Source: Streptomyces cavernae (GTDB lineage Bacteria; Actinomycetota; Actinomycetes; Streptomycetales; Streptomycetaceae). Taken from it: DNA of 64,000 nucleotides. The stretch is from the NCBI RefSeq assembly GCF_004023625.1, contig NZ_RPDJ01000031.1:1-64000 (forward strand). Reading direction: 5' to 3'. Below, one piece after another: positions 1 through 64,000 of this stretch. The notes beneath the pieces were generated by a model. The model ran no database searches and had not been told where the DNA came from. It was given only the letters and a program-made list of their open reading frames with translations. A program made the position numbers and the translations under genes. Positions within the stretch are counted from its first letter, which is position 1. Each line of letters begins with the position of its first letter.

Positions 1-242
1 TACCGCACGAAGATCATGAACAGGGCCAGTGACGGGATCGAGTACAGCACGTTGGCCACGGTCAGAGTCGGCGGGTAGAGCCATCTCCAGCGGTGGCAGA
101 GCATGCCCAGCGGCACCGAGATGATCAACCCGAACAGCACCGGTAGCAGACCCAGTTGGAGGTGGACACCGGTGTAATGGGCCAACTCGCCGACATGGTC
201 GCCGATCCAGTCCCACCGGACCAGCGGCTCCCCGTCACTCAT
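1..242 (-). CDS. Betaine/choline-type ABC transporter permease, N-terminal part
   Basis: Inner-membrane permease of an OpuB/ProW-type importer, cut by the left edge so that only about 80 N-terminal residues remain. After a short soluble start (MSDGEPLVRWDWIG) come hydrophobic segments and the region LGMLCHRWRWLYPP, typical of quaternary-amine permeases. Its ATG overlaps the stop of the upstream ATPase by 8 nt (ATGAGTGA), so the two are translationally coupled. The substrate is inferred from the family: glycine betaine, choline, carnitine or another trimethylammonium compound. The neighbouring catabolic genes make ergothioneine an attractive candidate. Confidence 0.85.
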   Translation of the reverse strand, partial: MSDGEPLVRWDWIGDHVGELAHYTGVHLQLGLLPVLFGLIISVPLGMLCHRWRWLYPPTLTVANVLYSIPSLALFMIFVR

Positions 243-1443
243 CGCTCATCACCGCCCGTGTCGCCGTGCCCCCGTCGCCTGTGACCACCGCGCTCGCGGC
301 CGCCTCGCCCGTGACCGCCTCGTCGGTTACGGTCTCGTCCCTGGCCGCGTCATCCCTGGCCATCGCGGCGGCCAGCTCCTGCGCGTCCGTGACACCGACG
401 ACCGCGCCCGCGCCGTCCACCGCCACCGCAAGCCCGGACGGCGACAGGAGCGCCGCGTCGAGGGCGGCTCGCCCCGAGTCGCCGACGAGGCTGAACGTGT
501 GGCCGAGCGGTATCAGCGTCGCGTCCGCGAGCGTGCCGCTGTCGGGCAGTTCGGCGACGGCGGCCCAGCCGAGCGGCCGCCGGTCCGTGTCGACGACGAG
601 CACCCAGGGCTTGTCCGCCGACCCGGCCCGCACTTCGGGGACGGAAGTGGTGTCGGGCAGCACCGGACCGTCGCGCAGCGGCACATCGGCCGCGTTGACG
701 AACGACAGCCGGCGAATACCGCGGTCCCGTCCGACGAAATCGGCCACGAACTCGTCGGCGGGCCGGGCGAGCAGCCTCTCCGGAGTGTCGAACTGCGCGA
801 GTATGCCGCCGGTTTGGAACACCGCGATGTTGTCGCCGAGCTTGATCGCTTCGTCGATGTCGTGGGTGACGAACACGATCGTCTTGTGCAGCTCCTTCTG
901 CAGCCGGATGAACTCCGCCTGCAACTCCCCCCGGACGATGGGATCGACGGCGCTGAACGGCTCGTCCATCAGCAGCACCGGCGGATCGGCTCCCAACGCC
1001 CTGGCCACCCCGACCCGCTGCTGCTGCCCGCCGGAGAGCTGGTACGGATAGCGCTTGGCCATCTCGCCCGGCAGCCCCACCAGTTCCAGCAGTTCCGCCG
1101 CCCGCGCCCGCGCCTTCTTCCGGCCCCAGCCGAGCAGCAGCGGCACGGTCGCGATGTTGTCCAGGACCGTCCGGTGCGGGAACAGCCCGGCGTGCTGGAT
1201 CACATAGCCGATGCCACGGCGGAGCTCGGGGGCGTCGACCTCCCTGATGTCCCGGCCGCGCAGGCTCACCGTCCCGGTCGTCGGCTCCACCATGCGGTTG
1301 GCCATGCGCAGGGTCGTGGTCTTGCCACAGCCCGAGGGACCCACCAGGACCGTGATGCCGCCCTCGGGAAACTCGAGGGACAAGTCGTCCACGGCGTTTG
1401 TGCCGTTCGGGTACTTCTTGCTCACCGCATCGAATCTGATCAA
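235..1443 (-). CDS. ATP-binding protein of betaine/choline-type ABC importer (OpuBA/ProV-like)
   Basis: 402-aa cytoplasmic ATPase powering uptake of a quaternary amine. Visible motifs: Walker A GPSGCGKTT, signature LSGGQQQR, Walker B VLLMDEP and the switch histidine in FVTHD. The last ~130 residues look like a degenerate CBS regulatory region, as in osmolyte ATPases (OpuCA/ProV) and in the ergothioneine importer ATPase EgtV. A TTG start is chosen because AAGGGG lies just upstream and no ATG fits the conserved start IRFDAVSKKY. First gene of a minus-strand operon with the overlapping permease. Substrate not provable from sequence. Confidence 0.9.
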   Translation of the reverse strand: MIRFDAVSKKYPNGTNAVDDLSLEFPEGGITVLVGPSGCGKTTTLRMANRMVEPTTGTVSLRGRDIREVDAPELRRGIGYVIQHAGLFPHRTVLDNIATVPLLLGWGRKKARARAAELLELVGLPGEMAKRYPYQLSGGQQQRVGVARALGADPPVLLMDEPFSAVDPIVRGELQAEFIRLQKELHKTIVFVTHDIDEAIKLGDNIAVFQTGGILAQFDTPERLLARPADEFVADFVGRDRGIRRLSFVNAADVPLRDGPVLPDTTSVPEVRAGSADKPWVLVVDTDRRPLGWAAVAELPDSGTLADATLIPLGHTFSLVGDSGRAALDAALLSPSGLAVAVDGAGAVVGVTDAQELAAAMARDDAARDETVTDEAVTGEAAASAVVTGDGGTATRAVMSDE

Positions 1444-1594
1444 GGCTGCCCCTTAACCGGCTGCATATTGTCATTCAGAGTCGTGGGTGAATGAATGGCC
1501 GTCAATGCTTTGGCGTAAAGGGCACGTTACGTTCGCCGAGCGAAGCCCAGAAAATGTCGGGATGTGAGCCATCTGCGAGCTATGTGCCGGGCCG

Positions 1595-1720
1595 TTCGTT
1601 TAGTCAGCGACCCGGGACTAAAGTCCCGGGCTTGCACAACGGGCGCCACTGGCTGTGGTGCTGCGTTTGCGTCCTGTCCCACGCCCTCGTTCGGGAGGTG
1701 GGTCTGGGGCGGTTGACTGC
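1595..1720 (-). ncRNA. Candidate right end / omega (re)RNA of the TnpB element
   Basis: The 3' end of tnpB runs into a perfect hairpin with 9-bp arms CCCGGGACT/AGTCCCGGG (1611-1630), and the tnpB stop lies inside it. In IS200/IS605 and IS607 elements the guide RNA scaffold overlaps the 3' end of tnpB and ends at such a terminal hairpin. The extent given is approximate, and the boundary on the low-coordinate side (about 1595) is not defined by a visible repeat. Confidence 0.5.
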
Positions 1721-2856
1721 GCCCCGCTTCGCCACAACTGCCACGCTCTCGCGCGAATGTTGCGGGAGCTGTTCCGGTCTGCGTGATCAACGAATCCGCA
1801 GGACCGGCACGCGAACCAGGCCTGTGAAACCCGGTTCGCCTTGTCGATGTGCCCGCATTCGGCGCAGGTCCGGGAGGTGTACGCCGGATCGACGTACACC
1901 ACCGGCACCCCTGCCTTGCGGGCCTTGTACGCGATGAACTGCCCCAGCTGGGCGAAGGCCCAGCTGTGCAGGGTGGCCCGTTGGGGCTTGCGAAGCCGTA
2001 CCCGTTCGCGGATGCCCGTCAGGTCCTCCAGGGCGATTCCGCGACCGGTGCGTTCAGCCTCGGCCACCACATGTTTCGCGATCTTGTGGTTGATGTCCTT
2101 GGCCCGCCGCGCCTCCTTGCAGCGCCGCTTCTTCAGTCGGCGCTTGGCGGACGGGGTGTTCTTCTTCTGCAGCTTGGTGCGCAGCTTCCGTTCCCGGACC
2201 CGGACTCGGTTCAGTTCACGCCCGGCCATGATCTCGCCGTCGGACGTGGTGGCAATGTTCACGATGCCCAAGTCGATGCCGAGGAAGTCCACAAGGTCGG
2301 TGTTCAGCGGTGCTTCGGGCACCTCACAGGTGGCCAGCAGAAACCACATGCCCTCCCGGTGCACCAGGTCGGACTCGCCCTTGCGGTACAGGGCCAGGGT
2401 GGCCATCTGCTCCGGTGACGAGGTGAACGCCACGTCCTTGATCCGCCCGGCAGTCGTCCAGATCGAGACCCGGCGCTGGTCGATCTGCCAGGACAGCATC
2501 CGGTCGTCGTAGGGCTGCGCACCCTCCGGGCGGAAGGTGACCGGCTTCTCCACCGCCCTGCGGTAGCGCTTCGAGCCCGGCCTGCCCAGGTTCCCGGCCC
2601 TCAGGTTGGCCTTCAGCGTCGCGTACGCGTCGCAGGTCTTCTTGATGACGTGCTGGGCGGCCTGCGCCCCCAGCCCCCAGCGGGCCTTGATCTGACGGTA
2701 GGTGTGCTCGCGCAGCGCGAAGTTGCTCTTCACGTCCTTCTCGAACGCCACGCCGCTGGCCCAGGTGGCCGCTTCGTTGCAGGCGCGCAGGGTCGCCTCC
2801 AGCGCCGCCGCCTGCACGGGCGTCGGCAGCAGTCTGACCTGCATCACCAGCTTCAC
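1618..2856 (-). CDS. tnpB: TnpB RNA-guided nuclease of an IS200/IS605-type element
   Basis: 412-aa TnpB with an intact RuvC-like catalytic set: Asp195 in GIDLGI, Glu277 in IALEDL and Asp360 in DHADRNSSRN. A zinc finger lies between the last two (Cys331, Cys334, Cys350, Cys353). A GTG start gives the N-terminus MKLVMQVRLLPT; an ATG four codons later is the alternative. No tnpA lies beside it, so the element is non-autonomous and would need a transposase in trans. The protein looks full-length and probably functional. Known TnpB proteins use a guide RNA encoded at their own 3' end to cut the donor site, aiding retention. It sits between the ABC importer and the amidohydrolase and probably inserted there. 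Confidence 0.93.
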   Translation of the reverse strand: MKLVMQVRLLPTPVQAAALEATLRACNEAATWASGVAFEKDVKSNFALREHTYRQIKARWGLGAQAAQHVIKKTCDAYATLKANLRAGNLGRPGSKRYRRAVEKPVTFRPEGAQPYDDRMLSWQIDQRRVSIWTTAGRIKDVAFTSSPEQMATLALYRKGESDLVHREGMWFLLATCEVPEAPLNTDLVDFLGIDLGIVNIATTSDGEIMAGRELNRVRVRERKLRTKLQKKNTPSAKRRLKKRRCKEARRAKDINHKIAKHVVAEAERTGRGIALEDLTGIRERVRLRKPQRATLHSWAFAQLGQFIAYKARKAGVPVVYVDPAYTSRTCAECGHIDKANRVSQAWFACRSCGFVDHADRNSSRNIRARAWQLWRSGAQSTAPDPPPERGRGTGRKRSTTASGARCASPGL

Positions 2857-2909
2857 GATTCACGAAACCTACACGCGCGTACGACTGCCCACCGTATGTT
2901 CACCCCACG

Positions 2910-2925
2910 TCACCCGACCGGGTGA
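2910..2925. repeat. Small palindrome, possible left-end hairpin of the TnpB element
   Basis: A perfect 16-nt palindrome TCACCCGACCGGGTGA lies 54 nt upstream of the tnpB start. IS200/IS605-type ends carry subterminal hairpins, so this may mark the left end. No matching target motif was identified. Confidence 0.35.
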
Positions 2926-2966
2926 ACCCGCCACCGTGTGGCACAGCACCGGCTCAGCCGGACACG

Positions 2967-2993
2967 ATGCTCGGCCGCTTCGCGGCCGAGCAT
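2967..2993. terminator. Strong 12-bp hairpin between the TnpB element and the amidohydrolase
   Basis: Arms ATGCTCGGCCGC and GCGGCCGAGCAT around a 3-nt TTC loop. There is no U-tract, which is common for Streptomyces terminators. It lies in the 316-nt gap between the two divergent genes and could equally be an IS-end structure. Nothing else recognisable was seen in this gap beyond the two hairpins. Confidence 0.4.
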
Positions 2994-3172
2994 GCACAAG
3001 CGATACCGCGGCGCTCCACGCCGCGACCACGAGGATGCGATTCCACTCTGAAGTTCCTCGCAAGAATCTGCTGAACCGGTCCACTGATTGCGGTTCAGTT
3101 GACCGTCAGTGAGAAGGTCAGTGGCTGGGTTCAGTGAAGTGACTCCGGCGGGACCTTCCGGGGAGGAGTGTC

Positions 3173-4072
3173 GTGACCAACGTCGACGTGCACCAACACC
3201 TGTGGAGTCCCTCCCTTGTGGCGGCCCTGCGAGCACGGCGCGAACACCCCTTCCTGGACGGTTGGACCCTCCACACCGACGGTGAGCCGCCCTATGAGGT
3301 CTCTCCCGCCGACCACGACATCGCCCGTCGTGCCGAGCTCGCCGCCGCCGACGGCCTCGGCCGGGCGCTCGTCTCGCTGTCCTCCCCGCTCGGACTGGAG
3401 TGGCTGCCCTCCGATGAGGCACAGCCGCTGCTCGACGCCTACCACGAGGGCGCGGTTGCACTGCCCGAGCCCTTCGGGGCCTGGGCCGCCGCCTGCGTCC
3501 GGGACATCGACGCCGACGCGACGGCCGCCGCACTCGACCTGGGATTCGCCGGCCTGCAGCTCCCGGCGAACGCTCTGGGCGACGCGACCGGTTACGCGCG
3601 CTGCGCGCCGCTGCTCGATGTGCTCGAGTCGCGCGGCCTTCCACTGTTCGTCCACCCGGGCCCCGCGACCGGCGGGCCCGCGGAGCCCGGCTGGTGGCCG
3701 GCGCTGGTCCCCTACGTCCAGCAGATGCACGCCGCCTGGTTCGCCTTCCGGGCCTTCGGCCGGACGCGCCATCCCCGCCTGCGGGTGTGCTTCGCGCTGC
3801 TGGCCGGTCTCGCCCCGCTGCACGGGGAGCGCCTCGCCGCCCGTGGCGGCGGCAGGGGGGAGGTGGATCCGGACGTGTTCGTCGAGACGTCCTCGTACGG
3901 GCCGCGCGCCGTCGACGCGGTCGTCCGCGCCCTCGGTGTCGATGTCATCGTCCAGGGCACAGACCGGCCCTACGCCGAGCCGCCGCGGTGCCCCGCCTTC
4001 GGCCTGGGCGAAGCCGCGGAGCACGCCTTCCGCGTCGCCAATCCGCGTCGTCTCCTCACCGGAACGGAATGA
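3173..4072 (+). CDS. Amidohydrolase-family (Amidohydro_2-like) metal hydrolase
   Basis: 299-aa TIM-barrel-type hydrolase. It starts with the metal-binding HxH (His7 and His9 in DVHQHLW), has a further candidate ligand in FVHPGP, and the late QGTDRP matches the GTDYP catalytic Asp region. GTG start with GGGGAGGA in front. The family hydrolyses or decarboxylates ring or amide substrates. First gene of a two-gene plus-strand unit, 6 nt before a cupin. In the proposed imidazole-betaine pathway it could open the imidazolone or hydantoin ring after the urocanase step; that role is inference. It is not closely imidazolonepropionase-like in length or motifs. Confidence 0.82.
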   Translation: MTNVDVHQHLWSPSLVAALRARREHPFLDGWTLHTDGEPPYEVSPADHDIARRAELAAADGLGRALVSLSSPLGLEWLPSDEAQPLLDAYHEGAVALPEPFGAWAAACVRDIDADATAAALDLGFAGLQLPANALGDATGYARCAPLLDVLESRGLPLFVHPGPATGGPAEPGWWPALVPYVQQMHAAWFAFRAFGRTRHPRLRVCFALLAGLAPLHGERLAARGGGRGEVDPDVFVETSSYGPRAVDAVVRALGVDVIVQGTDRPYAEPPRCPAFGLGEAAEHAFRVANPRRLLTGTE

Positions 4073-4078
4073 TCACCC

Positions 4079-4573
4079 ATGCCTCTCGAAGCCCTGCCCG
4101 CGCAGTGCCTTGGCAAGCAGGAACTGCGGGATCTCGTCGACGCACTGGCAGACCAACCGGAGATGTGGCGTCACCACGTCGCCTGGTCCACCGGGAAACG
4201 GCACTACGCGTCGCTGCACCGGGACGAGTTCGTCGACGTGTGGCTGCTGTGCTGGACCCCGCAGAGCGACACCGGCTGGCACGACCACGACGTCTCCTCC
4301 GGCGCCGTACGAGTCGTCGAGGGCGCCCTGAAGGAGTGCAACCCGCGCATCGGCGGCGCCCACCTGGAGACCGTCGTGTCAGAGGGCGTGTCCTTCTGCT
4401 TCGGCCCCGAGCACATCCACCGGCTCGTCGGCGCCACCGACCGGAGCGTCTCCATCCATGCCTACTCGCCACCGCTGTGGCGGCTCGGCCAGTACTCCAT
4501 CGACGACGGTGTGCTGCGCCGGCTCTCGGTCAGCTACGCCGACGAGCTGCGCCCCCTCGACGAGGTGGCATAG
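4079..4573 (+). CDS. Cysteine-dioxygenase-family cupin (thiol dioxygenase-like), copy 1
   Basis: 164-aa single cupin. The iron site is seen as WHDHD (His68, His70) and a later EHIHR (His112/His114), followed by AYSPPLWRLGQY, a block typical of bacterial cysteine/3-mercaptopropionate dioxygenases. Such enzymes add O2 to a thiol to give a sulfinate. ATG start, 6 nt after the amidohydrolase stop, so co-transcribed. A second cupin with the same ligand pattern closes the cluster at 9578. Two thiol dioxygenases beside a lyase and a urocanase suggest a sulfur-bearing substrate. Substrate unknown. Confidence 0.82.
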   Translation: MPLEALPAQCLGKQELRDLVDALADQPEMWRHHVAWSTGKRHYASLHRDEFVDVWLLCWTPQSDTGWHDHDVSSGAVRVVEGALKECNPRIGGAHLETVVSEGVSFCFGPEHIHRLVGATDRSVSIHAYSPPLWRLGQYSIDDGVLRRLSVSYADELRPLDEVA

Positions 4574-4582
4574 GCGACGGTC

Positions 4583-6232
4583 TCATCCCAGATCGACGCC
4601 ACACTCCCGGGCCTTGCGGGTGGCCTCGTCGTATCCGGCGTCCGCGTAGCGGGCCACACCCAGCGCCGGGTCGGTCCAGAACACCCGGCGGATCTTGCGT
4701 TCCGCGAGTTCGCTGCCGTCGGCGACCACCGTGAGGCCCGTGTGGATGCTCCGGCCCACCCCGACGCCGCCGCCGTTGCCGACGGAGACCCAGGAGGCGC
4801 CCTGGGCGGCGTTGAGCAGCGCGGCCAGGACGGGCCAGTCGGCGATGGCGTCGCTGCCGTCGAGCATTCCCTCGGTCTCCCGGGACGGCGAGGCGACGGC
4901 AGCGGGGTCCATGTGGTCCCGGCCGAGGGCCAGCGGGCCGATCTCGCCGCGCCGGACGAGTTCGTTGAGCCGCAGGCCCACCGCATGCCGTTCGCCGAGT
5001 CCGAGCCAGCAGATGCGGGCAGGCAGTCCCTGCCGGGCGACCCGGGCGCGGGCCAGCGTGAACCAGCGCTCCAGCGACGCCGTACCGACCACCTCGAGCA
5101 CGGCGTCTTCGCTGCGGCGCAGATCCGCAGGGTCACCGCTGAGGCACACCCAGCGGTACGGACCGACCCCGCGCGCGAAGATCGGGCGCACGTACTCGGC
5201 CACGAATCCGGGCAGTTCGCCGGCGCGGCCGGCTCCGGCCGCCACCGCCTGCGCCCGCAGGTTGTTGCCGTACTCGAAGACGACCGACCCACGCTCGCGC
5301 AGCGCCAGCAAGGCGTTCGCGTGCGCGCGCAACGACGCCTGTACGGCGCTGCGATAGGCGGCCCGGTCCAGGCCCTCGGAGCGCGCCTCGTCCGGCGTGT
5401 ACCCGACAGGCACATAGCCGTGGTCGAGGTCGTGCGCGGCCGTCTGATCGGTCGCGATGTCGACGGCGACGCCGTCCGCCACCAGCCTCGGCAGGATCTC
5501 GGAGACGTTGCCGACGAGCGCGATGGCGGCGGGGTCGGACGATCCGGTGAGGTCGGCGACGGCCGCGCCGTAGTCGGGCGCGATGCGGTCGACCCAGCCC
5601 GCGTCGAGTCGGCGCTGCGCGCGCTCGGGGTCGACCTCGACGATCAGGCCCCGGCCGCCCAGATTGGCGATGGCCAGACCCTGCGCACCGCCCATTCCGC
5701 CCAGCCCGGCCGTGACCACCCGCCGGCCGGCGAGCGTGCCGCCGAAGTGACGGCGGGCGATGGCCGCGAACGTCTCATGGGTGAACCCGAGGATGCCCTG
5801 AGTCCCGATGTAGAACCAGGACGCGGCCGTCATCTGGCCGTACATGGTGAGCCCTGCGTCCTCCAGCCGACGGAACTCCGCCTCGCCCGACCAGGCGGGC
5901 ACGACCATCGCGGTCGAGATCAGCACCCGCGGCGCGTCCGGGTGCGTCGGCAGCACCGCCACGGGCTTGCCGGACTGCACGAGCAAGGTCTCGGCGGTGC
6001 CGAGCCGTTCGAGGGCGGCGACGATCGCGTCGTACGCCGCCCAGGAGCGGGCAGCCCGTCCGCGACCGCCGTAGACGACGAGCCGGGCGGAGTCCTCGGC
6101 GACGGCTGGATCGAGCGTGTTGAGGAAGCAGCGCAGCACCCCCTCCTGCTCCCACCCGCGGCAGCGCAGCTCGGTACCGGTCGGCGCCGGGGCGCCGAGT
6201 CTTTCCTCGGTTGAGGCGTTGATTGGATCCAT
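4583..6232 (-). CDS. hutU: Urocanate hydratase-family protein; candidate thiourocanate hydratase
   Basis: 549-aa cytosolic NAD+-dependent hydratase, normal length for urocanase. Conserved blocks include MYGQMTAASWFYIGTQGI, VTAGLGGMGGAQ (dinucleotide site), DQTAAHD, and LPARICWLG with Cys408 matching the active-site cysteine. It departs from the canonical family where SIHHGGGVGMG is expected: here it is SVGNGGGVGVG, with Gly485-Asn486 replacing the two histidines. The start ATG has no ribosome site and lies inside a palindrome, so the message is probably leaderless. It faces the GntR gene across 22 nt. Paired with a MIO-less lyase rather than HutH, it may hydrate thiourocanate or another urocanate analogue. 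Confidence 0.88.
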   Translation of the reverse strand: MDPINASTEERLGAPAPTGTELRCRGWEQEGVLRCFLNTLDPAVAEDSARLVVYGGRGRAARSWAAYDAIVAALERLGTAETLLVQSGKPVAVLPTHPDAPRVLISTAMVVPAWSGEAEFRRLEDAGLTMYGQMTAASWFYIGTQGILGFTHETFAAIARRHFGGTLAGRRVVTAGLGGMGGAQGLAIANLGGRGLIVEVDPERAQRRLDAGWVDRIAPDYGAAVADLTGSSDPAAIALVGNVSEILPRLVADGVAVDIATDQTAAHDLDHGYVPVGYTPDEARSEGLDRAAYRSAVQASLRAHANALLALRERGSVVFEYGNNLRAQAVAAGAGRAGELPGFVAEYVRPIFARGVGPYRWVCLSGDPADLRRSEDAVLEVVGTASLERWFTLARARVARQGLPARICWLGLGERHAVGLRLNELVRRGEIGPLALGRDHMDPAAVASPSRETEGMLDGSDAIADWPVLAALLNAAQGASWVSVGNGGGVGVGRSIHTGLTVVADGSELAERKIRRVFWTDPALGVARYADAGYDEATRKARECGVDLG

Positions 6233-6248
6233 GTATCCAATCTAGTAT
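6222..6248. promoter_or_regulatory. Shared divergent promoter/operator of the urocanase-like and gntR genes
   Basis: A perfect inverted repeat ATTGGAT-N6-ATCCAAT spans 6222-6241 and contains the urocanase-like start codon. The motif GGATAC recurs beside it. Facing -10-like hexamers TAGTAT (6243-6248, plus) and TAGATT (minus) each end 6 nt before the respective ATG, which fits leaderless transcription in both directions. The size and symmetry fit an FCD-type GntR dimer, so autoregulation by the adjacent gene is likely. Confidence 0.6.
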
Positions 6249-6254
6249 CCGAGC

Positions 6255-6977
6255 ATGTGCCCGTCACCACCATCCGCCCGGGGTGAGACGCTCGCGGTCG
6301 CGAGCCTCGCCGACGAGATCGCCTACCGGCTGCGCGCCGACATCCTCGACGGGCGGCTGCCGTTCGGCGCCCGCCTCCAGCACGAGGAGCTGGCGGCTCG
6401 CTTCGGGGTCAGCCGGACGCCCATCCGCGAGGCGCTGCGCAAGTTGCAGGCCCTCAACCTCGTCGAGCTGACACCCAACCGTGGCGCGACGGTGCGCGCC
6501 CCGTCCCGGGCGGAACTCGTCGAGGTCTACGAACTCCGCGCCGAACTCGAGGGCTTCGCGTGCGCGCTCGCGTGCGACCGCGCCTCCGCCGAGGATCTGG
6601 ACGAATTGGAGCGGACGCAGGAACGGCTCACCGAAGCCGTCGCCACGGCCGGGCGAATGGAAGACGCGGAGCTCGACGCGGCCGTGACGGACGCGAACAA
6701 CGCCTTCCACGGTCTGATCCACGAGGCCGCGTGCAACAGGCGCCTGGCCGAGTCCATCGAAGCTCTGCAGCATGTCTTCCCCCGCGACTCGGTCTGGCGG
6801 GTCATCGCGCACGACGAGACGGCTCTGACGACCATGAACGTGCGGGAGCACCAGGCCATCGCCGCCGCACTCCGCGCCCGCACACCGGACGCCGCGCGTA
6901 CGGCGATGCGCGACCACGTCCGCGCCGCCGGTGAGATCCTGCTCGCTCACCTCGACGACCAGAAGTTCTGGGGATGA
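6255..6977 (+). CDS. GntR-family transcriptional regulator (FadR/FCD subfamily)
   Basis: 240 aa. The N-terminal winged helix-turn-helix has LPFGARLQHEELAARF and VSRTPIREALRKLQ (about residues 30-70), followed by an all-helical FCD ligand domain with ELRAELEG and the metal-site-like histidine in NAFHGLIHE. The first ATG is used; the gene is probably leaderless because the -10-like TAGTAT ends 6 nt before it. It shares an operator with the divergent urocanase-like gene and overlaps the next gene by ATGA. Probably the local regulator of the catabolic cluster, with a pathway intermediate (a carboxylic acid) as effector. Confidence 0.92.
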   Translation: MCPSPPSARGETLAVASLADEIAYRLRADILDGRLPFGARLQHEELAARFGVSRTPIREALRKLQALNLVELTPNRGATVRAPSRAELVEVYELRAELEGFACALACDRASAEDLDELERTQERLTEAVATAGRMEDAELDAAVTDANNAFHGLIHEAACNRRLAESIEALQHVFPRDSVWRVIAHDETALTTMNVREHQAIAAALRARTPDAARTAMRDHVRAAGEILLAHLDDQKFWG

Positions 6978-7987
6978 GCGCCCCCACCGGCCGGGTGCTG
7001 GTCGTCGGCGGCGGCGCCATGGCCACCGGCATCGCCGCCCGCCTCGCCGCCGCGGGGATCGAGACCGTCGTGCTCGTCCGGCGCGCGGAGGCGGCCGCGG
7101 CGACCCGGGACGAGATCGCCCGGCGGGTCGGAAGGCTCGTCGCAATCGGCGAGGCATCCCCGGGACCGGCACCGACATCGGCACCAGGACCGGCACCGAC
7201 ATCGGCACCCTCACCCTCACCCTCACCCTCACCCGCAGAACGGTCGGGGATATGCGCGACGGTTCTGGTCGGTGAGGCACCGGGGCCGTTCGCGCTGGCC
7301 GTGGAGTCGATAGCCGAGGACGTGGAGGCGAAGCGCGTCGCCCTGGCATGGGCCGAGGCGCTGGTCGCCGACGACGGAATCGTGGCGACCAACACATCGT
7401 CACTCCGGCTCGCGGATCTCGCCGACGGCCTGGCGCGTCCTGAACGCTTCGCCGGCTGGCACTGGTTCAACCCGGCCGAACTCGTGCCGCTCGTCGAGGT
7501 GACAGGCGGGCCGCTCACGGCGCCGGACACCCTGGAGCGGCTTGCCTCGCTCTCGCGGGCTATCGGCAAGCAGCCGATCACGCTCCGTCGCGACCACACG
7601 GGCTTCGTGGCCAACCGGCTGCAGTACGCGCTGCTGCGCGAGGCCTACGCGCTGGTCGAGGAGGGCGTCTGCGGCGTGGAGGACGTCGACCGGGCCGTCG
7701 TCAGTGGTCTCGGCGCGCGCTGGGCCGCGATCGGTCCGTTCGCGGCCATGGACGCGGCGGGACTCGATGTCCATGAAGCCGTCGCCGAGCAGCTGTTCCC
7801 TCAGCTCTCCCGCTCGACCGAGGTGCCGGCGCTGCTTCGTCGGGTCCGCCGCAGCGGTGCGACGGGGATGAAGGGCGGTCGTGGCCTGCTGGGCGACTAC
7901 CCGCCCGGCGCCGCGCAGGAGGTCGCCGCGCGAAGGGACGCGCTGCTCGCCCTGCTGGCCGGAGCCGGGCGGGGGGCCGGGGCATGA
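6974..7987 (+). CDS. 3-hydroxyacyl-CoA dehydrogenase-family oxidoreductase
   Basis: 337 aa, NAD-binding Rossmann fold at the N-terminus (VLVVGGGAMATGIAARLAAAG). The catalytic-region motifs NTSSL, GWHWFNP and DHTGFVANRL follow, and the C-terminal helical domain contains TGMKGGRG. The family includes hydroxybutyryl-CoA, L-gulonate and L-carnitine dehydrogenases. Odd: a Pro/Ser/Ala low-complexity insert at about residues 57-84 (7150-7230), built from GPAPTSA and SPSP units. It lies in the Rossmann domain where a conserved strand-helix would be expected. ATGA overlaps at both ends put it in one operon with gntR and the lyase-like gene. Its place in the pathway is unknown. Confidence 0.88.
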   Translation: MSAPTGRVLVVGGGAMATGIAARLAAAGIETVVLVRRAEAAAATRDEIARRVGRLVAIGEASPGPAPTSAPGPAPTSAPSPSPSPSPAERSGICATVLVGEAPGPFALAVESIAEDVEAKRVALAWAEALVADDGIVATNTSSLRLADLADGLARPERFAGWHWFNPAELVPLVEVTGGPLTAPDTLERLASLSRAIGKQPITLRRDHTGFVANRLQYALLREAYALVEEGVCGVEDVDRAVVSGLGARWAAIGPFAAMDAAGLDVHEAVAEQLFPQLSRSTEVPALLRRVRRSGATGMKGGRGLLGDYPPGAAQEVAARRDALLALLAGAGRGAGA

Positions 7988-9504
7988 CGTCCCTCACGGA
8001 CCTCGTGGCGGCCGGAGCCGAGCCCACCGGCGGCGCACTCGTCCTGGGCGATGAGCCCCTGCGACCGGCCGACGTGGTGGCGGTGGCGCGGGGCCGCCGC
8101 GTCGTTGTGGGCGACGCGGCCCGCGAGCGGATGCGCGCCTCGCGCGCCGCGCTCGAGGGCGCGCTGGCCCGTGGCGATGTCGTGTACGGACTCACCACCG
8201 GGGTCGGCGCGAACAAGACCGCGGCGATCGAGGCTGACCGGCAGGCCGCCTTCCAGCCCTTGTTGCTGCGCGCGCACCGGGTGGGGCACGGACGGCCCGC
8301 GCCCCCGGAATTCGTCCGGGCGGCGATGGTCGTACGGGCGGCCGGCCTCGCCGTCGGCGTCGCCGGCGTACGGGCCGAACTCGCCGACGCGTTCTGCCGG
8401 GCCCTCAACGCCGACGTGACGCCTCGCGTCCACCTGCTCGGCTCCATCGGGCAGGCCGACCTGAGTCAACTGGCCGAGATCGGGCTGGCCCTCATCGGCC
8501 ACGGAGACGACGGCGCCGCACTGGCGGCGCGCGGCCTCACCCCGATCGAACTCGGCCCGCGCGAGGCGCACGCCATCGTCAACAGCAACGCATTCTCGGT
8601 CGGGAGCGCCTGTCTCGCCCTGGAGCGGGCGAACCGGGCCGTCCGGGCACTGGACGTGTCGGCGGCGCTGTCGCTGGAGGCTCTGACGGGGAACGTCGAC
8701 GCCATCCATCCGGCCGTCGCCGAAGTACGCCCGTACGCCGGCGCCCGGGAGACGATCGACCGGCTGCGTGCGCTGCTGTCCGGCGGCGCATTGCTGACCG
8801 GCGCGCGGCCGGCCCGCGCTCTGCAGGATCCGCTGGCGTTCAAGGTGGTGCCGCAGACACACGGTGCGGCACGCCAGGCGCTGGCGCACTGCCATGACGC
8901 TCTCGAAGTCGAGCTCGCCTCCTCCGGCGACAGCCCGATCATGCTCGTCGCGGAAGACCGGGCGATCTCCACCGGAAACCACGACATCGCCCCCGTCGCC
9001 ATCGCGCTCGACTACGCGCGGCTCGGCCTCGCACAGGCGGTCACGATCGCGGGCGAGCGGGTACAGAAGCTGCTGGACTCGGCCTTCACCGGGCTGACGA
9101 CCGGGCTCCGCGCCGATCCCTCCGCGCCCGATGACGGCCTGGCGATCGTCGCCAACGGCGCGGCGAGCATCGCCGGCGAAGCGCGCCTGATCGCGCAACC
9201 CGTCACTCTTGAACAGCCCACCAGCGCGATCGCGGCCGGTATCGAGGACCGGATCACGATGGCACCCACCGCAGCCCGCCGCCTCCACGAGATGGCGGGC
9301 CTGGCGCTGCGGCTGGCCGCTGTCGAGCTCACCTGCGGCGCTCAGGCCGTCGACCTGCGCGGACACGCCGACGACCTGGGCCAAGGGACGCGACGCGCCT
9401 ACGCGGCGACTCGGCGGTCAGTCCCCTTCGTCGGCGTGGGCGAGGCACCGGACGGCGACCTCGACGCGCTGGAGGAGTGGCTCGCAGGCGACGGCCTCCC
9501 CTAG
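7984..9504 (+). CDS. Aromatic-amino-acid-lyase-family protein lacking the MIO triad; ergothionase-like candidate
   Basis: 506 aa, length and blocks of histidine ammonia-lyase: VYGLTTGVG (Tyr68), LQDPLAF with VVPQTHGA, and the late IEDRITMAP. The MIO cofactor in true HAL/PAL forms from Ala-Ser-Gly in GSVGASGDLAPL. Here the stretch is GSIGQADLSQ (residues 153-162), one residue shorter, with no Ala-Ser-Gly. MIO-dependent ammonia elimination from histidine is therefore not expected. Ergothionase, which eliminates trimethylamine from ergothioneine, is a MIO-independent relative of these lyases because trimethylamine is a good leaving group. Coupled by ATGA to the dehydrogenase-like gene. Lyase fold is near certain; the ergothioneine or hercynine substrate is inference. 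Confidence 0.85.
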   Translation: MTSLTDLVAAGAEPTGGALVLGDEPLRPADVVAVARGRRVVVGDAARERMRASRAALEGALARGDVVYGLTTGVGANKTAAIEADRQAAFQPLLLRAHRVGHGRPAPPEFVRAAMVVRAAGLAVGVAGVRAELADAFCRALNADVTPRVHLLGSIGQADLSQLAEIGLALIGHGDDGAALAARGLTPIELGPREAHAIVNSNAFSVGSACLALERANRAVRALDVSAALSLEALTGNVDAIHPAVAEVRPYAGARETIDRLRALLSGGALLTGARPARALQDPLAFKVVPQTHGAARQALAHCHDALEVELASSGDSPIMLVAEDRAISTGNHDIAPVAIALDYARLGLAQAVTIAGERVQKLLDSAFTGLTTGLRADPSAPDDGLAIVANGAASIAGEARLIAQPVTLEQPTSAIAAGIEDRITMAPTAARRLHEMAGLALRLAAVELTCGAQAVDLRGHADDLGQGTRRAYAATRRSVPFVGVGEAPDGDLDALEEWLAGDGLP

Positions 9505-9577
9505 CGCCGACCGGGAAGTCCGCCACGCACCCGCACACCACGATGTGACATCCAACGACACCGCACAGGGGATGATC

Positions 9578-10120
9578 GTGAATTCCGAGAACCCGACTCC
9601 GGTCGACACCACCGCCCTCACCGCTCTCGGCATGTCCGACCGCCCGTTCTCGCCCGAGGAATGCGCGGAGCGGGCCCGGCGGGCGGCGGCATTCGTCGAC
9701 ACCACCGCGCTCGACCGCTCCGGCCCCGGCTCGTACCTGCTGCTGTGGCGGAACGAGCATTCCGAGGCCTGGCTGAACACCTGGTGGGAGGCGCGCGACA
9801 CCGGCTACCACGACCACCAGGGCTCCTGTGTCGGCGTGCACGTCCTCGAAGGCACCGCCTCGCAGGAGGGATTGCCGGTGGGCGGTCCGCGCCGCGCCCG
9901 CCGGTACGGCCCCGGCGAGTCGTTCTCGTTCCCCGGATCGGGCGTGCACCGGATGGACCACGACGCCGGTGCCGTGACCATTCACGTCTACTCGCCGCCA
10001 CTGCGGGCCATCGGTCACTACGAGATCATCGACGGCGAACTCCATCGCACAGCGGGCGCGCCTGACGAGGGCTCGCCCGCCAGCCCCGGGCTGCTCGAAG
10101 CACTCGACGCGATCAGGTGA
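9578..10120 (+). CDS. Cysteine-dioxygenase-family cupin, copy 2
   Basis: 180-aa cupin with the iron-site pattern GYHDHQGS (His78, His80) and GVHRMDH, then HVYSPPLRAIGHYE, the same block as the cupin at 4079. The GTG at 9578 is preferred because AGGGG sits 6 nt before it; the ATG at 9572 abuts that site. The gene lies 73 nt after the lyase-like gene on the same strand and probably belongs to its operon. Likely adds O2 to a thiol or other small substrate. Divergence from copy 1 suggests a different step rather than a recent duplication. Confidence 0.82.
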   Translation: MNSENPTPVDTTALTALGMSDRPFSPEECAERARRAAAFVDTTALDRSGPGSYLLLWRNEHSEAWLNTWWEARDTGYHDHQGSCVGVHVLEGTASQEGLPVGGPRRARRYGPGESFSFPGSGVHRMDHDAGAVTIHVYSPPLRAIGHYEIIDGELHRTAGAPDEGSPASPGLLEALDAIR

Positions 10121-10334
10121 CGACCTGCCGGGATCCGCAGACATGAAGGCAGCGGGAGCCCGCGGACGGAACCGGCCGTGTGCGGTTGGGCGGCCGTGGT
10201 CCGTAGGCCCCGGCGCATGACGGCGTGCGGGGCGGGGCGGCGCACCACGACGCCTGCTGCCGGGATGCCGGCGAACGACCTGGGCCGCCGTGATCGCATG
10301 GTGTCGGCGAAGACCGCCACGGCCGGAGCGATGC

Positions 10335-10368
10335 GAGCACGGGGAGCGGCAGAGGGCTCCCCGTGCTC
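10335..10368. terminator. Hairpin terminator after the cupin gene
   Basis: Perfect 13-bp stem GAGCACGGGGAGC/GCTCCCCGTGCTC with an 8-nt loop, about 215 nt after the cupin stop. Nothing else recognisable was seen in the rest of this 312-nt gap apart from the next hairpin. Confidence 0.6.
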
Positions 10369-10378
10369 CCATTCATGC

Positions 10379-10408
10379 GTGAGGGGCGCCCCGAAGAGCG
10401 CCCCTCAC
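10379..10408 (-). terminator. Hairpin terminator of the tRNA-Pro gene
   Basis: Perfect 11-bp stem GTGAGGGGCGC/GCGCCCCTCAC with an 8-nt loop, 24 nt past the tRNA 3' end. Confidence 0.65.
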
Positions 10409-10432
10409 TTGCACAAATGTCCGACTCGCTGT

Positions 10433-10505
<73 letters not shown>

Positions 10506-10680
10506 TTGCCCGTGTGACCTGGGGTTTCCCCTGGCCGAACGCGCATGGAAACCATACCGCACTCGGGGCGGTGGCCGCGCACCCGTTTGTCGGGGGGCGG
10601 CTTCCGTGACGGTGAGACGGACCGGACCTCGGCCCGTCCCCGCTCGCCCGGTCCGTCCTCGGCGCCCGTCCCGCTTACCC

Positions 10681-11040
10681 TCACTCGACCGCCGGTATGC
10701 CCAGGCCCGGATGCGACTCCAGCAGCCGGGTGGGCGCGGCCTGGCGCCAGGAGTCGGCGAGGATGTCACTGAGTTCGGCCTCGTCCTCCAGGGCCGCCAA
10801 GCGGACGCGGACCCAGGCGAAGCCCGCCTCGTGTTCCGCGATCCAGAACTTCCCGGGCTCCGCGAGGACCAGTTCGTCGCGCTCGACCTTGGGGCAGCGC
10901 ACGGCGGTGGAGGTCTCGTCCTCGGGCAGCGTGGCGAACATCTTCCCCGCCACCCGGAACGTGGGCATGCCCCAGGCGATCTTCTCCGTGGTGTCGGGGA
11001 GAGACAGGGCGATACGGCGTACGTCTTCGGCGTCCGGCAT
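10681..11040 (-). CDS. MmcQ/YjbR-family small protein
   Basis: 119-aa protein of the YjbR/MmcQ (double-wing DNA-binding-like) family. Recognised from MPDAEDVRRIALSLPDT near the start, WGMPTFRVAGKMFATL, and the closing region with SWRQAAPTRLL. The start is placed at the ATG of MPDAEDV because upstream in-frame sequence has no homology and is rich in Arg/Val. Molecular function of the family is not established. Stands alone between the tRNA and the broken acetyltransferase. Confidence 0.82.
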   Translation of the reverse strand: MPDAEDVRRIALSLPDTTEKIAWGMPTFRVAGKMFATLPEDETSTAVRCPKVERDELVLAEPGKFWIAEHEAGFAWVRVRLAALEDEAELSDILADSWRQAAPTRLLESHPGLGIPAVE

Positions 11041-11157
11041 GACACGCACCGTAGCCAATGCCACTGACAATCGCCCTCCGGCCGGGCGGCCGACGGGCAC
11101 TCGAACCCTCACGGGTTGTCACCCCTCCGGCGTGTCCCGCCGCGACATGAACAGTGT

Positions 11158-11620
11158 TCAGCTCGGCGCCCGCTTGGTTGTCGCCCGGCTCCGCAGCGAC
11201 CTAATCGCTTGCGTGCGGGGGCGTCGAATCGCCCTGGCGGCGATGCGACGCTTCCTGACCCGCCCCGCGGTGGTGAGAAGCGTACGGCCCAGGCCCACTC
11301 GGCCGCGTCCGTCGCGGTGCACCATCAGCTTGACCAGCTCGGCGCGGTGGCGGCTGTTGGGCTTGTCGGAGAAGGCCAGGCTGACCGTGCCGATCACCCT
11401 GCCGTCCGTCGTGCGCGCCGCCCACACGGCGAGGCCGCCCGCTTCGACGGCCGCCGCCCGCCCGCTCCTTCCACCAGGCGGCCGCCTCCGCCCGGTCGAG
11501 CGACGCGAGGAATCCGACGGACGCCCCGCCCGCCACGGTGTCGGTCAGCAGGTCGGCCAACTCATCGGCGCGGGCGAGCACTTCCGCCCCGTTCAGCCTG
11601 GCGACGGCGACGGCGGTCAT
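11158..11620 (-). pseudogene. Frameshifted GNAT acetyltransferase remnant
   Basis: The ATG at 11620 opens a typical GNAT N-terminus (ARADELADLLTDTVAGGASV, then WWKER) that leaves frame after about 55 codons. The next frame resumes with VWAARTTDGRVIGTVSLAF and LVKLMVHRDGRGRVGLGRTLL. The shift lies at about 11445-11465 in a G/C-rich run, consistent with a one-base indel. After LLTT the usual C-terminal half (acyl-CoA loop and last strands) is missing and an Arg-rich tail takes over. Two defects make a sequencing error alone unlikely. The start overlaps the XRE gene stop by ATGA, so it was once coupled to that regulator. Confidence 0.72.
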
Positions 11621-12189
11621 GGCAGCACCACCACCAGCGCGTAGCGCACGTCCTGCGGTCCGGGGCAGCGGAAGCGCGTCGGCCCCCACACCCGCAGCCG
11701 CAGGCAGTCCCCGGCGTCCAGGACGTGGTGGGTCCCCTGCGCGGTTACCTCCAGTCGGCCGTCGAGGACCCAGATGTGCTGTTCCAGGCCGGGCACGGAC
11801 GGCCTGTCGTAGGCGATGTCCGCGCCCGCCGTCAGCCGTCCCTCCACCAGTTCCCCGCGCATACCGGTCTGCGGCGGCGACACCGACCTGCGGTGGAAGC
11901 CCGAGGCCTGGTCGTGCCATTCGGCCTGGTCGGCGGCGCGGACCAGGTCCACCGGTTCCGCCTCGACCTCGCTGAGCAGTTGGGACATCGTCCGGCCGTA
12001 GACACCGCACAGCCGGTTCAGCAGCGAGGCGGTGGGGCTGATCTCGGCGCGCTCGGCCCGAGAAAGCGTGGAACGGCTGATACGGCTCCGTTCCGCCAGC
12101 TCGCCGAGCGACCAGCCGTGCTCGGCACGCAGTTCGGCCAGGCGGGCGGCAAGCCGGGTGTCCACCGGACCCAGTACATCATTTCCCAT
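11617..12189 (-). CDS. XRE-family regulator with C-terminal cupin domain
   Basis: 190 aa. Helix-turn-helix at about residues 12-66 (LAERSRISRSTLSRAERAE), then a cupin-like beta-barrel (QHIWVLDGRLEV, LDAGDCLRLR). Such regulators usually sense small metabolites. The ATG lies inside a long palindrome and has no ribosome site; a -10-like TAGCAT ends 7 nt upstream, so the transcript is probably leaderless and autoregulated. Its partner, a GNAT gene coupled by ATGA, is broken, as in the common regulator-acetyltransferase pair. Confidence 0.9.
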   Translation of the reverse strand: MGNDVLGPVDTRLAARLAELRAEHGWSLGELAERSRISRSTLSRAERAEISPTASLLNRLCGVYGRTMSQLLSEVEAEPVDLVRAADQAEWHDQASGFHRRSVSPPQTGMRGELVEGRLTAGADIAYDRPSVPGLEQHIWVLDGRLEVTAQGTHHVLDAGDCLRLRVWGPTRFRCPGPQDVRYALVVVLP

Positions 12190-12219
12190 ATCAGGGATGC
12201 TATCCCGGATACGGGAAAT
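12181..12219. promoter_or_regulatory. 39-bp palindromic operator on the XRE gene start codon
   Basis: Two 18-nt arms around a GCT centre match at 16 of 18 positions. The outer parts are ATTTCCC and GGGAAAT, the inner parts GGGAT and ATCCC. The start codon (12187-12189) and the -10-like TAGCAT both lie within it, so bound protein would block transcription initiation directly. Confidence 0.7.
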
Positions 12220-12297
12220 CGGGAGCCTCCTCAGCCTCCCGGGGCTCTGGACCGCCCCGGCCCCGGATCGCTCCCATGTGGACGGCCTTGGCCCTGA

Positions 12298-13203
12298 CTA
12301 GATCGCTGTCGCCGACTCCCGCAGCGCGTCCAGCACCGGCCGGATCAGCGGATGCTTCTCAGCGCCCCGGCGCACGGCCGCGAACACTCGGCGTGTGGGC
12401 GCGGCCCCGTCCACGGGGCGTACGACGACACCCGTGAGGTCCATCCCGCGCAGCGCGGAGCGCGGTACCAGCGCCACGCCCGCGCCGGCCGAGGCCAGGG
12501 CCACCACCGCACGGAAGTCGTCGGAGGAGTGTTCGAGCCGGGGCTGGAACCCGGCGTGTTCGCAGGCCAGAACCACCACGTCATGGCAGGGATTGCCGGG
12601 GTAGGGGCCGATCCAGGAGTCCTTGGCCAGCTCGGCCAGCGGTACCTCGCCGACGTCCGCGAGGCGGTGTGCGACCGGCACGACGGCGTCGAACGGCTCG
12701 GCGTAGAGCGGGACATGGGCGAGGCGCGGGTCGTCGGGGTCCGGTGCGCCCCGGTACTCGACGGCCACCGCGATGTCGACCTGGCGGTCCAGCACCATCG
12801 GCAGACTGGCGTCGCCCTCGGCGTCCTGGACGTGGAGCCGGATGCCGGGTGCCCGCTCGGCGAGGCGGGCCAGCGCGGGCGCCACCACCAGCGTGATACC
12901 GGTCGCGAAGGAGGCCACCGTGACCGTGCCGGCCGCGCCCGCACCGTACGCGGCGAGTTCCGCCTCGGCCCGCTCCAGCTGTGCCAGGACGGCGTTGGCG
13001 TGGCTCAGCAGGATCTCGCCCGCGGCGGTGAGCCGTACCCCGCGGGCGCCGCGCTCCACCAGCCGGTGGCCGGTCTCCTGTTCCAGTGCGGTCAGCTGCT
13101 GGGAGACGGCGGAGGGGGTGAGGTAGAGGGCGGCGGCAGCCGCCGTCACCGTACGGTGGTCGGCCACGGCACGGAGAATGTGCAGCCGCCGTGCTTCGAT
13201 CAT
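12298..13203 (-). CDS. LysR-family transcriptional regulator
   Basis: 301 aa. N-terminal winged helix (LTPSAVSQQLTALEQETGHR, about residues 28-47) and a two-lobed periplasmic-binding-like effector domain beginning near TVTVASFATGI. ATG start. It follows kbl on the same strand after 122 nt and may be read through from kbl-tdh or act alone. LysR targets are normally divergent, but no divergent partner is present here, so its regulon is unclear. Confidence 0.92.
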   Translation of the reverse strand: MIEARRLHILRAVADHRTVTAAAAALYLTPSAVSQQLTALEQETGHRLVERGARGVRLTAAGEILLSHANAVLAQLERAEAELAAYGAGAAGTVTVASFATGITLVVAPALARLAERAPGIRLHVQDAEGDASLPMVLDRQVDIAVAVEYRGAPDPDDPRLAHVPLYAEPFDAVVPVAHRLADVGEVPLAELAKDSWIGPYPGNPCHDVVVLACEHAGFQPRLEHSSDDFRAVVALASAGAGVALVPRSALRGMDLTGVVVRPVDGAAPTRRVFAAVRRGAEKHPLIRPVLDALRESATAI

Positions 13204-13325
13204 GTGGCCGATTCTCTCAGGTCGGACAAACCGGCGGCCTCACCGGGAAGCCGCACCCTCTCCGGCAACCGAAGTGACCGTGCCCCTCCGCGGTGCGACC
13301 GTGCCCCCTCCCCCGAACCCGGAAC

Positions 13326-14519
13326 TCAGCCGCCCAGTTCCGCCCGGGCCGCCACGAAGGCGTCGACCGCCCGGTGTACGTCGTCCGTGGTGTGGGCCGC
13401 GGAGAGTTGCACCCGGATGCGTGCCTGCCCCTGCGGCACCACGGGGTACGAGAAGCCGATCACGTACACCCCGCGTTCCAGCAACAGTTCGGCCATGCGT
13501 CCGGCCACGGCCGCGTCGCCGATCATCACGGGCGCGATGGGGTGGTCGCCGGGCAGGACGTCGAAGCCCTCCTCGGCCATCCGGGAGCGGAACAGGGCGG
13601 TGTTCCCGGCGAGCCGGACGCGCAGGCCGTCCGCCTCTTCCAGCAGGTCGAGGACCTTCAGGGAGGCCGCGGCGATCACCGGGGCGAGCGTGTTGGAGAA
13701 GAGGTAGGGGCGCGAGCGCTGGCGCAGCAGGGCGACGATCTCCGCGCGGGCGGCGACGTAGCCTCCGGATGCGCCGCCGAGCGCCTTGCCCAGCGTGCCG
13801 GTGACGATGTCCACACGGTCCATGACGCCGTGCAGTTCGGGGGTGCCGCGGCCGCCGGGGCCGACGAAGCCGACGGCGTGCGAGTCGTCGACCATGACCA
13901 TGGCGTCGTAGCGGTCGGCGAGGTCGCAGATCTCGCGCAGCGGCGCCACATAGCCGTCCATGGAGAAGACGCCGTCGGTGACGACCAGCTTGCGCCGGGC
14001 GCCCGAAGCCTCCTTCAACTGCCGCTCCAGGTCGGCGAGATCACGGTTGTCGTATCGGAAGCGGCGGGCCTTCGACAGCCGGATGCCGTCGATGATCGAG
14101 GCGTGGTTCAGGGCGTCGGAGATGACCGCGTCCTCGGCGCCGAGCAGGGTCTCGAAGACACCGCCGTTGGCGTCGAAGCAGGAGGAGTACAGGATCGTGT
14201 CCTCCTGGCCGAGGAACGAGGACAGCCGCCGCTCCAGGTCCTTGTGCACCTCCTGCGTGCCGCAGATGAAGCGCACGGACGCCATGCCGTAGCCCCAGCG
14301 GTCGAGCGCAGTGTGAGCGGCGGCGATCACCTCGGGGTGGTCGGCGAGGCCGAGGTAGTTGTTGGCGCAGAAGTTGAGGACCTCGCCGGGCCGGCCGCCC
14401 GCGGTGACGTTCACGGTCGCGGACTGCGGGGTGCCGATGACGCGTTCGGGCTTGTGCAGTCCGGCGGCGCGGATCTCGTCGAGGGTGACGCGGAGGTCGT
14501 CGCGCACGGAGTCGAACAT
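13326..14519 (-). CDS. kbl: Glycine C-acetyltransferase (2-amino-3-ketobutyrate CoA ligase)
   Basis: 397-aa PLP enzyme of the alpha-oxoamine synthase family, full length. It cleaves 2-amino-3-ketobutyrate with CoA to glycine and acetyl-CoA. Seen: [24 protein letters not shown], the cofactor Asp/His in [11 protein letters not shown], and the Schiff-base Lys245 in [16 protein letters not shown] start with GGAG 7 nt upstream. It lies 55 nt after tdh, forming the classic threonine-to-glycine operon. Confidence 0.97.
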
Positions 14520-14574
14520 GTGAGGTCTCCAGGAAGGCTTGGGCGGTGAGCGGTGGGCTTGGGCGGTGAGGGAG

Positions 14575-15603
14575 TCACGCGGTCCAGTCGAGGATGACCT
14601 TGCCGCCGCGTCCGCTCGCGGCGTCCTCGAACGCCGCCTCGAAGTCGCGGTGGTCGTAGCGTGCGGTGATCACCGGTGAGAGGTCGAGTCCGCCTTCGAG
14701 CAGGACCGACATCGCGTACCAGGTCTCGAACATCTCCCGGCCGTAGATGCCCTTGACGGTGATCATCGAGGTGACGATCCGGGCCCAGTCGACCGGGAAC
14801 TCCTCGGCGGGCAGGCCGAGCATGGCGATCCGGCCGCCGTGCGTCATGTTGGCGATCATCTCGCGCAGTGCCTCGGGGCGGCCGGACATCTCCAGTCCGA
14901 TGTCGAAGCCCTCCCGGAGCCCCAACTCCCGTTGGCCTTCGGCGATCGCGCCCTCCGAGACGTTGAGGGCCAGGCTCACCCCGACCTTGCGGGCCAGCGC
15001 GAGCCGTTCCTCGCTCACATCGGTGATCACGACGTTGCGCGCACCCGCGTGCCGGGCCACCGCCGCCGCCATGAGGCCGATCGGGCCGGCTCCGGTGATC
15101 AGTACGTCCTCGCCGACCAGCGGGAACGACAGTGCGGTGTGCACCGCGTTGCCGAACGGGTCGAAGATCGCGGCCACGTCCAGGTCGACGGGGACGCGGT
15201 GCACCCACACGTTGGACGCGGGCAGCGCGACGTACTCGGCGAACGCCCCGTCGCGGCCCACGCCCAGCCCGACCGTCGCGCGGCACAGGTGGCGGCGGCC
15301 TGCCAGACAGTTGCGGCACTTGCCGCAGACCAGATGGCCCTCGCCGCTGACCCGGTCGCCGACGCCGATGTCCGTGACGTCACGGCCGGTCTCCACGACC
15401 TCGCCGACGAACTCGTGCCCGAGCACCAGCGGGGTGCTGATCGTCTGCCGCGCCCAGCCGTCCCAGGACCGGATGTGCAGATCGGTTCCGCAGATGCCGG
15501 TTCTCAAGACCTTGATCAGTACATCGCCGGGGCCGACGGCCGGCTCCGGGACGTCCGCGAGCCAGAGTCCCGGCTCCGCCTGCCGCTTGAGAAGTGCCTT
15601 CAA
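14575..15603 (-). CDS. tdh: L-threonine 3-dehydrogenase
   Basis: 342-aa zinc-dependent medium-chain dehydrogenase. It oxidises L-threonine to 2-amino-3-ketobutyrate, the substrate of the downstream kbl product. Catalytic zinc site CGTDLHI and GHEFVGEV, structural zinc loop [18 protein letters not shown] site [12 protein letters not shown]. The TTG start is supported by GGAG 8 nt upstream and by the conserved beginning KALLK. First gene of the tdh-kbl unit. Confidence 0.96.
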
Positions 15604-15867
15604 CGCTACGGCTCCAATTGCGTCCGGGCACGCCGAAGTTACCCGTGCCGTGGGGAGGGGTGAGATGCCGTACGGAGAAATGCCGTGCGGCGGACAGAAA
15701 TCTGCCCTACGACGACGCCGTCCGCCATCGAGGATTTCTTAAGCGGACCCGCAGCTTTCCTTCACGCCGGGTCCTCCGCGGACGGGTGAGTGAGCGATCG
15801 AGCCGTGTTCGACGTACACATGCCGCGGCCACGTACAGCGAACGAACGGAAACGGAAGAACTGCCTC

Positions 15868-17880
15868 ATGCCCACCCCCCACCTGGACCTGCCCGCCACC
15901 GACCGGGTCCTGTCACCGCGCACCGGCTGGACCCGCGCCCACTGGGAGGTACTCGCCGACCGACTGCTCGACGCGTTGGAGCCTTATGCGACGCCAGGCC
16001 TGGCGCAGTACCGGCTTCCCGGCCGCGGCTCCCTCGCGGGAGTGGCGACGGACGGGCTGGAGGGCTACGCCCATTCCTTCCTGCTGGCCGCCTTCCGGAT
16101 CGCCGGGGCGGGCGGGGACGTCGATCCCCGTCTGGTGGAGCGTTACGCGCGGGGCCTGGCGGCCGGCACCGACCGGGACAGCGGGGAGGCGTGGCCCCAA
16201 CTCACCGACCGGTCCCCGCAGATGGAGCACGCCGCCTCGATCGCGCTCGCGCTGCACGAAACCCGGCCGTGGATCTGGAACGCGCTGGACGGCGAGGTCC
16301 GGGAACGGGTCGTGGACTGGCTGTGGGGCTTCGTGGGCCGCCGCGCCCACGACGACGGCACCCGGCTGTGCCAGGTGGTGGCGGAGCAGTTCCTCGCCTC
16401 CGTGGGCGGCCCCCACCGCCAGGAGGACATCGACGGCGGGCTCGACCGTATCGAGGACTGGTACGCCGGCGACGGCTGGTACCGCGACGGCGACACCCGT
16501 GCCTTCGACCACACCAACGCCTGGGCCTTCCACCTCTACCCGTTGCTGTGGTCCCGGATGGCGGGTGCCGCCGCGGCCGGCGCGCGGTCCGCCCGCTACC
16601 GCGAGCGGCTGGCCCGGTTCCTCGGCTCGTACGCGCGGTTCTTCGGCTCCGACGGGGCACCCGTGCACTTCGGGCACGGCCTGACGTACCGGATGGCCGT
16701 GGTGGCACCGGTCTGGCTGGGCGCGCTGATGGACTGCACACCGCTCGCGCCGGGGCTCACCCGGCGGCTCGCCTCCGGGACGGCCCGGCACTTCGTGGAG
16801 CGCGGGGTGCCGGACGAGCGGGGGCTGCTACCGCTCGGCTGGTACGGCACGTTCCTGCCGACGATCCGGCCGGAGATGGGCCCGGCCGCGCCGTACACGG
16901 CGGGCAAGGCGTTCCTCGGCCTGTTACTTCCGGCGGAGCATCCGGTGTGGACCGAGCGTGAACTGCCGCTCCCCGTCGAGGAGTCGGACCAGTACATGGC
17001 CCTGCCGGCGCCCGGCTGGCTGCTGCACGGCACGCGGGACGACGGCATCGTGCGCCTGGTCAACCACGGCAGCGAACGCGGGAGCGGCGGCACCGGCGGC
17101 GGCCAGGGTGATCCGGCCGAGGCCACGGCCGGGGCCATGCCCTTCCTCGACGACCCGCACTACGCCAAGTTCGGCTATTCCACGGCGACCGCGCCCGATG
17201 CCGCGGGCCATGGCCGGGCGCCCGGGATCGACGGCCATCTGGCGCTGCTCTCGTGGGACGGCACCGCCTCGCGCCGGACGGGGATCCGTCCGCTGGCGTG
17301 CTCCGGCCGCACGGCGACCTCCCGTCATGACGCTCAACTCATGGAGACGGGCGAGGAGTTACCGGTCCTCACGACGAGCGTGCTGCACGGGCCGTGGGAG
17401 ATCCGGGTGCACCGGGTGTGCGTCCCCGCGGGAGTGGGTCTGCGCGAGGGTGGTTACGCGGTCGCCGACGACCGTCCGGTCGCGGCCGGCCAGGGCCCCG
17501 GCTGGGCACTGGTCCGCACGGGCGACGGGCTGACGAGCGTGGTCGTAGGGCTGCACGGCTGGGACGAGGAGACGGGCATGGCCCACGAGACCGACGCCAG
17601 CGCCTTCGGCGCGCACTCGGCCACACCGTATCTGCGGTGCGCCGCCGGTCACCCCGCCGGGGTGTACGTGTCGCTGGTCGCCCTGACCCGGGACGCCGTC
17701 AATCCGCGGGCGCTGCGTGAGTCCGTGGTCTGCTCGACGGTGGGCGACGACGTCCACATCGCCTTCCCGGACGGCGAGTCGGTCACCGTACGAGCGGATC
17801 GCGGGACCGACGGGGACGGCGGAAACGGTGGCTTCGTACGGTGGACGCACCGGAACCGGCCGGCAGCCGGCGCGCCCTAG
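15868..17880 (+). CDS. DUF2264-domain protein (putative carbohydrate-active enzyme)
   Basis: 670-aa cytosolic protein of the DUF2264 family. The N-terminal two thirds look like an alpha/alpha-toroid as in unsaturated glucuronyl or rhamnogalacturonyl hydrolases (YAGDGWYRDGDTRAFDHTNA, VHFGHGLTYRMAV); the C-terminal part is beta-rich. The ATG follows GGAAG by 9 nt. No signal peptide, so it would act on imported oligosaccharides. The TAG stop is the end of the CTAG terminus of a MITE-like repeat, so the final residues may have been altered when the repeat inserted. Confidence 0.8.
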   Translation: MPTPHLDLPATDRVLSPRTGWTRAHWEVLADRLLDALEPYATPGLAQYRLPGRGSLAGVATDGLEGYAHSFLLAAFRIAGAGGDVDPRLVERYARGLAAGTDRDSGEAWPQLTDRSPQMEHAASIALALHETRPWIWNALDGEVRERVVDWLWGFVGRRAHDDGTRLCQVVAEQFLASVGGPHRQEDIDGGLDRIEDWYAGDGWYRDGDTRAFDHTNAWAFHLYPLLWSRMAGAAAAGARSARYRERLARFLGSYARFFGSDGAPVHFGHGLTYRMAVVAPVWLGALMDCTPLAPGLTRRLASGTARHFVERGVPDERGLLPLGWYGTFLPTIRPEMGPAAPYTAGKAFLGLLLPAEHPVWTERELPLPVEESDQYMALPAPGWLLHGTRDDGIVRLVNHGSERGSGGTGGGQGDPAEATAGAMPFLDDPHYAKFGYSTATAPDAAGHGRAPGIDGHLALLSWDGTASRRTGIRPLACSGRTATSRHDAQLMETGEELPVLTTSVLHGPWEIRVHRVCVPAGVGLREGGYAVADDRPVAAGQGPGWALVRTGDGLTSVVVGLHGWDEETGMAHETDASAFGAHSATPYLRCAAGHPAGVYVSLVALTRDAVNPRALRESVVCSTVGDDVHIAFPDGESVTVRADRGTDGDGGNGGFVRWTHRNRPAAGAP

Positions 17881-18174
17881 TGGCCCGGCAGGCAACGTTT
17901 GCCCGGTAAGGAGCGACGTCATGGGGTCCCCCTGCTCATGGGGGTCCCCCCGCTCGAGCGCAGCCGAGAATGGGGGAGAAGTCGAGAGCTTGGGGGAGCG
18001 TGCTCTGGGGGTACCCCCGGCCGGAGGCTGGGGGGAGTGCCGGGCGGAAGTCCTCGTACTGGACGTACTTGGGCTTTCGGCCGGTGCGGCGAGTGGGGGT
18101 ACCCCCTGCTCGAAGAGCTTGGGGGAGCGTGCCGGGCGTCGCGACGGGGCGAACGTTGCCTGTCGGGGCACTAG
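17877..18174 (+). mobile_element. MITE-like repeat, copy 1 (298 bp, terminal inverted repeats)
   Basis: Non-coding element bounded by CTAG at both ends. The outer 28 nt are inverted repeats matching at 25 of 28 positions, sharing the core CAGGCAACGTT. The interior holds smaller palindromes of the GGGGGTACCCCC type and stretches matching the inverted copy at 46631-46853. It has no ORF of its own and occupies the first two thirds of the gap between the convergent DUF2264 and GAF genes. The left CTAG forms the TAG stop of the DUF2264 gene. Confidence 0.75.
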
Positions 18175-18333
18175 TAGGACTCCGTGAGGTCGCACTGACC
18201 TGCGACGATAGTGATCTCGCGGCAGGTGGCCCAGTGCCCCGCCGGACCAGTTCCCGCAGCTCGGTGCCGCGGGCCGGGCTGCCGGTCGGCAAGGCCGACG
18301 GCAACAGCCCCGAACCTCACGGAGTCCTACTAG
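18171..18333. mobile_element. Second MITE-like repeat (163 bp) abutting the first
   Basis: Perfect 20-nt terminal inverted repeats beginning CTAGTAGGACTCCGTGAGG. It shares the CTAG at 18171-18174 with the preceding element. Its right CTAG (18330-18333) supplies the TAG stop of the minus-strand GAF gene. No coding capacity and no second copy in this window. Confidence 0.65.
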
Positions 18334-18884
18334 AAAAGCCCCTCTTCCTCCCGCCGTTGGATCCGCTCCATCAGCTCCGCCGCCATCGCCTTGATGGTCT
18401 CCAGACCCGCCAGGCCCCAGGGACGCGGTTCGACGTCCAGGGCGCAGACCGTGCCGAGTACGACTCCGGTGCGGTCGATGAGCGGGGCGCCCAGATAGGA
18501 GCGGACGCCGAGGCCGTCGACAATCGGGTTTCCGGCGAACCGCGGGTAGTCACGGACGTCCTCCAGGACCAGGGCCTTGCCGCGGACCACCACATGGGGG
18601 CAGAAGCCGTGGTCGCGGGCGAGCCGGCGGCCCGGTGCCGTGCGGGCGCCGTCCGTGGCGGGGGTGTGCAGGCCGGCGAAGAACTGCCCCTCCTCGTCGA
18701 GGAAGTTGACCATCGCGTACGGGGTGGCGGAGACCTCGGCGAGCCGGTCGGCGAAGGCGTCGAGGACGGGTTCGGGCCGCTCCCCCAGCCCCAGCACGCG
18801 CAGTCTCCTTACCCGGGCGGGCGCCTGGGTGTCTTCCGGGGTCAGCAGCAGACGACCTGCCGGGCGCGGCGGGCCGTAGCTCAT
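18330..18884 (-). CDS. GAF-domain protein of the conservon
   Basis: 184 aa. A single GAF domain covers about residues 40-175 (ATPYAMVNFLDEEGQFFAGL, DHGFCPHVVV, SYLGAPLIDRTGVVLGTVCA). The ATG overlaps the GTPase gene stop by ATGA. Conservons often end with a cytochrome P450; here a small-molecule or redox-sensing GAF protein occupies that place. The start at MSYGPPRP is chosen over a longer frame for the coupling. The stop codon is contributed by the adjoining repeat. Confidence 0.88.
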   Translation of the reverse strand: MSYGPPRPAGRLLLTPEDTQAPARVRRLRVLGLGERPEPVLDAFADRLAEVSATPYAMVNFLDEEGQFFAGLHTPATDGARTAPGRRLARDHGFCPHVVVRGKALVLEDVRDYPRFAGNPIVDGLGVRSYLGAPLIDRTGVVLGTVCALDVEPRPWGLAGLETIKAMAAELMERIQRREEEGLF

Positions 18885-19480
18885 GTGTGGGCTCCATGGC
18901 TCGGGGCGGGGGCGGGCGCGTAGGCGATGAGGTGTCGTACCAGGGTCAGCAGGGTCTGTACGCCGGAGCTGGAGATCCGGGCGTCGCAGCGCACGATGGG
19001 GATCGCGGGGTCCAGGTCGATGGCCGCACGCACCTCCTCCGGGTCGTAGCGGAAGGAGCCGTCGAACTCGTTGATCGCGACGATGAAGCCGAGACCGCGT
19101 TGTTCGAAGAAGTCGACGGCCGCGAAACAGTCCTCGAGACGGCGGGTGTCGACGAGGACCACCGCGCCGAGGGCCCCCTCGGACAGTTCGTCCCACATGA
19201 ACCAGAACCGCTGCTGGCCGGGCGTCCCGAACAGATACAGGACGTGTCGCTGATCGAGGGTGATTCGGCCGAAGTCCATGGCGACGGTCGTCTCGACCTT
19301 GTTCTCGACCCCGTCCAGGCTGTCGGTGGCGGCGCTCGCCGTGGTGAGCAACTCCTCCGTGCTCAGCGGCGCGATCTCGCTCACCGCTCCGACGAAGGTC
19401 GTCTTGCCGACCCCGAACCCTCCCGCCACCAGGATCTTGAGCGCCGTGGGGAAGGGGTCAGAGCTGTCGTCGTAGTCCAT
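18881..19480 (-). CDS. cvnD: Conservon small GTPase (CvnD-type)
   Basis: 199-aa Ras/MglA-like GTP-binding protein. P-loop GGFGVGKTTFVG, switch II region LFGTPGQQRFWFMWDEL and base-recognition region AINEFDG. Expected to work on the membrane with the CvnA-C proteins as a G-protein-coupled-like complex. It overlaps cvnC by 23 nt and the GAF gene by 4 nt. Confidence 0.95.
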   Translation of the reverse strand: MDYDDSSDPFPTALKILVAGGFGVGKTTFVGAVSEIAPLSTEELLTTASAATDSLDGVENKVETTVAMDFGRITLDQRHVLYLFGTPGQQRFWFMWDELSEGALGAVVLVDTRRLEDCFAAVDFFEQRGLGFIVAINEFDGSFRYDPEEVRAAIDLDPAIPIVRCDARISSSGVQTLLTLVRHLIAYAPAPAPSHGAHT

Positions 19481-19835
19481 CGAGCACTGCCTCCAGCAGA
19501 GACCGGTCAGTGGGGATGTCGTGATAGGCGGGCGGCTTGGTGCTGAGGGCGCCGCAGTCGAGCAGGTCGGACAGCAACACCTTGGTGACCGCGGCGGGCA
19601 GCCTCAGCTGGGCGGCGACCTCGGCCACCGAGACGGGCACATGGCACAGATCGAGGGCATGCGCGTGTTCGGGGCCGAGGTAGTCCATGGGTGCCGCGCC
19701 GGTCGACATCACCTGCGACATGAGGTCGAGGGCGCTCGTCGGCCGGGTGCGGCCGTTGCTGACCGTGTAGGGGCGTACCAGCCGGCCGGCGGCGGCGTCG
19801 AGCCAGGGCTCGTCGCCGGTCGCGGTCGCGCTCAA
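19458..19835 (-). CDS. cvnC: Conservon DUF742 protein (CvnC-type)
   Basis: 125-aa DUF742 protein with a winged-helix-like C-terminal half. Markers: RLVRPYTVSNGRTRP, LDLCHVPVSVAEVAAQL and VKVLLSDLLDCGAL. The TTG start overlaps the cvnB stop as TTGA, so it is translationally coupled. In conservons this protein bridges the kinase-like and GTPase components. Confidence 0.94.
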   Translation of the reverse strand: MSATATGDEPWLDAAAGRLVRPYTVSNGRTRPTSALDLMSQVMSTGAAPMDYLGPEHAHALDLCHVPVSVAEVAAQLRLPAAVTKVLLSDLLDCGALSTKPPAYHDIPTDRSLLEAVLDGLRRQL

Positions 19836-20263
19836 GGCCTGGTCGCCGAGGATTCGGTGGGCTGCCGGGGTGCGGTCGTCAGATACGGCCGGACGCTCTT
19901 GACCAGCATGGCCATCTCATAGCCGAGCACCGCGGCGTCGGCCTCGCGGCCGGCGAGCACGGCGAGGCAGGTACCGGAGCCCGCGGTGGTGACGAACAGC
20001 AGGGTGGAGTCCAGTTCGACCACGACCTGGCGCACCTCTCCCCCGTCACCGAAGCGGATGCCGGCGCTGCGGCCGAGGGAGTAGAGCCCGGAGGCGAGGG
20101 CCGCCATGTGGTCGGCGCTGTCGGGGTCGAGGCCGTGCACCGACTTCACCAGCCCGTCGCAGGAGAGCAGGACGGCACTGTGGGTGTGCGGCACCCGCTG
20201 GACGAGGCCGCTCATCAGCCAGTCGAGATCTGATACCTGAGCGGTCGGCGCATCGCTCGCCAT
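19832..20263 (-). CDS. cvnB: Conservon roadblock/LC7 protein (CvnB-type)
   Basis: 143-aa roadblock/LC7 protein. Typical features are LDWLMSGLVQRVPHTHSAVL, DGLVKSVHGL and the closing GYEMAMLVKSVRPYL. Family members serve as GTPase-activating or scaffolding partners of the MglA-like GTPase. The start ATG is inferred from the conserved domain; the larger overlapping frame upstream lies antisense-free within cvnA's shadow and is not used. It lies 68 nt after the cvnA stop. Confidence 0.94.
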   Translation of the reverse strand: MASDAPTAQVSDLDWLMSGLVQRVPHTHSAVLLSCDGLVKSVHGLDPDSADHMAALASGLYSLGRSAGIRFGDGGEVRQVVVELDSTLLFVTTAGSGTCLAVLAGREADAAVLGYEMAMLVKSVRPYLTTAPRQPTESSATRP

Positions 20264-20331
20264 GGTGGATCGACTCCTTGGGATACGAAGGTCCGCGTGG
20301 TCTGCGGGGTCTGCGGGGGCGGAGTGGAGGG

Positions 20332-22467
20332 TCATCGGGCCGGGCCGGTTTCGTCGTGCGGGGCGGTGAGGCCGTGCCCTGGCGTGAGGTCGTGCCTGCC
20401 CGTCAGGTCGTGGTCGTGCCGGCCTGTGAGGTCGTGCGGGCCCGTCGGGTCGTGGTCGTGCCGGCCCGTGAGGTCGTGCGGGCCCGTGAGGTCGTGCCTG
20501 CCCGTCAGGTCGTGGTCGTGCCGGCCCGTGAGGTCGTGCGGGGAGGCTGCCGGCTGTGCCTCGGCGAGGCCGATGCCGCGCTGGAACGCCGCCATCAGGC
20601 CCGGGTCGTGGACGACGAGGGCGTCGTCCTCCGGGCGCGACAGGGGGCCGCTGCGCAACTGGGGCGCCAGGTGTTCCTGGGCGCGCCGCCTCGGCAGCGG
20701 GGGCTTGTCCGTGGCGTCGTGCACCGCTGTGTTGCGCGGCAGCAGGAGCATGCCCGCGTTCTCGGCCGCGACCCGCCGGTCCTCGGGGCGGACGCCGGGG
20801 GTGGCCGCCGCCGGATTGGGCCGCGGCTGCCCCGCTCCGCGTCGGGGCAGCGGTGCGGGGCGGGACCCGTCCGCCTGCGACGGTACGGCCCGCCGGGGAC
20901 CGGGTGCGTCGCCGTGGGTATCCCGCGTCACGACGCGCCCCGCCAGGGGCTTGTGAGCTTGACCAGTGAGGGGGGCGGCCCTGACGGTGCGGGTACGCGT
21001 CTCGGCCTGGGGCCGCTGCCCGGGCTCGGCACGATGCCCTGCCTCGGCCCTCTGCCCGGCTTCGGTTCGCTGCCCGGCTTCCGCCCACTGCCCGGCTTCG
21101 GCACGTTTCCGGGGCTCGGCCCGCTGCCCGGATTCGAGCCGCCGCTCCGCCTCGGGCCGTTTCCCGGGCTCGGGCCGCTGCCGGGCCTCGGGCCGCTGCT
21201 GTGGATCGGGCCGCTGCTGTGGCTCCGGATGATTCCCCGGCTCCGGGCCCTCCCACGACGCGGCGCCGAGGAGTTCCTGGGGCAGGACCAGGACGGCCTG
21301 GATGCCGCCGTAGATGTTGGACTGCAGCCGCACCGCGATCCCGTGCCGGCGTGCCAGTTGCGACACCACGAAAAGCCCGATCCGTCCGTCCTGCAGCAGA
21401 CTGGCGACGTTGACCTGGTCGGGGTCGGCGAGCAAGGCGTTCATCCGGTGCTGCTCGTCGACCGGCATGCCGAGCCCGCGGTCCTCGACCTCGACGGCCA
21501 GCCCCGAGGTGACCAGGTTGGTGCGCAGCAGGACGTGCGTGTGCGGGGCGGAGAACACCGTGGCGTTCTCGACGAGTTCGGCGAGCAGGTGGATGACGTC
21601 GGCGACCGCGTGCCCGCGCAGGGTGCCCTCGATCGGTGGTACGAGTTTGACGCGCGAGTACTGCTCGACCTCGGCGGTGGCCGCACGCAGGACCTCCGTC
21701 ATGGAGACCGGGTTGCTCCACTGCCGACGTGAGACGGCGCCGCCGAGCACGGCGAGGTTCTCGGCGTGGCGCCGGGTGCGGGTGGCCAGGTGGTCCACGT
21801 GGAAGAGGCCCTTGAGCAGATCGGGGTCCTCGATCCCGTTCTCCAGCTCGTCGAGGATCAGGATCTCGCGGTGCACGAGCGACTGCAGTCGCCGGGCGAG
21901 ATTGACGAAGACCTCGACCTTCTGTTCGTTGCCCACCCGGCTGGACAGCTGCGCGGCCTGGACGACGGCGCTGACGGCGGTGTCGTGGGCGCGCGCCAGG
22001 TCGTCGGCGAGCAGGTCGAACTCGTCGGCATGGGGACCGGGTGCGGCGCGCGGTGCGCGTACCGGGGGTCCCTCGCCGTGGCGCAGCGCCTCCACCAGGG
22101 CCAGCAGGTCGGCCTGACCGCGGCTGGTGGTGCGGCGCAGCTCGCCGACGCGGTCGCGTACGGACCTCGCGGCCCGGTCGGCGGCGAACGCGGCGATGAG
22201 GATGCCCGCGAGGGTGACGCCGAGCGCTCCGGAGAGGACGGCCCACAGGGTCGGGCTCGGCCGGTCCGGCGTGGTCGAGCGCACGATGAAGAGGACGGCG
22301 GCGCAGGCGCTGAGGGCGACCGCGACGGGCGGCAGGACAGCGATGCGCAGCAGTTGCGGACGTATGTGCGTCTCGGGGAGCGCGGAGGTGGTGCGGACGA
22401 CCGGTCGACCGTGGCGGCCGCCCTCCCGGCGGTCTGCTCGGGCGGCCGGTGCGCGAAGGTGAGACAT
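20332..22467 (-). CDS. cvnA: Conservon sensor-like histidine kinase (CvnA-type) with repeat-rich tail
   Basis: 711 aa. Two membrane segments (about residues 40-65 and 72-98), a nitrate/iron-sensor-like region, then an HATPase domain with N-box LAELVENATVFS, DRGLGM and GRIGLFVVSQLARRHG ending near residue 400. The C-terminal ~300 residues are disordered. They hold one block of PEA-xQR units (coding 21000-21230) and, at the very end, a block of HDLTGRH units (20345-20545). The catalytic core looks intact; the tail is longer than usual for CvnA. First gene of the five-gene conservon. Confidence 0.93.
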   Translation of the reverse strand: MSHLRAPAARADRREGGRHGRPVVRTTSALPETHIRPQLLRIAVLPPVAVALSACAAVLFIVRSTTPDRPSPTLWAVLSGALGVTLAGILIAAFAADRAARSVRDRVGELRRTTSRGQADLLALVEALRHGEGPPVRAPRAAPGPHADEFDLLADDLARAHDTAVSAVVQAAQLSSRVGNEQKVEVFVNLARRLQSLVHREILILDELENGIEDPDLLKGLFHVDHLATRTRRHAENLAVLGGAVSRRQWSNPVSMTEVLRAATAEVEQYSRVKLVPPIEGTLRGHAVADVIHLLAELVENATVFSAPHTHVLLRTNLVTSGLAVEVEDRGLGMPVDEQHRMNALLADPDQVNVASLLQDGRIGLFVVSQLARRHGIAVRLQSNIYGGIQAVLVLPQELLGAASWEGPEPGNHPEPQQRPDPQQRPEARQRPEPGKRPEAERRLESGQRAEPRKRAEAGQWAEAGQRTEAGQRAEAGHRAEPGQRPQAETRTRTVRAAPLTGQAHKPLAGRVVTRDTHGDAPGPRRAVPSQADGSRPAPLPRRGAGQPRPNPAAATPGVRPEDRRVAAENAGMLLLPRNTAVHDATDKPPLPRRRAQEHLAPQLRSGPLSRPEDDALVVHDPGLMAAFQRGIGLAEAQPAASPHDLTGRHDHDLTGRHDLTGPHDLTGRHDHDPTGPHDLTGRHDHDLTGRHDLTPGHGLTAPHDETGPAR
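20345..20545 (-). repeat. Tandem repeat coding HDLTGRH units at the end of cvnA
   Basis: DNA repeats built on GTGAGGTCGTG and GTCAGGTCGTG keep frame and encode HDLTGRHD and HDLTGPHD in tandem. Units differ by single bases and short spacers, as expected for replication slippage. Confidence 0.8.
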
Positions 22468-23049
22468 CGGGTCCTCGGATACGGGTGTGCGTCGTAGGCG
22501 TGGGGGCGCCCGCCGTGCGCGCGCCTTGGCGCGGCTGGGCGTGCGGCAGCGCGTCGCCGGACGGCGGACCGAAGCACTCGGTCCTGGGTAGTCCGTCGGC
22601 CACTCACCGTAGTCGCCAGAGCATCATGTGCGATGGGCAGTTGCCAAACTCGGGCCGACGGCGTCCCGCTCTGGTATGAGCACTCGTACGACAGACCGAT
22701 AAACCCTTCGGGCGCATGTTCCCGTGACCATCCGAACTGATCAGAGGCGGTCACAATCGGGCAGGCGACGACATCCAGGCGGCCGGGAAGCGGGCCATCA
22801 CGGCCCTCAAGGACTCACCCTTTTGCCTGCTTTTGATCACATGAGCAGTACGGCCCCAGGACTCCCCAGACCCCTCCGCAACGTCACGCGGCGTGGCGAG
22901 AACGGGTACCGTGCGGCGCGACTCCGCCGGGGAGATATCAGTCGTGAGTTCGAAGGGCTGGCCGGTGCACGGAAGGGCGACGCGGTCCGAGGTCTGTCCG
23001 GCATGCGCGTGTCCGCTTGTCCGATCCGGTCACGCGTGCGGCGCTCGGT
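22468..23049. other. Intergenic region upstream of the conservon
   Basis: This 582-nt gap holds the presumed cvnA promoter on the minus strand and the downstream region of the convergent-side small membrane protein. A weak inverted repeat GTGACC (22724) / GGTCAC (22749) is present. No gene, RNA or terminator could be supported. Confidence 0.4.
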
Positions 23050-23595
23050 TCACCCGAGGGACAACAGCATGCGCGCCTGTCCGACGGCCAGCACCGTGCC
23101 GGCGACGAAGAACAGCCCCTGCACGACCGCGGTGACCGGCATGCGCAGGCGCGCGTGCACGAACGCCGACACCCCCAGCGCCAGGGGAACGAGCCAGACG
23201 AGCGCCTGCAACAGGAAGGCGGAGGCGTCGCCTTCCCGCAGGGGCGACGACCCGGGCGGCTCCGAGCGTGACATCCCAATCAGGAACATCACCAGGGCCA
23301 CGCCCGCCAGGGCGAGCGCATCGGCCACGGCGAGCAGCAACGCGAGCGCCACGTCGGCCAGGCGGGAGGGCCTCCGGTCCGCGGAGTCGGCCTCGTCCGC
23401 CTCCGCTTGTAAGGACTCATCCGCGGACAGGGCTTCGTCCACGGACAAGGACTCATCCACGGACAGGGCCTCGTCCACGGACAAGGACTCATCGGCGGAC
23501 AAGGCTTCGTCCACGGATGAGGGCTCGTCCCCGGACGAGCCCTCATCGCCGTGGCGCCCACCATCGCCCTCACGCATTCCCGTCGGCCGGTCCAC
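23050..23595 (-). CDS. Small membrane protein with acidic tandem-repeat N-terminus
   Basis: 181 aa, no recognised family. Residues ~15-65 are acidic repeats of the units SVDEAL and SVDESL. Two to four hydrophobic stretches follow (ADVALALLLAVADALALAGV, FLLQALVWLVPLALGVSAFV, then a C-terminal pair), suggesting a small integral membrane protein with an acidic cytosolic or external arm. A GTG start is used; ATG at 23577 is the alternative. Neither has a good ribosome site. It lies 55 nt downstream of the amidase gene on the same strand and may be co-transcribed. Function unknown. Confidence 0.6.
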   Translation of the reverse strand: MDRPTGMREGDGGRHGDEGSSGDEPSSVDEALSADESLSVDEALSVDESLSVDEALSADESLQAEADEADSADRRPSRLADVALALLLAVADALALAGVALVMFLIGMSRSEPPGSSPLREGDASAFLLQALVWLVPLALGVSAFVHARLRMPVTAVVQGLFFVAGTVLAVGQARMLLSLG

Positions 23596-23650
23596 ACCAC
23601 GACTGCACCACGGAAGACTCGATTCCGCGCCCGCCCGTCGCGAACGCGGC

Positions 23651-25879
23651 CTACCTCAGGTAGACCAGGCCGTCGGCGGTGACCGTGGGGCGGCCGCTGG
23701 TGCCCACGACCACGATCTTGACGGTGTGCTTCGCGCTGCCGGTCCAGGTCCTGGTCCAGATCGCGTCGCGGTACTTGGTCGTGGTCGACTTCAGGTCCAC
23801 GGTGGTGACCTTCGTGCCGTCCACGTAGATGTGCGCCTGGCCGGACGTCGTGGCGCGCGAGACCACCAATGCGGCCGAGCGGCCGGTGAACGTCCAGGTG
23901 AGCGCGGCGTTCCTGGTGGTGCTGGTGTACGACTTGCCGCCCAGGTAGCTGCTGGAGGACTTGGCGGTCCAGGTGCCCGACCTGGTGGCGGAGGTCTCCT
24001 GGAGGATCACCGGAGTGCCCGCGACGGAGGCCGTGCCGGTGTTGCCCGCCAGGTCGTGGGCGGTCATCGCCCAGGTCGTCGCGGCGCCGGGCTTGGCTGT
24101 GTGGTTGGCGCTGGTGACGGTGGGTCCGTACGCCGCGGCGGTGGGCGCGGTGAGCCGTACCTCCTTGAGCGCGGCGTTGTCCGACGCCTTCCACTTCAGG
24201 GTGAGCGGGACGGCCGTGGTGTTCACCGTGCCGGTGCGCAGGGCGAGGTTCGGCCTGGTGGTGAAGGTGGGCGCGGTGGTGTCGGCCACGACGGTGGCGG
24301 CGGACGAGGTCACGGTCTTCCCGGACTGGTGCACGGCCCGCACGGCCACCTGGTGCGTGCCCGGCTTGAGCGTCGCCTTGGCGGAGGTTGCGGTGCCCGC
24401 GGCGGTGGCCGTCGGCTGCCCGTCGACCAGCACCTCGTAGCGCGCGACGAGCGGGGCCGGGGTCGTGGCCGACCAGTTCACGGTGATGCCGGCCTTCGTG
24501 TAGTAGGTCGAACCGGACCGGCCCGCGCCGGTGACGGACTTCAGGGTGAGGCCGGTGACCGGGCCGCCCGCCCAGCTGCGGATCGTTGGCAGCCGGTCGT
24601 AGAGGGCGTCACCCGGGCACTGGGTGTTGAATCCGTCGCGGTGGCCCGAGACGGCCTGGAAGCTCAGCTTCGTGCCCTTGGTCCAGGACTTGCCGAAGTA
24701 GTTCTTCGCGTCCGCGCCGGCGGTGAGGGTGGCGGAGCCCCCCGGGTCGACCCCGTACTGCCCCAGTTTCCATGCGGCGATCCGGGCCACCGAGGTCATC
24801 GCCGGTGTCGACGGGGCGGTGGTGGTGTAGTTGCCCAGGACGGAGATTCCGGTGGACTCGGCGTTGAAGCCGTAGGTGTGGGCGCCCATCACCGGCAGGT
24901 CCACGCCGCCCTTGCGTCCCTCGTAGACGGTGCCGCACTTGTCGACGAGGAAGTTGTAGCCGATGTCCTTCCAGCCCAACTGCTGCACGTGGTAGGCGTA
25001 AATGCCACGGATGACGGCCGGTGCCTGCTCACAGGTGTAGTCGTTGGACGCCGCCGTGTGGTGGACGAACGCCGCCTTGATCTTCCCGCCGGGCAGGTAA
25101 CCGGGCTCCTCGGGGCTGATCGACTCGTCCGCGCCCCAGCCCGCCCGCGAGGTGATCGGCGGCCGCGGTGCCATGGACCGCTGGGCCGACGGCACACCCG
25201 CCGAGGAGGACGGCGAAGCCGAGGACGAGGGCGGCGTGCTGGGCGTGGCACTCCCGGACGACGACAGGGAGGCAGACGCGGAGTCGGACGGCTCGACAGG
25301 CGCCGAGGGGGTCGTGGAGGCCGCCGGTGCGGAGGAGGCCGGTGACTGGGTCGAGGTCGGGGCGTCGGACGCGTACGCCGCGGGGTCCATGTCCGATCCC
25401 CCGCCGGCGCCCGGATCGATCATGTCCAGCCGCAGTCCCTCGGGCAGCCGTGCGGACTTCCTGCCGTCCACCCGGACCTCCACCCCGTCGGACGGGCCCA
25501 CCCACGCGGGTTCCGTGCCGCCGCGCGCCGCGCCCTGTTCGCCCCGTCCGCTGTCGCCGTCCAACTCCAGCCAGCCGGACCACTCGCCGGTCCCGGCGTC
25601 CCGGGTGCGGACCTCCACCGTGCCGGCCACCTGGGCGGACGGGTCCGCCCAGGTGACACCGAGCAGACTGAACCGCCGGGTGTCGCGTTTGCCGAGCCGG
25701 GCTGACGAGCCGTCACCGGCCGTCTTCAACGGGGCCGTCCGGGCCTTGCTCCGGACCGGTCCGGGCTTTCCGTCGGCCCGCGCTCCGGTCGCGGTCTCTC
25801 CGGTCACCCCCTGCACGACCAGGACTCCGGAGACCCCCGCGGCCACCACCGCGGCGGCTCCCCACCAACGACGTCTCAT
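23651..25879 (-). CDS. Secreted PGRP-domain N-acetylmuramoyl-L-alanine amidase
   Basis: 742-aa exported protein. Signal peptide RRRWWGAAAVVAAGVSGVLVV; an N-terminal beta domain; a Ser/Thr/Pro linker (about residues 170-235); then a peptidoglycan-recognition amidase. Zinc residues are recognisable in FVHHTAASNDY and SGHRDGFNTQCPGD, with the recognition core GWKDIGYNFLVDKCGTVYEG. After about residue 430 come Ig-like repeats and a C-terminal beta domain that may bind wall glycans. It cleaves the MurNAc-L-Ala bond of peptidoglycan, for growth-linked remodelling or lysis of other bacteria. Confidence 0.92.
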   Translation of the reverse strand: MRRRWWGAAAVVAAGVSGVLVVQGVTGETATGARADGKPGPVRSKARTAPLKTAGDGSSARLGKRDTRRFSLLGVTWADPSAQVAGTVEVRTRDAGTGEWSGWLELDGDSGRGEQGAARGGTEPAWVGPSDGVEVRVDGRKSARLPEGLRLDMIDPGAGGGSDMDPAAYASDAPTSTQSPASSAPAASTTPSAPVEPSDSASASLSSSGSATPSTPPSSSASPSSSAGVPSAQRSMAPRPPITSRAGWGADESISPEEPGYLPGGKIKAAFVHHTAASNDYTCEQAPAVIRGIYAYHVQQLGWKDIGYNFLVDKCGTVYEGRKGGVDLPVMGAHTYGFNAESTGISVLGNYTTTAPSTPAMTSVARIAAWKLGQYGVDPGGSATLTAGADAKNYFGKSWTKGTKLSFQAVSGHRDGFNTQCPGDALYDRLPTIRSWAGGPVTGLTLKSVTGAGRSGSTYYTKAGITVNWSATTPAPLVARYEVLVDGQPTATAAGTATSAKATLKPGTHQVAVRAVHQSGKTVTSSAATVVADTTAPTFTTRPNLALRTGTVNTTAVPLTLKWKASDNAALKEVRLTAPTAAAYGPTVTSANHTAKPGAATTWAMTAHDLAGNTGTASVAGTPVILQETSATRSGTWTAKSSSSYLGGKSYTSTTRNAALTWTFTGRSAALVVSRATTSGQAHIYVDGTKVTTVDLKSTTTKYRDAIWTRTWTGSAKHTVKIVVVGTSGRPTVTADGLVYLR

Positions 25880-26035
25880 ACGACCCGCACACCTTTCCCC
25901 CGTAGACAGGGTGTTTGAAGAACACAGGGCAGATGCATAACACCTGCCCCACCGGTGACACCGGCGCAGACAGTTTGCTGTGTTCTCACCCGAGTGCGGA
26001 CCCCGGCCCCGGACTGACGGTTGTTCCGGTGCGGC

Positions 26036-27025
26036 TCAGTGCCGGTGGCCGTCCGCGGTTTCCGCGGCGGGCCGGTCCGGGGCCTCCGGTGTGGCCGGCG
26101 CCGCACCGGAGGCCCCGGACCGGACGGTGAAGGCCGCGGTGCGGACGGTCCCTTCGTGCTTGAAGTCGAGGAACAGGCGGTACGTGCCGCTGCTGGGCGC
26201 GGTCGCGGTGAAGGAGATGCCGGGGCCGGGCTCGGTCTTCCCGTCGCCGGGTTCGCCGCCCGGGTGGACGTGGAGGTAGGCGAGGTCGCCGGAGCGCAGT
26301 GCGACGAGGTGGCCGTAGGCGCCGAGGTAGGGCTGGAGGTCGGTGACGGGCTTGCCGTCCCGGGAGACGGTGAGCTTCAGTTCGCCGGCCCTGCCCGGGC
26401 GCAGGCCGCCGGTCAGCCGGACCTGATAGCCGTCGACGGTGGCGGTGCTGTTCGGCGCGGGGACGTCCCTCGGCTCGTAGTCGCCGGAGACCGCCAGGTC
26501 GGCGCCGAGGGTGAGGTTCTCGGCCCCCTTCCGCGCCGGGGTGAAGTCGGCGAAGACGCGGTAGCCGCCGGCGCGGGGCAGGTCGACAGGGGTGCTCCAG
26601 GTGCCGTCGGCGGCACGGGTGGGGTGCAGATGGCGATAGGTCGTCAGATCGCGTGAGGCGAGGATGAGGTGGAGTTCCTTGTCGTGTTCGCGCTGGTACG
26701 CGGTGACGGCGCGGCCGTCCGCGTCCCGGATGGCGAAGCGGAGGTCGGCGCGCTGTCCGGCCGTGACACGGGGTGTCCTGAGGTCGAGGGTGTAGCCCTG
26801 CTCGGAGATCTGCAGTCCGCCGGCGGCCGGGGCGGCCGACTCGTGCTCGGCGTGGCCTCCTCCTCCCTCCGGCGCCGGTGTGCGGGACGCCTCGCCGTGA
26901 CCGGTGTGGCGCGGGGACGCGCTGTCCGCGACGACGGGGTCGATGCCCTGCCCCACGCCGTACGCGGTACCGAACGTCGCGGCGAGCGTGGCGGCGAATG
27001 CGGTGATCTTCAGTGCGGTTTTCAT
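26036..27025 (-). CDS. Secreted copper-locus protein
   Basis: 329 aa with a signal peptide (KTALKITAFAATLAATFGTA). A His-rich spacer (HTGHGEAS, GGGGHAEHESA) precedes two beta-sandwich-like domains containing HLHPTR and YLHVHPGG, and the protein ends in ADGHRH. Histidine clusters and position opposite copZ-copA across a CsoR-type box indicate an envelope protein that binds or buffers copper. The family is common in Streptomyces copper loci but its exact function is not established. Confidence 0.78.
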   Translation of the reverse strand: MKTALKITAFAATLAATFGTAYGVGQGIDPVVADSASPRHTGHGEASRTPAPEGGGGHAEHESAAPAAGGLQISEQGYTLDLRTPRVTAGQRADLRFAIRDADGRAVTAYQREHDKELHLILASRDLTTYRHLHPTRAADGTWSTPVDLPRAGGYRVFADFTPARKGAENLTLGADLAVSGDYEPRDVPAPNSTATVDGYQVRLTGGLRPGRAGELKLTVSRDGKPVTDLQPYLGAYGHLVALRSGDLAYLHVHPGGEPGDGKTEPGPGISFTATAPSSGTYRLFLDFKHEGTVRTAAFTVRSGASGAAPATPEAPDRPAAETADGHRH

Positions 27026-27083
27026 GGCCTTCTCCCTTGACGCGGGGCCCTCAGGTCTGGATTCAGGACCTCAATGCTGTTCA

Positions 27084-27104
27084 CCATACCCCCAGGGGGT
27101 ATGG
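27084..27104. promoter_or_regulatory. CsoR-type copper operator, box 1
   Basis: Perfect palindrome CCATACCCCC-A-GGGGGTATGG, the known CsoR binding pattern of Streptomyces. It lies 59 nt upstream of the secreted copper protein and probably controls that gene. Confidence 0.88.
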
Positions 27105-27132
27105 AGTCAAGGCATCGACCGGCTTGCATCTT

Positions 27133-27151
27133 GTACCCCCAGGGGGTATAC
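27133..27151. promoter_or_regulatory. CsoR-type copper operator, box 2
   Basis: Palindrome GTACCCCC-A-GGGGGTATAC, 81 nt before copZ. Together with box 1 it gives divergent copper-responsive control; CsoR releases DNA when it binds Cu(I). Confidence 0.87.
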
Positions 27152-27231
27152 ATGGGACCCGAGCCGGATACCCCCACTCGGTACCCGGCGGATTACCACG
27201 ACCGTCCAGACGGACTCTCCAGGAGGAACCC

Positions 27232-27528
27232 GTGTCTTCGTCTTGCTGCTCCACCGACGGCACCTGCTCGTCCGGCACCACCGCCTCCACCACTGCCGAG
27301 GCCGCGGCCACCGGGAGCGTCACCACGACCTACGCCGTCTCCGGCATGACCTGCGGCCACTGCAAGAGCACGCTCAGCAAGGTCATCGGCGAGCTGGACG
27401 GCGTGACCGAGGTCGACGTCGACCTCGCCACCGGCCGGGTCACCGTCACCAGCGCCACCGAGCCGGACGACGCGACGGTCGCCCACGTCGTCGACGAGGC
27501 CGGTTACGAGCTGACCGGACGGGCCTGA
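27232..27528 (+). CDS. copZ: Copper chaperone CopZ
   Basis: 98-aa heavy-metal-associated protein. Cu(I) site GMTCGHC (Cys41, Cys44) in a ferredoxin-like fold that delivers copper to CopA. The N-terminal extension has extra cysteines ([13 protein letters not shown]), not part of the usual fold, which may add metal or redox sites. GTG start with AGGAGG 6 nt upstream. 76 nt before copA. Confidence 0.95.
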
Positions 27529-27604
27529 CCCGCACCCCCCGAACCGCCGGGACCCGGGCCCCGCCGCCCGGGTCCCGGCCACCCACCTCGTACGAGGAGC
27601 AGCC

Positions 27605-29872
27605 ATGACCACCACCACGAACGGCACCGCCGCCACCGAGGTAGAGCTCGCCATCGGCGGCATGACCTGCGCCTCGTGCGCGGCCCGCATCGAGAAGAAG
27701 CTCAACCGCATGGACGGTGTCACCGCCACCGTCAACTACGCCACCGAGAAGGCCAAGGTCAGCTTCGCCGATGACGTCTCCGTCCAGGACCTGATCGCCA
27801 CCGTCGAGGCGACCGGGTACACCGCGCACGAACCCGCGCCCCCGCGCGACGAGTCGGAGGGCGGCGCCAAGGCGGCGGAGGCCGACGACGAACTGCGGCC
27901 GCTGCGGCAGCGGTTGATCACCGCCGTGGCGCTGGCCCTGCCCGTCATCGCCATGGCCATGGTTCCGGCATGGCAGTTCGAGTACTGGCAGTGGCTGTCG
28001 CTGACGCTGGCGGCGCCCGTCGTGACGTACGCCGCCTGGCCCTTCCACAAGGCGGCGTTCACCAACGCCCGGCACGGCGCGGCCACCATGGACACCCTCA
28101 TCTCGGTGGGCACCTCGGCCGCCTTCCTGTGGTCGCTGTGGGCGCTGTTCTTCGGCACCGCGGGCACACCCGGCATGACCCACCCGTTCGAGCTCACGAT
28201 CGCCAGAAGTGACGGCGCCGGGAACATCTACCTGGAGGCCGCCGCCGGTGTCACCGCCTTCATCCTGGCCGGCCGGTACTTCGAGGCCCGCTCCAAGCGC
28301 AAGGCGGGCGCGGCCCTCAAGGCTTTGCTGGAACTGGGCGCCAAGGACGTCACCGTGCTGCGCGGCGACGGGCGCGAACAGACCATCCCCACAGCCGAGT
28401 TGCAGGTCGGCGACCGCTTCCTCGTACGTCCCGGCGAGAAGATCGCCACGGACGGGACGGTCGTCGAGGGAACCTCCGCCGTGGACGCCTCGATGCTGAC
28501 CGGTGAGTCCGTCCCCGTGGAGGTGGCAGCCGGCGACTCGGTCACCGGGGCGACGATCAACGCGGGCGGCCGTCTGGTCGTCGAGGCGACCCGGGTCGGC
28601 GCCGACACCCAACTCGCGCGGATGGCCAAGCTGGTCGAGGACGCGCAGAACGGCAAGGCCGCCGCACAACGCCTCGCGGACAGGATCTCCGCCGTCTTCG
28701 TACCCGTCGTGATCGCCCTCGCGCTGGGCACCCTGGGCTTCTGGCTCGGCAACGGCTCCGGGCTGACGGCCGCGTTCACCGCCGCCGTCGCCGTACTGAT
28801 CATCGCCTGCCCCTGCGCCCTCGGGCTGGCCACCCCCACCGCCCTGATGGTCGGCACCGGCCGCGGCGCCCAGCTCGGCATCCTCATCAAGGGCCCGGAG
28901 GTCCTGGAGTCCACCCGCAAGGTCGACACCATCGTCCTCGACAAGACCGGCACCGTGACGACCGGCCGGATGACCTTGCTGGCCGTGCACACCGCCGAGA
29001 ACACCGACGAGCCCGAAGTCCTCCGGTTGGCGGGGGCGCTGGAGCACTCCTCCGAGCACCCCATCGCCCGCGCCGTCGCCGACGGGGCACTCAGGAAGCT
29101 CGGGGCACTGCCCACGCCCGAGGACTTCGCCAACGTTCCCGGCCTCGGTGTGCAGGGCATCGTCGACGGTCACGCCGTGCTCGTCGGCCGGGAGCGGCTG
29201 CTGGCCGAGTGGGCCATGGATCTGCCGGAGGGCCTTCGGCGGGCCAAGGCCGAAGCCGAGACCGCCGGCCGTACCGCCATCGCGGTCGCCTGGGACGGCG
29301 AGGCGCGGGCCGTCCTCGAGGTCGCCGACGCGGTGAAGGACACCAGCGCGGAGGCGATCACCCGGCTGCGGGCGCTGGGTCTGACGCCGATCCTGCTGAC
29401 CGGCGACAACAAGGCGGTGGCCGAGGCGGTCGCCCGCGAGGTCGGCATCGACGCCTCGGACGTCATCGCCGAAGTCCTCCCGCAGGACAAGGTCGACGTG
29501 GTCAAGCGGCTCCAGGACGAGGGGCGTTCCGTCGCCATGGTCGGGGACGGGGTCAACGACGCCGCCGCCCTGGCCCAGGCCGACCTCGGCCTCGCCATGG
29601 GCACCGGCACCGACGCCGCCATCGAGGCCGGCGACCTGACGCTCGTACGGGGCGACCTGAGGGCCGCGGCGGACGCCATCCGCCTCGCCCGCAAGACCCT
29701 CGGCACCATCCGGTCCAACCTGTTCTGGGCGTTCGCCTACAACGTGGCCGCCCTGCCGCTCGCCGCGGCCGGGCTGCTCAACCCGATGATCGCGGGAGCG
29801 GCCATGGCCTTCTCCTCGGTCTTCGTCGTCGGCAACTCCCTGCGGCTGCGCTCCTTCCGCGCCACCGGCTGA
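27605..29872 (+). CDS. copA: Copper-exporting P1B-type ATPase CopA
   Basis: 755-aa membrane pump exporting Cu(I). One N-terminal metal-binding domain (GGMTCASC, Cys22/Cys25), eight expected membrane helices, the translocation motif [14 protein letters not shown], phosphorylation site DKTGT, the HP motif in SSEHPIA, and hinge [13 protein letters not shown] with GAGGAG upstream. Operon with copZ under CsoR-type boxes. Confidence 0.97.
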
Positions 29873-29892
29873 ACCACCCGCTCAGCCACCCA

Positions 29893-29920
29893 CCGGGGCG
29901 GACCCACCGGTCCGCCCCGG
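29893..29920 (+). terminator. Terminator of copZA
   Basis: Perfect 12-bp stem CCGGGGCGGACC/GGTCCGCCCCGG with a 4-nt loop, 20 nt after the copA stop and before the convergent LCP gene. Confidence 0.75.
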
Positions 29921-29972
29921 CTGCGTGCCGCCGGGCCTGGTCGGCCGGTCGCCGGATCAGCCCGTCCCCGGA

Positions 29973-31070
29973 TCAGCCGGTCGCCGGGGGCTTGCGCACC
30001 GATTCCGGGATCTCGGAGTCGGTGCGGATCGCCTCCCACAAGTCGGCCGCCTGCGGCTCGGCGGCCACGACCCGGTTCGGGTCGGTCTTGTCGTACTCGA
30101 CCGGGAGCATGATCGTGTCCATGCTCGACGGGTCGATGCCTTGCATGCTCTGCCCGAACTCGGCCAGAGCCGTGAGCGAGGCGAGAGTGGAGTCGGTGGT
30201 GAGCGCCTCGGTGAGCTCGTCGGCGATCCGGTAGGTCTTCGTGGGGCTGCCGAGCAGGTCCTGCTTCTTGATCTCGGAGAGCAGGGCGACCAGGAACTGC
30301 TGCTGGCGGCCGATGCGGCCGAGGTCGCTTCCGTCGCCGATGCCCTTGCGGGCCCGGACGAAGGCGAGCGACTCGGTGCCGTTCAGCCGGTTGGGGCCCG
30401 CCTGGAGATCGAGTCCGGCCGACGAGTCCCGGACGGGCTCGTCGACGGTGACCGTCACTCCGCCGATCGCGTCGACGATGTCCTTGAAACCGGCGAAGTC
30501 CACCTCGATCAGATGGTCGACCCGGACATCGCTCATCTGCTCGACGGTCTTCGCCGTACAGGCCGGCCCGAACTCGGCGTAGACCGAGTTGAACATCGTC
30601 CGTTCCCGGCCGGGGGCCACCGTCCCGTCGTCCCGCGTGCACTCGGGGCGGGTGACGAGCGTGTCGCGCGGGATGCTCACCGCGACCGCCTCGGTCCGCC
30701 CCCCGGTTATGTGCACCAGCAACGTGGTGTCGGAACGCGCGCCGCTCACCGCGGCCCCGTCGAGGGCCGCGTTGTCGCCGGCCCGGGTGTCCGAGCCGAG
30801 GACGAGCAGGTTCATGGCGTCCCCGGCCGCCTCCTCCCGCTTTGGCCGGTTCTTCTCGTCGCCCAGCGCCCGGTCCAGGTCGACCGCGCGGTCCTCCAGG
30901 TTGGAGTCGAGGCCCTCGTACAGCCACCAGGCCGTCCCACCACCGGCCAGCACCGCCGCCACCAGCCCCAACAGGATGCCCCGGCGCATCCGCCGCCCAC
31001 GGGAAGGGGCCTTCCGACGCTGCTGCCTGCGGGCCCGGCGCCCGCCGACAGGGGAGTGAGCGTGGCTCAT
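29973..31070 (-). CDS. LytR-CpsA-Psr (LCP) family cell-wall polymer ligase
   Basis: 365 aa. Short basic cytosolic N-terminus, one membrane anchor (GILLGLVAAVLAGGGTAWWL), then an extracytoplasmic LCP domain. It shows LLVLGSDTRAGD, RSDTTLLVHI, VSIPRDTLV and FVRARKGIGDGSDLGR, which hold the Arg/Asp residues that bind the polyprenyl-diphosphate head group. LCP enzymes move lipid-linked polymers onto peptidoglycan. The ATG (MSHAHSPV) follows GGAG closely; a longer frame is possible but lacks homology. Divergent from the UDP-sugar dehydrogenase/GT2 genes, so it may anchor their product. Confidence 0.92.
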   Translation of the reverse strand: MSHAHSPVGGRRARRQQRRKAPSRGRRMRRGILLGLVAAVLAGGGTAWWLYEGLDSNLEDRAVDLDRALGDEKNRPKREEAAGDAMNLLVLGSDTRAGDNAALDGAAVSGARSDTTLLVHITGGRTEAVAVSIPRDTLVTRPECTRDDGTVAPGRERTMFNSVYAEFGPACTAKTVEQMSDVRVDHLIEVDFAGFKDIVDAIGGVTVTVDEPVRDSSAGLDLQAGPNRLNGTESLAFVRARKGIGDGSDLGRIGRQQQFLVALLSEIKKQDLLGSPTKTYRIADELTEALTTDSTLASLTALAEFGQSMQGIDPSSMDTIMLPVEYDKTDPNRVVAAEPQAADLWEAIRTDSEIPESVRKPPATG

Positions 31071-31354
31071 TTCGCTCCGGTTCTCCGTCGTTCTTCGGAT
31101 GACGTCACCTTCGGTTTCGCAGTCGATGCGTAGAGCACCGAGGCGCGGGGAAGGGGGGATTGATTGAGACACAGAAGGCCCACCAATGGTTGTACGCCTT
31201 GTGGGTGACGAGAGGCACTTCCCGGAACTGGTATCACTCCTGTGAAGTTCTTGTTAGCATCCTCACTCTTGTCCAGTTTTTGAGAACTCAAGTTCGGACC
31301 CGCAGGCGGCCGAGGCTGTCGGGCCGGGGTCCGGACTGGGGTGGGGAAGGTCTC

Positions 31355-32626
31355 GTGAACAGAGCCACCACGGTGGATCTTGTCGTTGTCGGGCTCGGCT
31401 ACGTGGGGCTGCCCTTGGCCCGTTCCGCTGCTGCCGCCGGGCTCAAGGTGGCCGGTCTCGACCGCAGCCGTCGGGTCGTCGACGGCCTGAACGCCGGCCG
31501 CTCGCACGTGGACGACATCACCGACGCCGAGGTCCGCACGATGCTCGAGCAGGGCTTCAAGGCGGTCGACCGGGCCGACGTCATCTCCAGCGCCGCCGCG
31601 GTCGTCATCTGTGTACCCACGCCCCTGACCGAGCACGGCGCCCCCGACCTCGGGGCGGTGCACTCCGCGGTCGAGGACATCGCCACCCACCTCACTCCCG
31701 GAACGCTCGTCGTCCTCGAGTCGACCACGTACCCGGGCACCACCGAAGAAGTCGTCCGGCCCCGGCTGGAGGCCGGCGGCCTCAAGGTCGGCGAGGACTT
31801 CCACCTCGCCTTCTCCCCCGAGCGCATCGACCCGGGCAACCCCGAGTTCGGCCTGGAGAACACACCCAAGGTGGTCGGCGGCGTCACGGCGGACTGCACC
31901 AAGGCCGCGCGCGCCCTCTACGAGCGCTTCGTGGGGCGCGTCGTCGAGGCGAAGGGCACCCGCGAGGCCGAGATGGCCAAGCTCCTGGAGAACACCTACC
32001 GGCATGTGAACATCGCCCTCGTCAACGAGATGTCGATGTTCTGCCGCGAGATCGGTGTCGACCTGTGGGACGCGATCCGCTGCGCCTCCACCAAGCCGTT
32101 CGGTTTCGCCCCGTTCTACCCCGGCCCGGGCGTCGGCGGCCACTGCATACCCATCGACCCCAACTACCTGTCGTACAAGGTCCGCTCGCTCGGCATTCCG
32201 TTCCGCTTCGTGGAGCTGGCGCAGGAGATCAACCAGCGCATGCCCGTGCACGTGGTCAACCGGGCCGCCGACCTGCTGAACGACCACAGCAAGGCGATCC
32301 GGGGCTCCCGGATCCTGCTGCTCGGCGTGACGTACAAGCCCGACATCTCCGACCAGCGGGAGAGCCCGGCCCTCACGGTGGCCGAGAACCTTCGCGCACG
32401 CGGCGCCGAACTCGTCTACTTCGACCCGCGGGTCGAGAACTGGACGGTCGGCGGAGTGCCCGTCGAGCGGGTGGACGACTACCTGGCGGCGGCCGAGTCC
32501 GCGGACCTGACCATCCTGCTCCAGCCGCACCGGGAGATCGACCTGGCCCAGCTGGCCGACCGGACCCAGCTGCTGTTCGACACCCGAGGAAAATCGGCCG
32601 ACCATCCGCGGGTGGTCAAGCTGTGA
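31355..32626 (+). CDS. Nucleotide-sugar dehydrogenase (UDP-GlcNAc 6-dehydrogenase type)
   Basis: 423-aa UDP-glucose/GDP-mannose dehydrogenase-family enzyme, oxidising a nucleotide sugar at C6 to the uronate. Seen: NAD site VVGLGYVGLPLA, LESTTYPGTTEE, KLLENTYRHVNIALVNE, and the catalytic Cys264 in GPGVGGHCIPIDP. These motifs resemble WbpA-type UDP-GlcNAc dehydrogenases more than UDP-glucose dehydrogenases. GTG start with GGGGAAGG upstream. The stop overlaps the next GTG (GTGA). Supplies a uronic acid precursor to the coupled synthase. Confidence 0.92.
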   Translation: MNRATTVDLVVVGLGYVGLPLARSAAAAGLKVAGLDRSRRVVDGLNAGRSHVDDITDAEVRTMLEQGFKAVDRADVISSAAAVVICVPTPLTEHGAPDLGAVHSAVEDIATHLTPGTLVVLESTTYPGTTEEVVRPRLEAGGLKVGEDFHLAFSPERIDPGNPEFGLENTPKVVGGVTADCTKAARALYERFVGRVVEAKGTREAEMAKLLENTYRHVNIALVNEMSMFCREIGVDLWDAIRCASTKPFGFAPFYPGPGVGGHCIPIDPNYLSYKVRSLGIPFRFVELAQEINQRMPVHVVNRAADLLNDHSKAIRGSRILLLGVTYKPDISDQRESPALTVAENLRARGAELVYFDPRVENWTVGGVPVERVDDYLAAAESADLTILLQPHREIDLAQLADRTQLLFDTRGKSADHPRVVKL

Positions 32627-34809
32627 GTTCCGAGGATGAGTACATACCCGGCGCCGTCGACGGCGGACGCAGCGGGCACCGCAGGCGCAGGCAGCTGAAG
32701 GTCTCGTACTTCGTCTTCCTGGCCCTCGCGGCACTGATCGCCACCCGGCTCGATGCGGGCTCCCTGCATCTGTACTCCTTCGGTGCCATGGGTCTGCTGA
32801 CCCTGAAGATGTTCGGCGCCCTCTTCTACCGTCCGGCCAAGGCGGGGCGGGAGGAGCTGGAGTACCTCGAGCAGTCCTGGGTCACCGCGGTCATCCCGAT
32901 CTACAACGAGGACCCGGTGATGTTCGAGCAGGGCCTGCGCAGCCTCCTCGCGCAGAGCCGGCTGCCGAACGAGATCCACATCATCGACGACGCCAGCGCC
33001 GACTCAGGGGGCATCCGGGCGGCGAAGAAGATGCGCCGCGAGTTCGAGGCCAAGGGCGTGAAGTACACGGTCAGTGTGCAGCCCGAGAACAAGGGCAAGC
33101 GCGAGGCGCTCGCGCTGGGCTTCGAGGCGGCGCCGTACTCCGACATCTTCCTCTGTGTCGACTCCGACACGATCCTGTCCCGGGACACGGTCCGTGAGCT
33201 GCTGCTGCCACTGGCCGACGAGCGCGTCATGGCCTCCACCGGCATGGTGCTGGCGCTCAACCACGACAGCAACATCTTCACGCGTCTGCAGGACCTGCGG
33301 TACGGGAACTCGTTCCTGTTCGAGCGGGCCGCGTACTCGCGTCTGAAGTCGGTGCTGTGCTGTTGCGGCGCGCTCTCCGCCTACCGGGGATCGCTGGTCC
33401 GCAAGTACCTCCCGGACTTCCTCAACCAGCAGTTCCTGGGCAAGCCGGCCGTCTTCGGCGACGACCGCCGGATGACGAACTACTGCCTCATGGAGGGCCA
33501 GGTCGTCTTCCAGGAGACCGCCGTCGGCTACACGGCCGTGCCGGAGAAGCTGCCGCACTTCCTGCGCCAGCAGGTCCGCTGGAACAAGTCGTTCTTCCGC
33601 GAGTCCCTGTGGGCCTTCCGCAACCAGAAGAAGCTGCGGCCGGCCTTCTGGCTGACCTGCATGGAACTGGCGCTGTGGCTGGTCTTCGGCTCGGCGATGT
33701 TCTACTCGATGGTCATCCTGCCGATCATGCACCCCGACCGGTTCCTCAACCACATCGGGGACTACCTCGTCTTCATGGTGCTCATGGGGTACCTCCGCAA
33801 TGTGCGGTACCTCGACTTCCCCCGCCGGGGCATGGGCTTCATCAAGCGCTTCGGCATGTTCCTGCTCGCCCCGCTCTACGGCGTGATCCAGCTGACCCTG
33901 CTCACGCCGCTCCGCTTCTACGCCCTGGTCACCCTGAGCAAGGGCAGTTGGGGCACCCGTCAGGGCGGTGTCGAGGTGTCCGTCGCCGGGCACGAGGACG
34001 AAGTATCCGCGGTCTGGGAGGAAGAGGACCCGTACTCCGACCCGAAGGTCGGCGAGACGCTCCAGCTCATGCGTCTCGAGGGCCTGGCGCTGCGGCGGAC
34101 GACGCCTCCGCGGTCGGCCGTCATCAACGAACAGCCGCTCCCGCCCGGCATGGCGACCGTCGGCCATGTGCGGGAGTACGGCCGTACGGCTCCTCAGCAG
34201 CCGGTGACTTGGGGAGCCCCGGCCCAGGCGGCCGCCGGACAGCCCCCCAACGGGCAGTGGCAGCAGGGCGGAGCGCCTCGCCCCGGCCATGGGCAGGGGC
34301 CCGGCCCCGGGCCCGGTCAGGGCCAATACCCCGGGCAGGGTCAGTACCCGGCGGGCCAGGGACAGTACCCGGGGCAGGGGCAGCATCCCGGCCAGGGCCA
34401 GTACCCCGGCCAGGGGCAGTACCCGGGCCAGGGCCAGCACCCCGGCCAGGGCCAGGGGCAGTACCCGGGCCAGGGACAGTACCCGGGGCAGGGGCAGCAT
34501 CCCGGCCAGGGCCAGTACCCTGGCCAGGGCCAGGGGCAGTACCCGGGCCAGGGCCAGCACCCCGGCCAGGGCCAGCACCCCGGCCAGGGCCAGGGCCAGG
34601 GCCAGGGGCAGTACCCGGGCCAGGGACAGCACCCCGGCCAGGGCCAGCACCCGGGCCAAGGGCAGCACCCCGGCTGGCAGGGACCCGGGCAGCAGCAATG
34701 GCAGGCCGGCCAGCACGACCCGTACCAGACGGGCGTCGACACCCGTCAGGCCGAGTACGTGGATCCCCACCTGCATCCGGGCAACGGGCAAGGCGGCTGG
34801 CGGCAGTGA
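32623..34809 (+). CDS. Hyaluronan-synthase-like GT2 membrane glycosyltransferase with Gly/Gln repeat tail
   Basis: 728 aa. Two N-terminal membrane segments, a GT2 catalytic domain (VIPIYNEDP, CVDSDT, GDDRRMTN) with the processive-synthase motif QQVRW near residue 320, then several C-terminal membrane helices (from about residue 345). These resemble HasA/chitin/cellulose synthases that polymerise and export in one step. Residues from about 555 are disordered; from about 570 to 690 they consist of GQGQYP and GQGQHP hexapeptides. GTG start overlaps the dehydrogenase stop. Product probably a beta-linked polymer containing a uronic acid. Confidence 0.92.
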   Translation: MSSEDEYIPGAVDGGRSGHRRRRQLKVSYFVFLALAALIATRLDAGSLHLYSFGAMGLLTLKMFGALFYRPAKAGREELEYLEQSWVTAVIPIYNEDPVMFEQGLRSLLAQSRLPNEIHIIDDASADSGGIRAAKKMRREFEAKGVKYTVSVQPENKGKREALALGFEAAPYSDIFLCVDSDTILSRDTVRELLLPLADERVMASTGMVLALNHDSNIFTRLQDLRYGNSFLFERAAYSRLKSVLCCCGALSAYRGSLVRKYLPDFLNQQFLGKPAVFGDDRRMTNYCLMEGQVVFQETAVGYTAVPEKLPHFLRQQVRWNKSFFRESLWAFRNQKKLRPAFWLTCMELALWLVFGSAMFYSMVILPIMHPDRFLNHIGDYLVFMVLMGYLRNVRYLDFPRRGMGFIKRFGMFLLAPLYGVIQLTLLTPLRFYALVTLSKGSWGTRQGGVEVSVAGHEDEVSAVWEEEDPYSDPKVGETLQLMRLEGLALRRTTPPRSAVINEQPLPPGMATVGHVREYGRTAPQQPVTWGAPAQAAAGQPPNGQWQQGGAPRPGHGQGPGPGPGQGQYPGQGQYPAGQGQYPGQGQHPGQGQYPGQGQYPGQGQHPGQGQGQYPGQGQYPGQGQHPGQGQYPGQGQGQYPGQGQHPGQGQHPGQGQGQGQGQYPGQGQHPGQGQHPGQGQHPGWQGPGQQQWQAGQHDPYQTGVDTRQAEYVDPHLHPGNGQGGWRQ
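34290..34690 (+). repeat. Coding minisatellite for GQGQYP/GQGQHP hexapeptides
   Basis: About 22 near-identical 18-nt units (type CCGGGCCAGGGCCAG plus CAC or TAC) in frame in the glycosyltransferase C-terminus. Units alternate Tyr and His and are interrupted by short GQGQ and AGQGQ variants, as in slippage-prone arrays. A Gly/Gln/Pro/Tyr tail resembles low-complexity domains that self-associate. Confidence 0.9.
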
Positions 34810-34861
34810 CCGCCGGCGACCGCCCCGACGGCCGCCAGGATTGACGGCCGCAGGTACGACG

Positions 34862-34908
34862 GAAGGGGGCGGGCCGCACGGATCATGTCCGTGCGGCCCG
34901 CCCCCTTC
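34862..34908. terminator. Strong bidirectional terminator
   Basis: Perfect 21-bp stem beginning GAAGGGGGCGGGCCGC with a 5-nt TCATG loop, between the convergent glycosyltransferase and deacetylase genes. Confidence 0.88.
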
Positions 34909-35006
34909 GTGTTCGGGTCTCCGTCTGCACCGGCTTCCCGGCTTCTCCAGACGGCCTCTTCACGAATTCTTGCGGCCCGCACACGGGTACGGGCCGCCGT
35001 GCCCTG

Positions 35007-36494
35007 TCAGGTGTAGTAGGCCATGGCTTCCTCGACCGTCACGACGGGCATGTCCCGGTCCTTGATCGCCTGCATCAGCGTTGACAGGCCGGCCTTGCCG
35101 ATCTCCGTGCTGGTCGCGGGAGTCCCGTCGACGACCTTGTGCAGACAGAGGATGAGCCAGTCACCGCTGTTGGCGCAGCGGTCGAGTCTGCCGCCCGCGC
35201 CCGTCACCTTCGACAGCGCCGTACCGCCGATTCCCGTACCGTCGTTGATGCCGGTCAGCGCCTTCAGGCGGTAGGGCATCGCCGGGGCGAAGGACTCGAT
35301 CGTCTCGGAGATGATCGACCTGGCCGTGGTGAAGTGGCGGCTCGCGATCAGGTCCACCGGGACACCGTCGGTGGTCTTCTGGAACGCACCGTGCGGATAG
35401 GCGAAGTGCTCACTCTTGAAGCCGTTGGACACCAGCCACTCGCGCAGCTTGCGGAAGTCGGTGTCCGCCTGCTCCGCGGTGAGTTTGGGATAGCTGGCCG
35501 TGTGGGTGGCGTTCGCGTAGGAGTGCCCCGCCATCTCCCAGCCGGAGAAGTCCTGCATCGAACGCATCTGGTCGATCGTCAGGAAGTTCCCGGTCCCGAT
35601 CGCGTCGGCGATGTTGTAGACCGTACCGGGGAAGCCGAAGGCGTCCATCACCGGCCGGCCGATGTCGTGGATGGACTTGTGGGAGTCGTCGAAGGTGATC
35701 GAGACGACGCCCTTGGGGAAGACGGAGGAGGTGTCGGGTATCGCCTCGACCGCCTGCAGCCGGTAGGTCACCGCGCCGCCCGCGTTGTCGTACACGGCGA
35801 ACGACATGTCGGTGAAGCCGGTCTTGGTGGAGGGGTTGCCGGCGGCCGAGATCGAGTACGTGCCGGCGGCGCTGGTGACGTCGGCCCACTGCAGGTGGAC
35901 CGTCACCCATTCTCCCGACTGGACGTAGTTGGCCGCCGTCGCGGAGTGGGCGTGGAACGTCCAGGAGAAGTTGTTCGCGAGGGAACCGCTGCCCAGGTAG
36001 AAGACCAGCTTCGACAGGTTGGCCACGTCATCGACCCGGAAGATCAGCCTGAGCATCTTGCCGGTCAGGTTCATCGCCGTCATACCGGTCTTGCGTATGT
36101 ACGACTGCTTGCCCGTACCGTTCGTGGTCACCCGGACCGCCTGCGTACCGCGGACGAAGACGGTCTTGTCGTTCGCCTCGGACGAGGCGGTGCCGGCGCC
36201 TCCGGCGGTCCAGCCGTGCCCCGCCTGGAACTGCTGGCTCCAGGTGGCTCGGCGCTGCTTGGGGCGCCGCCCGGACGGCGCGTACAGCGGAGGCGTGGCG
36301 AGCCCTCCGATTCCCCCTGCGGCGGCGGGGGCGGCCTGGGCCTTTGTGGCCAGATTGCCCGCCCAGGCGCCACCGGCCGCCATGGCGAGGCCGCCGGCCC
36401 CGCCAAGGAACAGCGCGGAACGCCGGCTCACCACTGCTTTCTCGCGCTCCGCCGCAGCAGCGCGGCTGCGGGCGCGGGTCCCCCTCTTGCTCAC
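35007..36494 (-). CDS. Tat-exported polysaccharide deacetylase (NodB-like)
   Basis: 495 aa. Twin-arginine signal SRRSALFLGGAGG (about residues 23-35), a beta-rich middle region resembling a carbohydrate-binding domain, then a NodB-type domain with TFDDSHKS (catalytic Asp and metal Asp), GHSYANATH (metal His) and FAYPHG. CE4-family members remove N- or O-acetyl groups from glycans. GTG start with GGAG, 2 nt after the stop of the GH16-like gene, so both are co-transcribed. Possibly modifies the polymer made by the adjacent synthase. Confidence 0.88.
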   Translation of the reverse strand: MSKRGTRARSRAAAAEREKAVVSRRSALFLGGAGGLAMAAGGAWAGNLATKAQAAPAAAGGIGGLATPPLYAPSGRRPKQRRATWSQQFQAGHGWTAGGAGTASSEANDKTVFVRGTQAVRVTTNGTGKQSYIRKTGMTAMNLTGKMLRLIFRVDDVANLSKLVFYLGSGSLANNFSWTFHAHSATAANYVQSGEWVTVHLQWADVTSAAGTYSISAAGNPSTKTGFTDMSFAVYDNAGGAVTYRLQAVEAIPDTSSVFPKGVVSITFDDSHKSIHDIGRPVMDAFGFPGTVYNIADAIGTGNFLTIDQMRSMQDFSGWEMAGHSYANATHTASYPKLTAEQADTDFRKLREWLVSNGFKSEHFAYPHGAFQKTTDGVPVDLIASRHFTTARSIISETIESFAPAMPYRLKALTGINDGTGIGGTALSKVTGAGGRLDRCANSGDWLILCLHKVVDGTPATSTEIGKAGLSTLMQAIKDRDMPVVTVEEAMAYYT

Positions 36495-36496
36495 CC

Positions 36497-37933
36497 TTAC
36501 TCCTGAACCGTGTCGAAGTAGTTCATGCCGTTGTCGGTGAAGCCCTTGACTGCGGTGTCGACTGCGTTTTCCGACAAGGCTTTGTTCTCGTTGTAGTACA
36601 GCCAGTCAACTTTCATGTCCCAGGTTCGGTCACCCTTGAAGGGCAGGTCTATGAACCAGTGATTGAAGTTGATCGACATTCCCGCTCGGGGAGCGTACTT
36701 GCCGTTGCTGCTGAACAGTTTCTTTCCGTCCAGCCAGTAGGTGACGACATCGTCCTCGACGGTGATCATCACGGTGTGCCAGCCGGCGAGACTCTTGTTC
36801 GTCGTGTTGTAGACACGGTCGTTGGTCTCGTGGTCGTACCAGGTGACGGTGTCGAGCTTGGGTCCGAGCCGTCCCCAACCGCCGTTGGGCATGTACTCGT
36901 TGTCGAGCTCGCTGTAGGTCTTGCCCTTGCCGCCGATCGTGTAGAAGGTCTGGTTGACGTGGTCGCCCTTCTCACCCGTCGTCGGCTTGTCGCTGAACAG
37001 GACCCGGGCGGCGTAGGTGCCTTCGCGGAACTTGTCCGAGGAACTGCCCAGACTGGCCTGTTTCGTACCGGCCTCGGTGCCGTCCGTGCTGGCGCGCAGC
37101 TGGAGCACCTGGCCGTCGCCCTCGGCGTCCTCCTCGGCGGGGAAGCTCACGCCGTCGGGAGTCCAGGTGTCCTCGATCCCCGGGCCGCCCTTGCTGCTGC
37201 GGACCAGCCAGCCATGCTTGAACAGGGCCGGGTCCTTGGCACCCACGTAGTTGAAGTTGTCGAAGACGACTCCCGCCGGAGCGGTCGGCACCTCGGTGGG
37301 CGCGGTGGAGGCCTTCGGGGCCTTCTTCTCACTGTCCTTGGTGGTGCCATCCGGTTCCTCGCCCCAGGCGAGCAGTCCCCGCTTGTACGCGGTCACCTTC
37401 TTCGACTGTTTGAAGCTCGTCATCTCGCCGTCGAAGGAGCGGTCGTTGGACTGCTTCATCTCCTTGTGGTCGGTCCGGAAGAGCTGCAGATCGATACCAC
37501 GGCTGTTGGCGCTGGGCTTCAGGGTGCCGGCGTCGTCGGTGAACCGGATCTCGAGATAGTGGTCCGCGGTGTCGGTGGCGTCGTCCATGGCGACGACGGT
37601 GCCGGCGATGTTCGAGCAGCCGATCTCGGCCTGCACACAGTTGAAGGCGTACGAGCCGGCACCGTCCGCGGTGAAGTAGTAGCGCAGCGACACATCGCTG
37701 AGCGGCAGCGCCTTCTTCGTCTCGTTGAAGATCTCCAGCGCCGGCTTCGCCACCGTGGCCTTGGCGGAAGTCTGCGTCCGGTAGCGGATCGTGAGCTCCG
37801 CCGGGTCCGGGTTCGCCGCACGCCACACCGGATAGAGCGCCGTCCCGCCGGCGCCGACCGCTCCGATGACGAGCAACAATTTGATCTTGGGCCATACCCG
37901 ACGTCGGGGAGGGCGACGACGTGCAGACGCCAC
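36497..37933 (-). CDS. Exported CBM3-GH16-like protein
   Basis: 478 aa. Membrane anchor or uncleaved signal at the N-terminus (WPKIKLLLVIGAVGAGGTALY). A family-3 cellulose-binding-like module follows (LTIRYRTQT, LPLSDVSLRYYFTADG, about residues 45-165), then a concanavalin-type domain. That domain carries ELDNE near residue 342, matching the GH16 catalytic ExDxE pattern, with YWLDGKKLF after it. Suggests a glucan or glycan endo-hydrolase held at the envelope by a glucan-binding module. GTG start with GAGGAG. First gene of the unit with the deacetylase. Confidence 0.8.
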   Translation of the reverse strand: MASARRRPPRRRVWPKIKLLLVIGAVGAGGTALYPVWRAANPDPAELTIRYRTQTSAKATVAKPALEIFNETKKALPLSDVSLRYYFTADGAGSYAFNCVQAEIGCSNIAGTVVAMDDATDTADHYLEIRFTDDAGTLKPSANSRGIDLQLFRTDHKEMKQSNDRSFDGEMTSFKQSKKVTAYKRGLLAWGEEPDGTTKDSEKKAPKASTAPTEVPTAPAGVVFDNFNYVGAKDPALFKHGWLVRSSKGGPGIEDTWTPDGVSFPAEEDAEGDGQVLQLRASTDGTEAGTKQASLGSSSDKFREGTYAARVLFSDKPTTGEKGDHVNQTFYTIGGKGKTYSELDNEYMPNGGWGRLGPKLDTVTWYDHETNDRVYNTTNKSLAGWHTVMITVEDDVVTYWLDGKKLFSSNGKYAPRAGMSINFNHWFIDLPFKGDRTWDMKVDWLYYNENKALSENAVDTAVKGFTDNGMNYFDTVQE

Positions 37934-37992
37934 GGAAGCTCCTCGGGAGGAAACAGATGGTCATGAGGTTGAAATGATCAAACGATCACTGC

Positions 37993-38004
37993 ATCTGATC
38001 AGAT
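37993..38004. promoter_or_regulatory. Palindrome in the promoter region of the CBM3-GH16 operon
   Basis: ATCTGATCAGAT is a perfect 12-nt palindrome about 60 nt upstream of the GH16-like start, with further GATC-centred motifs on both sides. A regulator site is plausible. The rest of the 387-nt gap (37934-38320) holds only a short direct repeat (GTCCGGAGGGG units at 38231-38280) and no gene. Confidence 0.35.
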
Positions 38005-38320
38005 CGTGTGCAGATCCTATAGGGGACCTGTCACTAGAAGGAGCGGAACTGGTGACGATACGGAAACCTGGAGGTCGGGCTGCCGCCATCTCCGGTAGCG
38101 GATCGCCGGACCGGTCCCGTACCGCACACGCTCGGACACAAGCGGTGGTCAAGCCGTGGTCATACAAAGACCCCCGCCGTTCCGTTCACCGGATCGACGG
38201 GGGCCGCGCAGAGGTGATCTGGGTGTGCTGTCCGGAGGGGGCTGTCGAGGTGCCGTCCGGAGGGGCTGTCGAGGTGCGGGTCGGACCGCCGACGTGGGTG
38301 TCATCCCCTCCCGCCACAGC

Positions 38321-39250
38321 TCACGCGCGGGACTTGTGCGTCGCGGCGAACTCGTCGGCGGCCTCGAGGTCGAAGTCGCCGTGGTCGCTGCCGAGGCCTT
38401 GCGCCACCAGTGCCGCCGCGGCACAGCCGAGTACCGCGGCCTCGCGCGGACTGCGGCCCAGCCCCACGCCGCGCAGGAATCCGGCCGAGAACGCGTCGCC
38501 GCATCCTGTGGTGTCCACCACGTCGATCGCGAAGGCGGGCACGGGTTCGGTGCCTTCCGCGGTCACCACGACCGCGCCGTCACCACCGCATGTGACCGCC
38601 ACGACACCGGCCCCGGCACCGAGCAGCTTCTTCGCGCCCGCCACCAGGTCGTCCTCACCGGTGAAGCCGAGGACCTGATCGTCGTTGGGCAGCAGGTGGT
38701 CGACGTACGGCAGCGCGGCCGCGATCTGCTCGAAACTGCCGAGCACCCCGGGCGCGAGCAGGTCCACGGAGGTGACCACGCCGTGTTCCTTGGCGTACGA
38801 CAGGATGCGCGCGGCGACGTCGACTCCGATCAGTTCCGGGCCGCCGAGGTGGAGGTGCGTGGCTTCCGCGATGGCGTCCCAGGGCACGTCGTCGAGCCCG
38901 TAGGTGATGTTGGCGCCGAGCAGGTGCAGTGAGGGCCGGTCGCCGTTGGGCCGGATGGGCAGCACGCTCGCGGAGGTGGGGGTGTCGGCGCGGCGGACGA
39001 GGAACCCGGTGTCGATGCCGGCCTTGCCCAGCAGTTGGACCAGCATGTCGCCGGTGGGGTCGGTACCGATCGCCCCGGCGCTGCGCACCTCGGCACCCAG
39101 CTTGGCCAGGGTGAGCGCGGTCCCGCCGGCCGTTCCGGCGGCGGTCATCCTGATGTCCTCCACCAGCGTCGCGCCCTGGCCCTCGGGTATGGCCTCCACC
39201 GGCCGCACCAGCACGTCCAGCACGTGCACGCCCATCGTGACGACCTTCAT
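38321..39250 (-). CDS. PfkB-family carbohydrate kinase
   Basis: 309-aa ribokinase-fold kinase. Substrate-side GTAGGTALTLAKLGAEV, and the catalytic/anion-hole motif DTTGCGDAFSAGF near residue 250. Phosphorylates a sugar or sugar acid. ATG overlaps the aldolase-gene stop by ATGA. The kinase-aldolase pair points to a degradation pathway for a deoxy- or pentose-type sugar in which the kinase makes the phosphorylated substrate for class II aldolase cleavage. Exact sugar unknown. Confidence 0.9.
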   Translation of the reverse strand: MKVVTMGVHVLDVLVRPVEAIPEGQGATLVEDIRMTAAGTAGGTALTLAKLGAEVRSAGAIGTDPTGDMLVQLLGKAGIDTGFLVRRADTPTSASVLPIRPNGDRPSLHLLGANITYGLDDVPWDAIAEATHLHLGGPELIGVDVAARILSYAKEHGVVTSVDLLAPGVLGSFEQIAAALPYVDHLLPNDDQVLGFTGEDDLVAGAKKLLGAGAGVVAVTCGGDGAVVVTAEGTEPVPAFAIDVVDTTGCGDAFSAGFLRGVGLGRSPREAAVLGCAAAALVAQGLGSDHGDFDLEAADEFAATHKSRA

Positions 39251-39933
39251 CGGCTCTCCTCCTGCACGGGTGGCACGGGTTGGGTGGTGCCGTAGTTGCG
39301 CGCGATCGCGGCCTCGATCACCGCGAGCTGCTGTTGTTCGTCCAGGACACGGGGCTCACCGAGGGCGGCCGCGCGCTGGTAGACACCGCACGCCCACTCG
39401 AGCAGCAGGGCGTGCTCGACCGCCTTGTCGAGGGTCGGCGCGTGGGTGAGCGCACCGTGGTTCGCCATCAGTGCGGCGCTGCGGCCCTCGAGCGCGTTCA
39501 GTACGGACTCGGCGAGCGCCGGAGTGCCGAAGGTGGCGTACGGCGCCACTCGCACGGTGCCACCCAGGGCGAGCAACTGGTAATGGATACACGGCAGTTC
39601 GTCGAGGACGCAGGAGAGTGCGGTGGCCATGGGCGCATGGGTGTGGACGACCGCGCCGGCGTCGTAGCGCTGGTAGACGCCGAGATGCAGCTCCAGTTCC
39701 GAGGTCGGCCGCAGGGTCCCGGCCACCATGTCGCCGTCGAGGTCGACCACCGTCACCTGGTCCGCGGTCAGTTCGGCGAGGACCGCGCCGGTCGCGGTGA
39801 TCGCAACCCGCTCCCCCACGCGCACGCTGACGTTTCCGGCCGTGCCGATGAGCAGGCCCGCGGCCCCCAGCCGGCGACAGGCGTCCGCCACGGCGGCCCG
39901 ATCCTGACCCAGCACGGAGCTTGAGTCGGTCAT
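39247..39933 (-). CDS. Class II aldolase/adducin-family protein (fuculose-phosphate aldolase-like)
   Basis: 228-aa zinc-dependent aldolase. GTAGNVSVR near the start, metal ligands in VVHTHAP and a third His in MANHGAL. Cleaves a ketose or acid phosphate into dihydroxyacetone phosphate or glycolaldehyde-type products. First gene of the two-gene operon. Its promoter faces a TetR gene across an operator-like repeat. Confidence 0.9.
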   Translation of the reverse strand: MTDSSSVLGQDRAAVADACRRLGAAGLLIGTAGNVSVRVGERVAITATGAVLAELTADQVTVVDLDGDMVAGTLRPTSELELHLGVYQRYDAGAVVHTHAPMATALSCVLDELPCIHYQLLALGGTVRVAPYATFGTPALAESVLNALEGRSAALMANHGALTHAPTLDKAVEHALLLEWACGVYQRAAALGEPRVLDEQQQLAVIEAAIARNYGTTQPVPPVQEESR

Positions 39934-39950
39934 GTACGCGACGGTAACCT

Positions 39951-39979
39951 AAACGTGAAACAAAGTCACGTTCACGTTT
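39951..39979. promoter_or_regulatory. TetR-type operator between the aldolase and tetR genes
   Basis: Perfect inverted repeat AAACGTGAA-N11-TTCACGTTT, with a second nested pair AACGTGA (39952) / TCACGTT (39966). The AACGTGA half-site therefore occurs once on the left and two overlapping times on the right, so two alternative dimer registers exist. Confidence 0.7.
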
Positions 39980-39991
39980 GGGAGTTGTTAC

Positions 39992-40852
39992 TTGGGCGAG
40001 CCGACCGCGGACAGCGGCGGGACGGAAGACGCTCGCCCGACCGGCGAGAGGGACAACGGGTCCCGGCTCGCCGGAGCGGAGGGCGGGCCGCAGCCCGGCA
40101 GAGCGGACACCGTGCCACAACCCACCGGAGCCGAAGGCGGGCCACAGCCCGCCGGAGCGGACACCGGGCCGCAGCCCGCCGGAGCGGAGGGCGGGTCCCG
40201 GCCAGCCGGAGCGGAAAGCGCTCCCCTGCGCCGAACGCCCCAGCAGGCGCGCAGCAGAGCCAGGTTGGCCCGCGTCCTTCAGGCGGCGGAGCGCGTCCTG
40301 ATCGCCGAGGGGGTCGAGGCACTGACCACCACGCGGGTCGCGGCCGAGGCGCGGGTGTCGGTGGGCTCGCTGTACCAGTACCTTCCCGACCGCGGCGCGA
40401 TCATCGACGCCCTCGCCGCCGGCTACTTCGCCCGGCTCGAGGCAGTCATGGACGACTTGGCCCGGGACGCGGCGACACAGCGCTGGGAGGATCCCGTCGG
40501 CCTCCTCATCGACGCCTACGCGGGGATCTACCGCACCGAACACGGCTTTCGCGCCCTGTGGTTCGGCAGCGGCCTGACCGAACGGACCCGCGCCGCGGAC
40601 CGCGAGCACAAGCGCCGCATGGCCGACGGAGTGCGCCGCGTGCTGCTCGCGCTCGGCTTCGGTCACGACGACGAGGGGCTCGGCCGGGCCTGCCACGCCG
40701 CGGTCCTCGCCGCGGACGCGCTCGCCCAGGAGGCCTTCCGTCGCGACGCCGACGGCGACAGCGCCCTTCTCGACGAGGCCAAGATCATGCTGCGCGGCTA
40801 TCTCGCCGACATCACCGACCGCCGGCAGCGACCGCGGCGGGCCCGCCCCTGA
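39992..40852 (+). CDS. TetR-family regulator with repeat-rich N-terminal extension
   Basis: 286 aa. The helix-turn-helix (TTRVAAEARVSVGSLYQYL) begins only after about 80 residues made of AGAEGGPQP and AGADTGPQP repeats. A TTG start is used because GGGAG sits 7 nt upstream; it forces inclusion of the repeats. Helical ligand domain with FRALWFGSGLTERTR. Divergent from the aldolase-kinase operon and probably its repressor through the operator at 39951-39979. Confidence 0.88.
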   Translation: MGEPTADSGGTEDARPTGERDNGSRLAGAEGGPQPGRADTVPQPTGAEGGPQPAGADTGPQPAGAEGGSRPAGAESAPLRRTPQQARSRARLARVLQAAERVLIAEGVEALTTTRVAAEARVSVGSLYQYLPDRGAIIDALAAGYFARLEAVMDDLARDAATQRWEDPVGLLIDAYAGIYRTEHGFRALWFGSGLTERTRAADREHKRRMADGVRRVLLALGFGHDDEGLGRACHAAVLAADALAQEAFRRDADGDSALLDEAKIMLRGYLADITDRRQRPRRARP

Positions 40853-41069
40853 GCCCTCGTGGCCCGAGGCGACGGTGGCCCGATCCGGAGGTCGCGATGC
40901 CCGGAGAAGAATTTCTCGTCCCGGCACTCATACGGCGGGCGGCCGCCACCCGTCACCAGGGTGGACAGCGCGGCACCCGCCGTCCCGCCCGCGAGGGCGA
41001 CCGTCTGTCCGCGCAACCGTCCCACGAGTGCCCCCGGCGCAGAGACCGGGCGCGGAAAACCGAGGAGCC

Positions 41070-41543
41070 GTGAACACACGACGTCTGATCAAGGCCGTGA
41101 CCGCTGTCGCCGTGTCGGCCGGAGTCCTGGCCGTGGCCCCGGCGGCCTCGGCATCGTCCGCTCGGCCCGGTACCGCAGCGATCGCTTCCACGGTCGCTCA
41201 GGCGGATGGCGCGAGCGCCACTCCGTCGGCCTCGACCGCTGCCCCGGCGGCGCTCCCGTCGGTCTACATCTGGGCGGCCAACGTGAACGTCCGCCATGAC
41301 GGTCAGGACGCGGACTGTGTCTTCTATCCCTCCCGCGGATCCTGCCCGACCGTCGTCGCCACGGTCTCGCGTACGACGGCGTCCGCCCACTGCCAGCGGG
41401 AGGGCGAGACCATCCACGACGGCGGCTACTCCAACCGCTGGTGGACGCTGGTCGAGTTGTCCGACGGGAAGGTCGGCTGGGTCAACAACATCTACATACG
41501 TGGCGGCGAGAAGATCGCGGGAGTGCCCGACTGCGCCTGGTGA
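41070..41543 (+). CDS. Secreted small SH3-like protein
   Basis: 157 aa. Signal peptide (RRLIKAVTAVAVSAGVLAVA, then PAASAS), an Ala/Ser/Thr spacer, and a C-terminal bacterial SH3-like fold with ANVNVRHD, four cysteines likely forming disulfides and VGWVNNIYI. Such domains bind peptidoglycan or protein partners outside the cell. GTG start with GAGGAG close by. Function unknown. Confidence 0.78.
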   Translation: MNTRRLIKAVTAVAVSAGVLAVAPAASASSARPGTAAIASTVAQADGASATPSASTAAPAALPSVYIWAANVNVRHDGQDADCVFYPSRGSCPTVVATVSRTTASAHCQREGETIHDGGYSNRWWTLVELSDGKVGWVNNIYIRGGEKIAGVPDCAW

Positions 41544-41583
41544 ACCGTCTTCCGCGGCTCAGCGAACCACCGTGCGGGGGGAG

Positions 41584-41616
41584 GTGCCGGTGTCCGTTCC
41601 CGACGGACACCGGCAC
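41584..41616. terminator. Bidirectional hairpin terminator
   Basis: Perfect 14-bp stem GTGCCGGTGTCCGT/ACGGACACCGGCAC with a 5-nt loop, between the convergent SH3 and MBL-fold genes. Confidence 0.8.
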
Positions 41617-41668
41617 ACCGCACCGGACCGCCCCAGGGGCGCTGACCGGGGACGGGAGAGCGCGCATG

Positions 41669-42895
41669 TCACCGTTCGGCGGCGAGGTCGAGATCGCCGG
41701 CGGCGGGGGGTGCGGCGTCCGGGACCACGGTCCGGCGCCACGGGCGCGGGATCGGCGCGGACACCGCCCGCCACCAGGGCTCCGCCGGAAGTTCCCCGCC
41801 CGGTTCGAAGGGTTCGCCGGGGCGCGGGAACGCGACCGCTCGGCCGGCCGCTTCGGCGGCGTCCTTCGTCCACTCGCCGGGCTCGGCCCACGGATGCGGG
41901 GCGAGGTTGAAGGTGCCCCAGTGGATCGGCAGCAGTACGCCCCCCACGGCCGCGTCCCCGCCCTGCAGGTCCACATGTGCCCGGAGGCCCTCTTCGGGAG
42001 TCATGTGGATGTCGGGCCAGAACTCGCTGTAGGCACCGATCTGGATCATCGTGGCGTCGAACGGGCCGTACTCCGCGCCGATGTCCCTGAAGCCGGGGAA
42101 GTATCCGGTGTCGCCGCTGTGGTAGACGCGGTGTTCCCCACCGGCCACCACCCAGGAGGCCCACAGGGTGTGCTGTGTGTTCCGCAGGCCCCGGCCGCAG
42201 AAATGACGGGCGGGGGTGGCGGTCAGGGTGAGGCCGCCGACCTTGGTCGACTCGCCCCAGTCCAGCTCGCGCAGCCGGTCGGCGGGGACTCCCCAGTGCT
42301 CCAGGTGGGCGCCGACGCCGAGCGGTACCGCGAACACCGTGTCCGTGTCGGCCAGTGCCTTGATCGTGGGGAGGTCGAGGTGGTCGTAGTGGTCGTGCGA
42401 GATCACCACGACGTCGACCTGGCCGAGCGCGGCGAGCGGGAGCGGTACGGGGTGCAGCCGCTGGGGACCCACGAAGTCGAACGGGGAGCAGCGCCGGCCC
42501 CACACCGGGTCGAACAGCACACGGTGACCGTCGATCTCCGTGAGCACGCTGGAGTGGCCCATCCACGTCAGGCGCAGCCCGGTGGACGGGGGCTTGGCGA
42601 GGTCGGCGAGGGTCGTGGGATGCACGGGTATGGTGCCGGACGGGGTGCGGCGGGCGCGCGCCTCCTTGCGGAAGAAGCTCTTCGCCAGCTCGAGCGCGAC
42701 GCCGCCGGAGGGGCGGGTGCGGGTGCCTTCGGGGTTCACGAAGACGCCGTCTGCGAAGTTCGGTGATCTGCGGATGCGTTCCAGGCGCTCACCCGCCGGA
42801 TCCGCGCCGAAGCCGGCGGGTTGCAGGGCGCGCAGCCCGGACTGGGGAGAGCGGAAGCCGCTCACGGGGACCTCCAGGTGTTTGCGGTCAGCCAT
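41669..42895 (-). CDS. MBL-fold metal-dependent hydrolase (UlaG/NAPE-PLD-like)
   Basis: 408 aa. Metallo-beta-lactamase fold with GHSSVLTEIDGHRVLFDPV, the metal motif HDHYDHLD, a later ligand in TPARHFCGRG, YHSGDTGYFPG and the C-terminal LPIHWGTF. The order and spacing match the N-acyl-phosphatidylethanolamine phospholipase D / UlaG branch rather than glyoxalase II. Substrate unknown. Stands alone. Confidence 0.9.
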   Translation of the reverse strand: MADRKHLEVPVSGFRSPQSGLRALQPAGFGADPAGERLERIRRSPNFADGVFVNPEGTRTRPSGGVALELAKSFFRKEARARRTPSGTIPVHPTTLADLAKPPSTGLRLTWMGHSSVLTEIDGHRVLFDPVWGRRCSPFDFVGPQRLHPVPLPLAALGQVDVVVISHDHYDHLDLPTIKALADTDTVFAVPLGVGAHLEHWGVPADRLRELDWGESTKVGGLTLTATPARHFCGRGLRNTQHTLWASWVVAGGEHRVYHSGDTGYFPGFRDIGAEYGPFDATMIQIGAYSEFWPDIHMTPEEGLRAHVDLQGGDAAVGGVLLPIHWGTFNLAPHPWAEPGEWTKDAAEAAGRAVAFPRPGEPFEPGGELPAEPWWRAVSAPIPRPWRRTVVPDAAPPAAGDLDLAAER

Positions 42896-43102
42896 TCCAT
42901 TGTGTGCGCCCCCTCTGACAGTGCCGGGTCGAGCCGTGACGGTTCGATGTCTGTGAGGCTCAACGTCCGGGAAGGCCCGATCATTACCGGCCGGCTGCGC
43001 CGAAGTTCGGGGCCGTCACCCGGCAGATCGCCTGCGCCGCGCGAACTACTGACCTACCATTCAGTATTCGTCCAGCACCCACGCCTCCGGCCGAGGAGCC
43101 GC

Positions 43103-44305
43103 ATGACCACCTCCAAGACCGCCCTCTCCCCCGCCCCGCTGATAAACCTGACCTGGACCGACCACGTCACCGGCCGCCGCGGCTTCCTCGTGGTCGACCG
43201 GCTCGTGCGCGGCGTCTCCAGCGGAGGGCTGCGGATGCGGGCGGGCTGCACTCTCGACGAAGTGGCCTCTCTCGCCCGTGGGATGACGATGAAGGAGGCC
43301 CTGCACTACAACCCGGACGGCCGCTACGTCCCGCTGGGCGGGGCCAAGGGCGGCATCGACTGCGACCCCCGGGAGCCGGAGGCGTACGGCGTCCTGGTGC
43401 GCTATCTGCGCGCCATGCGGCCGTACATCGAGAGTTTCTGGACCACCGGCGAGGATCTGGGCCTCAGCCAGGACCTGGTCGACCGCGCCGCGGCCGAAGC
43501 CGGGCTCGTCTCCTCCATACAGGCCGTCTACCCGCTCCTCGACGACGAGGCGGCGGCCCGCCGGCGGCTCGCGGACGCGTTCGCGGTCGACGTGGACGGC
43601 ATCGGGCTCGACGAACTCGTCGGCGGCTGCGGGGTCGCCGAGTCCGTCCTCGCCGCCCTGGACAGGGCCCGCGTGCCGCACGCGGGCACGCGCGTCGCGG
43701 TGCAGGGGCTGGGCACCATGGGCGGCGCCACGGCCCGGTTCCTGACCCGCGCCGGCCTCCGCGTGGTCGCGGTCGCGGATGTCAAGGGGACGATGCTGAA
43801 CCCCGCTGGGCTGAACATCGAAGCCCTGCTCACCGCTCGGGACGCCCACGGCACCGTGGACCGCTCTGCGCTCGGCGACGGCGACCGTGAACTGCCGGGT
43901 GACGCCTGGCTGTTCGTGGACGCGGACGTACTGGTCCCGGCGGCGGTCTCGTACGCGATCGACGCCGAGAACCAGGCCCGGATCACGGCCCGCTGGATCG
44001 TGGAGGCCGCCAACATGCCCGTGCTTCCCGAGGCGGAGACCCTGCTCGCCGCCCGCGGGGTGACCGTACTGCCGGACGTCGTCGTCAACTCCGGTACGAA
44101 CGCCTGGTGGTGGTGGACCCTGTTCGGAGACGTCGGGCCGGACCCGGAGGAGGCCTTCGCGTACACGCGCCGCTCGATGCGCACCCTGGTCGACCGGATG
44201 CTGGCACGCGCCGACTCCGACGGGACGACCCCACGCACCGCGGCCCACGCCCTGGCCGCCGAACGCCTGCCGCTGATCACGGAACGATTCGGCTGGTATC
44301 GCTGA
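43103..44305 (+). CDS. Glu/Leu/Phe/Val-type amino acid dehydrogenase
   Basis: 400-aa NAD(P)-dependent oxidative deaminase. Catalytic lysine in GGAKGGID, a second in MTMKEAL, and a Rossmann domain VAVQGLGTMGGATARFL. Length and motifs fit branched-chain or aromatic amino acid dehydrogenases. ATG with GAGGAG 5 nt upstream; the much longer upstream frame lacks homology. Followed 48 nt later by a TetR gene that may control it. Confidence 0.9.
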   Translation: MTTSKTALSPAPLINLTWTDHVTGRRGFLVVDRLVRGVSSGGLRMRAGCTLDEVASLARGMTMKEALHYNPDGRYVPLGGAKGGIDCDPREPEAYGVLVRYLRAMRPYIESFWTTGEDLGLSQDLVDRAAAEAGLVSSIQAVYPLLDDEAAARRRLADAFAVDVDGIGLDELVGGCGVAESVLAALDRARVPHAGTRVAVQGLGTMGGATARFLTRAGLRVVAVADVKGTMLNPAGLNIEALLTARDAHGTVDRSALGDGDRELPGDAWLFVDADVLVPAAVSYAIDAENQARITARWIVEAANMPVLPEAETLLAARGVTVLPDVVVNSGTNAWWWWTLFGDVGPDPEEAFAYTRRSMRTLVDRMLARADSDGTTPRTAAHALAAERLPLITERFGWYR

Positions 44306-44353
44306 CCGCGGGGAACCCCGGGGCACTGTGCGGTCGCTGTGTAGTGTTGCCGG

Positions 44354-44974
44354 GTGACCAGGGTGCGGTTGAGTGTGGCGGAGCGGCGGGAGGAGTTGCT
44401 GCGGGCCGCCGTGGGACAGATCGAGGAGCGGGGTGTGGTGGCCGTGCGGATCGCCGATGTGGCGGCCGCACTCGGGGTGAGCAACGCGCTGGTGCTCTAC
44501 CACTTCTCGACGAAGGAGAAGTTGGTCGCCGCAGCGTTCGCCTATGCCGCCGAGGGTGACCTGACGCGTCTGCGCAAGCTGCTGGGCCGTCGGACGACGG
44601 CGTTGCGTCGGCTGCGCGCGGCCGTGCGCTGGTACGCGCCGACCGGGCAGGCCAAGGGGTGGCGGCTGTGGATCGAGGGCTGGGCGGCGGCCCTGCGCGA
44701 GCCGGCGCTGCGGGAGGTCACGCGTGACCTCGACCGGCAGTGGAAGGCCGCCATCACCGAGGTGATAGCGGAGGGCGTGGCCGCGGGCGAGTTCCGGTGC
44801 GCCGATCCGGCGGGCACCGCGCTGCGCCTCACGGCCCTGCTCGACGGCTTGGCGGTCCAGATGACGGCGTACTCGGGCGGCGTCTCGCGTGCGCGCGCCC
44901 AGCAGTGGATGGACGACGCGCTCGCGTGTGAACTGGGGCTGGACCGCGAGGCCTTGACGGCGGCGGTGCGCTGA
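44354..44974 (+). CDS. TetR-family transcriptional regulator
   Basis: 206 aa. N-terminal helix-turn-helix (IADVAAALGVSNALVLYHFS) and a BetI-like helical C-terminal domain (LWIEGWAAALREPALREV). GTG start. On the same strand just after the amino acid dehydrogenase, so probably co-transcribed with it or a local regulator. Confidence 0.9.
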   Translation: MTRVRLSVAERREELLRAAVGQIEERGVVAVRIADVAAALGVSNALVLYHFSTKEKLVAAAFAYAAEGDLTRLRKLLGRRTTALRRLRAAVRWYAPTGQAKGWRLWIEGWAAALREPALREVTRDLDRQWKAAITEVIAEGVAAGEFRCADPAGTALRLTALLDGLAVQMTAYSGGVSRARAQQWMDDALACELGLDREALTAAVR

Positions 44975-45152
44975 GGTCGCGACACGGACATTCCGACGCT
45001 GCCCCGCCCCGGGCCGGTCGTCCGGCCGTGTCGTGTGGCGAGGGAGTCATGCCGACGCGGCTGCGGAAGTCACCTCGCCCGGCTCGGCCGACGTACTCCC
45101 CCAGCGTGAGCTCGGCATTCTTTCACGGTCCCCGGCCGACGCACGCCGGGCT

Positions 45153-45181
45153 GGGCCCCGCTCCTGACGGCAGCGGGGCCC
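45153..45181 (+). terminator. Hairpin terminator downstream of tetR
   Basis: Perfect 10-bp stem GGGCCCCGCT/AGCGGGGCCC with a 9-nt loop, about 180 nt after the tetR stop. No gene was supported between 44975 and 45556; the gap holds this hairpin and a transposon-end remnant. Confidence 0.6.
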
Positions 45182-45339
45182 TCGTGCGCGGGCCTGGACG
45201 GGATGGCGCGGTGTGCTACCGAACACTTGCCCAGGGCTCCATCCTTCAGGGTGGAGGTGCAGGGCATCCTGAGCCCAGCGGCTTGGAGGGCCCGCAGCGA
45301 CACTGCTGAATGCGCCTTGCCCGACAACGTAGTTGGCGG

Positions 45340-45490
45340 ACCTACCGCCGGACTGGCGGGACGTCAAGCCTGTGGAGACCTTGTCAGACCACCCTCGGGT
45401 GGCAGGGGCCGATGAAGCAGGAACCCAAGGGAGCACCGCGTAGCGGTGCTGCCCGGAATCGCCTGCGTTCACGCAGGCGAGGATGTCAAC
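45340..45490 (+). mobile_element. Orphan right end of an IS200/IS605-type (TnpB) element
   Basis: Two tandem hairpins, AGCACCGC/GCGGTGCT (45432-45450) and TCGCCTGCGT/ACGCAGGCGA (45459-45480), are followed by GGATGTCAA. They are preceded by GAAGCAGGAACCC. This layout is the usual 3' end and guide-RNA scaffold of actinobacterial TnpB elements. No tnpB reading frame survives upstream, so it is a remnant, and it is unrelated in sequence to the end at 1611. Confidence 0.6.
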
Positions 45491-45556
45491 GCGGGCGACT
45501 GCCGACGGTGCGCGTGCACCCTCGGCGGCCCCGAGCGGTCCGCGAACGCCCGTCCG

Positions 45557-46375
45557 TCAGACCGCCTGCGCGATCCGCATCTTGATGTCGTCCGGGGACA
45601 GGGTGCCCTTCGCCGCCACGTGGTCGCCCGACGACTCCCCGCGCAGCCGGCGGCCGATCCACGGGACCAGGTACTCGCGGGCCCAGTGGATGTCGTCCCG
45701 GCGTACCTCGAACGTGCCGCGTGGCGGCAGGGGCGGCCAGGGCTGGTCGGGGTCGGCCGGCACCGTGAGGCCGAGGACCTGGCCTGCCCGGAGCGCGACC
45801 CGGGTGTGCCCCTCGGGCGAGAGGTGCAGACGGTCGTCGTCCCAGGCACGGCGGTCCTGGACGGTCTTGAGGGACCACAGGTCCAGGACCGGGCAGCCGT
45901 AACGGTCGGCGATCGCCCGTACATGCCCGTTGTAGGTGGCGATCTTGCCGCGCAAGTGCTTCAGCACGGGCACTCCCCGGGTGTCGAACCCGGTGGTGAC
46001 CATGACGGTGCCGACCGCGGACGTGAGCTGCGCGACGGCCAGTTCGAAGCGCTCGGCGACCTCGTCGGGATCGGTGCCGGGCCGGATGATGTCGTTGCCG
46101 CCCGCACAGAAGGAGACCAGGTCCGGCGCCAGCTTCCGGGCTTTCGGCAGCTGGTCCTCGACGATCTGGTCGAGCAGTTTCCCGCGCACGGCGAGATTGG
46201 TGTAGTTGAAGTCGCCCTCGGGCCTGCGGTCGGCGAGCAGCACGGCGAACCGGTCGGCCCAGCCGACGAAGGCCCCGTCCGGGCCGGGGTCGCCCACGCC
46301 CTCGGTGAAGCTGTCCCCCACCGCAACGTACGACCCGATCACTGCTGCGTTGTCACTCTTCGAATCGTCTGCCAC
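45557..46375 (-). CDS. SGNH/GDSL-family hydrolase
   Basis: 272 aa. Block I nucleophile YVAVGDSFTEGVGDP, block III GGNDII, and block V DRLHLSPEGH with the catalytic Asp/His. Acts as an esterase or lipase on an unknown ester. No signal peptide is evident, so cytosolic. GTG start. Monocistronic. Confidence 0.92.
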   Translation of the reverse strand: MADDSKSDNAAVIGSYVAVGDSFTEGVGDPGPDGAFVGWADRFAVLLADRRPEGDFNYTNLAVRGKLLDQIVEDQLPKARKLAPDLVSFCAGGNDIIRPGTDPDEVAERFELAVAQLTSAVGTVMVTTGFDTRGVPVLKHLRGKIATYNGHVRAIADRYGCPVLDLWSLKTVQDRRAWDDDRLHLSPEGHTRVALRAGQVLGLTVPADPDQPWPPLPPRGTFEVRRDDIHWAREYLVPWIGRRLRGESSGDHVAAKGTLSPDDIKMRIAQAV

Positions 46376-46630
46376 AGCGACTCATGATTCACCTTCGAAT
46401 GTGACCTACGCGACCGTAATAAAGGGTTGACGGTAGGTGAGATAAGCCACCGATCAAGATTTGGCCAAAGCGGGAATAGGTGTCGTCGCACATCGGGCGG
46501 TCGGACATTTCCGCGGTTGGTCCGCGCTCGCGGGCGAACGTCCGGCGTTTCGGCGGTCGTTGGCGATTCCCCGTGCGTGCGGCGTCACGCAACGGGCTTC
46601 GACCGAGGGCGCGATCGGCGTCGAGGGTCG

Positions 46631-46853
46631 CTGGTGCCCCGACAGGCAACGTTCGCCCCGTCGCGACGCCCGGCACGCTCCCCCAAGCTCTTCGAGCAGG
46701 GGCCCCCACTCGCCGCACCGGCCGAAGCCCAAGTATGTCCAGTACGAGGACTTCCGGCGGGCACTCCCCCAAGCTCTTCGTGCAGGGGGTACCCCCAGAG
46801 CACGCACCGGACGCCGCTCCTTGACGGGCAAACGTTGCCTGCCGCGGCACTAG
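46631..46853 (-). mobile_element. MITE-like repeat, copy 2 (inverted, internally shortened)
   Basis: Near-identical over its first ~120 nt to the reverse complement of the right part of copy 1 (17877-18174), including the terminal core CAGGCAACGTT. The 3' end has the mirror core AACGTTGCCTG and CTAG; the 5' end reads CTGG instead of CTAG. It is about 75 nt shorter than copy 1. It sits in an 836-nt gap (46376-47211) that otherwise shows only the upstream regions of the flanking genes; no gene is supported there. Confidence 0.75.
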
Positions 46854-47211
46854 AACTTCCCACCGAGTGCCTCGGCTTTGCCGCGGTGGTCGACCGGGCG
46901 GCACATGCCTCGAATGTCAGGAATCCTGAGAAGATTTACGTCCGTCGAGCGGGTCACGTCAAGCCCTTCGCCGCAACTTCTCCACTGAGGGTTGACGCTC
47001 GGGCGGCATGCAGAACACGTCTCGGTAACACCCTTGTCATCCGACGCCGGCATCTGCATCATCGTGGCCATCATCAGGGTTCCTGATATTGGGACGCCGC
47101 CCCGCCCCACCGGTGCGCAACGGGACCCGTCCGCCGCTCCCTGCTGCCGGTCCGTCTTGCCCAGCAGGTCACCACCCCCACTTCCGCCCCCTTGACGTGC
47201 CGGAGGCATCC

Positions 47212-48528
47212 ATGAGTGCACCCATGACAGGTAATTTGTCCCGGAGATCCGTTCTCCGCGGCACGGCCGGAGCCGCTGGGCTGCTCTCCACGGGTGGTCT
47301 GCTGACCGCCTGCGGCGGCATCAAGGAGTCCTCCGCGCAGAGCGACGCGGTGCTCCGGATCGGTTACGTCTCGCCCACCACGGGCCCGGCCGCAGGCTTC
47401 GGCGAGCCGAACGCCTATCTCATGAAGAAGATGCGCGCCGCCTTCAAGGGCGGGTTGAAGATCGGCGGCAAGAAGTACTCCGTCGAGATCATCGACCGTG
47501 ACAGTCAGTCCAATCCGCAGAACGCCGCGCAGGTGGCGACCGACCTGATCAACGGCGAGAAGATCGACCTGATGCTGGTCACCTCCACGCCCGAGACGGT
47601 CAACCCCGTCGCCGACGCGTGCGAGGCGGCCAAGATCCCGTGCCTGTCGACCGCCGTGCCCTGGGAGGCCTGGTACTTCGGCCGGGGCGCCACTCCGGAG
47701 AAGCCGTTCACGTACACGTACCACTTCTTCATCGGCGTCGCGGAGATCCATGCCGCGTACACCTCGCTGTGGACGGAGGGCGGGGTGAAGACCAACAAGC
47801 GGGTCGGTGTCATGTGGCCCAACGACCCGGACGGCAAGGCGATCCGGGACGGACTCGGTCCGCAGCTGAAGAAGAGCGGGTTCACCATCGTCGACCCGGG
47901 CGCGTACGAGGACGGGACGAACGACTACTCGGCGCAGATCGCGGCGTTCAAGAAGGCGGACGCGGAGATCTTCAACACCTTCCCCCTGCCGCCGGACTTC
48001 GCCACGTTCTGGAAGCAGGCCCGGCAGCAGGGTTACCGGCCGCGTATCGCGTCCATCGCCAAGACCGGTCTGCTGCCCTCCCAGGTCGAGGCGCTCGGTC
48101 CACTCGGCTACGGTCTCAGCGCCGGCTTCTGGTGGACGCCGAAGTTCCCGTTCACGTCAACTCTCACCCGCCAGTACGGCTTCGAACTGGCCGAGGAGTA
48201 CGAGAAGTCGACGGGCAGGCAGTGGACCCAGATCCTCGGGTCCAACATGGCGCTCTTCGAAGTCGCGGTGCACGCGCTGAAGGAGACCTCCGATCCGAAG
48301 GACCGGGGGGAGCTCGCGGCCGCCCTGGGCAAAGCCAAGCTCACCACGGTCGTCGGGCCGCTGGACTGGACGTCCGGGCCGGTGAAGAACGTGTCCACGG
48401 AGCCGCTGGTGATGGCGCAGTGGCGCAAGGCCGCCAAGGGCAGCAGCTTCCCCCTCGAGCCCGTCATCGTCGACAAGAACTCCTTCCGCGACATCCCGCT
48501 CGGAGGCAGCCTTGAGCCCCTCGACTGA
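47212..48528 (+). CDS. Liv-type ABC transporter substrate-binding lipoprotein
   Basis: 438 aa. Twin-arginine signal (RRSVLRGTAGAAG) with lipobox LLTACGG, so a Tat-exported lipoprotein. A two-lobed type I binding fold follows (RIGYVSPTTGPAAGFGEP, TSTPETVNPVADACE, GVMWPNDPDG). This family binds branched-chain amino acids, amides, urea or aromatic acids; the ligand cannot be read here. ATG with GGAGG 6 nt upstream. First gene of a five-gene importer operon that overlaps throughout. Confidence 0.92.
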   Translation: MSAPMTGNLSRRSVLRGTAGAAGLLSTGGLLTACGGIKESSAQSDAVLRIGYVSPTTGPAAGFGEPNAYLMKKMRAAFKGGLKIGGKKYSVEIIDRDSQSNPQNAAQVATDLINGEKIDLMLVTSTPETVNPVADACEAAKIPCLSTAVPWEAWYFGRGATPEKPFTYTYHFFIGVAEIHAAYTSLWTEGGVKTNKRVGVMWPNDPDGKAIRDGLGPQLKKSGFTIVDPGAYEDGTNDYSAQIAAFKKADAEIFNTFPLPPDFATFWKQARQQGYRPRIASIAKTGLLPSQVEALGPLGYGLSAGFWWTPKFPFTSTLTRQYGFELAEEYEKSTGRQWTQILGSNMALFEVAVHALKETSDPKDRGELAAALGKAKLTTVVGPLDWTSGPVKNVSTEPLVMAQWRKAAKGSSFPLEPVIVDKNSFRDIPLGGSLEPLD

Positions 48529-49297
48529 GCCGCTGACCGCGCGGGCGGGCGGGGCGAGGAGGGCCGACCCGGCCACGCCACCGGTCCTCTCGGCGCGCGG
48601 TGTACACCGCCGCTTCGGCAGCCTGGTCGTCCTCGAAGGCATCGACATCGCCCTCGCCCCCGGTGAGGCCCTGGGCATCGTCGGCCCGAACGGCGCCGGA
48701 AAGACGACCCTGCTCGACATCCTCTCCGGGGCCCAGGCGCCCTCCGAGGGCAGCGTCACGTTCCAGGGCCAGGACGTGACCCGCTGGAAGGCGGACCGTC
48801 GTTGTCGCAGGGGCATCGGGCGCTCCCATCAGGTGCCGCGTCCCTTCACGGGCATGACGACCTACGAGAACGTGCTGGTCGCATCGGTGCAGGGCGGCTC
48901 GCACCGCCGCGGGGCGGCCGAGCGTCACGCTCTCGGCGTACTCGAGCGCTGCGGCATGCTCGCGCAGGCAAACCGGCCCGCGGCCGCACTCACCCTGCTG
49001 GAGCGCAAACGGCTGGAAATGGCGCGGGCGCTGGCGACCGATCCGCAGGTGCTGCTGCTGGACGAGATCGCCGGTGGTCTCACCGATGCCGAGACGGACG
49101 AACTGATCGCCACCATTGAGCAGTTGCGTGCCGACGGCATCGCCATCGTCTGGATCGAGCACGTCATCCACGCGCTGCTGCGGGTGATCGACCGGCTGGT
49201 CTGCCTGGCGCAGGGGCGGGTCCTGGCGGAGGGTGAACCGGACGCCGTCATGTCCGATCCCCGGGTCGTCGAGGCGTATCTCGGGAGCGCGGCATGA
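48512..49297 (+). CDS. livG: Liv-type ABC transporter ATP-binding protein (LivG-like)
   Basis: 261 aa. Walker A GPNGAGKTT, Walker B VLLLDEIAGGL, switch His in WIEHVIHAL. The signature loop reads LTLLERKRLEMARAL instead of the usual LSxGQ type, as seen in some LivG-like subunits. TTG start with GGAGG upstream overlaps the binding-protein gene by 17 nt. Confidence 0.93.
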   Translation: MSPSTEPLTARAGGARRADPATPPVLSARGVHRRFGSLVVLEGIDIALAPGEALGIVGPNGAGKTTLLDILSGAQAPSEGSVTFQGQDVTRWKADRRCRRGIGRSHQVPRPFTGMTTYENVLVASVQGGSHRRGAAERHALGVLERCGMLAQANRPAAALTLLERKRLEMARALATDPQVLLLDEIAGGLTDAETDELIATIEQLRADGIAIVWIEHVIHALLRVIDRLVCLAQGRVLAEGEPDAVMSDPRVVEAYLGSAA

Positions 49298-50064
49298 GTC
49301 TGCTGTCGATAGAGAGTCTCGAGGTGAGACACGGTCTGCTGCGCGCGGTCCGCGAGGTGTCGTTCACCGTGGACGAGGGCGAGGTCGTGGCGATGGTCGG
49401 AGCCAACGGCGCCGGCAAGTCCACCCTCATGCGGGCCGTCGCCGGAGCACACCGGCCGGCCGACGGCCGTATCCGGCTCGACGGGGTGGATGTGACGGCC
49501 CGACGGGCCCACGACCGCGTCGCCGCCGGGATCGCGCTGGTCCCCGAGGGGCGACGGCTCTTCGCCGATCTCACCGTGGAGGAGAACCTGCTGGTCGCCT
49601 CCCGCGTGAAGCGATCGGGACCATGGGATCTGGCCGCCGTCCTGGCCGCCTTCCCCCTCCTGGACGGACTGCTGAAACGGCGCGCCGGAAACCTCTCGGG
49701 CGGTGAGCAGCAGGCCGTGGCCATCGGCAGGGCGCTGATGACCAACCCCCGGCTGCTGCTGCTCGACGAGGTGTCGCTGGGCCTCGCGCCCATCGTGGTC
49801 GACACCCTCTACCAATCGCTCGGCACGATCCTGTCCGGCGGCACGACGGTGCTGCTGGTGGAGCAGGACCTCGGCCGCGCCCTGGGGGTCTCCCGGCGCG
49901 TGCTGTGCATGCTCGAAGGCCGCGTCGTCCTCGACGAGTCCGCCGACGCCGTCACCCGCGAACAGGTCGTCGATGCGTACTTCGGACTGAGCCGCGCCAA
50001 GGGCGGCGGAGCCGCGAACCCGGCCACGGCCGTACCAGAGGAATCCGAAAGGGAGCCGGCATGA
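49294..50064 (+). CDS. livF: Liv-type ABC transporter ATP-binding protein (LivF-like)
   Basis: 256 aa. Walker A GANGAGKSTLM, signature LSGGEQQAVAIGRAL, Walker B LLLLDEVSLGLAP. ATGA overlap with livG. Forms the ATPase heterodimer with the LivG-like subunit. Confidence 0.95.
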   Translation: MSLLSIESLEVRHGLLRAVREVSFTVDEGEVVAMVGANGAGKSTLMRAVAGAHRPADGRIRLDGVDVTARRAHDRVAAGIALVPEGRRLFADLTVEENLLVASRVKRSGPWDLAAVLAAFPLLDGLLKRRAGNLSGGEQQAVAIGRALMTNPRLLLLDEVSLGLAPIVVDTLYQSLGTILSGGTTVLLVEQDLGRALGVSRRVLCMLEGRVVLDESADAVTREQVVDAYFGLSRAKGGGAANPATAVPEESEREPA

Positions 50065-50933
50065 ACTGGATCAACGCCATCGTGCAGGGCGTCATGCTCG
50101 GCGGCGTGTACGCGCTCTTCGCCTGCGGCCTCTCCCTGATGTTCGGAGTCATGCGGACCGTCAACCTGAGCCACGGCGATCTCGCGGTTCTCGGTGCGTT
50201 CCTCGTCGCGGTGCTGGCCGCCGCCGTGGGCATCAGCCCCTTCTTCGCAGTGCTGCTGGTCCTGCCGGTGATGGGCCTGGTCGGAGTGGCGTTGCAGCGG
50301 GGCATTCTCAGCACCGCGCTGCGCACCGGCGAGATGTCGTCGATGCTGGCCACCTTCGGTCTCGCCATCGTGCTGCAGAACGTGCTGCTGGAGATCTTCA
50401 GCGCCGACAGCCGCTCCCTGGACGTCGGTTCGCTGGCCACGGCCGGCTTCCAGCTCGGGCCGTCGGTGAGCATCCCGTACCTCGGCGCACTGACCGTGGC
50501 AGTGGCGGTGGCGCTGCTCGGCGGCCTGCAGTTGCTGCTCGCCCGTACGGGTATCGGCCGGGCGATCCGCGCCACCGCCGCCGACGCGGACACCGCCGAG
50601 CTGGTCGGGATCGACAGCCGCAGGGTGTACGCCTGGGCAGCCGCCATCGCCGTCGCCACCGCTGGTCTGGCGGGCGCGTTCTTCGCCATGCGGTCGTCGT
50701 TCAGCCCGTCCATGGGGCCGACCCAACTGCTGTTCGCCTTCGAGGTCGTCGTGATCGGGGGGCTCGGTTCGCTGTGGGGGACGCTCGCCGGCGGCATGGT
50801 CCTCGGTGTCGCCCAGACGGTGGGCGCGCAGGTGGATCCGCGCTTCTCCATCGTGGCCGGACACGCGGTCTTCCTCGCGGTCCTGGCCTTCCGCCCGCAG
50901 GGACTGCTCGGTATGAGAAGGAGCCGTACATGA
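50061..50933 (+). CDS. livH: Liv-type ABC transporter permease (LivH-like)
   Basis: 290-aa polytopic membrane protein with the LivH N-terminus (GVMLGGVYALFACGLSLMFG) and the coupling-loop region IRATAADADTAELVGID. ATG overlaps the livF stop (ATGA); GGGAG 5 nt upstream. Confidence 0.95.
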   Translation: MNWINAIVQGVMLGGVYALFACGLSLMFGVMRTVNLSHGDLAVLGAFLVAVLAAAVGISPFFAVLLVLPVMGLVGVALQRGILSTALRTGEMSSMLATFGLAIVLQNVLLEIFSADSRSLDVGSLATAGFQLGPSVSIPYLGALTVAVAVALLGGLQLLLARTGIGRAIRATAADADTAELVGIDSRRVYAWAAAIAVATAGLAGAFFAMRSSFSPSMGPTQLLFAFEVVVIGGLGSLWGTLAGGMVLGVAQTVGAQVDPRFSIVAGHAVFLAVLAFRPQGLLGMRRSRT

Positions 50934-51958
50934 CCACCGCATCACCGGCCGCCCCCAGCACCGCCACCATCCACCGGTGGACTCCCGTCTCCCGTACGGC
51001 GTCGGGTGCCCTGGCCGCCCTGCTGCTCGCCCTGGCGTTCGCGCCCTTCGTCTTCGCGCCCGAGGTGACCGCGAAGCTGACGGTACTGTTCGTCCTCGTC
51101 ATCGTCGCGGCCATGTGGAACGCGCTGGCGGGCTACGCCGGGCTGGTCTCCGTCGGCCAGCAGGGCTTCATCGGCCTCGGCGCGTACGGTGTCTTCCTGC
51201 TCGTCGACCGGGGCATGAGCCCCTTTCCCGCGGTCGTCCTGGCGGCCCTGCTGGCCGGAGCCGTCGCCGTACCCACTTCACTGCTCGCGTTTCGGCTGAC
51301 TGGCGGTCAGTTCGCCATCGGCATGTGGGCGATCGCCGAGTTCTTCCGGCTGGTCGTGGTGAACACCCCTTCGCTGGGAGGCGGTTCCGGCCGCTCGCTG
51401 ACCGATCTGTCGGGCACCGATCCGGCGGTGCGGCAGGCCCAGGTGTACTGGCTCGCCCTGGCGCTGATGAGCCTGCTGCTGCTCGCCGTGTTCGTCCTGC
51501 TGCGCAGCCGGACCGGTGCTTCGCTGGAGGCGATCCGCGACGACCCGGTGGGCGCCGCCTCCGTCGGGGTACGGGTCACCTCGGCTAAGCGGCTGGTCTT
51601 CGTCCTCGCGGCGGTGGGCTGCGCGGCGGCCGGCGGCCTCACCCTGGCGAACACTCTGCGGGTGCAGCCGGATTCCATCTTCGGGGTCCACTGGTCCGCG
51701 TACATGATCTTCATGGTGGTCATCGGTGGTCTCGGCACCTTCGAGGGACCGATCATCGGAGCGATCGTCTTCTTCCTGGTGCAGGACTGGTTCGGCGACA
51801 ACGGAGGCACCTGGTATCTGATCGGGCTCGGCGCCCTGGCCATCGGGATGACGCTCTGGATGCCCCTCGGACTGTGGGGCACCGTGGCACGCCGACGTGA
51901 CCTGGAACTACTGCCTGTCGGCTATCGAGTGAGAACACCCCGTCGCCTGACTCGCTGA
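50930..51958 (+). CDS. livM: Liv-type ABC transporter permease (LivM-like)
   Basis: 342-aa polytopic permease. Markers: LAGYAGLVSVGQQGFIGLGA, coupling loop AIRDDPVGAASVGVRV and VIGGLGTFEGPIIGA. The ATG overlaps the livH stop (ATGA). Completes the importer. Confidence 0.95.
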   Translation: MTTASPAAPSTATIHRWTPVSRTASGALAALLLALAFAPFVFAPEVTAKLTVLFVLVIVAAMWNALAGYAGLVSVGQQGFIGLGAYGVFLLVDRGMSPFPAVVLAALLAGAVAVPTSLLAFRLTGGQFAIGMWAIAEFFRLVVVNTPSLGGGSGRSLTDLSGTDPAVRQAQVYWLALALMSLLLLAVFVLLRSRTGASLEAIRDDPVGAASVGVRVTSAKRLVFVLAAVGCAAAGGLTLANTLRVQPDSIFGVHWSAYMIFMVVIGGLGTFEGPIIGAIVFFLVQDWFGDNGGTWYLIGLGALAIGMTLWMPLGLWGTVARRRDLELLPVGYRVRTPRRLTR

Positions 51959-52003
51959 CGGTCTCGCCCGACCTCCGACTGACCGAGCAAAAAGGTGCGC
52001 ACG

Positions 52004-52552
52004 ATGGCGGAGGCAGCCGAATGGGATCCGGGTCCGGATTCCTGTCCGGGGCCGGATTCCTGTCCGGGGCCGGATTCCGATCCAGTTCCAGGTCCGGATT
52101 CCGGTCCGAACCCGCAGGGCGGCAAAGGTCCGCTGACGATCTACCTCATCAAACAACTCGAACTGGCCATCCGCTCCTTCATGGACGAGGCACTCCGGCC
52201 GTACGGGCTCACGACGTTCCAGTACACGGCCCTGACCGTGCTTCAGCACCGAGGAGTTCTCTCCTCCGCCCAGCTGGCCCGCCGCTCCTTCGTCAGGCCG
52301 CAGACGATGCACGAGATCGTGCGCTCGCTGGAGGAGCGCGGGCTGATCGAACGCGCCCACGCCCCGGGCAACCGGCGGATCATGGAGGCGCGGCTGACCC
52401 GGGACGGGGAGGAACTGCTGGCGGCGTGCGCACCGGAGGTGCAGAGGCTCGAGGACCGGCTGATGCTCGACATGCCTCCAGAGCGACGGTCCGCGTTCCG
52501 CCGCGGCCTCGAAGACGGGTTCGCCTCCCTGACGGGACGGCACCACGCCTGA
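52004..52552 (+). CDS. MarR-family transcriptional regulator
   Basis: 182 aa. Low-complexity N-terminus of PGPDS units (residues ~9-34), then a winged helix: TTFQYTALTVLQHRG, LARRSFVRPQTMHEIVRSLE and the wing RRIMEARLTRDG. ATG preferred over a GTG three codons earlier. It lies 45 nt after livM on the same strand, so it probably regulates the importer or senses its substrate. Confidence 0.9.
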   Translation: MAEAAEWDPGPDSCPGPDSCPGPDSDPVPGPDSGPNPQGGKGPLTIYLIKQLELAIRSFMDEALRPYGLTTFQYTALTVLQHRGVLSSAQLARRSFVRPQTMHEIVRSLEERGLIERAHAPGNRRIMEARLTRDGEELLAACAPEVQRLEDRLMLDMPPERRSAFRRGLEDGFASLTGRHHA

Positions 52553-52631
52553 CGGCTCGGACGGGCGGGCCGCCGAACGACCGCCCTGGGGCCTCCGGGG
52601 ACGGCCGCCTCGGGGCCCGGGACTGCCCCGG

Positions 52632-53405
52632 TCAGAGCCGCCAGACCCGGAAGCCGCTGATGTGGAAGTGGCTCCACACCGTACGGAAGGCGAAGTGCCC
52701 ACCTGTGTACGGCTCGGGGTCGGTGCAGTCGAAGACGAGCCGTCCGTTGTCCCACCACTGGACGGTCGAGCCGTTCGACACGATCCGCACCCGGTTCGGC
52801 TCGTTGGGCACGAGGAGCGGCTCGGTGTGGTCGACGATCAGCGGGCGCACCCCGGCCTGGCCCACATGGCGGCGCAGCCGGATGGTCGTGTTGCTGTTGG
52901 CGCCGTGGCCCGCGTAGTACGTCGTGAGGTGGTCGTACTCGGCGAGCGCGCCACCGCGCGGGGTGGCGAAGATGTCGTCCGGGGAACGCACGTCGGTGGC
53001 GTTCCAGAAGTTGTTCAGGTCCGAGACCCGGTCGTTGGCGCCACCCGCGGAGACGGGCGTGGCCGTGTACGCGATGACGTACGGCCCGGCGAGCCGCCGC
53101 CGGAACCAGACGGTGGCCCCGCTCGGCACATCGATGTCCAGCACGCCGCGTGATGCGGTGACGCTTCCGCCGTCCTGGAGTTCGGTGGCCCACTGGCCGA
53201 GACCGAGACGGAAGTCGTCGGCGGCGAGGAGCCGACGACGACCGCGCCCCGGGCGTCCGCCCACGGTGGCCGCACCCTTCGTGCGGTTTGCGGCACTTGC
53301 ACTGTTCGTCCCGCTGTCGGCCTTCGCGACGGCCGCCGGGGCGAGAGCGGCTGACGCGGCACCGGCGGCGAGGGCGCCGAAGGCTCTACGGGTGGTCGTC
53401 GCCAT
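52632..53405 (-). CDS. Tat-exported DUF6250-like concanavalin-fold protein
   Basis: 257 aa. Twin-arginine-type signal (TTRRAFGALAAGAASAALA), then a beta-sandwich resembling DUF6250 and polysaccharide lyase folds: LAADDFRLGLGQWATEL, DLNNFWNATD, VQWWDNGRLVFD. Probably acts on or binds an extracellular polysaccharide. ATG start. No catalytic set could be assigned. Confidence 0.78.
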   Translation of the reverse strand: MATTTRRAFGALAAGAASAALAPAAVAKADSGTNSASAANRTKGAATVGGRPGRGRRRLLAADDFRLGLGQWATELQDGGSVTASRGVLDIDVPSGATVWFRRRLAGPYVIAYTATPVSAGGANDRVSDLNNFWNATDVRSPDDIFATPRGGALAEYDHLTTYYAGHGANSNTTIRLRRHVGQAGVRPLIVDHTEPLLVPNEPNRVRIVSNGSTVQWWDNGRLVFDCTDPEPYTGGHFAFRTVWSHFHISGFRVWRL

Positions 53406-53535
53406 GAGAGTTCCCCTCCGAAGTGACGGTGATGGTCACGCCGCATCGCACGTCCATCCACCACGGAAAGCGCTTGCTGGGGATCACTCTGCAGTCACCC
53501 CCGCCCCATGTCGAGACCCGCTGCCACCCAACGCG

Positions 53536-53569
53536 GAGGACCGGATCCGCGCAGCGGAGTCCGGTCCTC
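53536..53569 (-). terminator. Terminator of the M23 peptidase gene
   Basis: Stem GAGGACCGGATCCGC paired with GCGGA-G-TCCGGTCCTC (15 bp, one bulged G) with a 3-nt loop, 39 nt past the peptidase stop. Confidence 0.7.
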
Positions 53570-53608
53570 GGTGTTGGGGGTCACCCGGCGAGGGGAGGCA
53601 CCCTTCGA

Positions 53609-54544
53609 TCAGATGGACACGCCCTTCGAGCGCAGGTACGCCAGCGGGTCGATGTCCGAGCCGTAGTCGGGGCCCGTGCGGATCTCGAAGTGCAGGTGCG
53701 GTCCGGTCACATTACCGGTGGCGCCGGAGAGACCGACCTGCTGGCCCGCCGCCACGCGCTGCCCGGCCGAGACCGAGAGCGAGGACAGGTGGGCGTACTG
53801 CGCGTACTTGCCGTCGTCGAGCTGGATGACGACCTGGTTGCCGTAGGCGCCGCCCCAGCCGGCGGAGACGACGGTGCCGGCGCCGACCGCCTCGAGGGAG
53901 GTGCCGGTCGGGGCCGCGAAGTCCACACCGGTGTGGTAGCCGCTGGACCACATGCTGCCGGACATGCGGTACGGGGTACCGACCGAGGCACCCTGGATCG
54001 GCAGGGTGAAGCCGGCGACGTTGCTCGCGACGGCCTCGGTGCCCGTGTCGGCCTTCTTCGCCGCGGAGGACTTGGGCGCCGACGAGGACTTGGAAGCCGT
54101 CGACGACTTCGGCGCCGCGGAGGACTTGGGCGCCGTGGAAGGCTTGGGAGCCGCTGACGACTTGCCGCCGCCTGACGCCGCCTTGGCGCCGATCGTCAGC
54201 TTCAGACCGGGGTGGATCAGGGACGGGTCACTGCCGACGGCGGCGCGGTTGTCCTCGTAGAGCTTCTTCCAGCCGCCGGAGACGTGCTGCTCGTCGGCGA
54301 TCTTCGCAAGAAAGTCCCCGGGCTCAACGGTGTAGGTCTTCGCGGCGGTCTTCTGCACGGCGACCGGAGCGGCCTGGACGGTCTTCTCCGAAACACTCTG
54401 AGTTGCCGACGACGGGGTCGCGGCATGCGCCCCCGCGGCGACCGTCAAAGGCAGTGCGATCGCGGCACCACCGGTGCCGGCAATGGCGATCGAGCGACTG
54501 AAACGACGGGTTTTGACACGACGGTGCTTACCCTTCGCGGGCAT
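53609..54544 (-). CDS. Secreted LysM-M23 peptidoglycan endopeptidase
   Basis: 311 aa. Signal peptide (SIAIAGTGGAAIALPLTVAA), LysM wall-binding domain (YTVEPGDFLAKIADEQ), an Ala/Ser/Lys linker (KSSAAPKSST units), then a zinc M23/LytM peptidase with HTGVDFAAP and the second metal motif HLHFEIRTG. Cleaves peptide cross-bridges during growth or germination. The ATG is placed after a c-di-AMP riboswitch, as known for Streptomyces wall hydrolases. Confidence 0.95.
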   Translation of the reverse strand: MPAKGKHRRVKTRRFSRSIAIAGTGGAAIALPLTVAAGAHAATPSSATQSVSEKTVQAAPVAVQKTAAKTYTVEPGDFLAKIADEQHVSGGWKKLYEDNRAAVGSDPSLIHPGLKLTIGAKAASGGGKSSAAPKPSTAPKSSAAPKSSTASKSSSAPKSSAAKKADTGTEAVASNVAGFTLPIQGASVGTPYRMSGSMWSSGYHTGVDFAAPTGTSLEAVGAGTVVSAGWGGAYGNQVVIQLDDGKYAQYAHLSSLSVSAGQRVAAGQQVGLSGATGNVTGPHLHFEIRTGPDYGSDIDPLAYLRSKGVSI

Positions 54545-54561
54545 GACGAATTCCTCTCCGG

Positions 54562-54730
54562 CGCCTACGAGGTGAGCTGTCGGGTGCGGACTGGAGATGC
54601 CCGGCCGCGGCAATGCACGGCTTAACCCCAAGCCTGTTCCGGAGACCGGACCAGGCGTTTTACCTGTGGGTCCCCCGCTCCTGCCGAACACGGGTGAGTT
54701 GCGGTCTCCGGTCGGCGGCAGGATTCGGCG
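54562..54730 (-). promoter_or_regulatory. c-di-AMP riboswitch (ydaO/yuaA type)
   Basis: The minus strand shows the conserved ydaO order: CGCCGAATCC at the start, GCGGGGGACCCA, GGGGTTAAGCC, then CCGACAGCTCACCTCGTAGGCG-type closure (first 10 nt of it CCGACAGCTC). It ends 18 nt before the LysM-M23 start. In Streptomyces c-di-AMP binding lowers expression of such hydrolases. The rest of the gap to 55038 is AT-richer and probably holds the promoter. Confidence 0.93.
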
Positions 54731-55038
54731 TTCCGACTGGATTGATGGGGAACGTAAGCGACGGTTACGCGCCGCGACAAGCCAAGGGCTGAGCTTTCGT
54801 CACTTTCTCTTGATCAATACCAGGAATGCCGATTACGCTCCGTTAACTCGGAACATGAGATCCCCCTTAACACCCTTAAAACACGGCCGAATTACATGAA
54901 CATGACGGCGACGGACCGTCACGGATATGACGCTGCTCACGCGCGGTCGGCCGATGAGCTTTTACTCCAGGGCCAGTTGGGGCGAATTAAACCGAAACAC
55001 CCTTAAGCCTTACCGTGCTACGAATTAGGACAGATCGA

Positions 55039-57120
55039 TCAGATCCGGCGCAGTCGCAGCACGGTCGCGTCGAGGTCGCCGCGCAGTCCGGTGTGCAGCC
55101 CGTGGTGCTCCAGCACCGCCCCCCGGTGCACTTCACCCGTCTCCACGTTCCGGTACGCCGCCCCCCGGTCGAGGCCGCGCAGGCGCACCGGCGCCACCGG
55201 CTCACCGAACCGCTGGGCCTGGAGCCACGCGAGGACCACGGTCTCGTCGCCGTAGGTGTACTGGACCGCGCTCAGCCCGCCCTCCGGCGCCCGCAAGCGG
55301 TACAGGTCCCCGCGCTGCACGACGGGGCGTATCTCCTTGTAGAGCGTGACCCACTCGTGCGCCTCGGCCAGTTCCTCGTCCGTCCACTCGGTGAGGTCGC
55401 CGCCGATTCCGAGCACCCCGGCCATGGCGCTCACAAAGCGGAACCTGAGGGAACTGACCCGCCCGTTGAGCTGGGTGTTGGGGCTGTCGGTGACCCACGC
55501 GGCCATGACCCGCGCCGGATGGAGCTGACTGAAGCCGTGCTGGATGGAGAGCCGGTCCAGCGGATCGGTGTTGTCCGAGGTCCACACCTGGTCCGTGCGG
55601 CCGAGGATCCCGAGGTCGATCCGGCCCCCGCCGCCGGAGCAGGATTCGAAGGCGACGTGCGGATGGGCGGCCCGCAGCCGGTCCAGCAGGGCGTACAGGG
55701 CATGGACGTGGTCGACCCACAGGCGTTGCGGATACGCCTCCCCCGGCCAGCCGGCGTCGGTGAAGCAGCGGTTGAAGTCCCACTTCACATAGTCGATCGG
55801 GGCGCTGGAGAGCAGATTGTCGAGTTGCTCCCACAGATACTGCTGGACATCGTCACGTGCCAGGTTGAGCACAAGCTGATTGCGGAATTCCGTCCGCTTT
55901 CGTCCCGGTTGATACTGAATCCAATCGGGATGGGCGCGATACAACTCACTGTCCGGATTGACCATTTCCGGCTCGACCCAGATCCCGAACTGCATGCCCA
56001 GCGCGTGCACGTCGTCGGCCAGCGGCTTGAGCCCGGCCGGGAAGCGGTCCGGGTTGGGCGTCCAGTCGCCGAGCCCGGAACGGTCGCTGGTGCGGGTGCC
56101 GAACCAGCCGTCGTCCACCACGAAGAGTTCGACGCCCATCGCCGCGGCCCGCCGCGCCAGCGCACGCTGCTGATCCTCGGAGATGTCAAAGGTGGTGGCT
56201 TCCCAGGAGTTGAAGAGCACGGGACGGTCCTGCTCCGCGCCGGGGATCACATACGCGCGCTGGTAGGCGTGCCAGGCCCGGCTGGCGCCGCCGAAGCCGC
56301 CGTCGCTCCACAGTCCCGCGAAGACCGGTGTGGTGAAGGACTCACCGGGCTCCAGCCGCAGCAGGCCCGAGTCGTCGTACCCGGCGCCTCCGGTGATCTG
56401 CACCCGGCCGTCGGGGAGTTGGGCCACGCTGATGCGCCACGAGCCCGACCAGCCGAGCGCGCAGCCGTACACCTCCCCGCGCTCCTCGGTGGCACCTTCG
56501 GCGTCCAGCGCGACCCAGGGCAAATGCTGGTGCCCGGTGTGGCCGCGCCGACTGCCGATGATCTTCTCGCCGTAGGTCAGGTCCGTGCGCACCAGTTGGG
56601 ACTCGGCCGCCCACCGGCCGTGCAGCTGGGACAGCCGCCAGCCGTCGCGCTCGGGCAGCGTCCAGGTCGCGGAGTCCGCGCGCAGCAGCTCCAGCGACCG
56701 GTCTCCCTGGTTGCCGAGGGTCACCCAGCGCTCGACGACGTCCGTGGCGGGCCGCATCCGGTAGTGCAGGGTGATGGCGAGTCCGGCGTCGGTGAACCGC
56801 AGCCGCAGTTCCTCCCCGTCCGTCTCGTACTCCTCGAACCGCCACTCGGTGCCGCGCCGCTCCTGAGTACGCACCGACAGCGCGGGCCGCACGAAGCGGG
56901 GGCCGCCCTCGACCGGGTACTCCTCGCGTCCGTCCAGCTCGGACTCGAAGGGCCAGTACTGCGGCTCGGGCCGGGCGGCGAGCGCCTCGGCGTCGGCGAG
57001 CGTGACGCGCGGACCCCAGTGCAGCTGGAGCAGCTCGTCGCGCTCGGTCAGTCGCAGGGCGTAACCGCTGGTGGGACCGGTCAGCAACCAGGTCCGACCG
57101 TCCTTGCCGATGTCCACCAT
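55039..57120 (-). CDS. GH36 alpha-galactosidase
   Basis: 693-aa cytosolic retaining glycosidase. N-terminal beta-supersandwich, then a (beta/alpha)8 barrel with LFVVDDGWFG, the nucleophile region DYVKWDFNR and the acid/base region TSDNTDPLDR. Conserved ESCSGGGGRIDLG lies between them. Hydrolyses alpha-1,6-galactosides such as melibiose or raffinose. The start at MVDIGKDG is chosen for GGGGG just upstream; a GTG 11 codons earlier is possible. Unlinked to other sugar genes here. Confidence 0.94.
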   Translation of the reverse strand: MVDIGKDGRTWLLTGPTSGYALRLTERDELLQLHWGPRVTLADAEALAARPEPQYWPFESELDGREEYPVEGGPRFVRPALSVRTQERRGTEWRFEEYETDGEELRLRFTDAGLAITLHYRMRPATDVVERWVTLGNQGDRSLELLRADSATWTLPERDGWRLSQLHGRWAAESQLVRTDLTYGEKIIGSRRGHTGHQHLPWVALDAEGATEERGEVYGCALGWSGSWRISVAQLPDGRVQITGGAGYDDSGLLRLEPGESFTTPVFAGLWSDGGFGGASRAWHAYQRAYVIPGAEQDRPVLFNSWEATTFDISEDQQRALARRAAAMGVELFVVDDGWFGTRTSDRSGLGDWTPNPDRFPAGLKPLADDVHALGMQFGIWVEPEMVNPDSELYRAHPDWIQYQPGRKRTEFRNQLVLNLARDDVQQYLWEQLDNLLSSAPIDYVKWDFNRCFTDAGWPGEAYPQRLWVDHVHALYALLDRLRAAHPHVAFESCSGGGGRIDLGILGRTDQVWTSDNTDPLDRLSIQHGFSQLHPARVMAAWVTDSPNTQLNGRVSSLRFRFVSAMAGVLGIGGDLTEWTDEELAEAHEWVTLYKEIRPVVQRGDLYRLRAPEGGLSAVQYTYGDETVVLAWLQAQRFGEPVAPVRLRGLDRGAAYRNVETGEVHRGAVLEHHGLHTGLRGDLDATVLRLRRI

Positions 57121-57195
57121 CACGCCCCCACAGAGTCGAACAGCCACGCCCAAGCCCCAACATCATCAAGGTCCACAGGCCTCCTCCGCAACGCC

Positions 57196-57271
57196 TGTGG
57201 ACAACAAGCCGAAGCAGCGCCGACGGTCTGTGGACAACCTCGAGGCCCGGCTACCGGCCGCCTGTGGACAA
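57196..57271. promoter_or_regulatory. Cluster of three DnaA boxes
   Basis: CTGTGGACAA occurs at 57196, 57229 and 57262, exactly 33 bp apart. Its reverse TTGTCCACAG fits the Streptomyces DnaA box. An imperfect box in the opposite orientation (AGGTCCACA) is at 57169. The cluster lies between the divergent alpha-galactosidase and phosphatase genes. Confidence 0.7.
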
Positions 57272-57354
57272 GTCGTTGGCCCGTGAAGCCGTGTCGTATC
57301 GTCGGATTCGCGCCCGCCGACAACAGCGTCCGCGGCCGAGTGGGAGGAGTGCCC

Positions 57355-58155
57355 GTGACGGAGCAGGTCCCGTCGACCGAGCCCGAGCTGTCCGGGGTGC
57401 GAAACTTCCGTGACGTGGGCGGTCTGCCGACCGAGGACGGCCGGCGGGTCGGACACGGACGGCTGTTCCGCAGCGGCCATCTCGCCCATGCGACGGACAG
57501 CGACGCGAAGTTCCTCGCCTCGCTCGGCCTGCACACGATCTTCGATTTCCGCAACGCGGCGGACATCAAGCTCGAAGGGCCGGACGTCGAGCTGCCCGGC
57601 GTGCGCAATCTGAACCTTCCGCTGACGGACCCGGCGCACGGCGCGGAGTTCTGGACGATGGTCCGGGACGGCGATCTGGACCAACTGCGCCGCCTGCTGG
57701 CCGACGGCAAGGCGGCCAACCGGATGATCGGCTCGTACCGCAAGATCATCACGGAGCGCACCGCGGAGCATGCGCAGGTACTCAGGGAGCTGACCGAGGA
57801 CAGTGTGCCCGCACTGATGCACTGCGCGGCCGGCAAGGACCGGGCGGGCCTGTCGATAGCGATCACGCTGCTCGCCGTGGGCGTGGAGCGCGACGCGATT
57901 CTGGCCGACTACCTGGAGTCGGCGGCCCTGCACCGCCGCTACCGGGTCCGCCGCAACGGCAGCGCGGCCAAGGCGTACAGCCCCGAGGTGATGGAACTCC
58001 TCGACCCGCTCTTCGACGCCCGCGCGGAGTACCTCTCGGCGGCCTTCGACACCATCGAGGAGACCTGGGGCGGCGTCGACACCTATCTGGAGCGGGGCCT
58101 GGGGCTCACGCCGGAGGCACGGGAGACGCTGCGCGATCGGCTTCTCGAGGGCTGA
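57355..58155 (+). CDS. Protein tyrosine/serine phosphatase (MptpB-like)
   Basis: 266 aa. RNFRDVGGLPT and GRLFRSGHL at the N-terminus and the active-site loop HCAAGKDRAG (Cys157, Arg163), which includes the extra Lys-Asp typical of MptpB-type phosphatases acting on pTyr, pSer and phosphoinositides. GTG start with GGAGGA 6-7 nt upstream; a GTG two codons earlier is too close. The DnaA-box cluster is 84-160 nt upstream. Confidence 0.93.
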   Translation: MTEQVPSTEPELSGVRNFRDVGGLPTEDGRRVGHGRLFRSGHLAHATDSDAKFLASLGLHTIFDFRNAADIKLEGPDVELPGVRNLNLPLTDPAHGAEFWTMVRDGDLDQLRRLLADGKAANRMIGSYRKIITERTAEHAQVLRELTEDSVPALMHCAAGKDRAGLSIAITLLAVGVERDAILADYLESAALHRRYRVRRNGSAAKAYSPEVMELLDPLFDARAEYLSAAFDTIEETWGGVDTYLERGLGLTPEARETLRDRLLEG

Positions 58156-58221
58156 CCCCCTACTCCCCCTATTTGCCCTGCTTGCCCTACTCCCCTACTT
58201 GTCCTGCTGCACCCTCTTTGC

Positions 58222-58341
58222 CTACTTGGCACCCGCCTCGAACAGGAAGTAGATGAAGGCCGCGAAGACGTGGCCCACCGCGATGTAGATGATCAGCCGC
58301 ACCCACAGGGCGCGCGGGAACTTCTCTTCCATGTCGCTCAT
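58222..58341 (-). CDS. 39-aa DUF6126-like membrane peptide
   Basis: Short protein with one transmembrane segment (LIIYIAVGHVFAAFIYFLF) after a charged start MSDMEEKFPRALW. Its ATG overlaps the XRE gene stop (ATGA). Small single-span peptides of this kind commonly follow XRE-cupin regulators in Streptomyces (DUF6126). Function unknown. Confidence 0.82.
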   Translation of the reverse strand: MSDMEEKFPRALWVRLIIYIAVGHVFAAFIYFLFEAGAK

Positions 58342-58976
58342 GACGGCTCTCCTGTGGTCGGGTGCCCGGTGACCGGGCCCAGGCAGAGCGCGGTGGCGGG
58401 GCTCTGCAGCAAGGTGTGGACGAACAGCAGATCGGCGCCGTCCTGGTCGGCGGCGGCGATGCGGTGCGGGGTCAGCGAGTCGAAGTGCGCGCTGTCTCCC
58501 GGCGCGAGGAGGTGCGTGGTGTCGCCGAGGCGCAGCCGCAGCCGGCCCTTCAGGACGTGCAGCCACTCCTCCCCGGGATGGACGCGCACGATGTCGCCCT
58601 GGGCGCCGTACGGCACGTGCACCCGCAGCGCCTGCATGCCGCGGCCCTGCGCTCCGGCCTGCCAGTAGGTCCAGCCGCCGGCCCGGGTCGGTTCCATGTC
58701 CGCGGCACGGACGATCGCGTCCCGGTCGGCGACCGTCTCGCCGAGCAGTTCCGAGACCGTCGTACCGTAGGTGCGAGCGAGCGCGAGCAGCATCGGCAGG
58801 GAGGGCTGGCGCTGTCCCGTCTCCAGCCGGGAGAGGTGTGCGGGTGAGAGCGCGGCTGCTCGGGCCGCGGCCTCCAGGGTGAGACCGACTCGGCGGCGCA
58901 GTTCGCGCAGGCGAGGGGCAACGGCGGAAACCTCGGCGGAGGGCTCTCCGGCCGCCGCCGGCTCACTGGGGCTCAT
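58338..58976 (-). CDS. XRE-family regulator with cupin domain
   Basis: 212 aa. Helix-turn-helix at about residues 24-80 (LTLEAAARAAALSPAHLSRLE), then a cupin with HPGEEWLHVLKGRLRLRLG and LLAPGDSAHFDS. ATG start. Probably binds its own promoter through the GAGGCAA repeats about 30-55 nt upstream. Translationally coupled to the small membrane peptide. Confidence 0.92.
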   Translation of the reverse strand: MSPSEPAAAGEPSAEVSAVAPRLRELRRRVGLTLEAAARAAALSPAHLSRLETGQRQPSLPMLLALARTYGTTVSELLGETVADRDAIVRAADMEPTRAGGWTYWQAGAQGRGMQALRVHVPYGAQGDIVRVHPGEEWLHVLKGRLRLRLGDTTHLLAPGDSAHFDSLTPHRIAAADQDGADLLFVHTLLQSPATALCLGPVTGHPTTGEPS

Positions 58977-59004
58977 GCCTCGATTCAGCCAGAGCCTTAC
59001 CTGA

Positions 59005-59031
59005 GAGGCAAATTCCTTGCCTCAGAGGCAA
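59005..59031. promoter_or_regulatory. Candidate operator of the XRE-cupin gene
   Basis: Perfect inverted repeat GAGGCAA-N5-TTGCCTC (59005-59023) plus a third half-site GAGGCAA at 59025-59031, placed 29-55 nt upstream of the XRE start. Confidence 0.65.
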
Positions 59032-59044
59032 AACGCCAAAACGC

Positions 59045-60469
59045 CTACCGATTCGCCACCGCCTGCCTCACCAGCGTCTTGCCGAAGTCCCACATCAGCC
59101 CGCCCTCATGCGCGTCGTCCATCACCGCGGTGAACGCCGCCACGAAACGGTCCACGTCCTGATCGTCGATGATCAGGGGCGGAATGAGTTTGATCACTTC
59201 GAGATGGTCGCCGGAGACCTGCGTGAGGATCCGGTGCCGTTGCAGCAGCGGTACGACGACCATCTGTGCGAAGAGGCCCTTGCGGGCCGCCTGCAGCATG
59301 GTCCAGCGGCTCCGCAGCTTCAGCGACTTCGGCTTGCCGAACTCGATGCCGATCATCAGGCCCCGGCCGCGGACGTCACTCAGCAGCTCGTACTTGTCGA
59401 TCAGTGCCGAGAGCCCGGACTTCAGCCGCTCGCCCGTGGCCCGGACGCCGGCGACGATCTGTTCGTTCTCCATGACCGACAGCACGGCGAGCCCGGCCGC
59501 CATCGCCTGGGCGTTCGAGCCGAAGCTCGCCGAGTGGACCAGAACCCGGTCCATGGACGAGTAGACCTTCTTGAAGATCCATTCCTTGCCGAGCGTCGCG
59601 CCCACCGGGACATAGCCGCCCGACAGCGCCTTCGCCACGCACACCAGGTCCGGTTCCACCCCGTCCTCGTGCTGGTAGGCGTAGAAGTCGCCGGTGCGGC
59701 CGAGTCCGGTCTGCACCTCGTCCGCGATCAGCAGTGCCTTGTGCCGGTGCAGCAGTTCCTGCGCCGCGCGCAGATATCCGGGCGGCGCCTCGTGCACGCC
59801 CTTGCCCTGGATGGGCTCCACGATCAGGGCGGCCACATCGCCCTTCCTCACCTCCCGTGCGAGAGCGTCGAGATCACCGAGCGTAACGGCGGTGTCGGGC
59901 AGCAGCGGCGCGAAGCCGTCCCGGAAGCCGGTCTCGCCGTTCACGGAGAGCGAGCCCGTCGTCAGGCCGTGGAAGGCGTGCGCGCAGTACAGGATCCGCG
60001 GTCTGCCCGTGGCGTACCGGGCGAACTTCAGCGCCGTCTCGACCGCCTCGGTACCGCTGTTGCCGAAGAACACCCGGTCCAGGTGCGGGCTGTGGGTCAG
60101 CAGTTTCTCGGCCAGCAGTCCGGGCAGCGGCTGGCAGTCGAAACGGGTGAGGTCGGCGAGCGAGGCGTCGAGGACGTCGTGCAGTGCCTGGCGGACGACG
60201 GGGTGGTGGCGGCCCAGCCCCATCACCCCGAACCCGGCGAGCATGTCCAGGTGGTCGTTGCCGTCCGCGTCCCAGAAGTGCGCGCCCTCGGCCCGCTCGT
60301 AGACCTTGTCGAAGCCGATGGTGTGCAGCATCCGCGGGAGCTGGTGGTTGAGGTACTTGGTGTGCAGCTCATAGCGCTCGGCTCCGCGCTCGGCCAGCAG
60401 CGCGCGGAGGTCGAACCCCTCGGCGGGGGACGAGGAAGCGGACTGGGGCGACGGTTCCGCGGTGGTCAT
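59045..60469 (-). CDS. Hopanoid-cluster class III aminotransferase (HpnO-like)
   Basis: 474-aa PLP enzyme. Markers: [20 protein letters not shown] followed by KALSGG with the Schiff-base lysine, [17 protein letters not shown], and LIADEVQTG. HpnO is thought to transaminate the oxidised side chain of ribosylhopane to give aminobacteriohopanetriol. The N-terminus up to about residue 20 is Ser/Pro-rich. ATG overlaps dxs stop (ATGA). Last gene in the hopanoid/MEP run. Confidence 0.88.
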
Positions 60470-62412
60470 TCCTTTTTCTCCCTGGATTTCACCTTGGGTT
60501 TCGCCTTGGACCGGTCGTCGGACTGTTCCTTGGACCGCTCGTCCTTGGCGGCCAGGCACGCGCTGACGCGCCCGGCGATCTCGACGGGCGTCAGGCCTAT
60601 GTCGGCGAGCACCTCCCCGCGTTTGGCGTGCGGGAGGAACTGCTCCGGAATACCGAACCGGCGCACGGGCACGTCGACGTCGGCGTCCCCGAGGGCCAGC
60701 TCGACCGCCGAACCGACCCCTGCGGACCGGCTGTTGTCCTCGACCACCGCGACGAGCAGGTGCTCGGCGGCGAGCCCGGGCAGCGCGGCGTCGACGGGTT
60801 TGACCCAGCGGGGGTCGACGACCGTGCAGCCGATGCCGCGCGCCTCGAGCAGTTCGGCGGCTTGGAGGCAGACCGGGGCCATGACGCCGACGGCCACCAG
60901 CAGGGCCTGCGGGGTGCGCGGGTGGCGGTGCAGTACGTCCAGGCCGCCGACACGGTCCACCGCCGGAACCGGCTCCCCCACCGACTCCTTCGGGAAGCGG
61001 ATCAGGGTGGGCGCGTCGTCGACCGCGACCGCCTCCCGCAGCTGCGCCTTCAGCTGGTCGGCGTCGCGCGGTGCGGCGATCCTGAGGCCGGGTACGACCT
61101 GGAGTATCGACATGTCCCACATGCCGTTGTGCGAGGGCCCGTCCACCCCGGTGACACCGGCCCGGTCCAGTACGAACGTGACCCCGCAGCGGTGCAGGGC
61201 GACGTCCATCAGCAGCTGGTCGAAGGCCCGGTTGAGGAAGGTCGCGTACACGGCGACGACGGGGTGGAGGCCGCCGGTGGCCAGGCCTGCTGCGGACACC
61301 GCCGCGTGCTGTTCGGCGATCCCCACGTCCCACACCCGGTCGGGGAACCGCTCGGCGAACCTGCCGAGCCCGACCGGGTGCAGCATGGCGGCCGTGATCG
61401 CCACGACGTCCTCGCGCTCCTCGGCGATCGCGACGATCTCGTCGCCGAACACGGAGGTCCAGGAGGGGCGGGTGGCGGGCGCGAGCGGCTCGCAGGTGAG
61501 CGGGTCCATCACGCCGACGGTGTGGAAGTGGTCCTCCTCGTGGGCGAGCGCGGGTTCGTAACCGCGGCCCTTCTCCGTCAGGCAGTGGACGAGCACCGGT
61601 CCGTGGAAGCGTTTGGCGCGCCGCAGCGCGGACTCCACCGCGCCCACGTCGTGGCCGTCGATCGGGCCGACGTACTTGAGGCCCAGGTCCTCGAACATGC
61701 CCTGCGGTGCGAAGGCGTCCTTGAAGCCCTTCTTCGCGCCGTGCAGGGACTCGTACAGGGTGGTCCCGACGACCGGGGTGCGCAGCAGGACGTCCTTGCC
61801 CCAGGCCAGGACCTTCTCGTAGCTGTCGGTCGTGCGCAGGGTGGCGAGGTGGTTGGCGAGGCCGCCGATGGTAGGTGCGTAGGAGCGCTCGTTGTCGTTG
61901 ACGACGATGATCAGCGGGCGGCCCTTGGCCGCGGCGATGTTGTTGAGCGCCTCCCACGCCATGCCGCCGGTGAGCGCGCCGTCGCCGATGACCGCGACGA
62001 CGTGCCCCTTCTCGCCCTGCACCTGCCGGGCCTTGGCGAGACCGTCCGCCCAGCCGAGTGCGGTGGAGGCGTGACTGTTCTCGATGACGTCGTGCTCGGA
62101 CTCCTCGCGCGACGGGTACCCGGACAGACCGCCCTTGCCGCGCAGCTTGGAAAAATCCTGACGGCCTGTCAGGAGCTTGTGCACATAGCTCTGGTGACCG
62201 GTGTCCCACAGGATGCGGTCGACGGGTGACTCGAAGACCCGGTGGAGTGCGACGGTCAGTTCCACCACCCCCAGGTTGGGCCCCAGGTGGCCGCCGGTGC
62301 GGGCGACCGCGTGGACCAGGAACTCGCGTATCTCCTCGGACAGTTCACCGAGCTCCGCCTCGGACAGCGCCTTCAGGTCGCGTGGTCCCCGGATACTCTC
62401 CAGAATCGTCAC
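60466..62412 (-). CDS. dxs: 1-deoxy-D-xylulose-5-phosphate synthase
   Basis: 648-aa thiamine-diphosphate enzyme of the MEP pathway, joining pyruvate and glyceraldehyde 3-phosphate. [13 protein letters not shown], the TPP motif [16 protein letters not shown], catalytic Glu in [10 protein letters not shown], and a transketolase C-domain. A Lys/Ser/Asp-rich tail of about 25 residues after the normal end carries SKEQ and KVKSREKKE-type repeats. The copy sits inside the hopanoid cluster and probably boosts C5 supply for it; a housekeeping dxs may lie elsewhere. Confidence 0.96.
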
Positions 62413-62440
62413 GCTCGGGCCCCCTCTCGTTCCGTGCTGT

Positions 62441-63598
62441 TCAGCTCACGGTGACGGCCGGCTCCCCCGGCCCGACGCCGTCGTTCTGCATCTGTTCGGC
62501 GATCTTCATGGCCTCTTCGATGAGGGTCTCGACGATCTTCGATTCAGCGACGGTCTTGATGACCTCGCCCTTCACGAAGATCTGCCCCTTGCCGTTGCCG
62601 GAGGCGACCCCCAGGTCCGCCTCCCGCGCCTCCCCCGGCCCGTTGACGACACAGCCCATGACCGCGACGCGCAGTGGCACTTCCATGCCTTCGAGGCCGG
62701 CCGTGACCTCGTCGGCCAGCTTGTAGACGTCGACCTGGGCCCGTCCGCAGGAGGGACAGGAGACGATCTCCAGTCGGCGCTGCCGCAGACCGAGGGCCTG
62801 GAGGATCTGGATGCCGACCTTGACCTCCTCCACTGGAGGCGCGGACAGCGAGACGCGGATGGTGTCGCCGATGCCCTCGGCGAGCAGCGCCCCGAAGGCG
62901 ACGGCGGACTTGATGGTGCCCTGGAACGCCGGTCCGGCCTCGGTGACACCGAGGTGCAGCGGGTAGTCGCACTGCGCCGCCAGCTGCCGGTACGCCTCGA
63001 TCATCACCACCGGGTCGTTGTGCTTGACCGAGATCTTGATGTCCCGGAAGCCGTGTTCCTCGAAGAGGGACGCCTCCCACAGCGCCGACTCGACGAGTGC
63101 CTCGGGCGTCGCCTTCCCGTACTTCTTCAGCAGCCGCTTGTCGAGCGAGCCGGCGTTCACCCCGATACGGATCGGGGTGCCCGCGTCGGAGGCGGCGCGC
63201 GCGATCTCCTTGACCTTGTCGTCGAACTGCTTGATGTTGCCGGGGTTCACCCGGACGGCAGCGCAGCCCGCGTCGATGGCCGCGAAGACGTACTTGGGCT
63301 GGAAGTGGATGTCCGCGATGACCGGGATCTGTGACTTGCGCGCGATCGTGGCGAGCGCGTCCGCGTCGTCCTGCGTGGGGCAGGCGACCCGGACGATCTG
63401 GCAGCCGGACGCGGTGAGTTCCGCGATCTGCTGCAGCGTCGCGCCGATGTCCGAGGTACGGGTCGTCGTCATCGACTGCACCGATACGGGTGCCCCGCCC
63501 CCGACGGGCACCGGCCCGACCTGGATCCGCCGCGACACGCGCCGCTCGGCGATCGGCCGCGCGGGCGCCTCGGGGACGCCCAGGGATACGGCGGTCAT
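62441..63598 (-). CDS. ispG: 4-hydroxy-3-methylbut-2-enyl-diphosphate synthase (flavodoxin)
   Basis: 385-aa [4Fe-4S] enzyme of the MEP pathway, converting MEcPP to HMBPP. N-terminal TIM barrel ([13 protein letters not shown]) and C-terminal cluster domain with [10 protein letters not shown] and [13 protein letters not shown] start, 4 nt after the hpnH stop. Cooperates with the adjacent dxs. Confidence 0.96.
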
Positions 63599-63602
63599 GA
63601 CA

Positions 63603-64000
63603 TCACCCGTTGTTTCCGGAGACGGTCTCGCGCATCGCCCGCAGGGACTCCTTGAGGGAGCCCATGGTGGCCAGCACGGCGGTCGGTTCGTAACCGCAGT
63701 GCGCCATGCAGTTGGCGCAGCGCGGGTCCTTGCCGCGGCCGTAGGCGTCCCAGTCGGTGTCCTCGATCAGTTCCCGGTATGTCGGGACGTACCCGTCGCT
63801 CATCAGGTAGCACGGCTTCTGCCAGCCGAAGAGCGAGTAGTTGGGGATCGCCCACGCGGTGCACGGGAAGTCGACCTTGCCCTCGAGGAAGTCGAGGAAC
63901 AGCGGCGAGTGGTTGAGCCGCCAGCGGCGCCGGTTGCCGCCCGAGAAGGCCTTCTTGAACAGTTCCCGGGTCTGCTCGACGCCGAGGAAGTGCTCCTGGT
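63603..64000 (-). CDS. hpnH: Adenosyl-hopene transferase HpnH (radical SAM), C-terminal part
   Basis: Only the C-terminal ~130 residues are present; the gene runs off the right edge. Seen: [40 protein letters not shown], and the cysteine-rich end [16 protein letters not shown]. HpnH adds the 5'-deoxyadenosyl group to diploptene, the first step of hopanoid side-chain formation. Identity rests on this C-terminal block and the hopanoid neighbourhood. Confidence 0.88.

What the first reader, a model, noticed from the sequence alone, without database searches (positions are those of the whole stretch)
29973..37933. Possible uncharacterised uronic-acid exopolysaccharide system
A WbpA-like UDP-sugar dehydrogenase overlaps a HasA-like synthase. 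Divergent or convergent neighbours are an LCP ligase, a Tat-exported NodB deacetylase and a CBM3-GH16 protein. Together they could make, trim, deacetylate and wall-anchor a glycosaminoglycan-like polymer distinct from the known Streptomyces cellulose-like and PNAG-like glycans.
Basis: inference. Interest (0 to 1): 0.65.

Follow-up and report, generated by a model that had tools for sequence, protein, structure and literature searches.

The report
Hyaluronan-synthase-like polysaccharide cassette in Streptomyces
A block of four neighbouring genes, kept together in dozens of Streptomyces species, looks like a complete kit for making, exporting, deacetylating and trimming an acidic amino-sugar polymer related to hyaluronan, and no description of it turned up in the open papers searched.

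Summary
The real unit is four genes: UGD (31355-32626 +) overlapping GT2 (32623-34809 +), and, convergent, a CBM3-GH16-like/NodB pair (37933-35007 -). In 45 distinct loci with at least 5 kb on each side of GT2, UGD is kept in 44, CBM3-GH16 in 44, NodB in 41, the LCP ligase in only 7. The unit sits in several chromosomal settings and three gene orders, so the linkage is not merely inherited neighbourhood.

GT2 has hyaluronan-synthase (HAS) motifs, and HAS are its only PDB matches, but a tree does not join it with the two HAS tested. UGD is of the UDP-N-acetylhexosamine type, unlike the UDP-glucose-type dehydrogenases beside most other HAS-like synthases that had one. Paralogues of the CBM3-GH16 protein lie beside a GH20 hexosaminidase or a BadF-family kinase-like gene in 13 of 14 loci examined, which points to an amino-sugar substrate.

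Best reading: an HAS-type synthase makes an amino-sugar/N-acetylhexosaminuronate polymer that is partly deacetylated and trimmed outside the cell. Wall anchoring is weakly supported. The uronate's identity and its use by GT2 are inferred. New variant of a known kind.

The parts
29973..31172 (-). LCP (LytR-CpsA-Psr) glycopolymer transferase with one N-terminal membrane helix; optional neighbour; true start possibly downstream of 31172
   Evidence: PF03816 7.9e-44, TIGR00350 179.5 bits; hydropathy peak at residues 66-84; homologue beside 7 of 45 distinct evaluable loci
31146..31350 (+). upstream region of UGD with short conserved blocks (GGGTTGTAC..GTGACAAG; TTGTTA), possible promoter/operator
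   Evidence: alignment of 49 upstream regions, window included; blocks kept in most, but not in L064, L082 and L085; kept in relocated copies such as L070-L073; no Rfam match above gathering score
31355..32626 (+). UGD: nucleotide-sugar 6-dehydrogenase of the UDP-HexNAc (WecC/CapO/WbpA/TviB) type
   Evidence: TIGR03026 422.8 bits; WecC 255 vs TuaD 112 bits; best PDB Cap5O 3.1e-64; GVGGHCIPIDP and ENTYRHVN in 48 of 48 homologues found among 49 loci
32623..34809 (+). GT2: hyaluronan-synthase-like membrane glycosyltransferase; catalytic and membrane part about 32623-34131, then a G/Q/P-rich PGQGQ(Y/H) repeat tail
   Evidence: PF13641; PDB matches at E<=0.001 are five hyaluronan-synthase sequences; DSD, GDDR, QQVRWNKSFFRE, WGTR; hydropathy peaks and tail
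34865..34906 (.). GC-rich inverted repeat between the convergent gene pairs, likely bidirectional terminator
   Evidence: read directly in the sequence
35007..36494 (-). NodB-like (CE4) N-deacetylase with Tat-type signal and an N-terminal beta-rich, CBM-like domain
   Evidence: PF01522 2e-9; HfsH 50.3 and IcaB 31.3 bits, both under cut-off; 6dq3 5.7e-5; D269, D270, H324, H331 invariant in 18 of 18 rows; low-confidence model with weak CBM-type matches
36497..37933 (-). membrane-anchored or secreted CBM3 plus GH16-like enzyme, same strand and 2 bp upstream of NodB
   Evidence: PF00942 2.5e-20; CBM3 PDB matches, best 3.2e-31; ExDxE in 45 of 45 homologues found; PF00722 in 2 of 16 members; weak model: strong CBM3 hits, weak GH16 and alginate-lyase hits; hydropathy peak at 19-37

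Best explanation
A synthase-dependent exopolysaccharide cassette. UGD oxidises a UDP-N-acetylhexosamine (most likely UDP-GlcNAc) at C6 to a UDP-N-acetylhexosaminuronate. The HAS-type GT2, whose start overlaps the end of UGD, takes this acid and UDP-GlcNAc in one active site, links them into a chain and passes the chain through its own membrane channel. Outside, the Tat-exported NodB enzyme removes some N-acetyl groups, and the membrane-tethered CBM3-GH16 enzyme cuts or trims the chain. In a minority of strains, including this one, a neighbouring LCP ligase may attach the polymer to the wall. Shown here: the gene unit, the enzyme families and the conserved motifs. Inferred: donor identity, co-polymerisation, deacetylation target, trimming and anchoring.
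For: Linkage: of 45 distinct evaluable loci UGD is kept in 44, CBM3-GH16 in 44, NodB in 41, across several chromosomal settings and three gene orders, Catenulispora included. UGD and GT2 overlap. GT2: the only PDB matches are HAS; residues that contact GlcA and the acceptor in Chlorella-virus HAS (K177, R341, W342, C267, S345, R303, R348; passages of PMC12987647 and PMC11750622) align with K159, R319, W320, C246, S323, R282, R326 (mapping mine, chain numbering one higher than the papers'). UGD: WecC 255 vs TuaD 112 bits; the reverse for four dehydrogenases of other HAS-like loci (L109 and L110 TuaD 360, L092 TuaD 426, L090 PRK15057 499.5). GH16 substrate: of 14 full-length 36-39% paralogue loci examined (of 19 such among the places), 9 carry GH20 and 4 a BadF-type gene; of 20 further loci 8 carry GH20 plus SBP.
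Against: The tree separates the cassette GT2 from Chlorella and Xenopus HAS, and NodC branches nearer (93/78); long branches were flagged, and no streptococcal HasA was included. Most HAS contact residues also occur in NodC. H174 and C297 of Chlorella HAS are N156 and A276 here. A relative (L108) has the same QQVRWNKSFFRES and LCCCG stretches beside a UDP-glucose-type dehydrogenase, so GT2 sequence does not itself show a donor switch. UGD reaches no equivalog cut-off; a 60% relative on a Streptomyces anulatus plasmid sits among genes that do not look like polysaccharide genes, and the own genome has another HexNAc-type dehydrogenase on C50. L067, L073, L082 and L085 lack NodB. The His spacing of NodB motif 2 is HxxxxxxH, not the usual HxxxH (usual form recalled), and its model was poor. 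The GH20-linked paralogues share only 36-39% with the window protein, and 5 loci with only the GH16 part show neither GH20 nor the kinase.
Confidence: 0.5

Rival explanations
1. True hyaluronan-like polymer: the dehydrogenase in fact oxidises UDP-glucose, and GT2 makes GlcNAc-GlcA.
For: HAS motifs and HAS-only PDB matches. The sister cassettes L109 and L110 (GT2 42-45%, CBM3-GH16 49-50%) carry a UDP-glucose-type dehydrogenase.
Against: The cassette UGD is on the HexNAc side by family scores and by the ENTYR and GGHCIP motifs in 48 of 48 homologues found.
Confidence: 0.15
2. Chitin-like homopolymer: GT2 is a NodC/chitin-synthase-like enzyme using UDP-GlcNAc only, NodB makes it chitosan-like, and the UGD product goes elsewhere.
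For: NodC is the top NCBIfam model for GT2 (176.8 bits, cut-off 550; I do not know whether that library holds a HasA model), and NodC branches nearer than the two HAS. NodB and the GH20-linked GH16 paralogues fit.
Against: UGD overlaps GT2 and is kept in 44 of 45 distinct evaluable loci, relocated ones included. GDDR, RWNKSFFRE and WGTR differ from the NodC rows' GEDR, RWARSTFRD or RWARSTYRD, and WLSR.
Confidence: 0.17
3. Homopolymer of an N-acetylhexosaminuronate: GT2 uses only the UGD product.
For: One dehydrogenase and one synthase are enough. A related homopolymer, beta-1,4 GlcNAc3NAcA, is reported as the teichuronic-acid-like glycan of Streptomyces antibioticus (passages of PMC13274773).
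Against: Chlorella HAS turns over UDP-GlcA only poorly without a primer (passages of PMC12987647). GH16 paralogues sit with GH20 hexosaminidases.
Confidence: 0.1
4. A teichuronic-acid-type wall glycopolymer attached to wall teichoic acid or peptidoglycan by LCP, not a free exopolysaccharide.
For: LCP beside this locus and 7 of 45 distinct evaluable loci, once on the other side of GT2 (L085). Streptomyces teichuronic-acid-like polymers carry N-acetylated uronates.
Against: 38 of 45 distinct evaluable loci show no LCP homologue in the stretch held. The utr pathway also uses aminotransferase, oxidase, N-acetyltransferase and epimerase genes, of which none is among the cassette genes scanned. An HAS-type channel is not known to need a lipid-linked intermediate (recalled).
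Confidence: 0.08

Closest known systems
Class I hyaluronan synthase with UDP-glucose dehydrogenase (hasA-hasB type)
   Same: Single-polypeptide GT2 with HAS motifs next to a nucleotide-sugar dehydrogenase; donor- and acceptor-contact residues mostly kept
   Different: Dehydrogenase of HexNAc instead of UDP-glucose type; exported deacetylase and GH16-like enzyme added; not joined with Chlorella and Xenopus HAS in the tree; G/Q-rich tail
NodC/NodB chitooligosaccharide system
   Same: GT2 relative and NodB-type deacetylase
   Different: GT2 motifs differ (GDDR, KSFFRE, WGTR); uronate dehydrogenase present; deacetylase carries a Tat-type signal
Streptomyces MatAB (PNAG) and CslA-GlxA (cellulose-like)
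   Same: Membrane GT2 exopolysaccharide systems; MatB joins a GT2 and a CE4 domain (passages of PMC5972031 and PMC11022532)
   Different: No sugar-nucleotide dehydrogenase is mentioned in the passages I saw; the own genome has candidates for such systems at other places
Streptomyces utr teichuronic-acid-like pathway
   Same: UDP-GlcNAc-derived N-acetylated uronate made with a UDP-sugar dehydrogenase (passages of PMC13274773)
   Different: Built onto wall teichoic acid by separate glycosyltransferases, with further amino-sugar genes; no HAS-type synthase mentioned in the passages I saw

Membership tests
Class I hyaluronan synthase (HAS) | GT2 core with DxD, GDDR, QxxRW and WGTR gating-loop motifs | tested here: met
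   GDDR, RWNKSFFRE and WGTR in 47 of 47 GT2 found by tblastn among 49 loci (L064 and L070 were missed there but have GT2); alignment with Chlorella and Xenopus HAS
Class I hyaluronan synthase (HAS) | Residues contacting GlcA carboxylate and acceptor conserved | tested here: inconclusive
   K177, R341, W342, C267, S345, R303, R348 equivalents kept; H174 and C297 not. Several also occur in NodC, so weakly discriminating
Class I hyaluronan synthase (HAS) | Groups with characterised HAS in a tree | tested here: not met
   Cassette 100/100 clade, sister to a GT2 in a phage-like stretch; NodC nearer than the two HAS; partial HAS sequences, no streptococcal HasA, long branches
Class I hyaluronan synthase (HAS) | Makes GlcNAc-GlcA polymer from UDP-GlcNAc and UDP-GlcA | not testable with these tools
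   needs enzyme assay
UDP-HexNAc 6-dehydrogenase (WecC/CapO/WbpA/TviB) | Family scores above those of UDP-glucose dehydrogenase models | tested here: met
   WecC 255.3, archaeal UDP-ManNAc DH 255.6, TviB 187.3, AglM 167.6, TuaD 111.8, PRK15057 40.7 bits; no equivalog cut-off reached
UDP-HexNAc 6-dehydrogenase (WecC/CapO/WbpA/TviB) | GGHC catalytic motif and ENT(Y/F)R.VN helix as in Cap5O and the Pyrococcus enzyme | tested here: met
   48 of 48 homologues found; PDB alignments
CE4 / NodB polysaccharide deacetylase | Motif 1 TFDD, metal-binding His pair, motif 5 LxLH | tested here: inconclusive
   DD, H324, H331 and LCLH invariant in 18 of 18 aligned rows (L075 has AFDD), but His spacing is HxxxxxxH instead of HxxxH (usual spacing recalled); model poor
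GH16 | ExDxE catalytic motif in a beta-jelly-roll | tested here: inconclusive
   Motif in 45 of 45 homologues found; PF00722 in only 2 of 16 members, other weak families in more; low-confidence model with weak hits to GH16 enzymes and to an alginate lyase
LCP-attached wall glycopolymer system | LCP transferase as a constant partner | tested here: not met
   7 of 45 distinct evaluable loci

The most novel reading that the evidence does not exclude
An HAS-type enzyme that evolved to use a UDP-N-acetylhexosaminuronate in place of UDP-GlcA, giving an all-amino-sugar hyaluronan analogue (GlcNAc alternating with GlcNAcA or ManNAcA) that becomes zwitterionic after partial deacetylation, with its own dedicated GH16-like hydrolase; the sister cassettes with a UDP-glucose-type dehydrogenase and no NodB would be the GlcA version.
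Probability: 0.35. Interest if true: 0.78.

Novelty: new variant of a known kind. Interest (0 to 1): 0.56.

Why it matters
It would add a further exopolysaccharide system to Streptomyces beside the cellulose-like and PNAG-like glycans, with possible consequences for hyphal adhesion, pellet shape and phage attachment. If the donor switch is real, it would be a natural route to hyaluronan-like polymers with a different acid sugar, and the sister cassettes give a ready comparison for finding which residues let an HAS-type enzyme take one uronate and not another. The GH16-like branch could be a new enzyme tool.

Tried and rejected
Rejected: LCP as a core member (7 of 45 distinct evaluable loci). 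Rejected: the pfkB and copA genes beside the cassette as members (no match at E<=1e-15 in any of 56 loci). Rejected: a known structured RNA (5 Rfam matches at E<=1, all under gathering score; 3 of them lie on the terminator-like hairpin). Little gain: AlphaFold models of the NodB and CBM3-GH16 proteins (mean pLDDT 54.1 and 61.4). Only the CBM3 part gave strong fold matches; the rest matched GH16 enzymes and an alginate lyase weakly. The NodB fold search gave CBM-type and unrelated hits, the best a viral turret protein. Donor-pocket comparison of 53 cassette GT2 with 6 sister GT2: 74 differing positions, none decisive, and L108 contradicts a simple switch.

Rows dropped: 10 of 56 loci with less than 5 kb on one side of GT2, and L107 as a copy of L081. 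The window itself is not in those counts. In some searches tblastn with the full GT2 query missed GT2 in L064 and L070; it is there. For paralogue neighbourhoods I fetched 20 of the 34 places listed, and 20 of the 24 places at about 490-670 bits (two of the other four were already held, G838 and G836:C58 were left out).

Papers: searches listed no description of this cassette. Not all matching papers were listed (20 of 137, 15 of 29, 15 of 46; some searches listed 1, 2 and 10; two searches found none), and the library holds open-licence papers only. I saw term-found passages of PMC12987647, PMC11750622, PMC7831098, PMC13274773, PMC11022532 and PMC5972031, and of the rest only search listings.
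Full report
What is there. The window lies on contig C24 of a 10.4 Mb genome that is Streptomyces by its named relatives (inferred). Five genes match the finding: LCP transferase (29973-31172 -), nucleotide-sugar dehydrogenase UGD (31355-32626 +), GT2 synthase (32623-34809 +), NodB-like deacetylase (35007-36494 -) and a CBM3 protein with a GH16-like C-terminal domain (36497-37933 -). UGD and GT2 overlap by the GTGA of start and stop. The CBM3-GH16 and NodB genes are a tight same-strand pair. A GC-rich hairpin lies between the two convergent pairs.

The unit. In a sample of 101 genomes of the genus, a GT2 of 90-100% identity occurs in 4 (own, G009, G091, G099), and the three others have UGD, NodB and CBM3-GH16 in the same order. 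A scan of one genome per species brought 48 loci, 46 of them at 72% identity or more: 45 from Streptomyces and one from Catenulispora pinisilvae. In 394 genomes of the family, 39 match at E<=1e-60; I count 18 Streptomyces genomes (own included) and 5 of another genus (g14) at over 850 bits. Of 56 loci tested, 46 have at least 5 kb on both sides of GT2; removing one duplicate leaves 45, with UGD in 44, CBM3-GH16 in 44, NodB in 41 and LCP in 7. The one without UGD (L081) also has a truncated GT2, with a stop codon in the matched stretch. The cassette sits beside dxs and/or a thiolase-like gene in most, beside rpoA and glmM in others, beside copper and pfkB genes here, and in other surroundings in L082 and L085. 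Of the 46, CBM3-GH16 lies downstream and convergent in 38, upstream and divergent in 6, downstream and co-directional in 1, absent in 1. Short upstream blocks are kept in most copies.

The synthase. GT2 matches only hyaluronan synthases in the PDB at E<=0.001. It keeps most residues that contact the donor carboxylate and the acceptor in Chlorella-virus HAS, as seen in passages of two structure papers. Against NodC it has GDDR, RWNKSFFRE and WGTR instead of GEDR, RWARST(F/Y)RD and WLSR. Yet the tree does not join it with Chlorella and Xenopus HAS; its sister is a GT2 in a phage-like stretch (95/90), and NodC is nearer than the two HAS, with long-branch warnings. So it may work like an HAS by anatomy; membership among characterised HAS is not shown.

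The dehydrogenase. Scores favour UDP-ManNAc/UDP-GlcNAc dehydrogenases (WecC 255, TviB 187) over TuaD (112) and the UDP-glucose model PRK15057 (41); no equivalog cut-off is reached. The motifs GVGGHCIPIDP and ENTYRHVN, alike in type to Cap5O and the Pyrococcus enzyme, are in 48 of 48 homologues found among 49 loci. By motif, the dehydrogenases beside other HAS-like GT2 are of UDP-glucose type in seven loci: L090 and L091 (Lactococcus and Enterococcus plasmids), L092 and L093 (Streptomyces plasmids), L108, L109 and L110; family scores for L090, L092, L109 and L110 agree. The exception is L039, where a 32% GT2 sits by a HexNAc-type enzyme. Others, such as L037, L038, L040, L041, L094 and L111, show no dehydrogenase motif in the stretch held.

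The sister cassettes. L109, L110, L111, L152 and L153 hold a 42-47% GT2 with a co-directional CBM3-GH16 gene of 46-53%. No NodB match was found in the fetched stretch of any; L109 and L110 have a divergent UDP-glucose-type dehydrogenase. L108 has GT2 and such a dehydrogenase but no CBM3-GH16. This fits a change of uronate between the groups, but numbers are small, and L108 shares donor-loop stretches with the cassette.

The GH16-like enzyme. ExDxE is in 45 of 45 homologues found. Of 14 loci examined with full-length paralogues of 36-39% identity, 9 carry a GH20 hexosaminidase, 4 a BadF-family gene with an RpiR regulator, 1 neither (families called on L119 and L123; others by tblastn). Five loci with only the GH16 part have neither. 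Of 20 more loci, 8 have GH20 plus SBP, 5 a different GT2 (6 with L118), 2 the sister GT2, 1 the cassette (the Catenulispora locus again) and 4 none of these, of which two are short contig stretches. The substrate is therefore probably an amino-sugar polymer (inference).

Deacetylase and LCP. NodB carries a twin-arginine signal and invariant D269, D270, H324, H331, with unusual His spacing. LCP is optional.

Verdict.

Noticed in passing
window 1-64000 (G000:C24) and G000:C14:163652-227545: The window is an almost identical copy of part of contig C14; by the alignment coordinates the window has about 107 bp more near 26022-26128 and one other 1-bp difference. Assembly duplicate or very large repeat.
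   Followed up: partly
L142 3788-5299; L037 9198-10574: HAS-like GT2 genes on Streptomyces phage Kromp (gene 79; 36.6% identity) and in a phage-like stretch of genome G022 (46%).
   Followed up: partly
L090 1105-3522; L091 3681-6098: Lactococcus and Enterococcus faecium plasmids carry a UDP-glucose-type dehydrogenase and an HAS-like GT2 side by side, near a VanZ-family gene.
   Followed up: partly
L119, L120, L122, L125, L127-L129, L135, L137, L147-L149, L156-L159, L162: CBM3-GH16 paralogues in clusters with GH20 hexosaminidase, mostly with solute-binding proteins: candidate uptake loci for an amino-sugar polymer.
   Followed up: partly
L118 4276-9042; L145, L146, L150, L151, L154: A different GT2 (weak match to an XrtP-associated model) sits beside a CBM3-GH16 gene, in L118 also with NodB: possible synthase swap.
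   Followed up: partly
window 38321-39933 -: Overlapping pfkB-type kinase and class II aldolase; best NCBIfam hits are haloarchaeal ribose-1-phosphate kinase and ribulose-1-phosphate aldolase, both under cut-off.
   Followed up: no
window about 34300-34700: GT2 ends in a long PGQGQ(Y/H) repeat tail; G/P/Q/Y-rich tails occur in the Streptomyces homologues read, but not in Catenulispora (L082).
   Followed up: partly
L081 and L107 (same locus); L144: Apparently decaying copies: UGD not found and GT2 truncated with a stop in L081/L107; CBM3-GH16 with an in-frame TAG and no GT2 or UGD match in L144.
   Followed up: no
L082 11004-12269: In Catenulispora a membrane protein with a putative esterase domain follows the CBM3-GH16 gene, and NodB was not found.
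   Followed up: no
G000:C25:59189-60058 and 62628-63266: Another GH16-like stretch of the own genome lies about 2.6 kb from a 667-aa GT2 reading frame.
   Followed up: no
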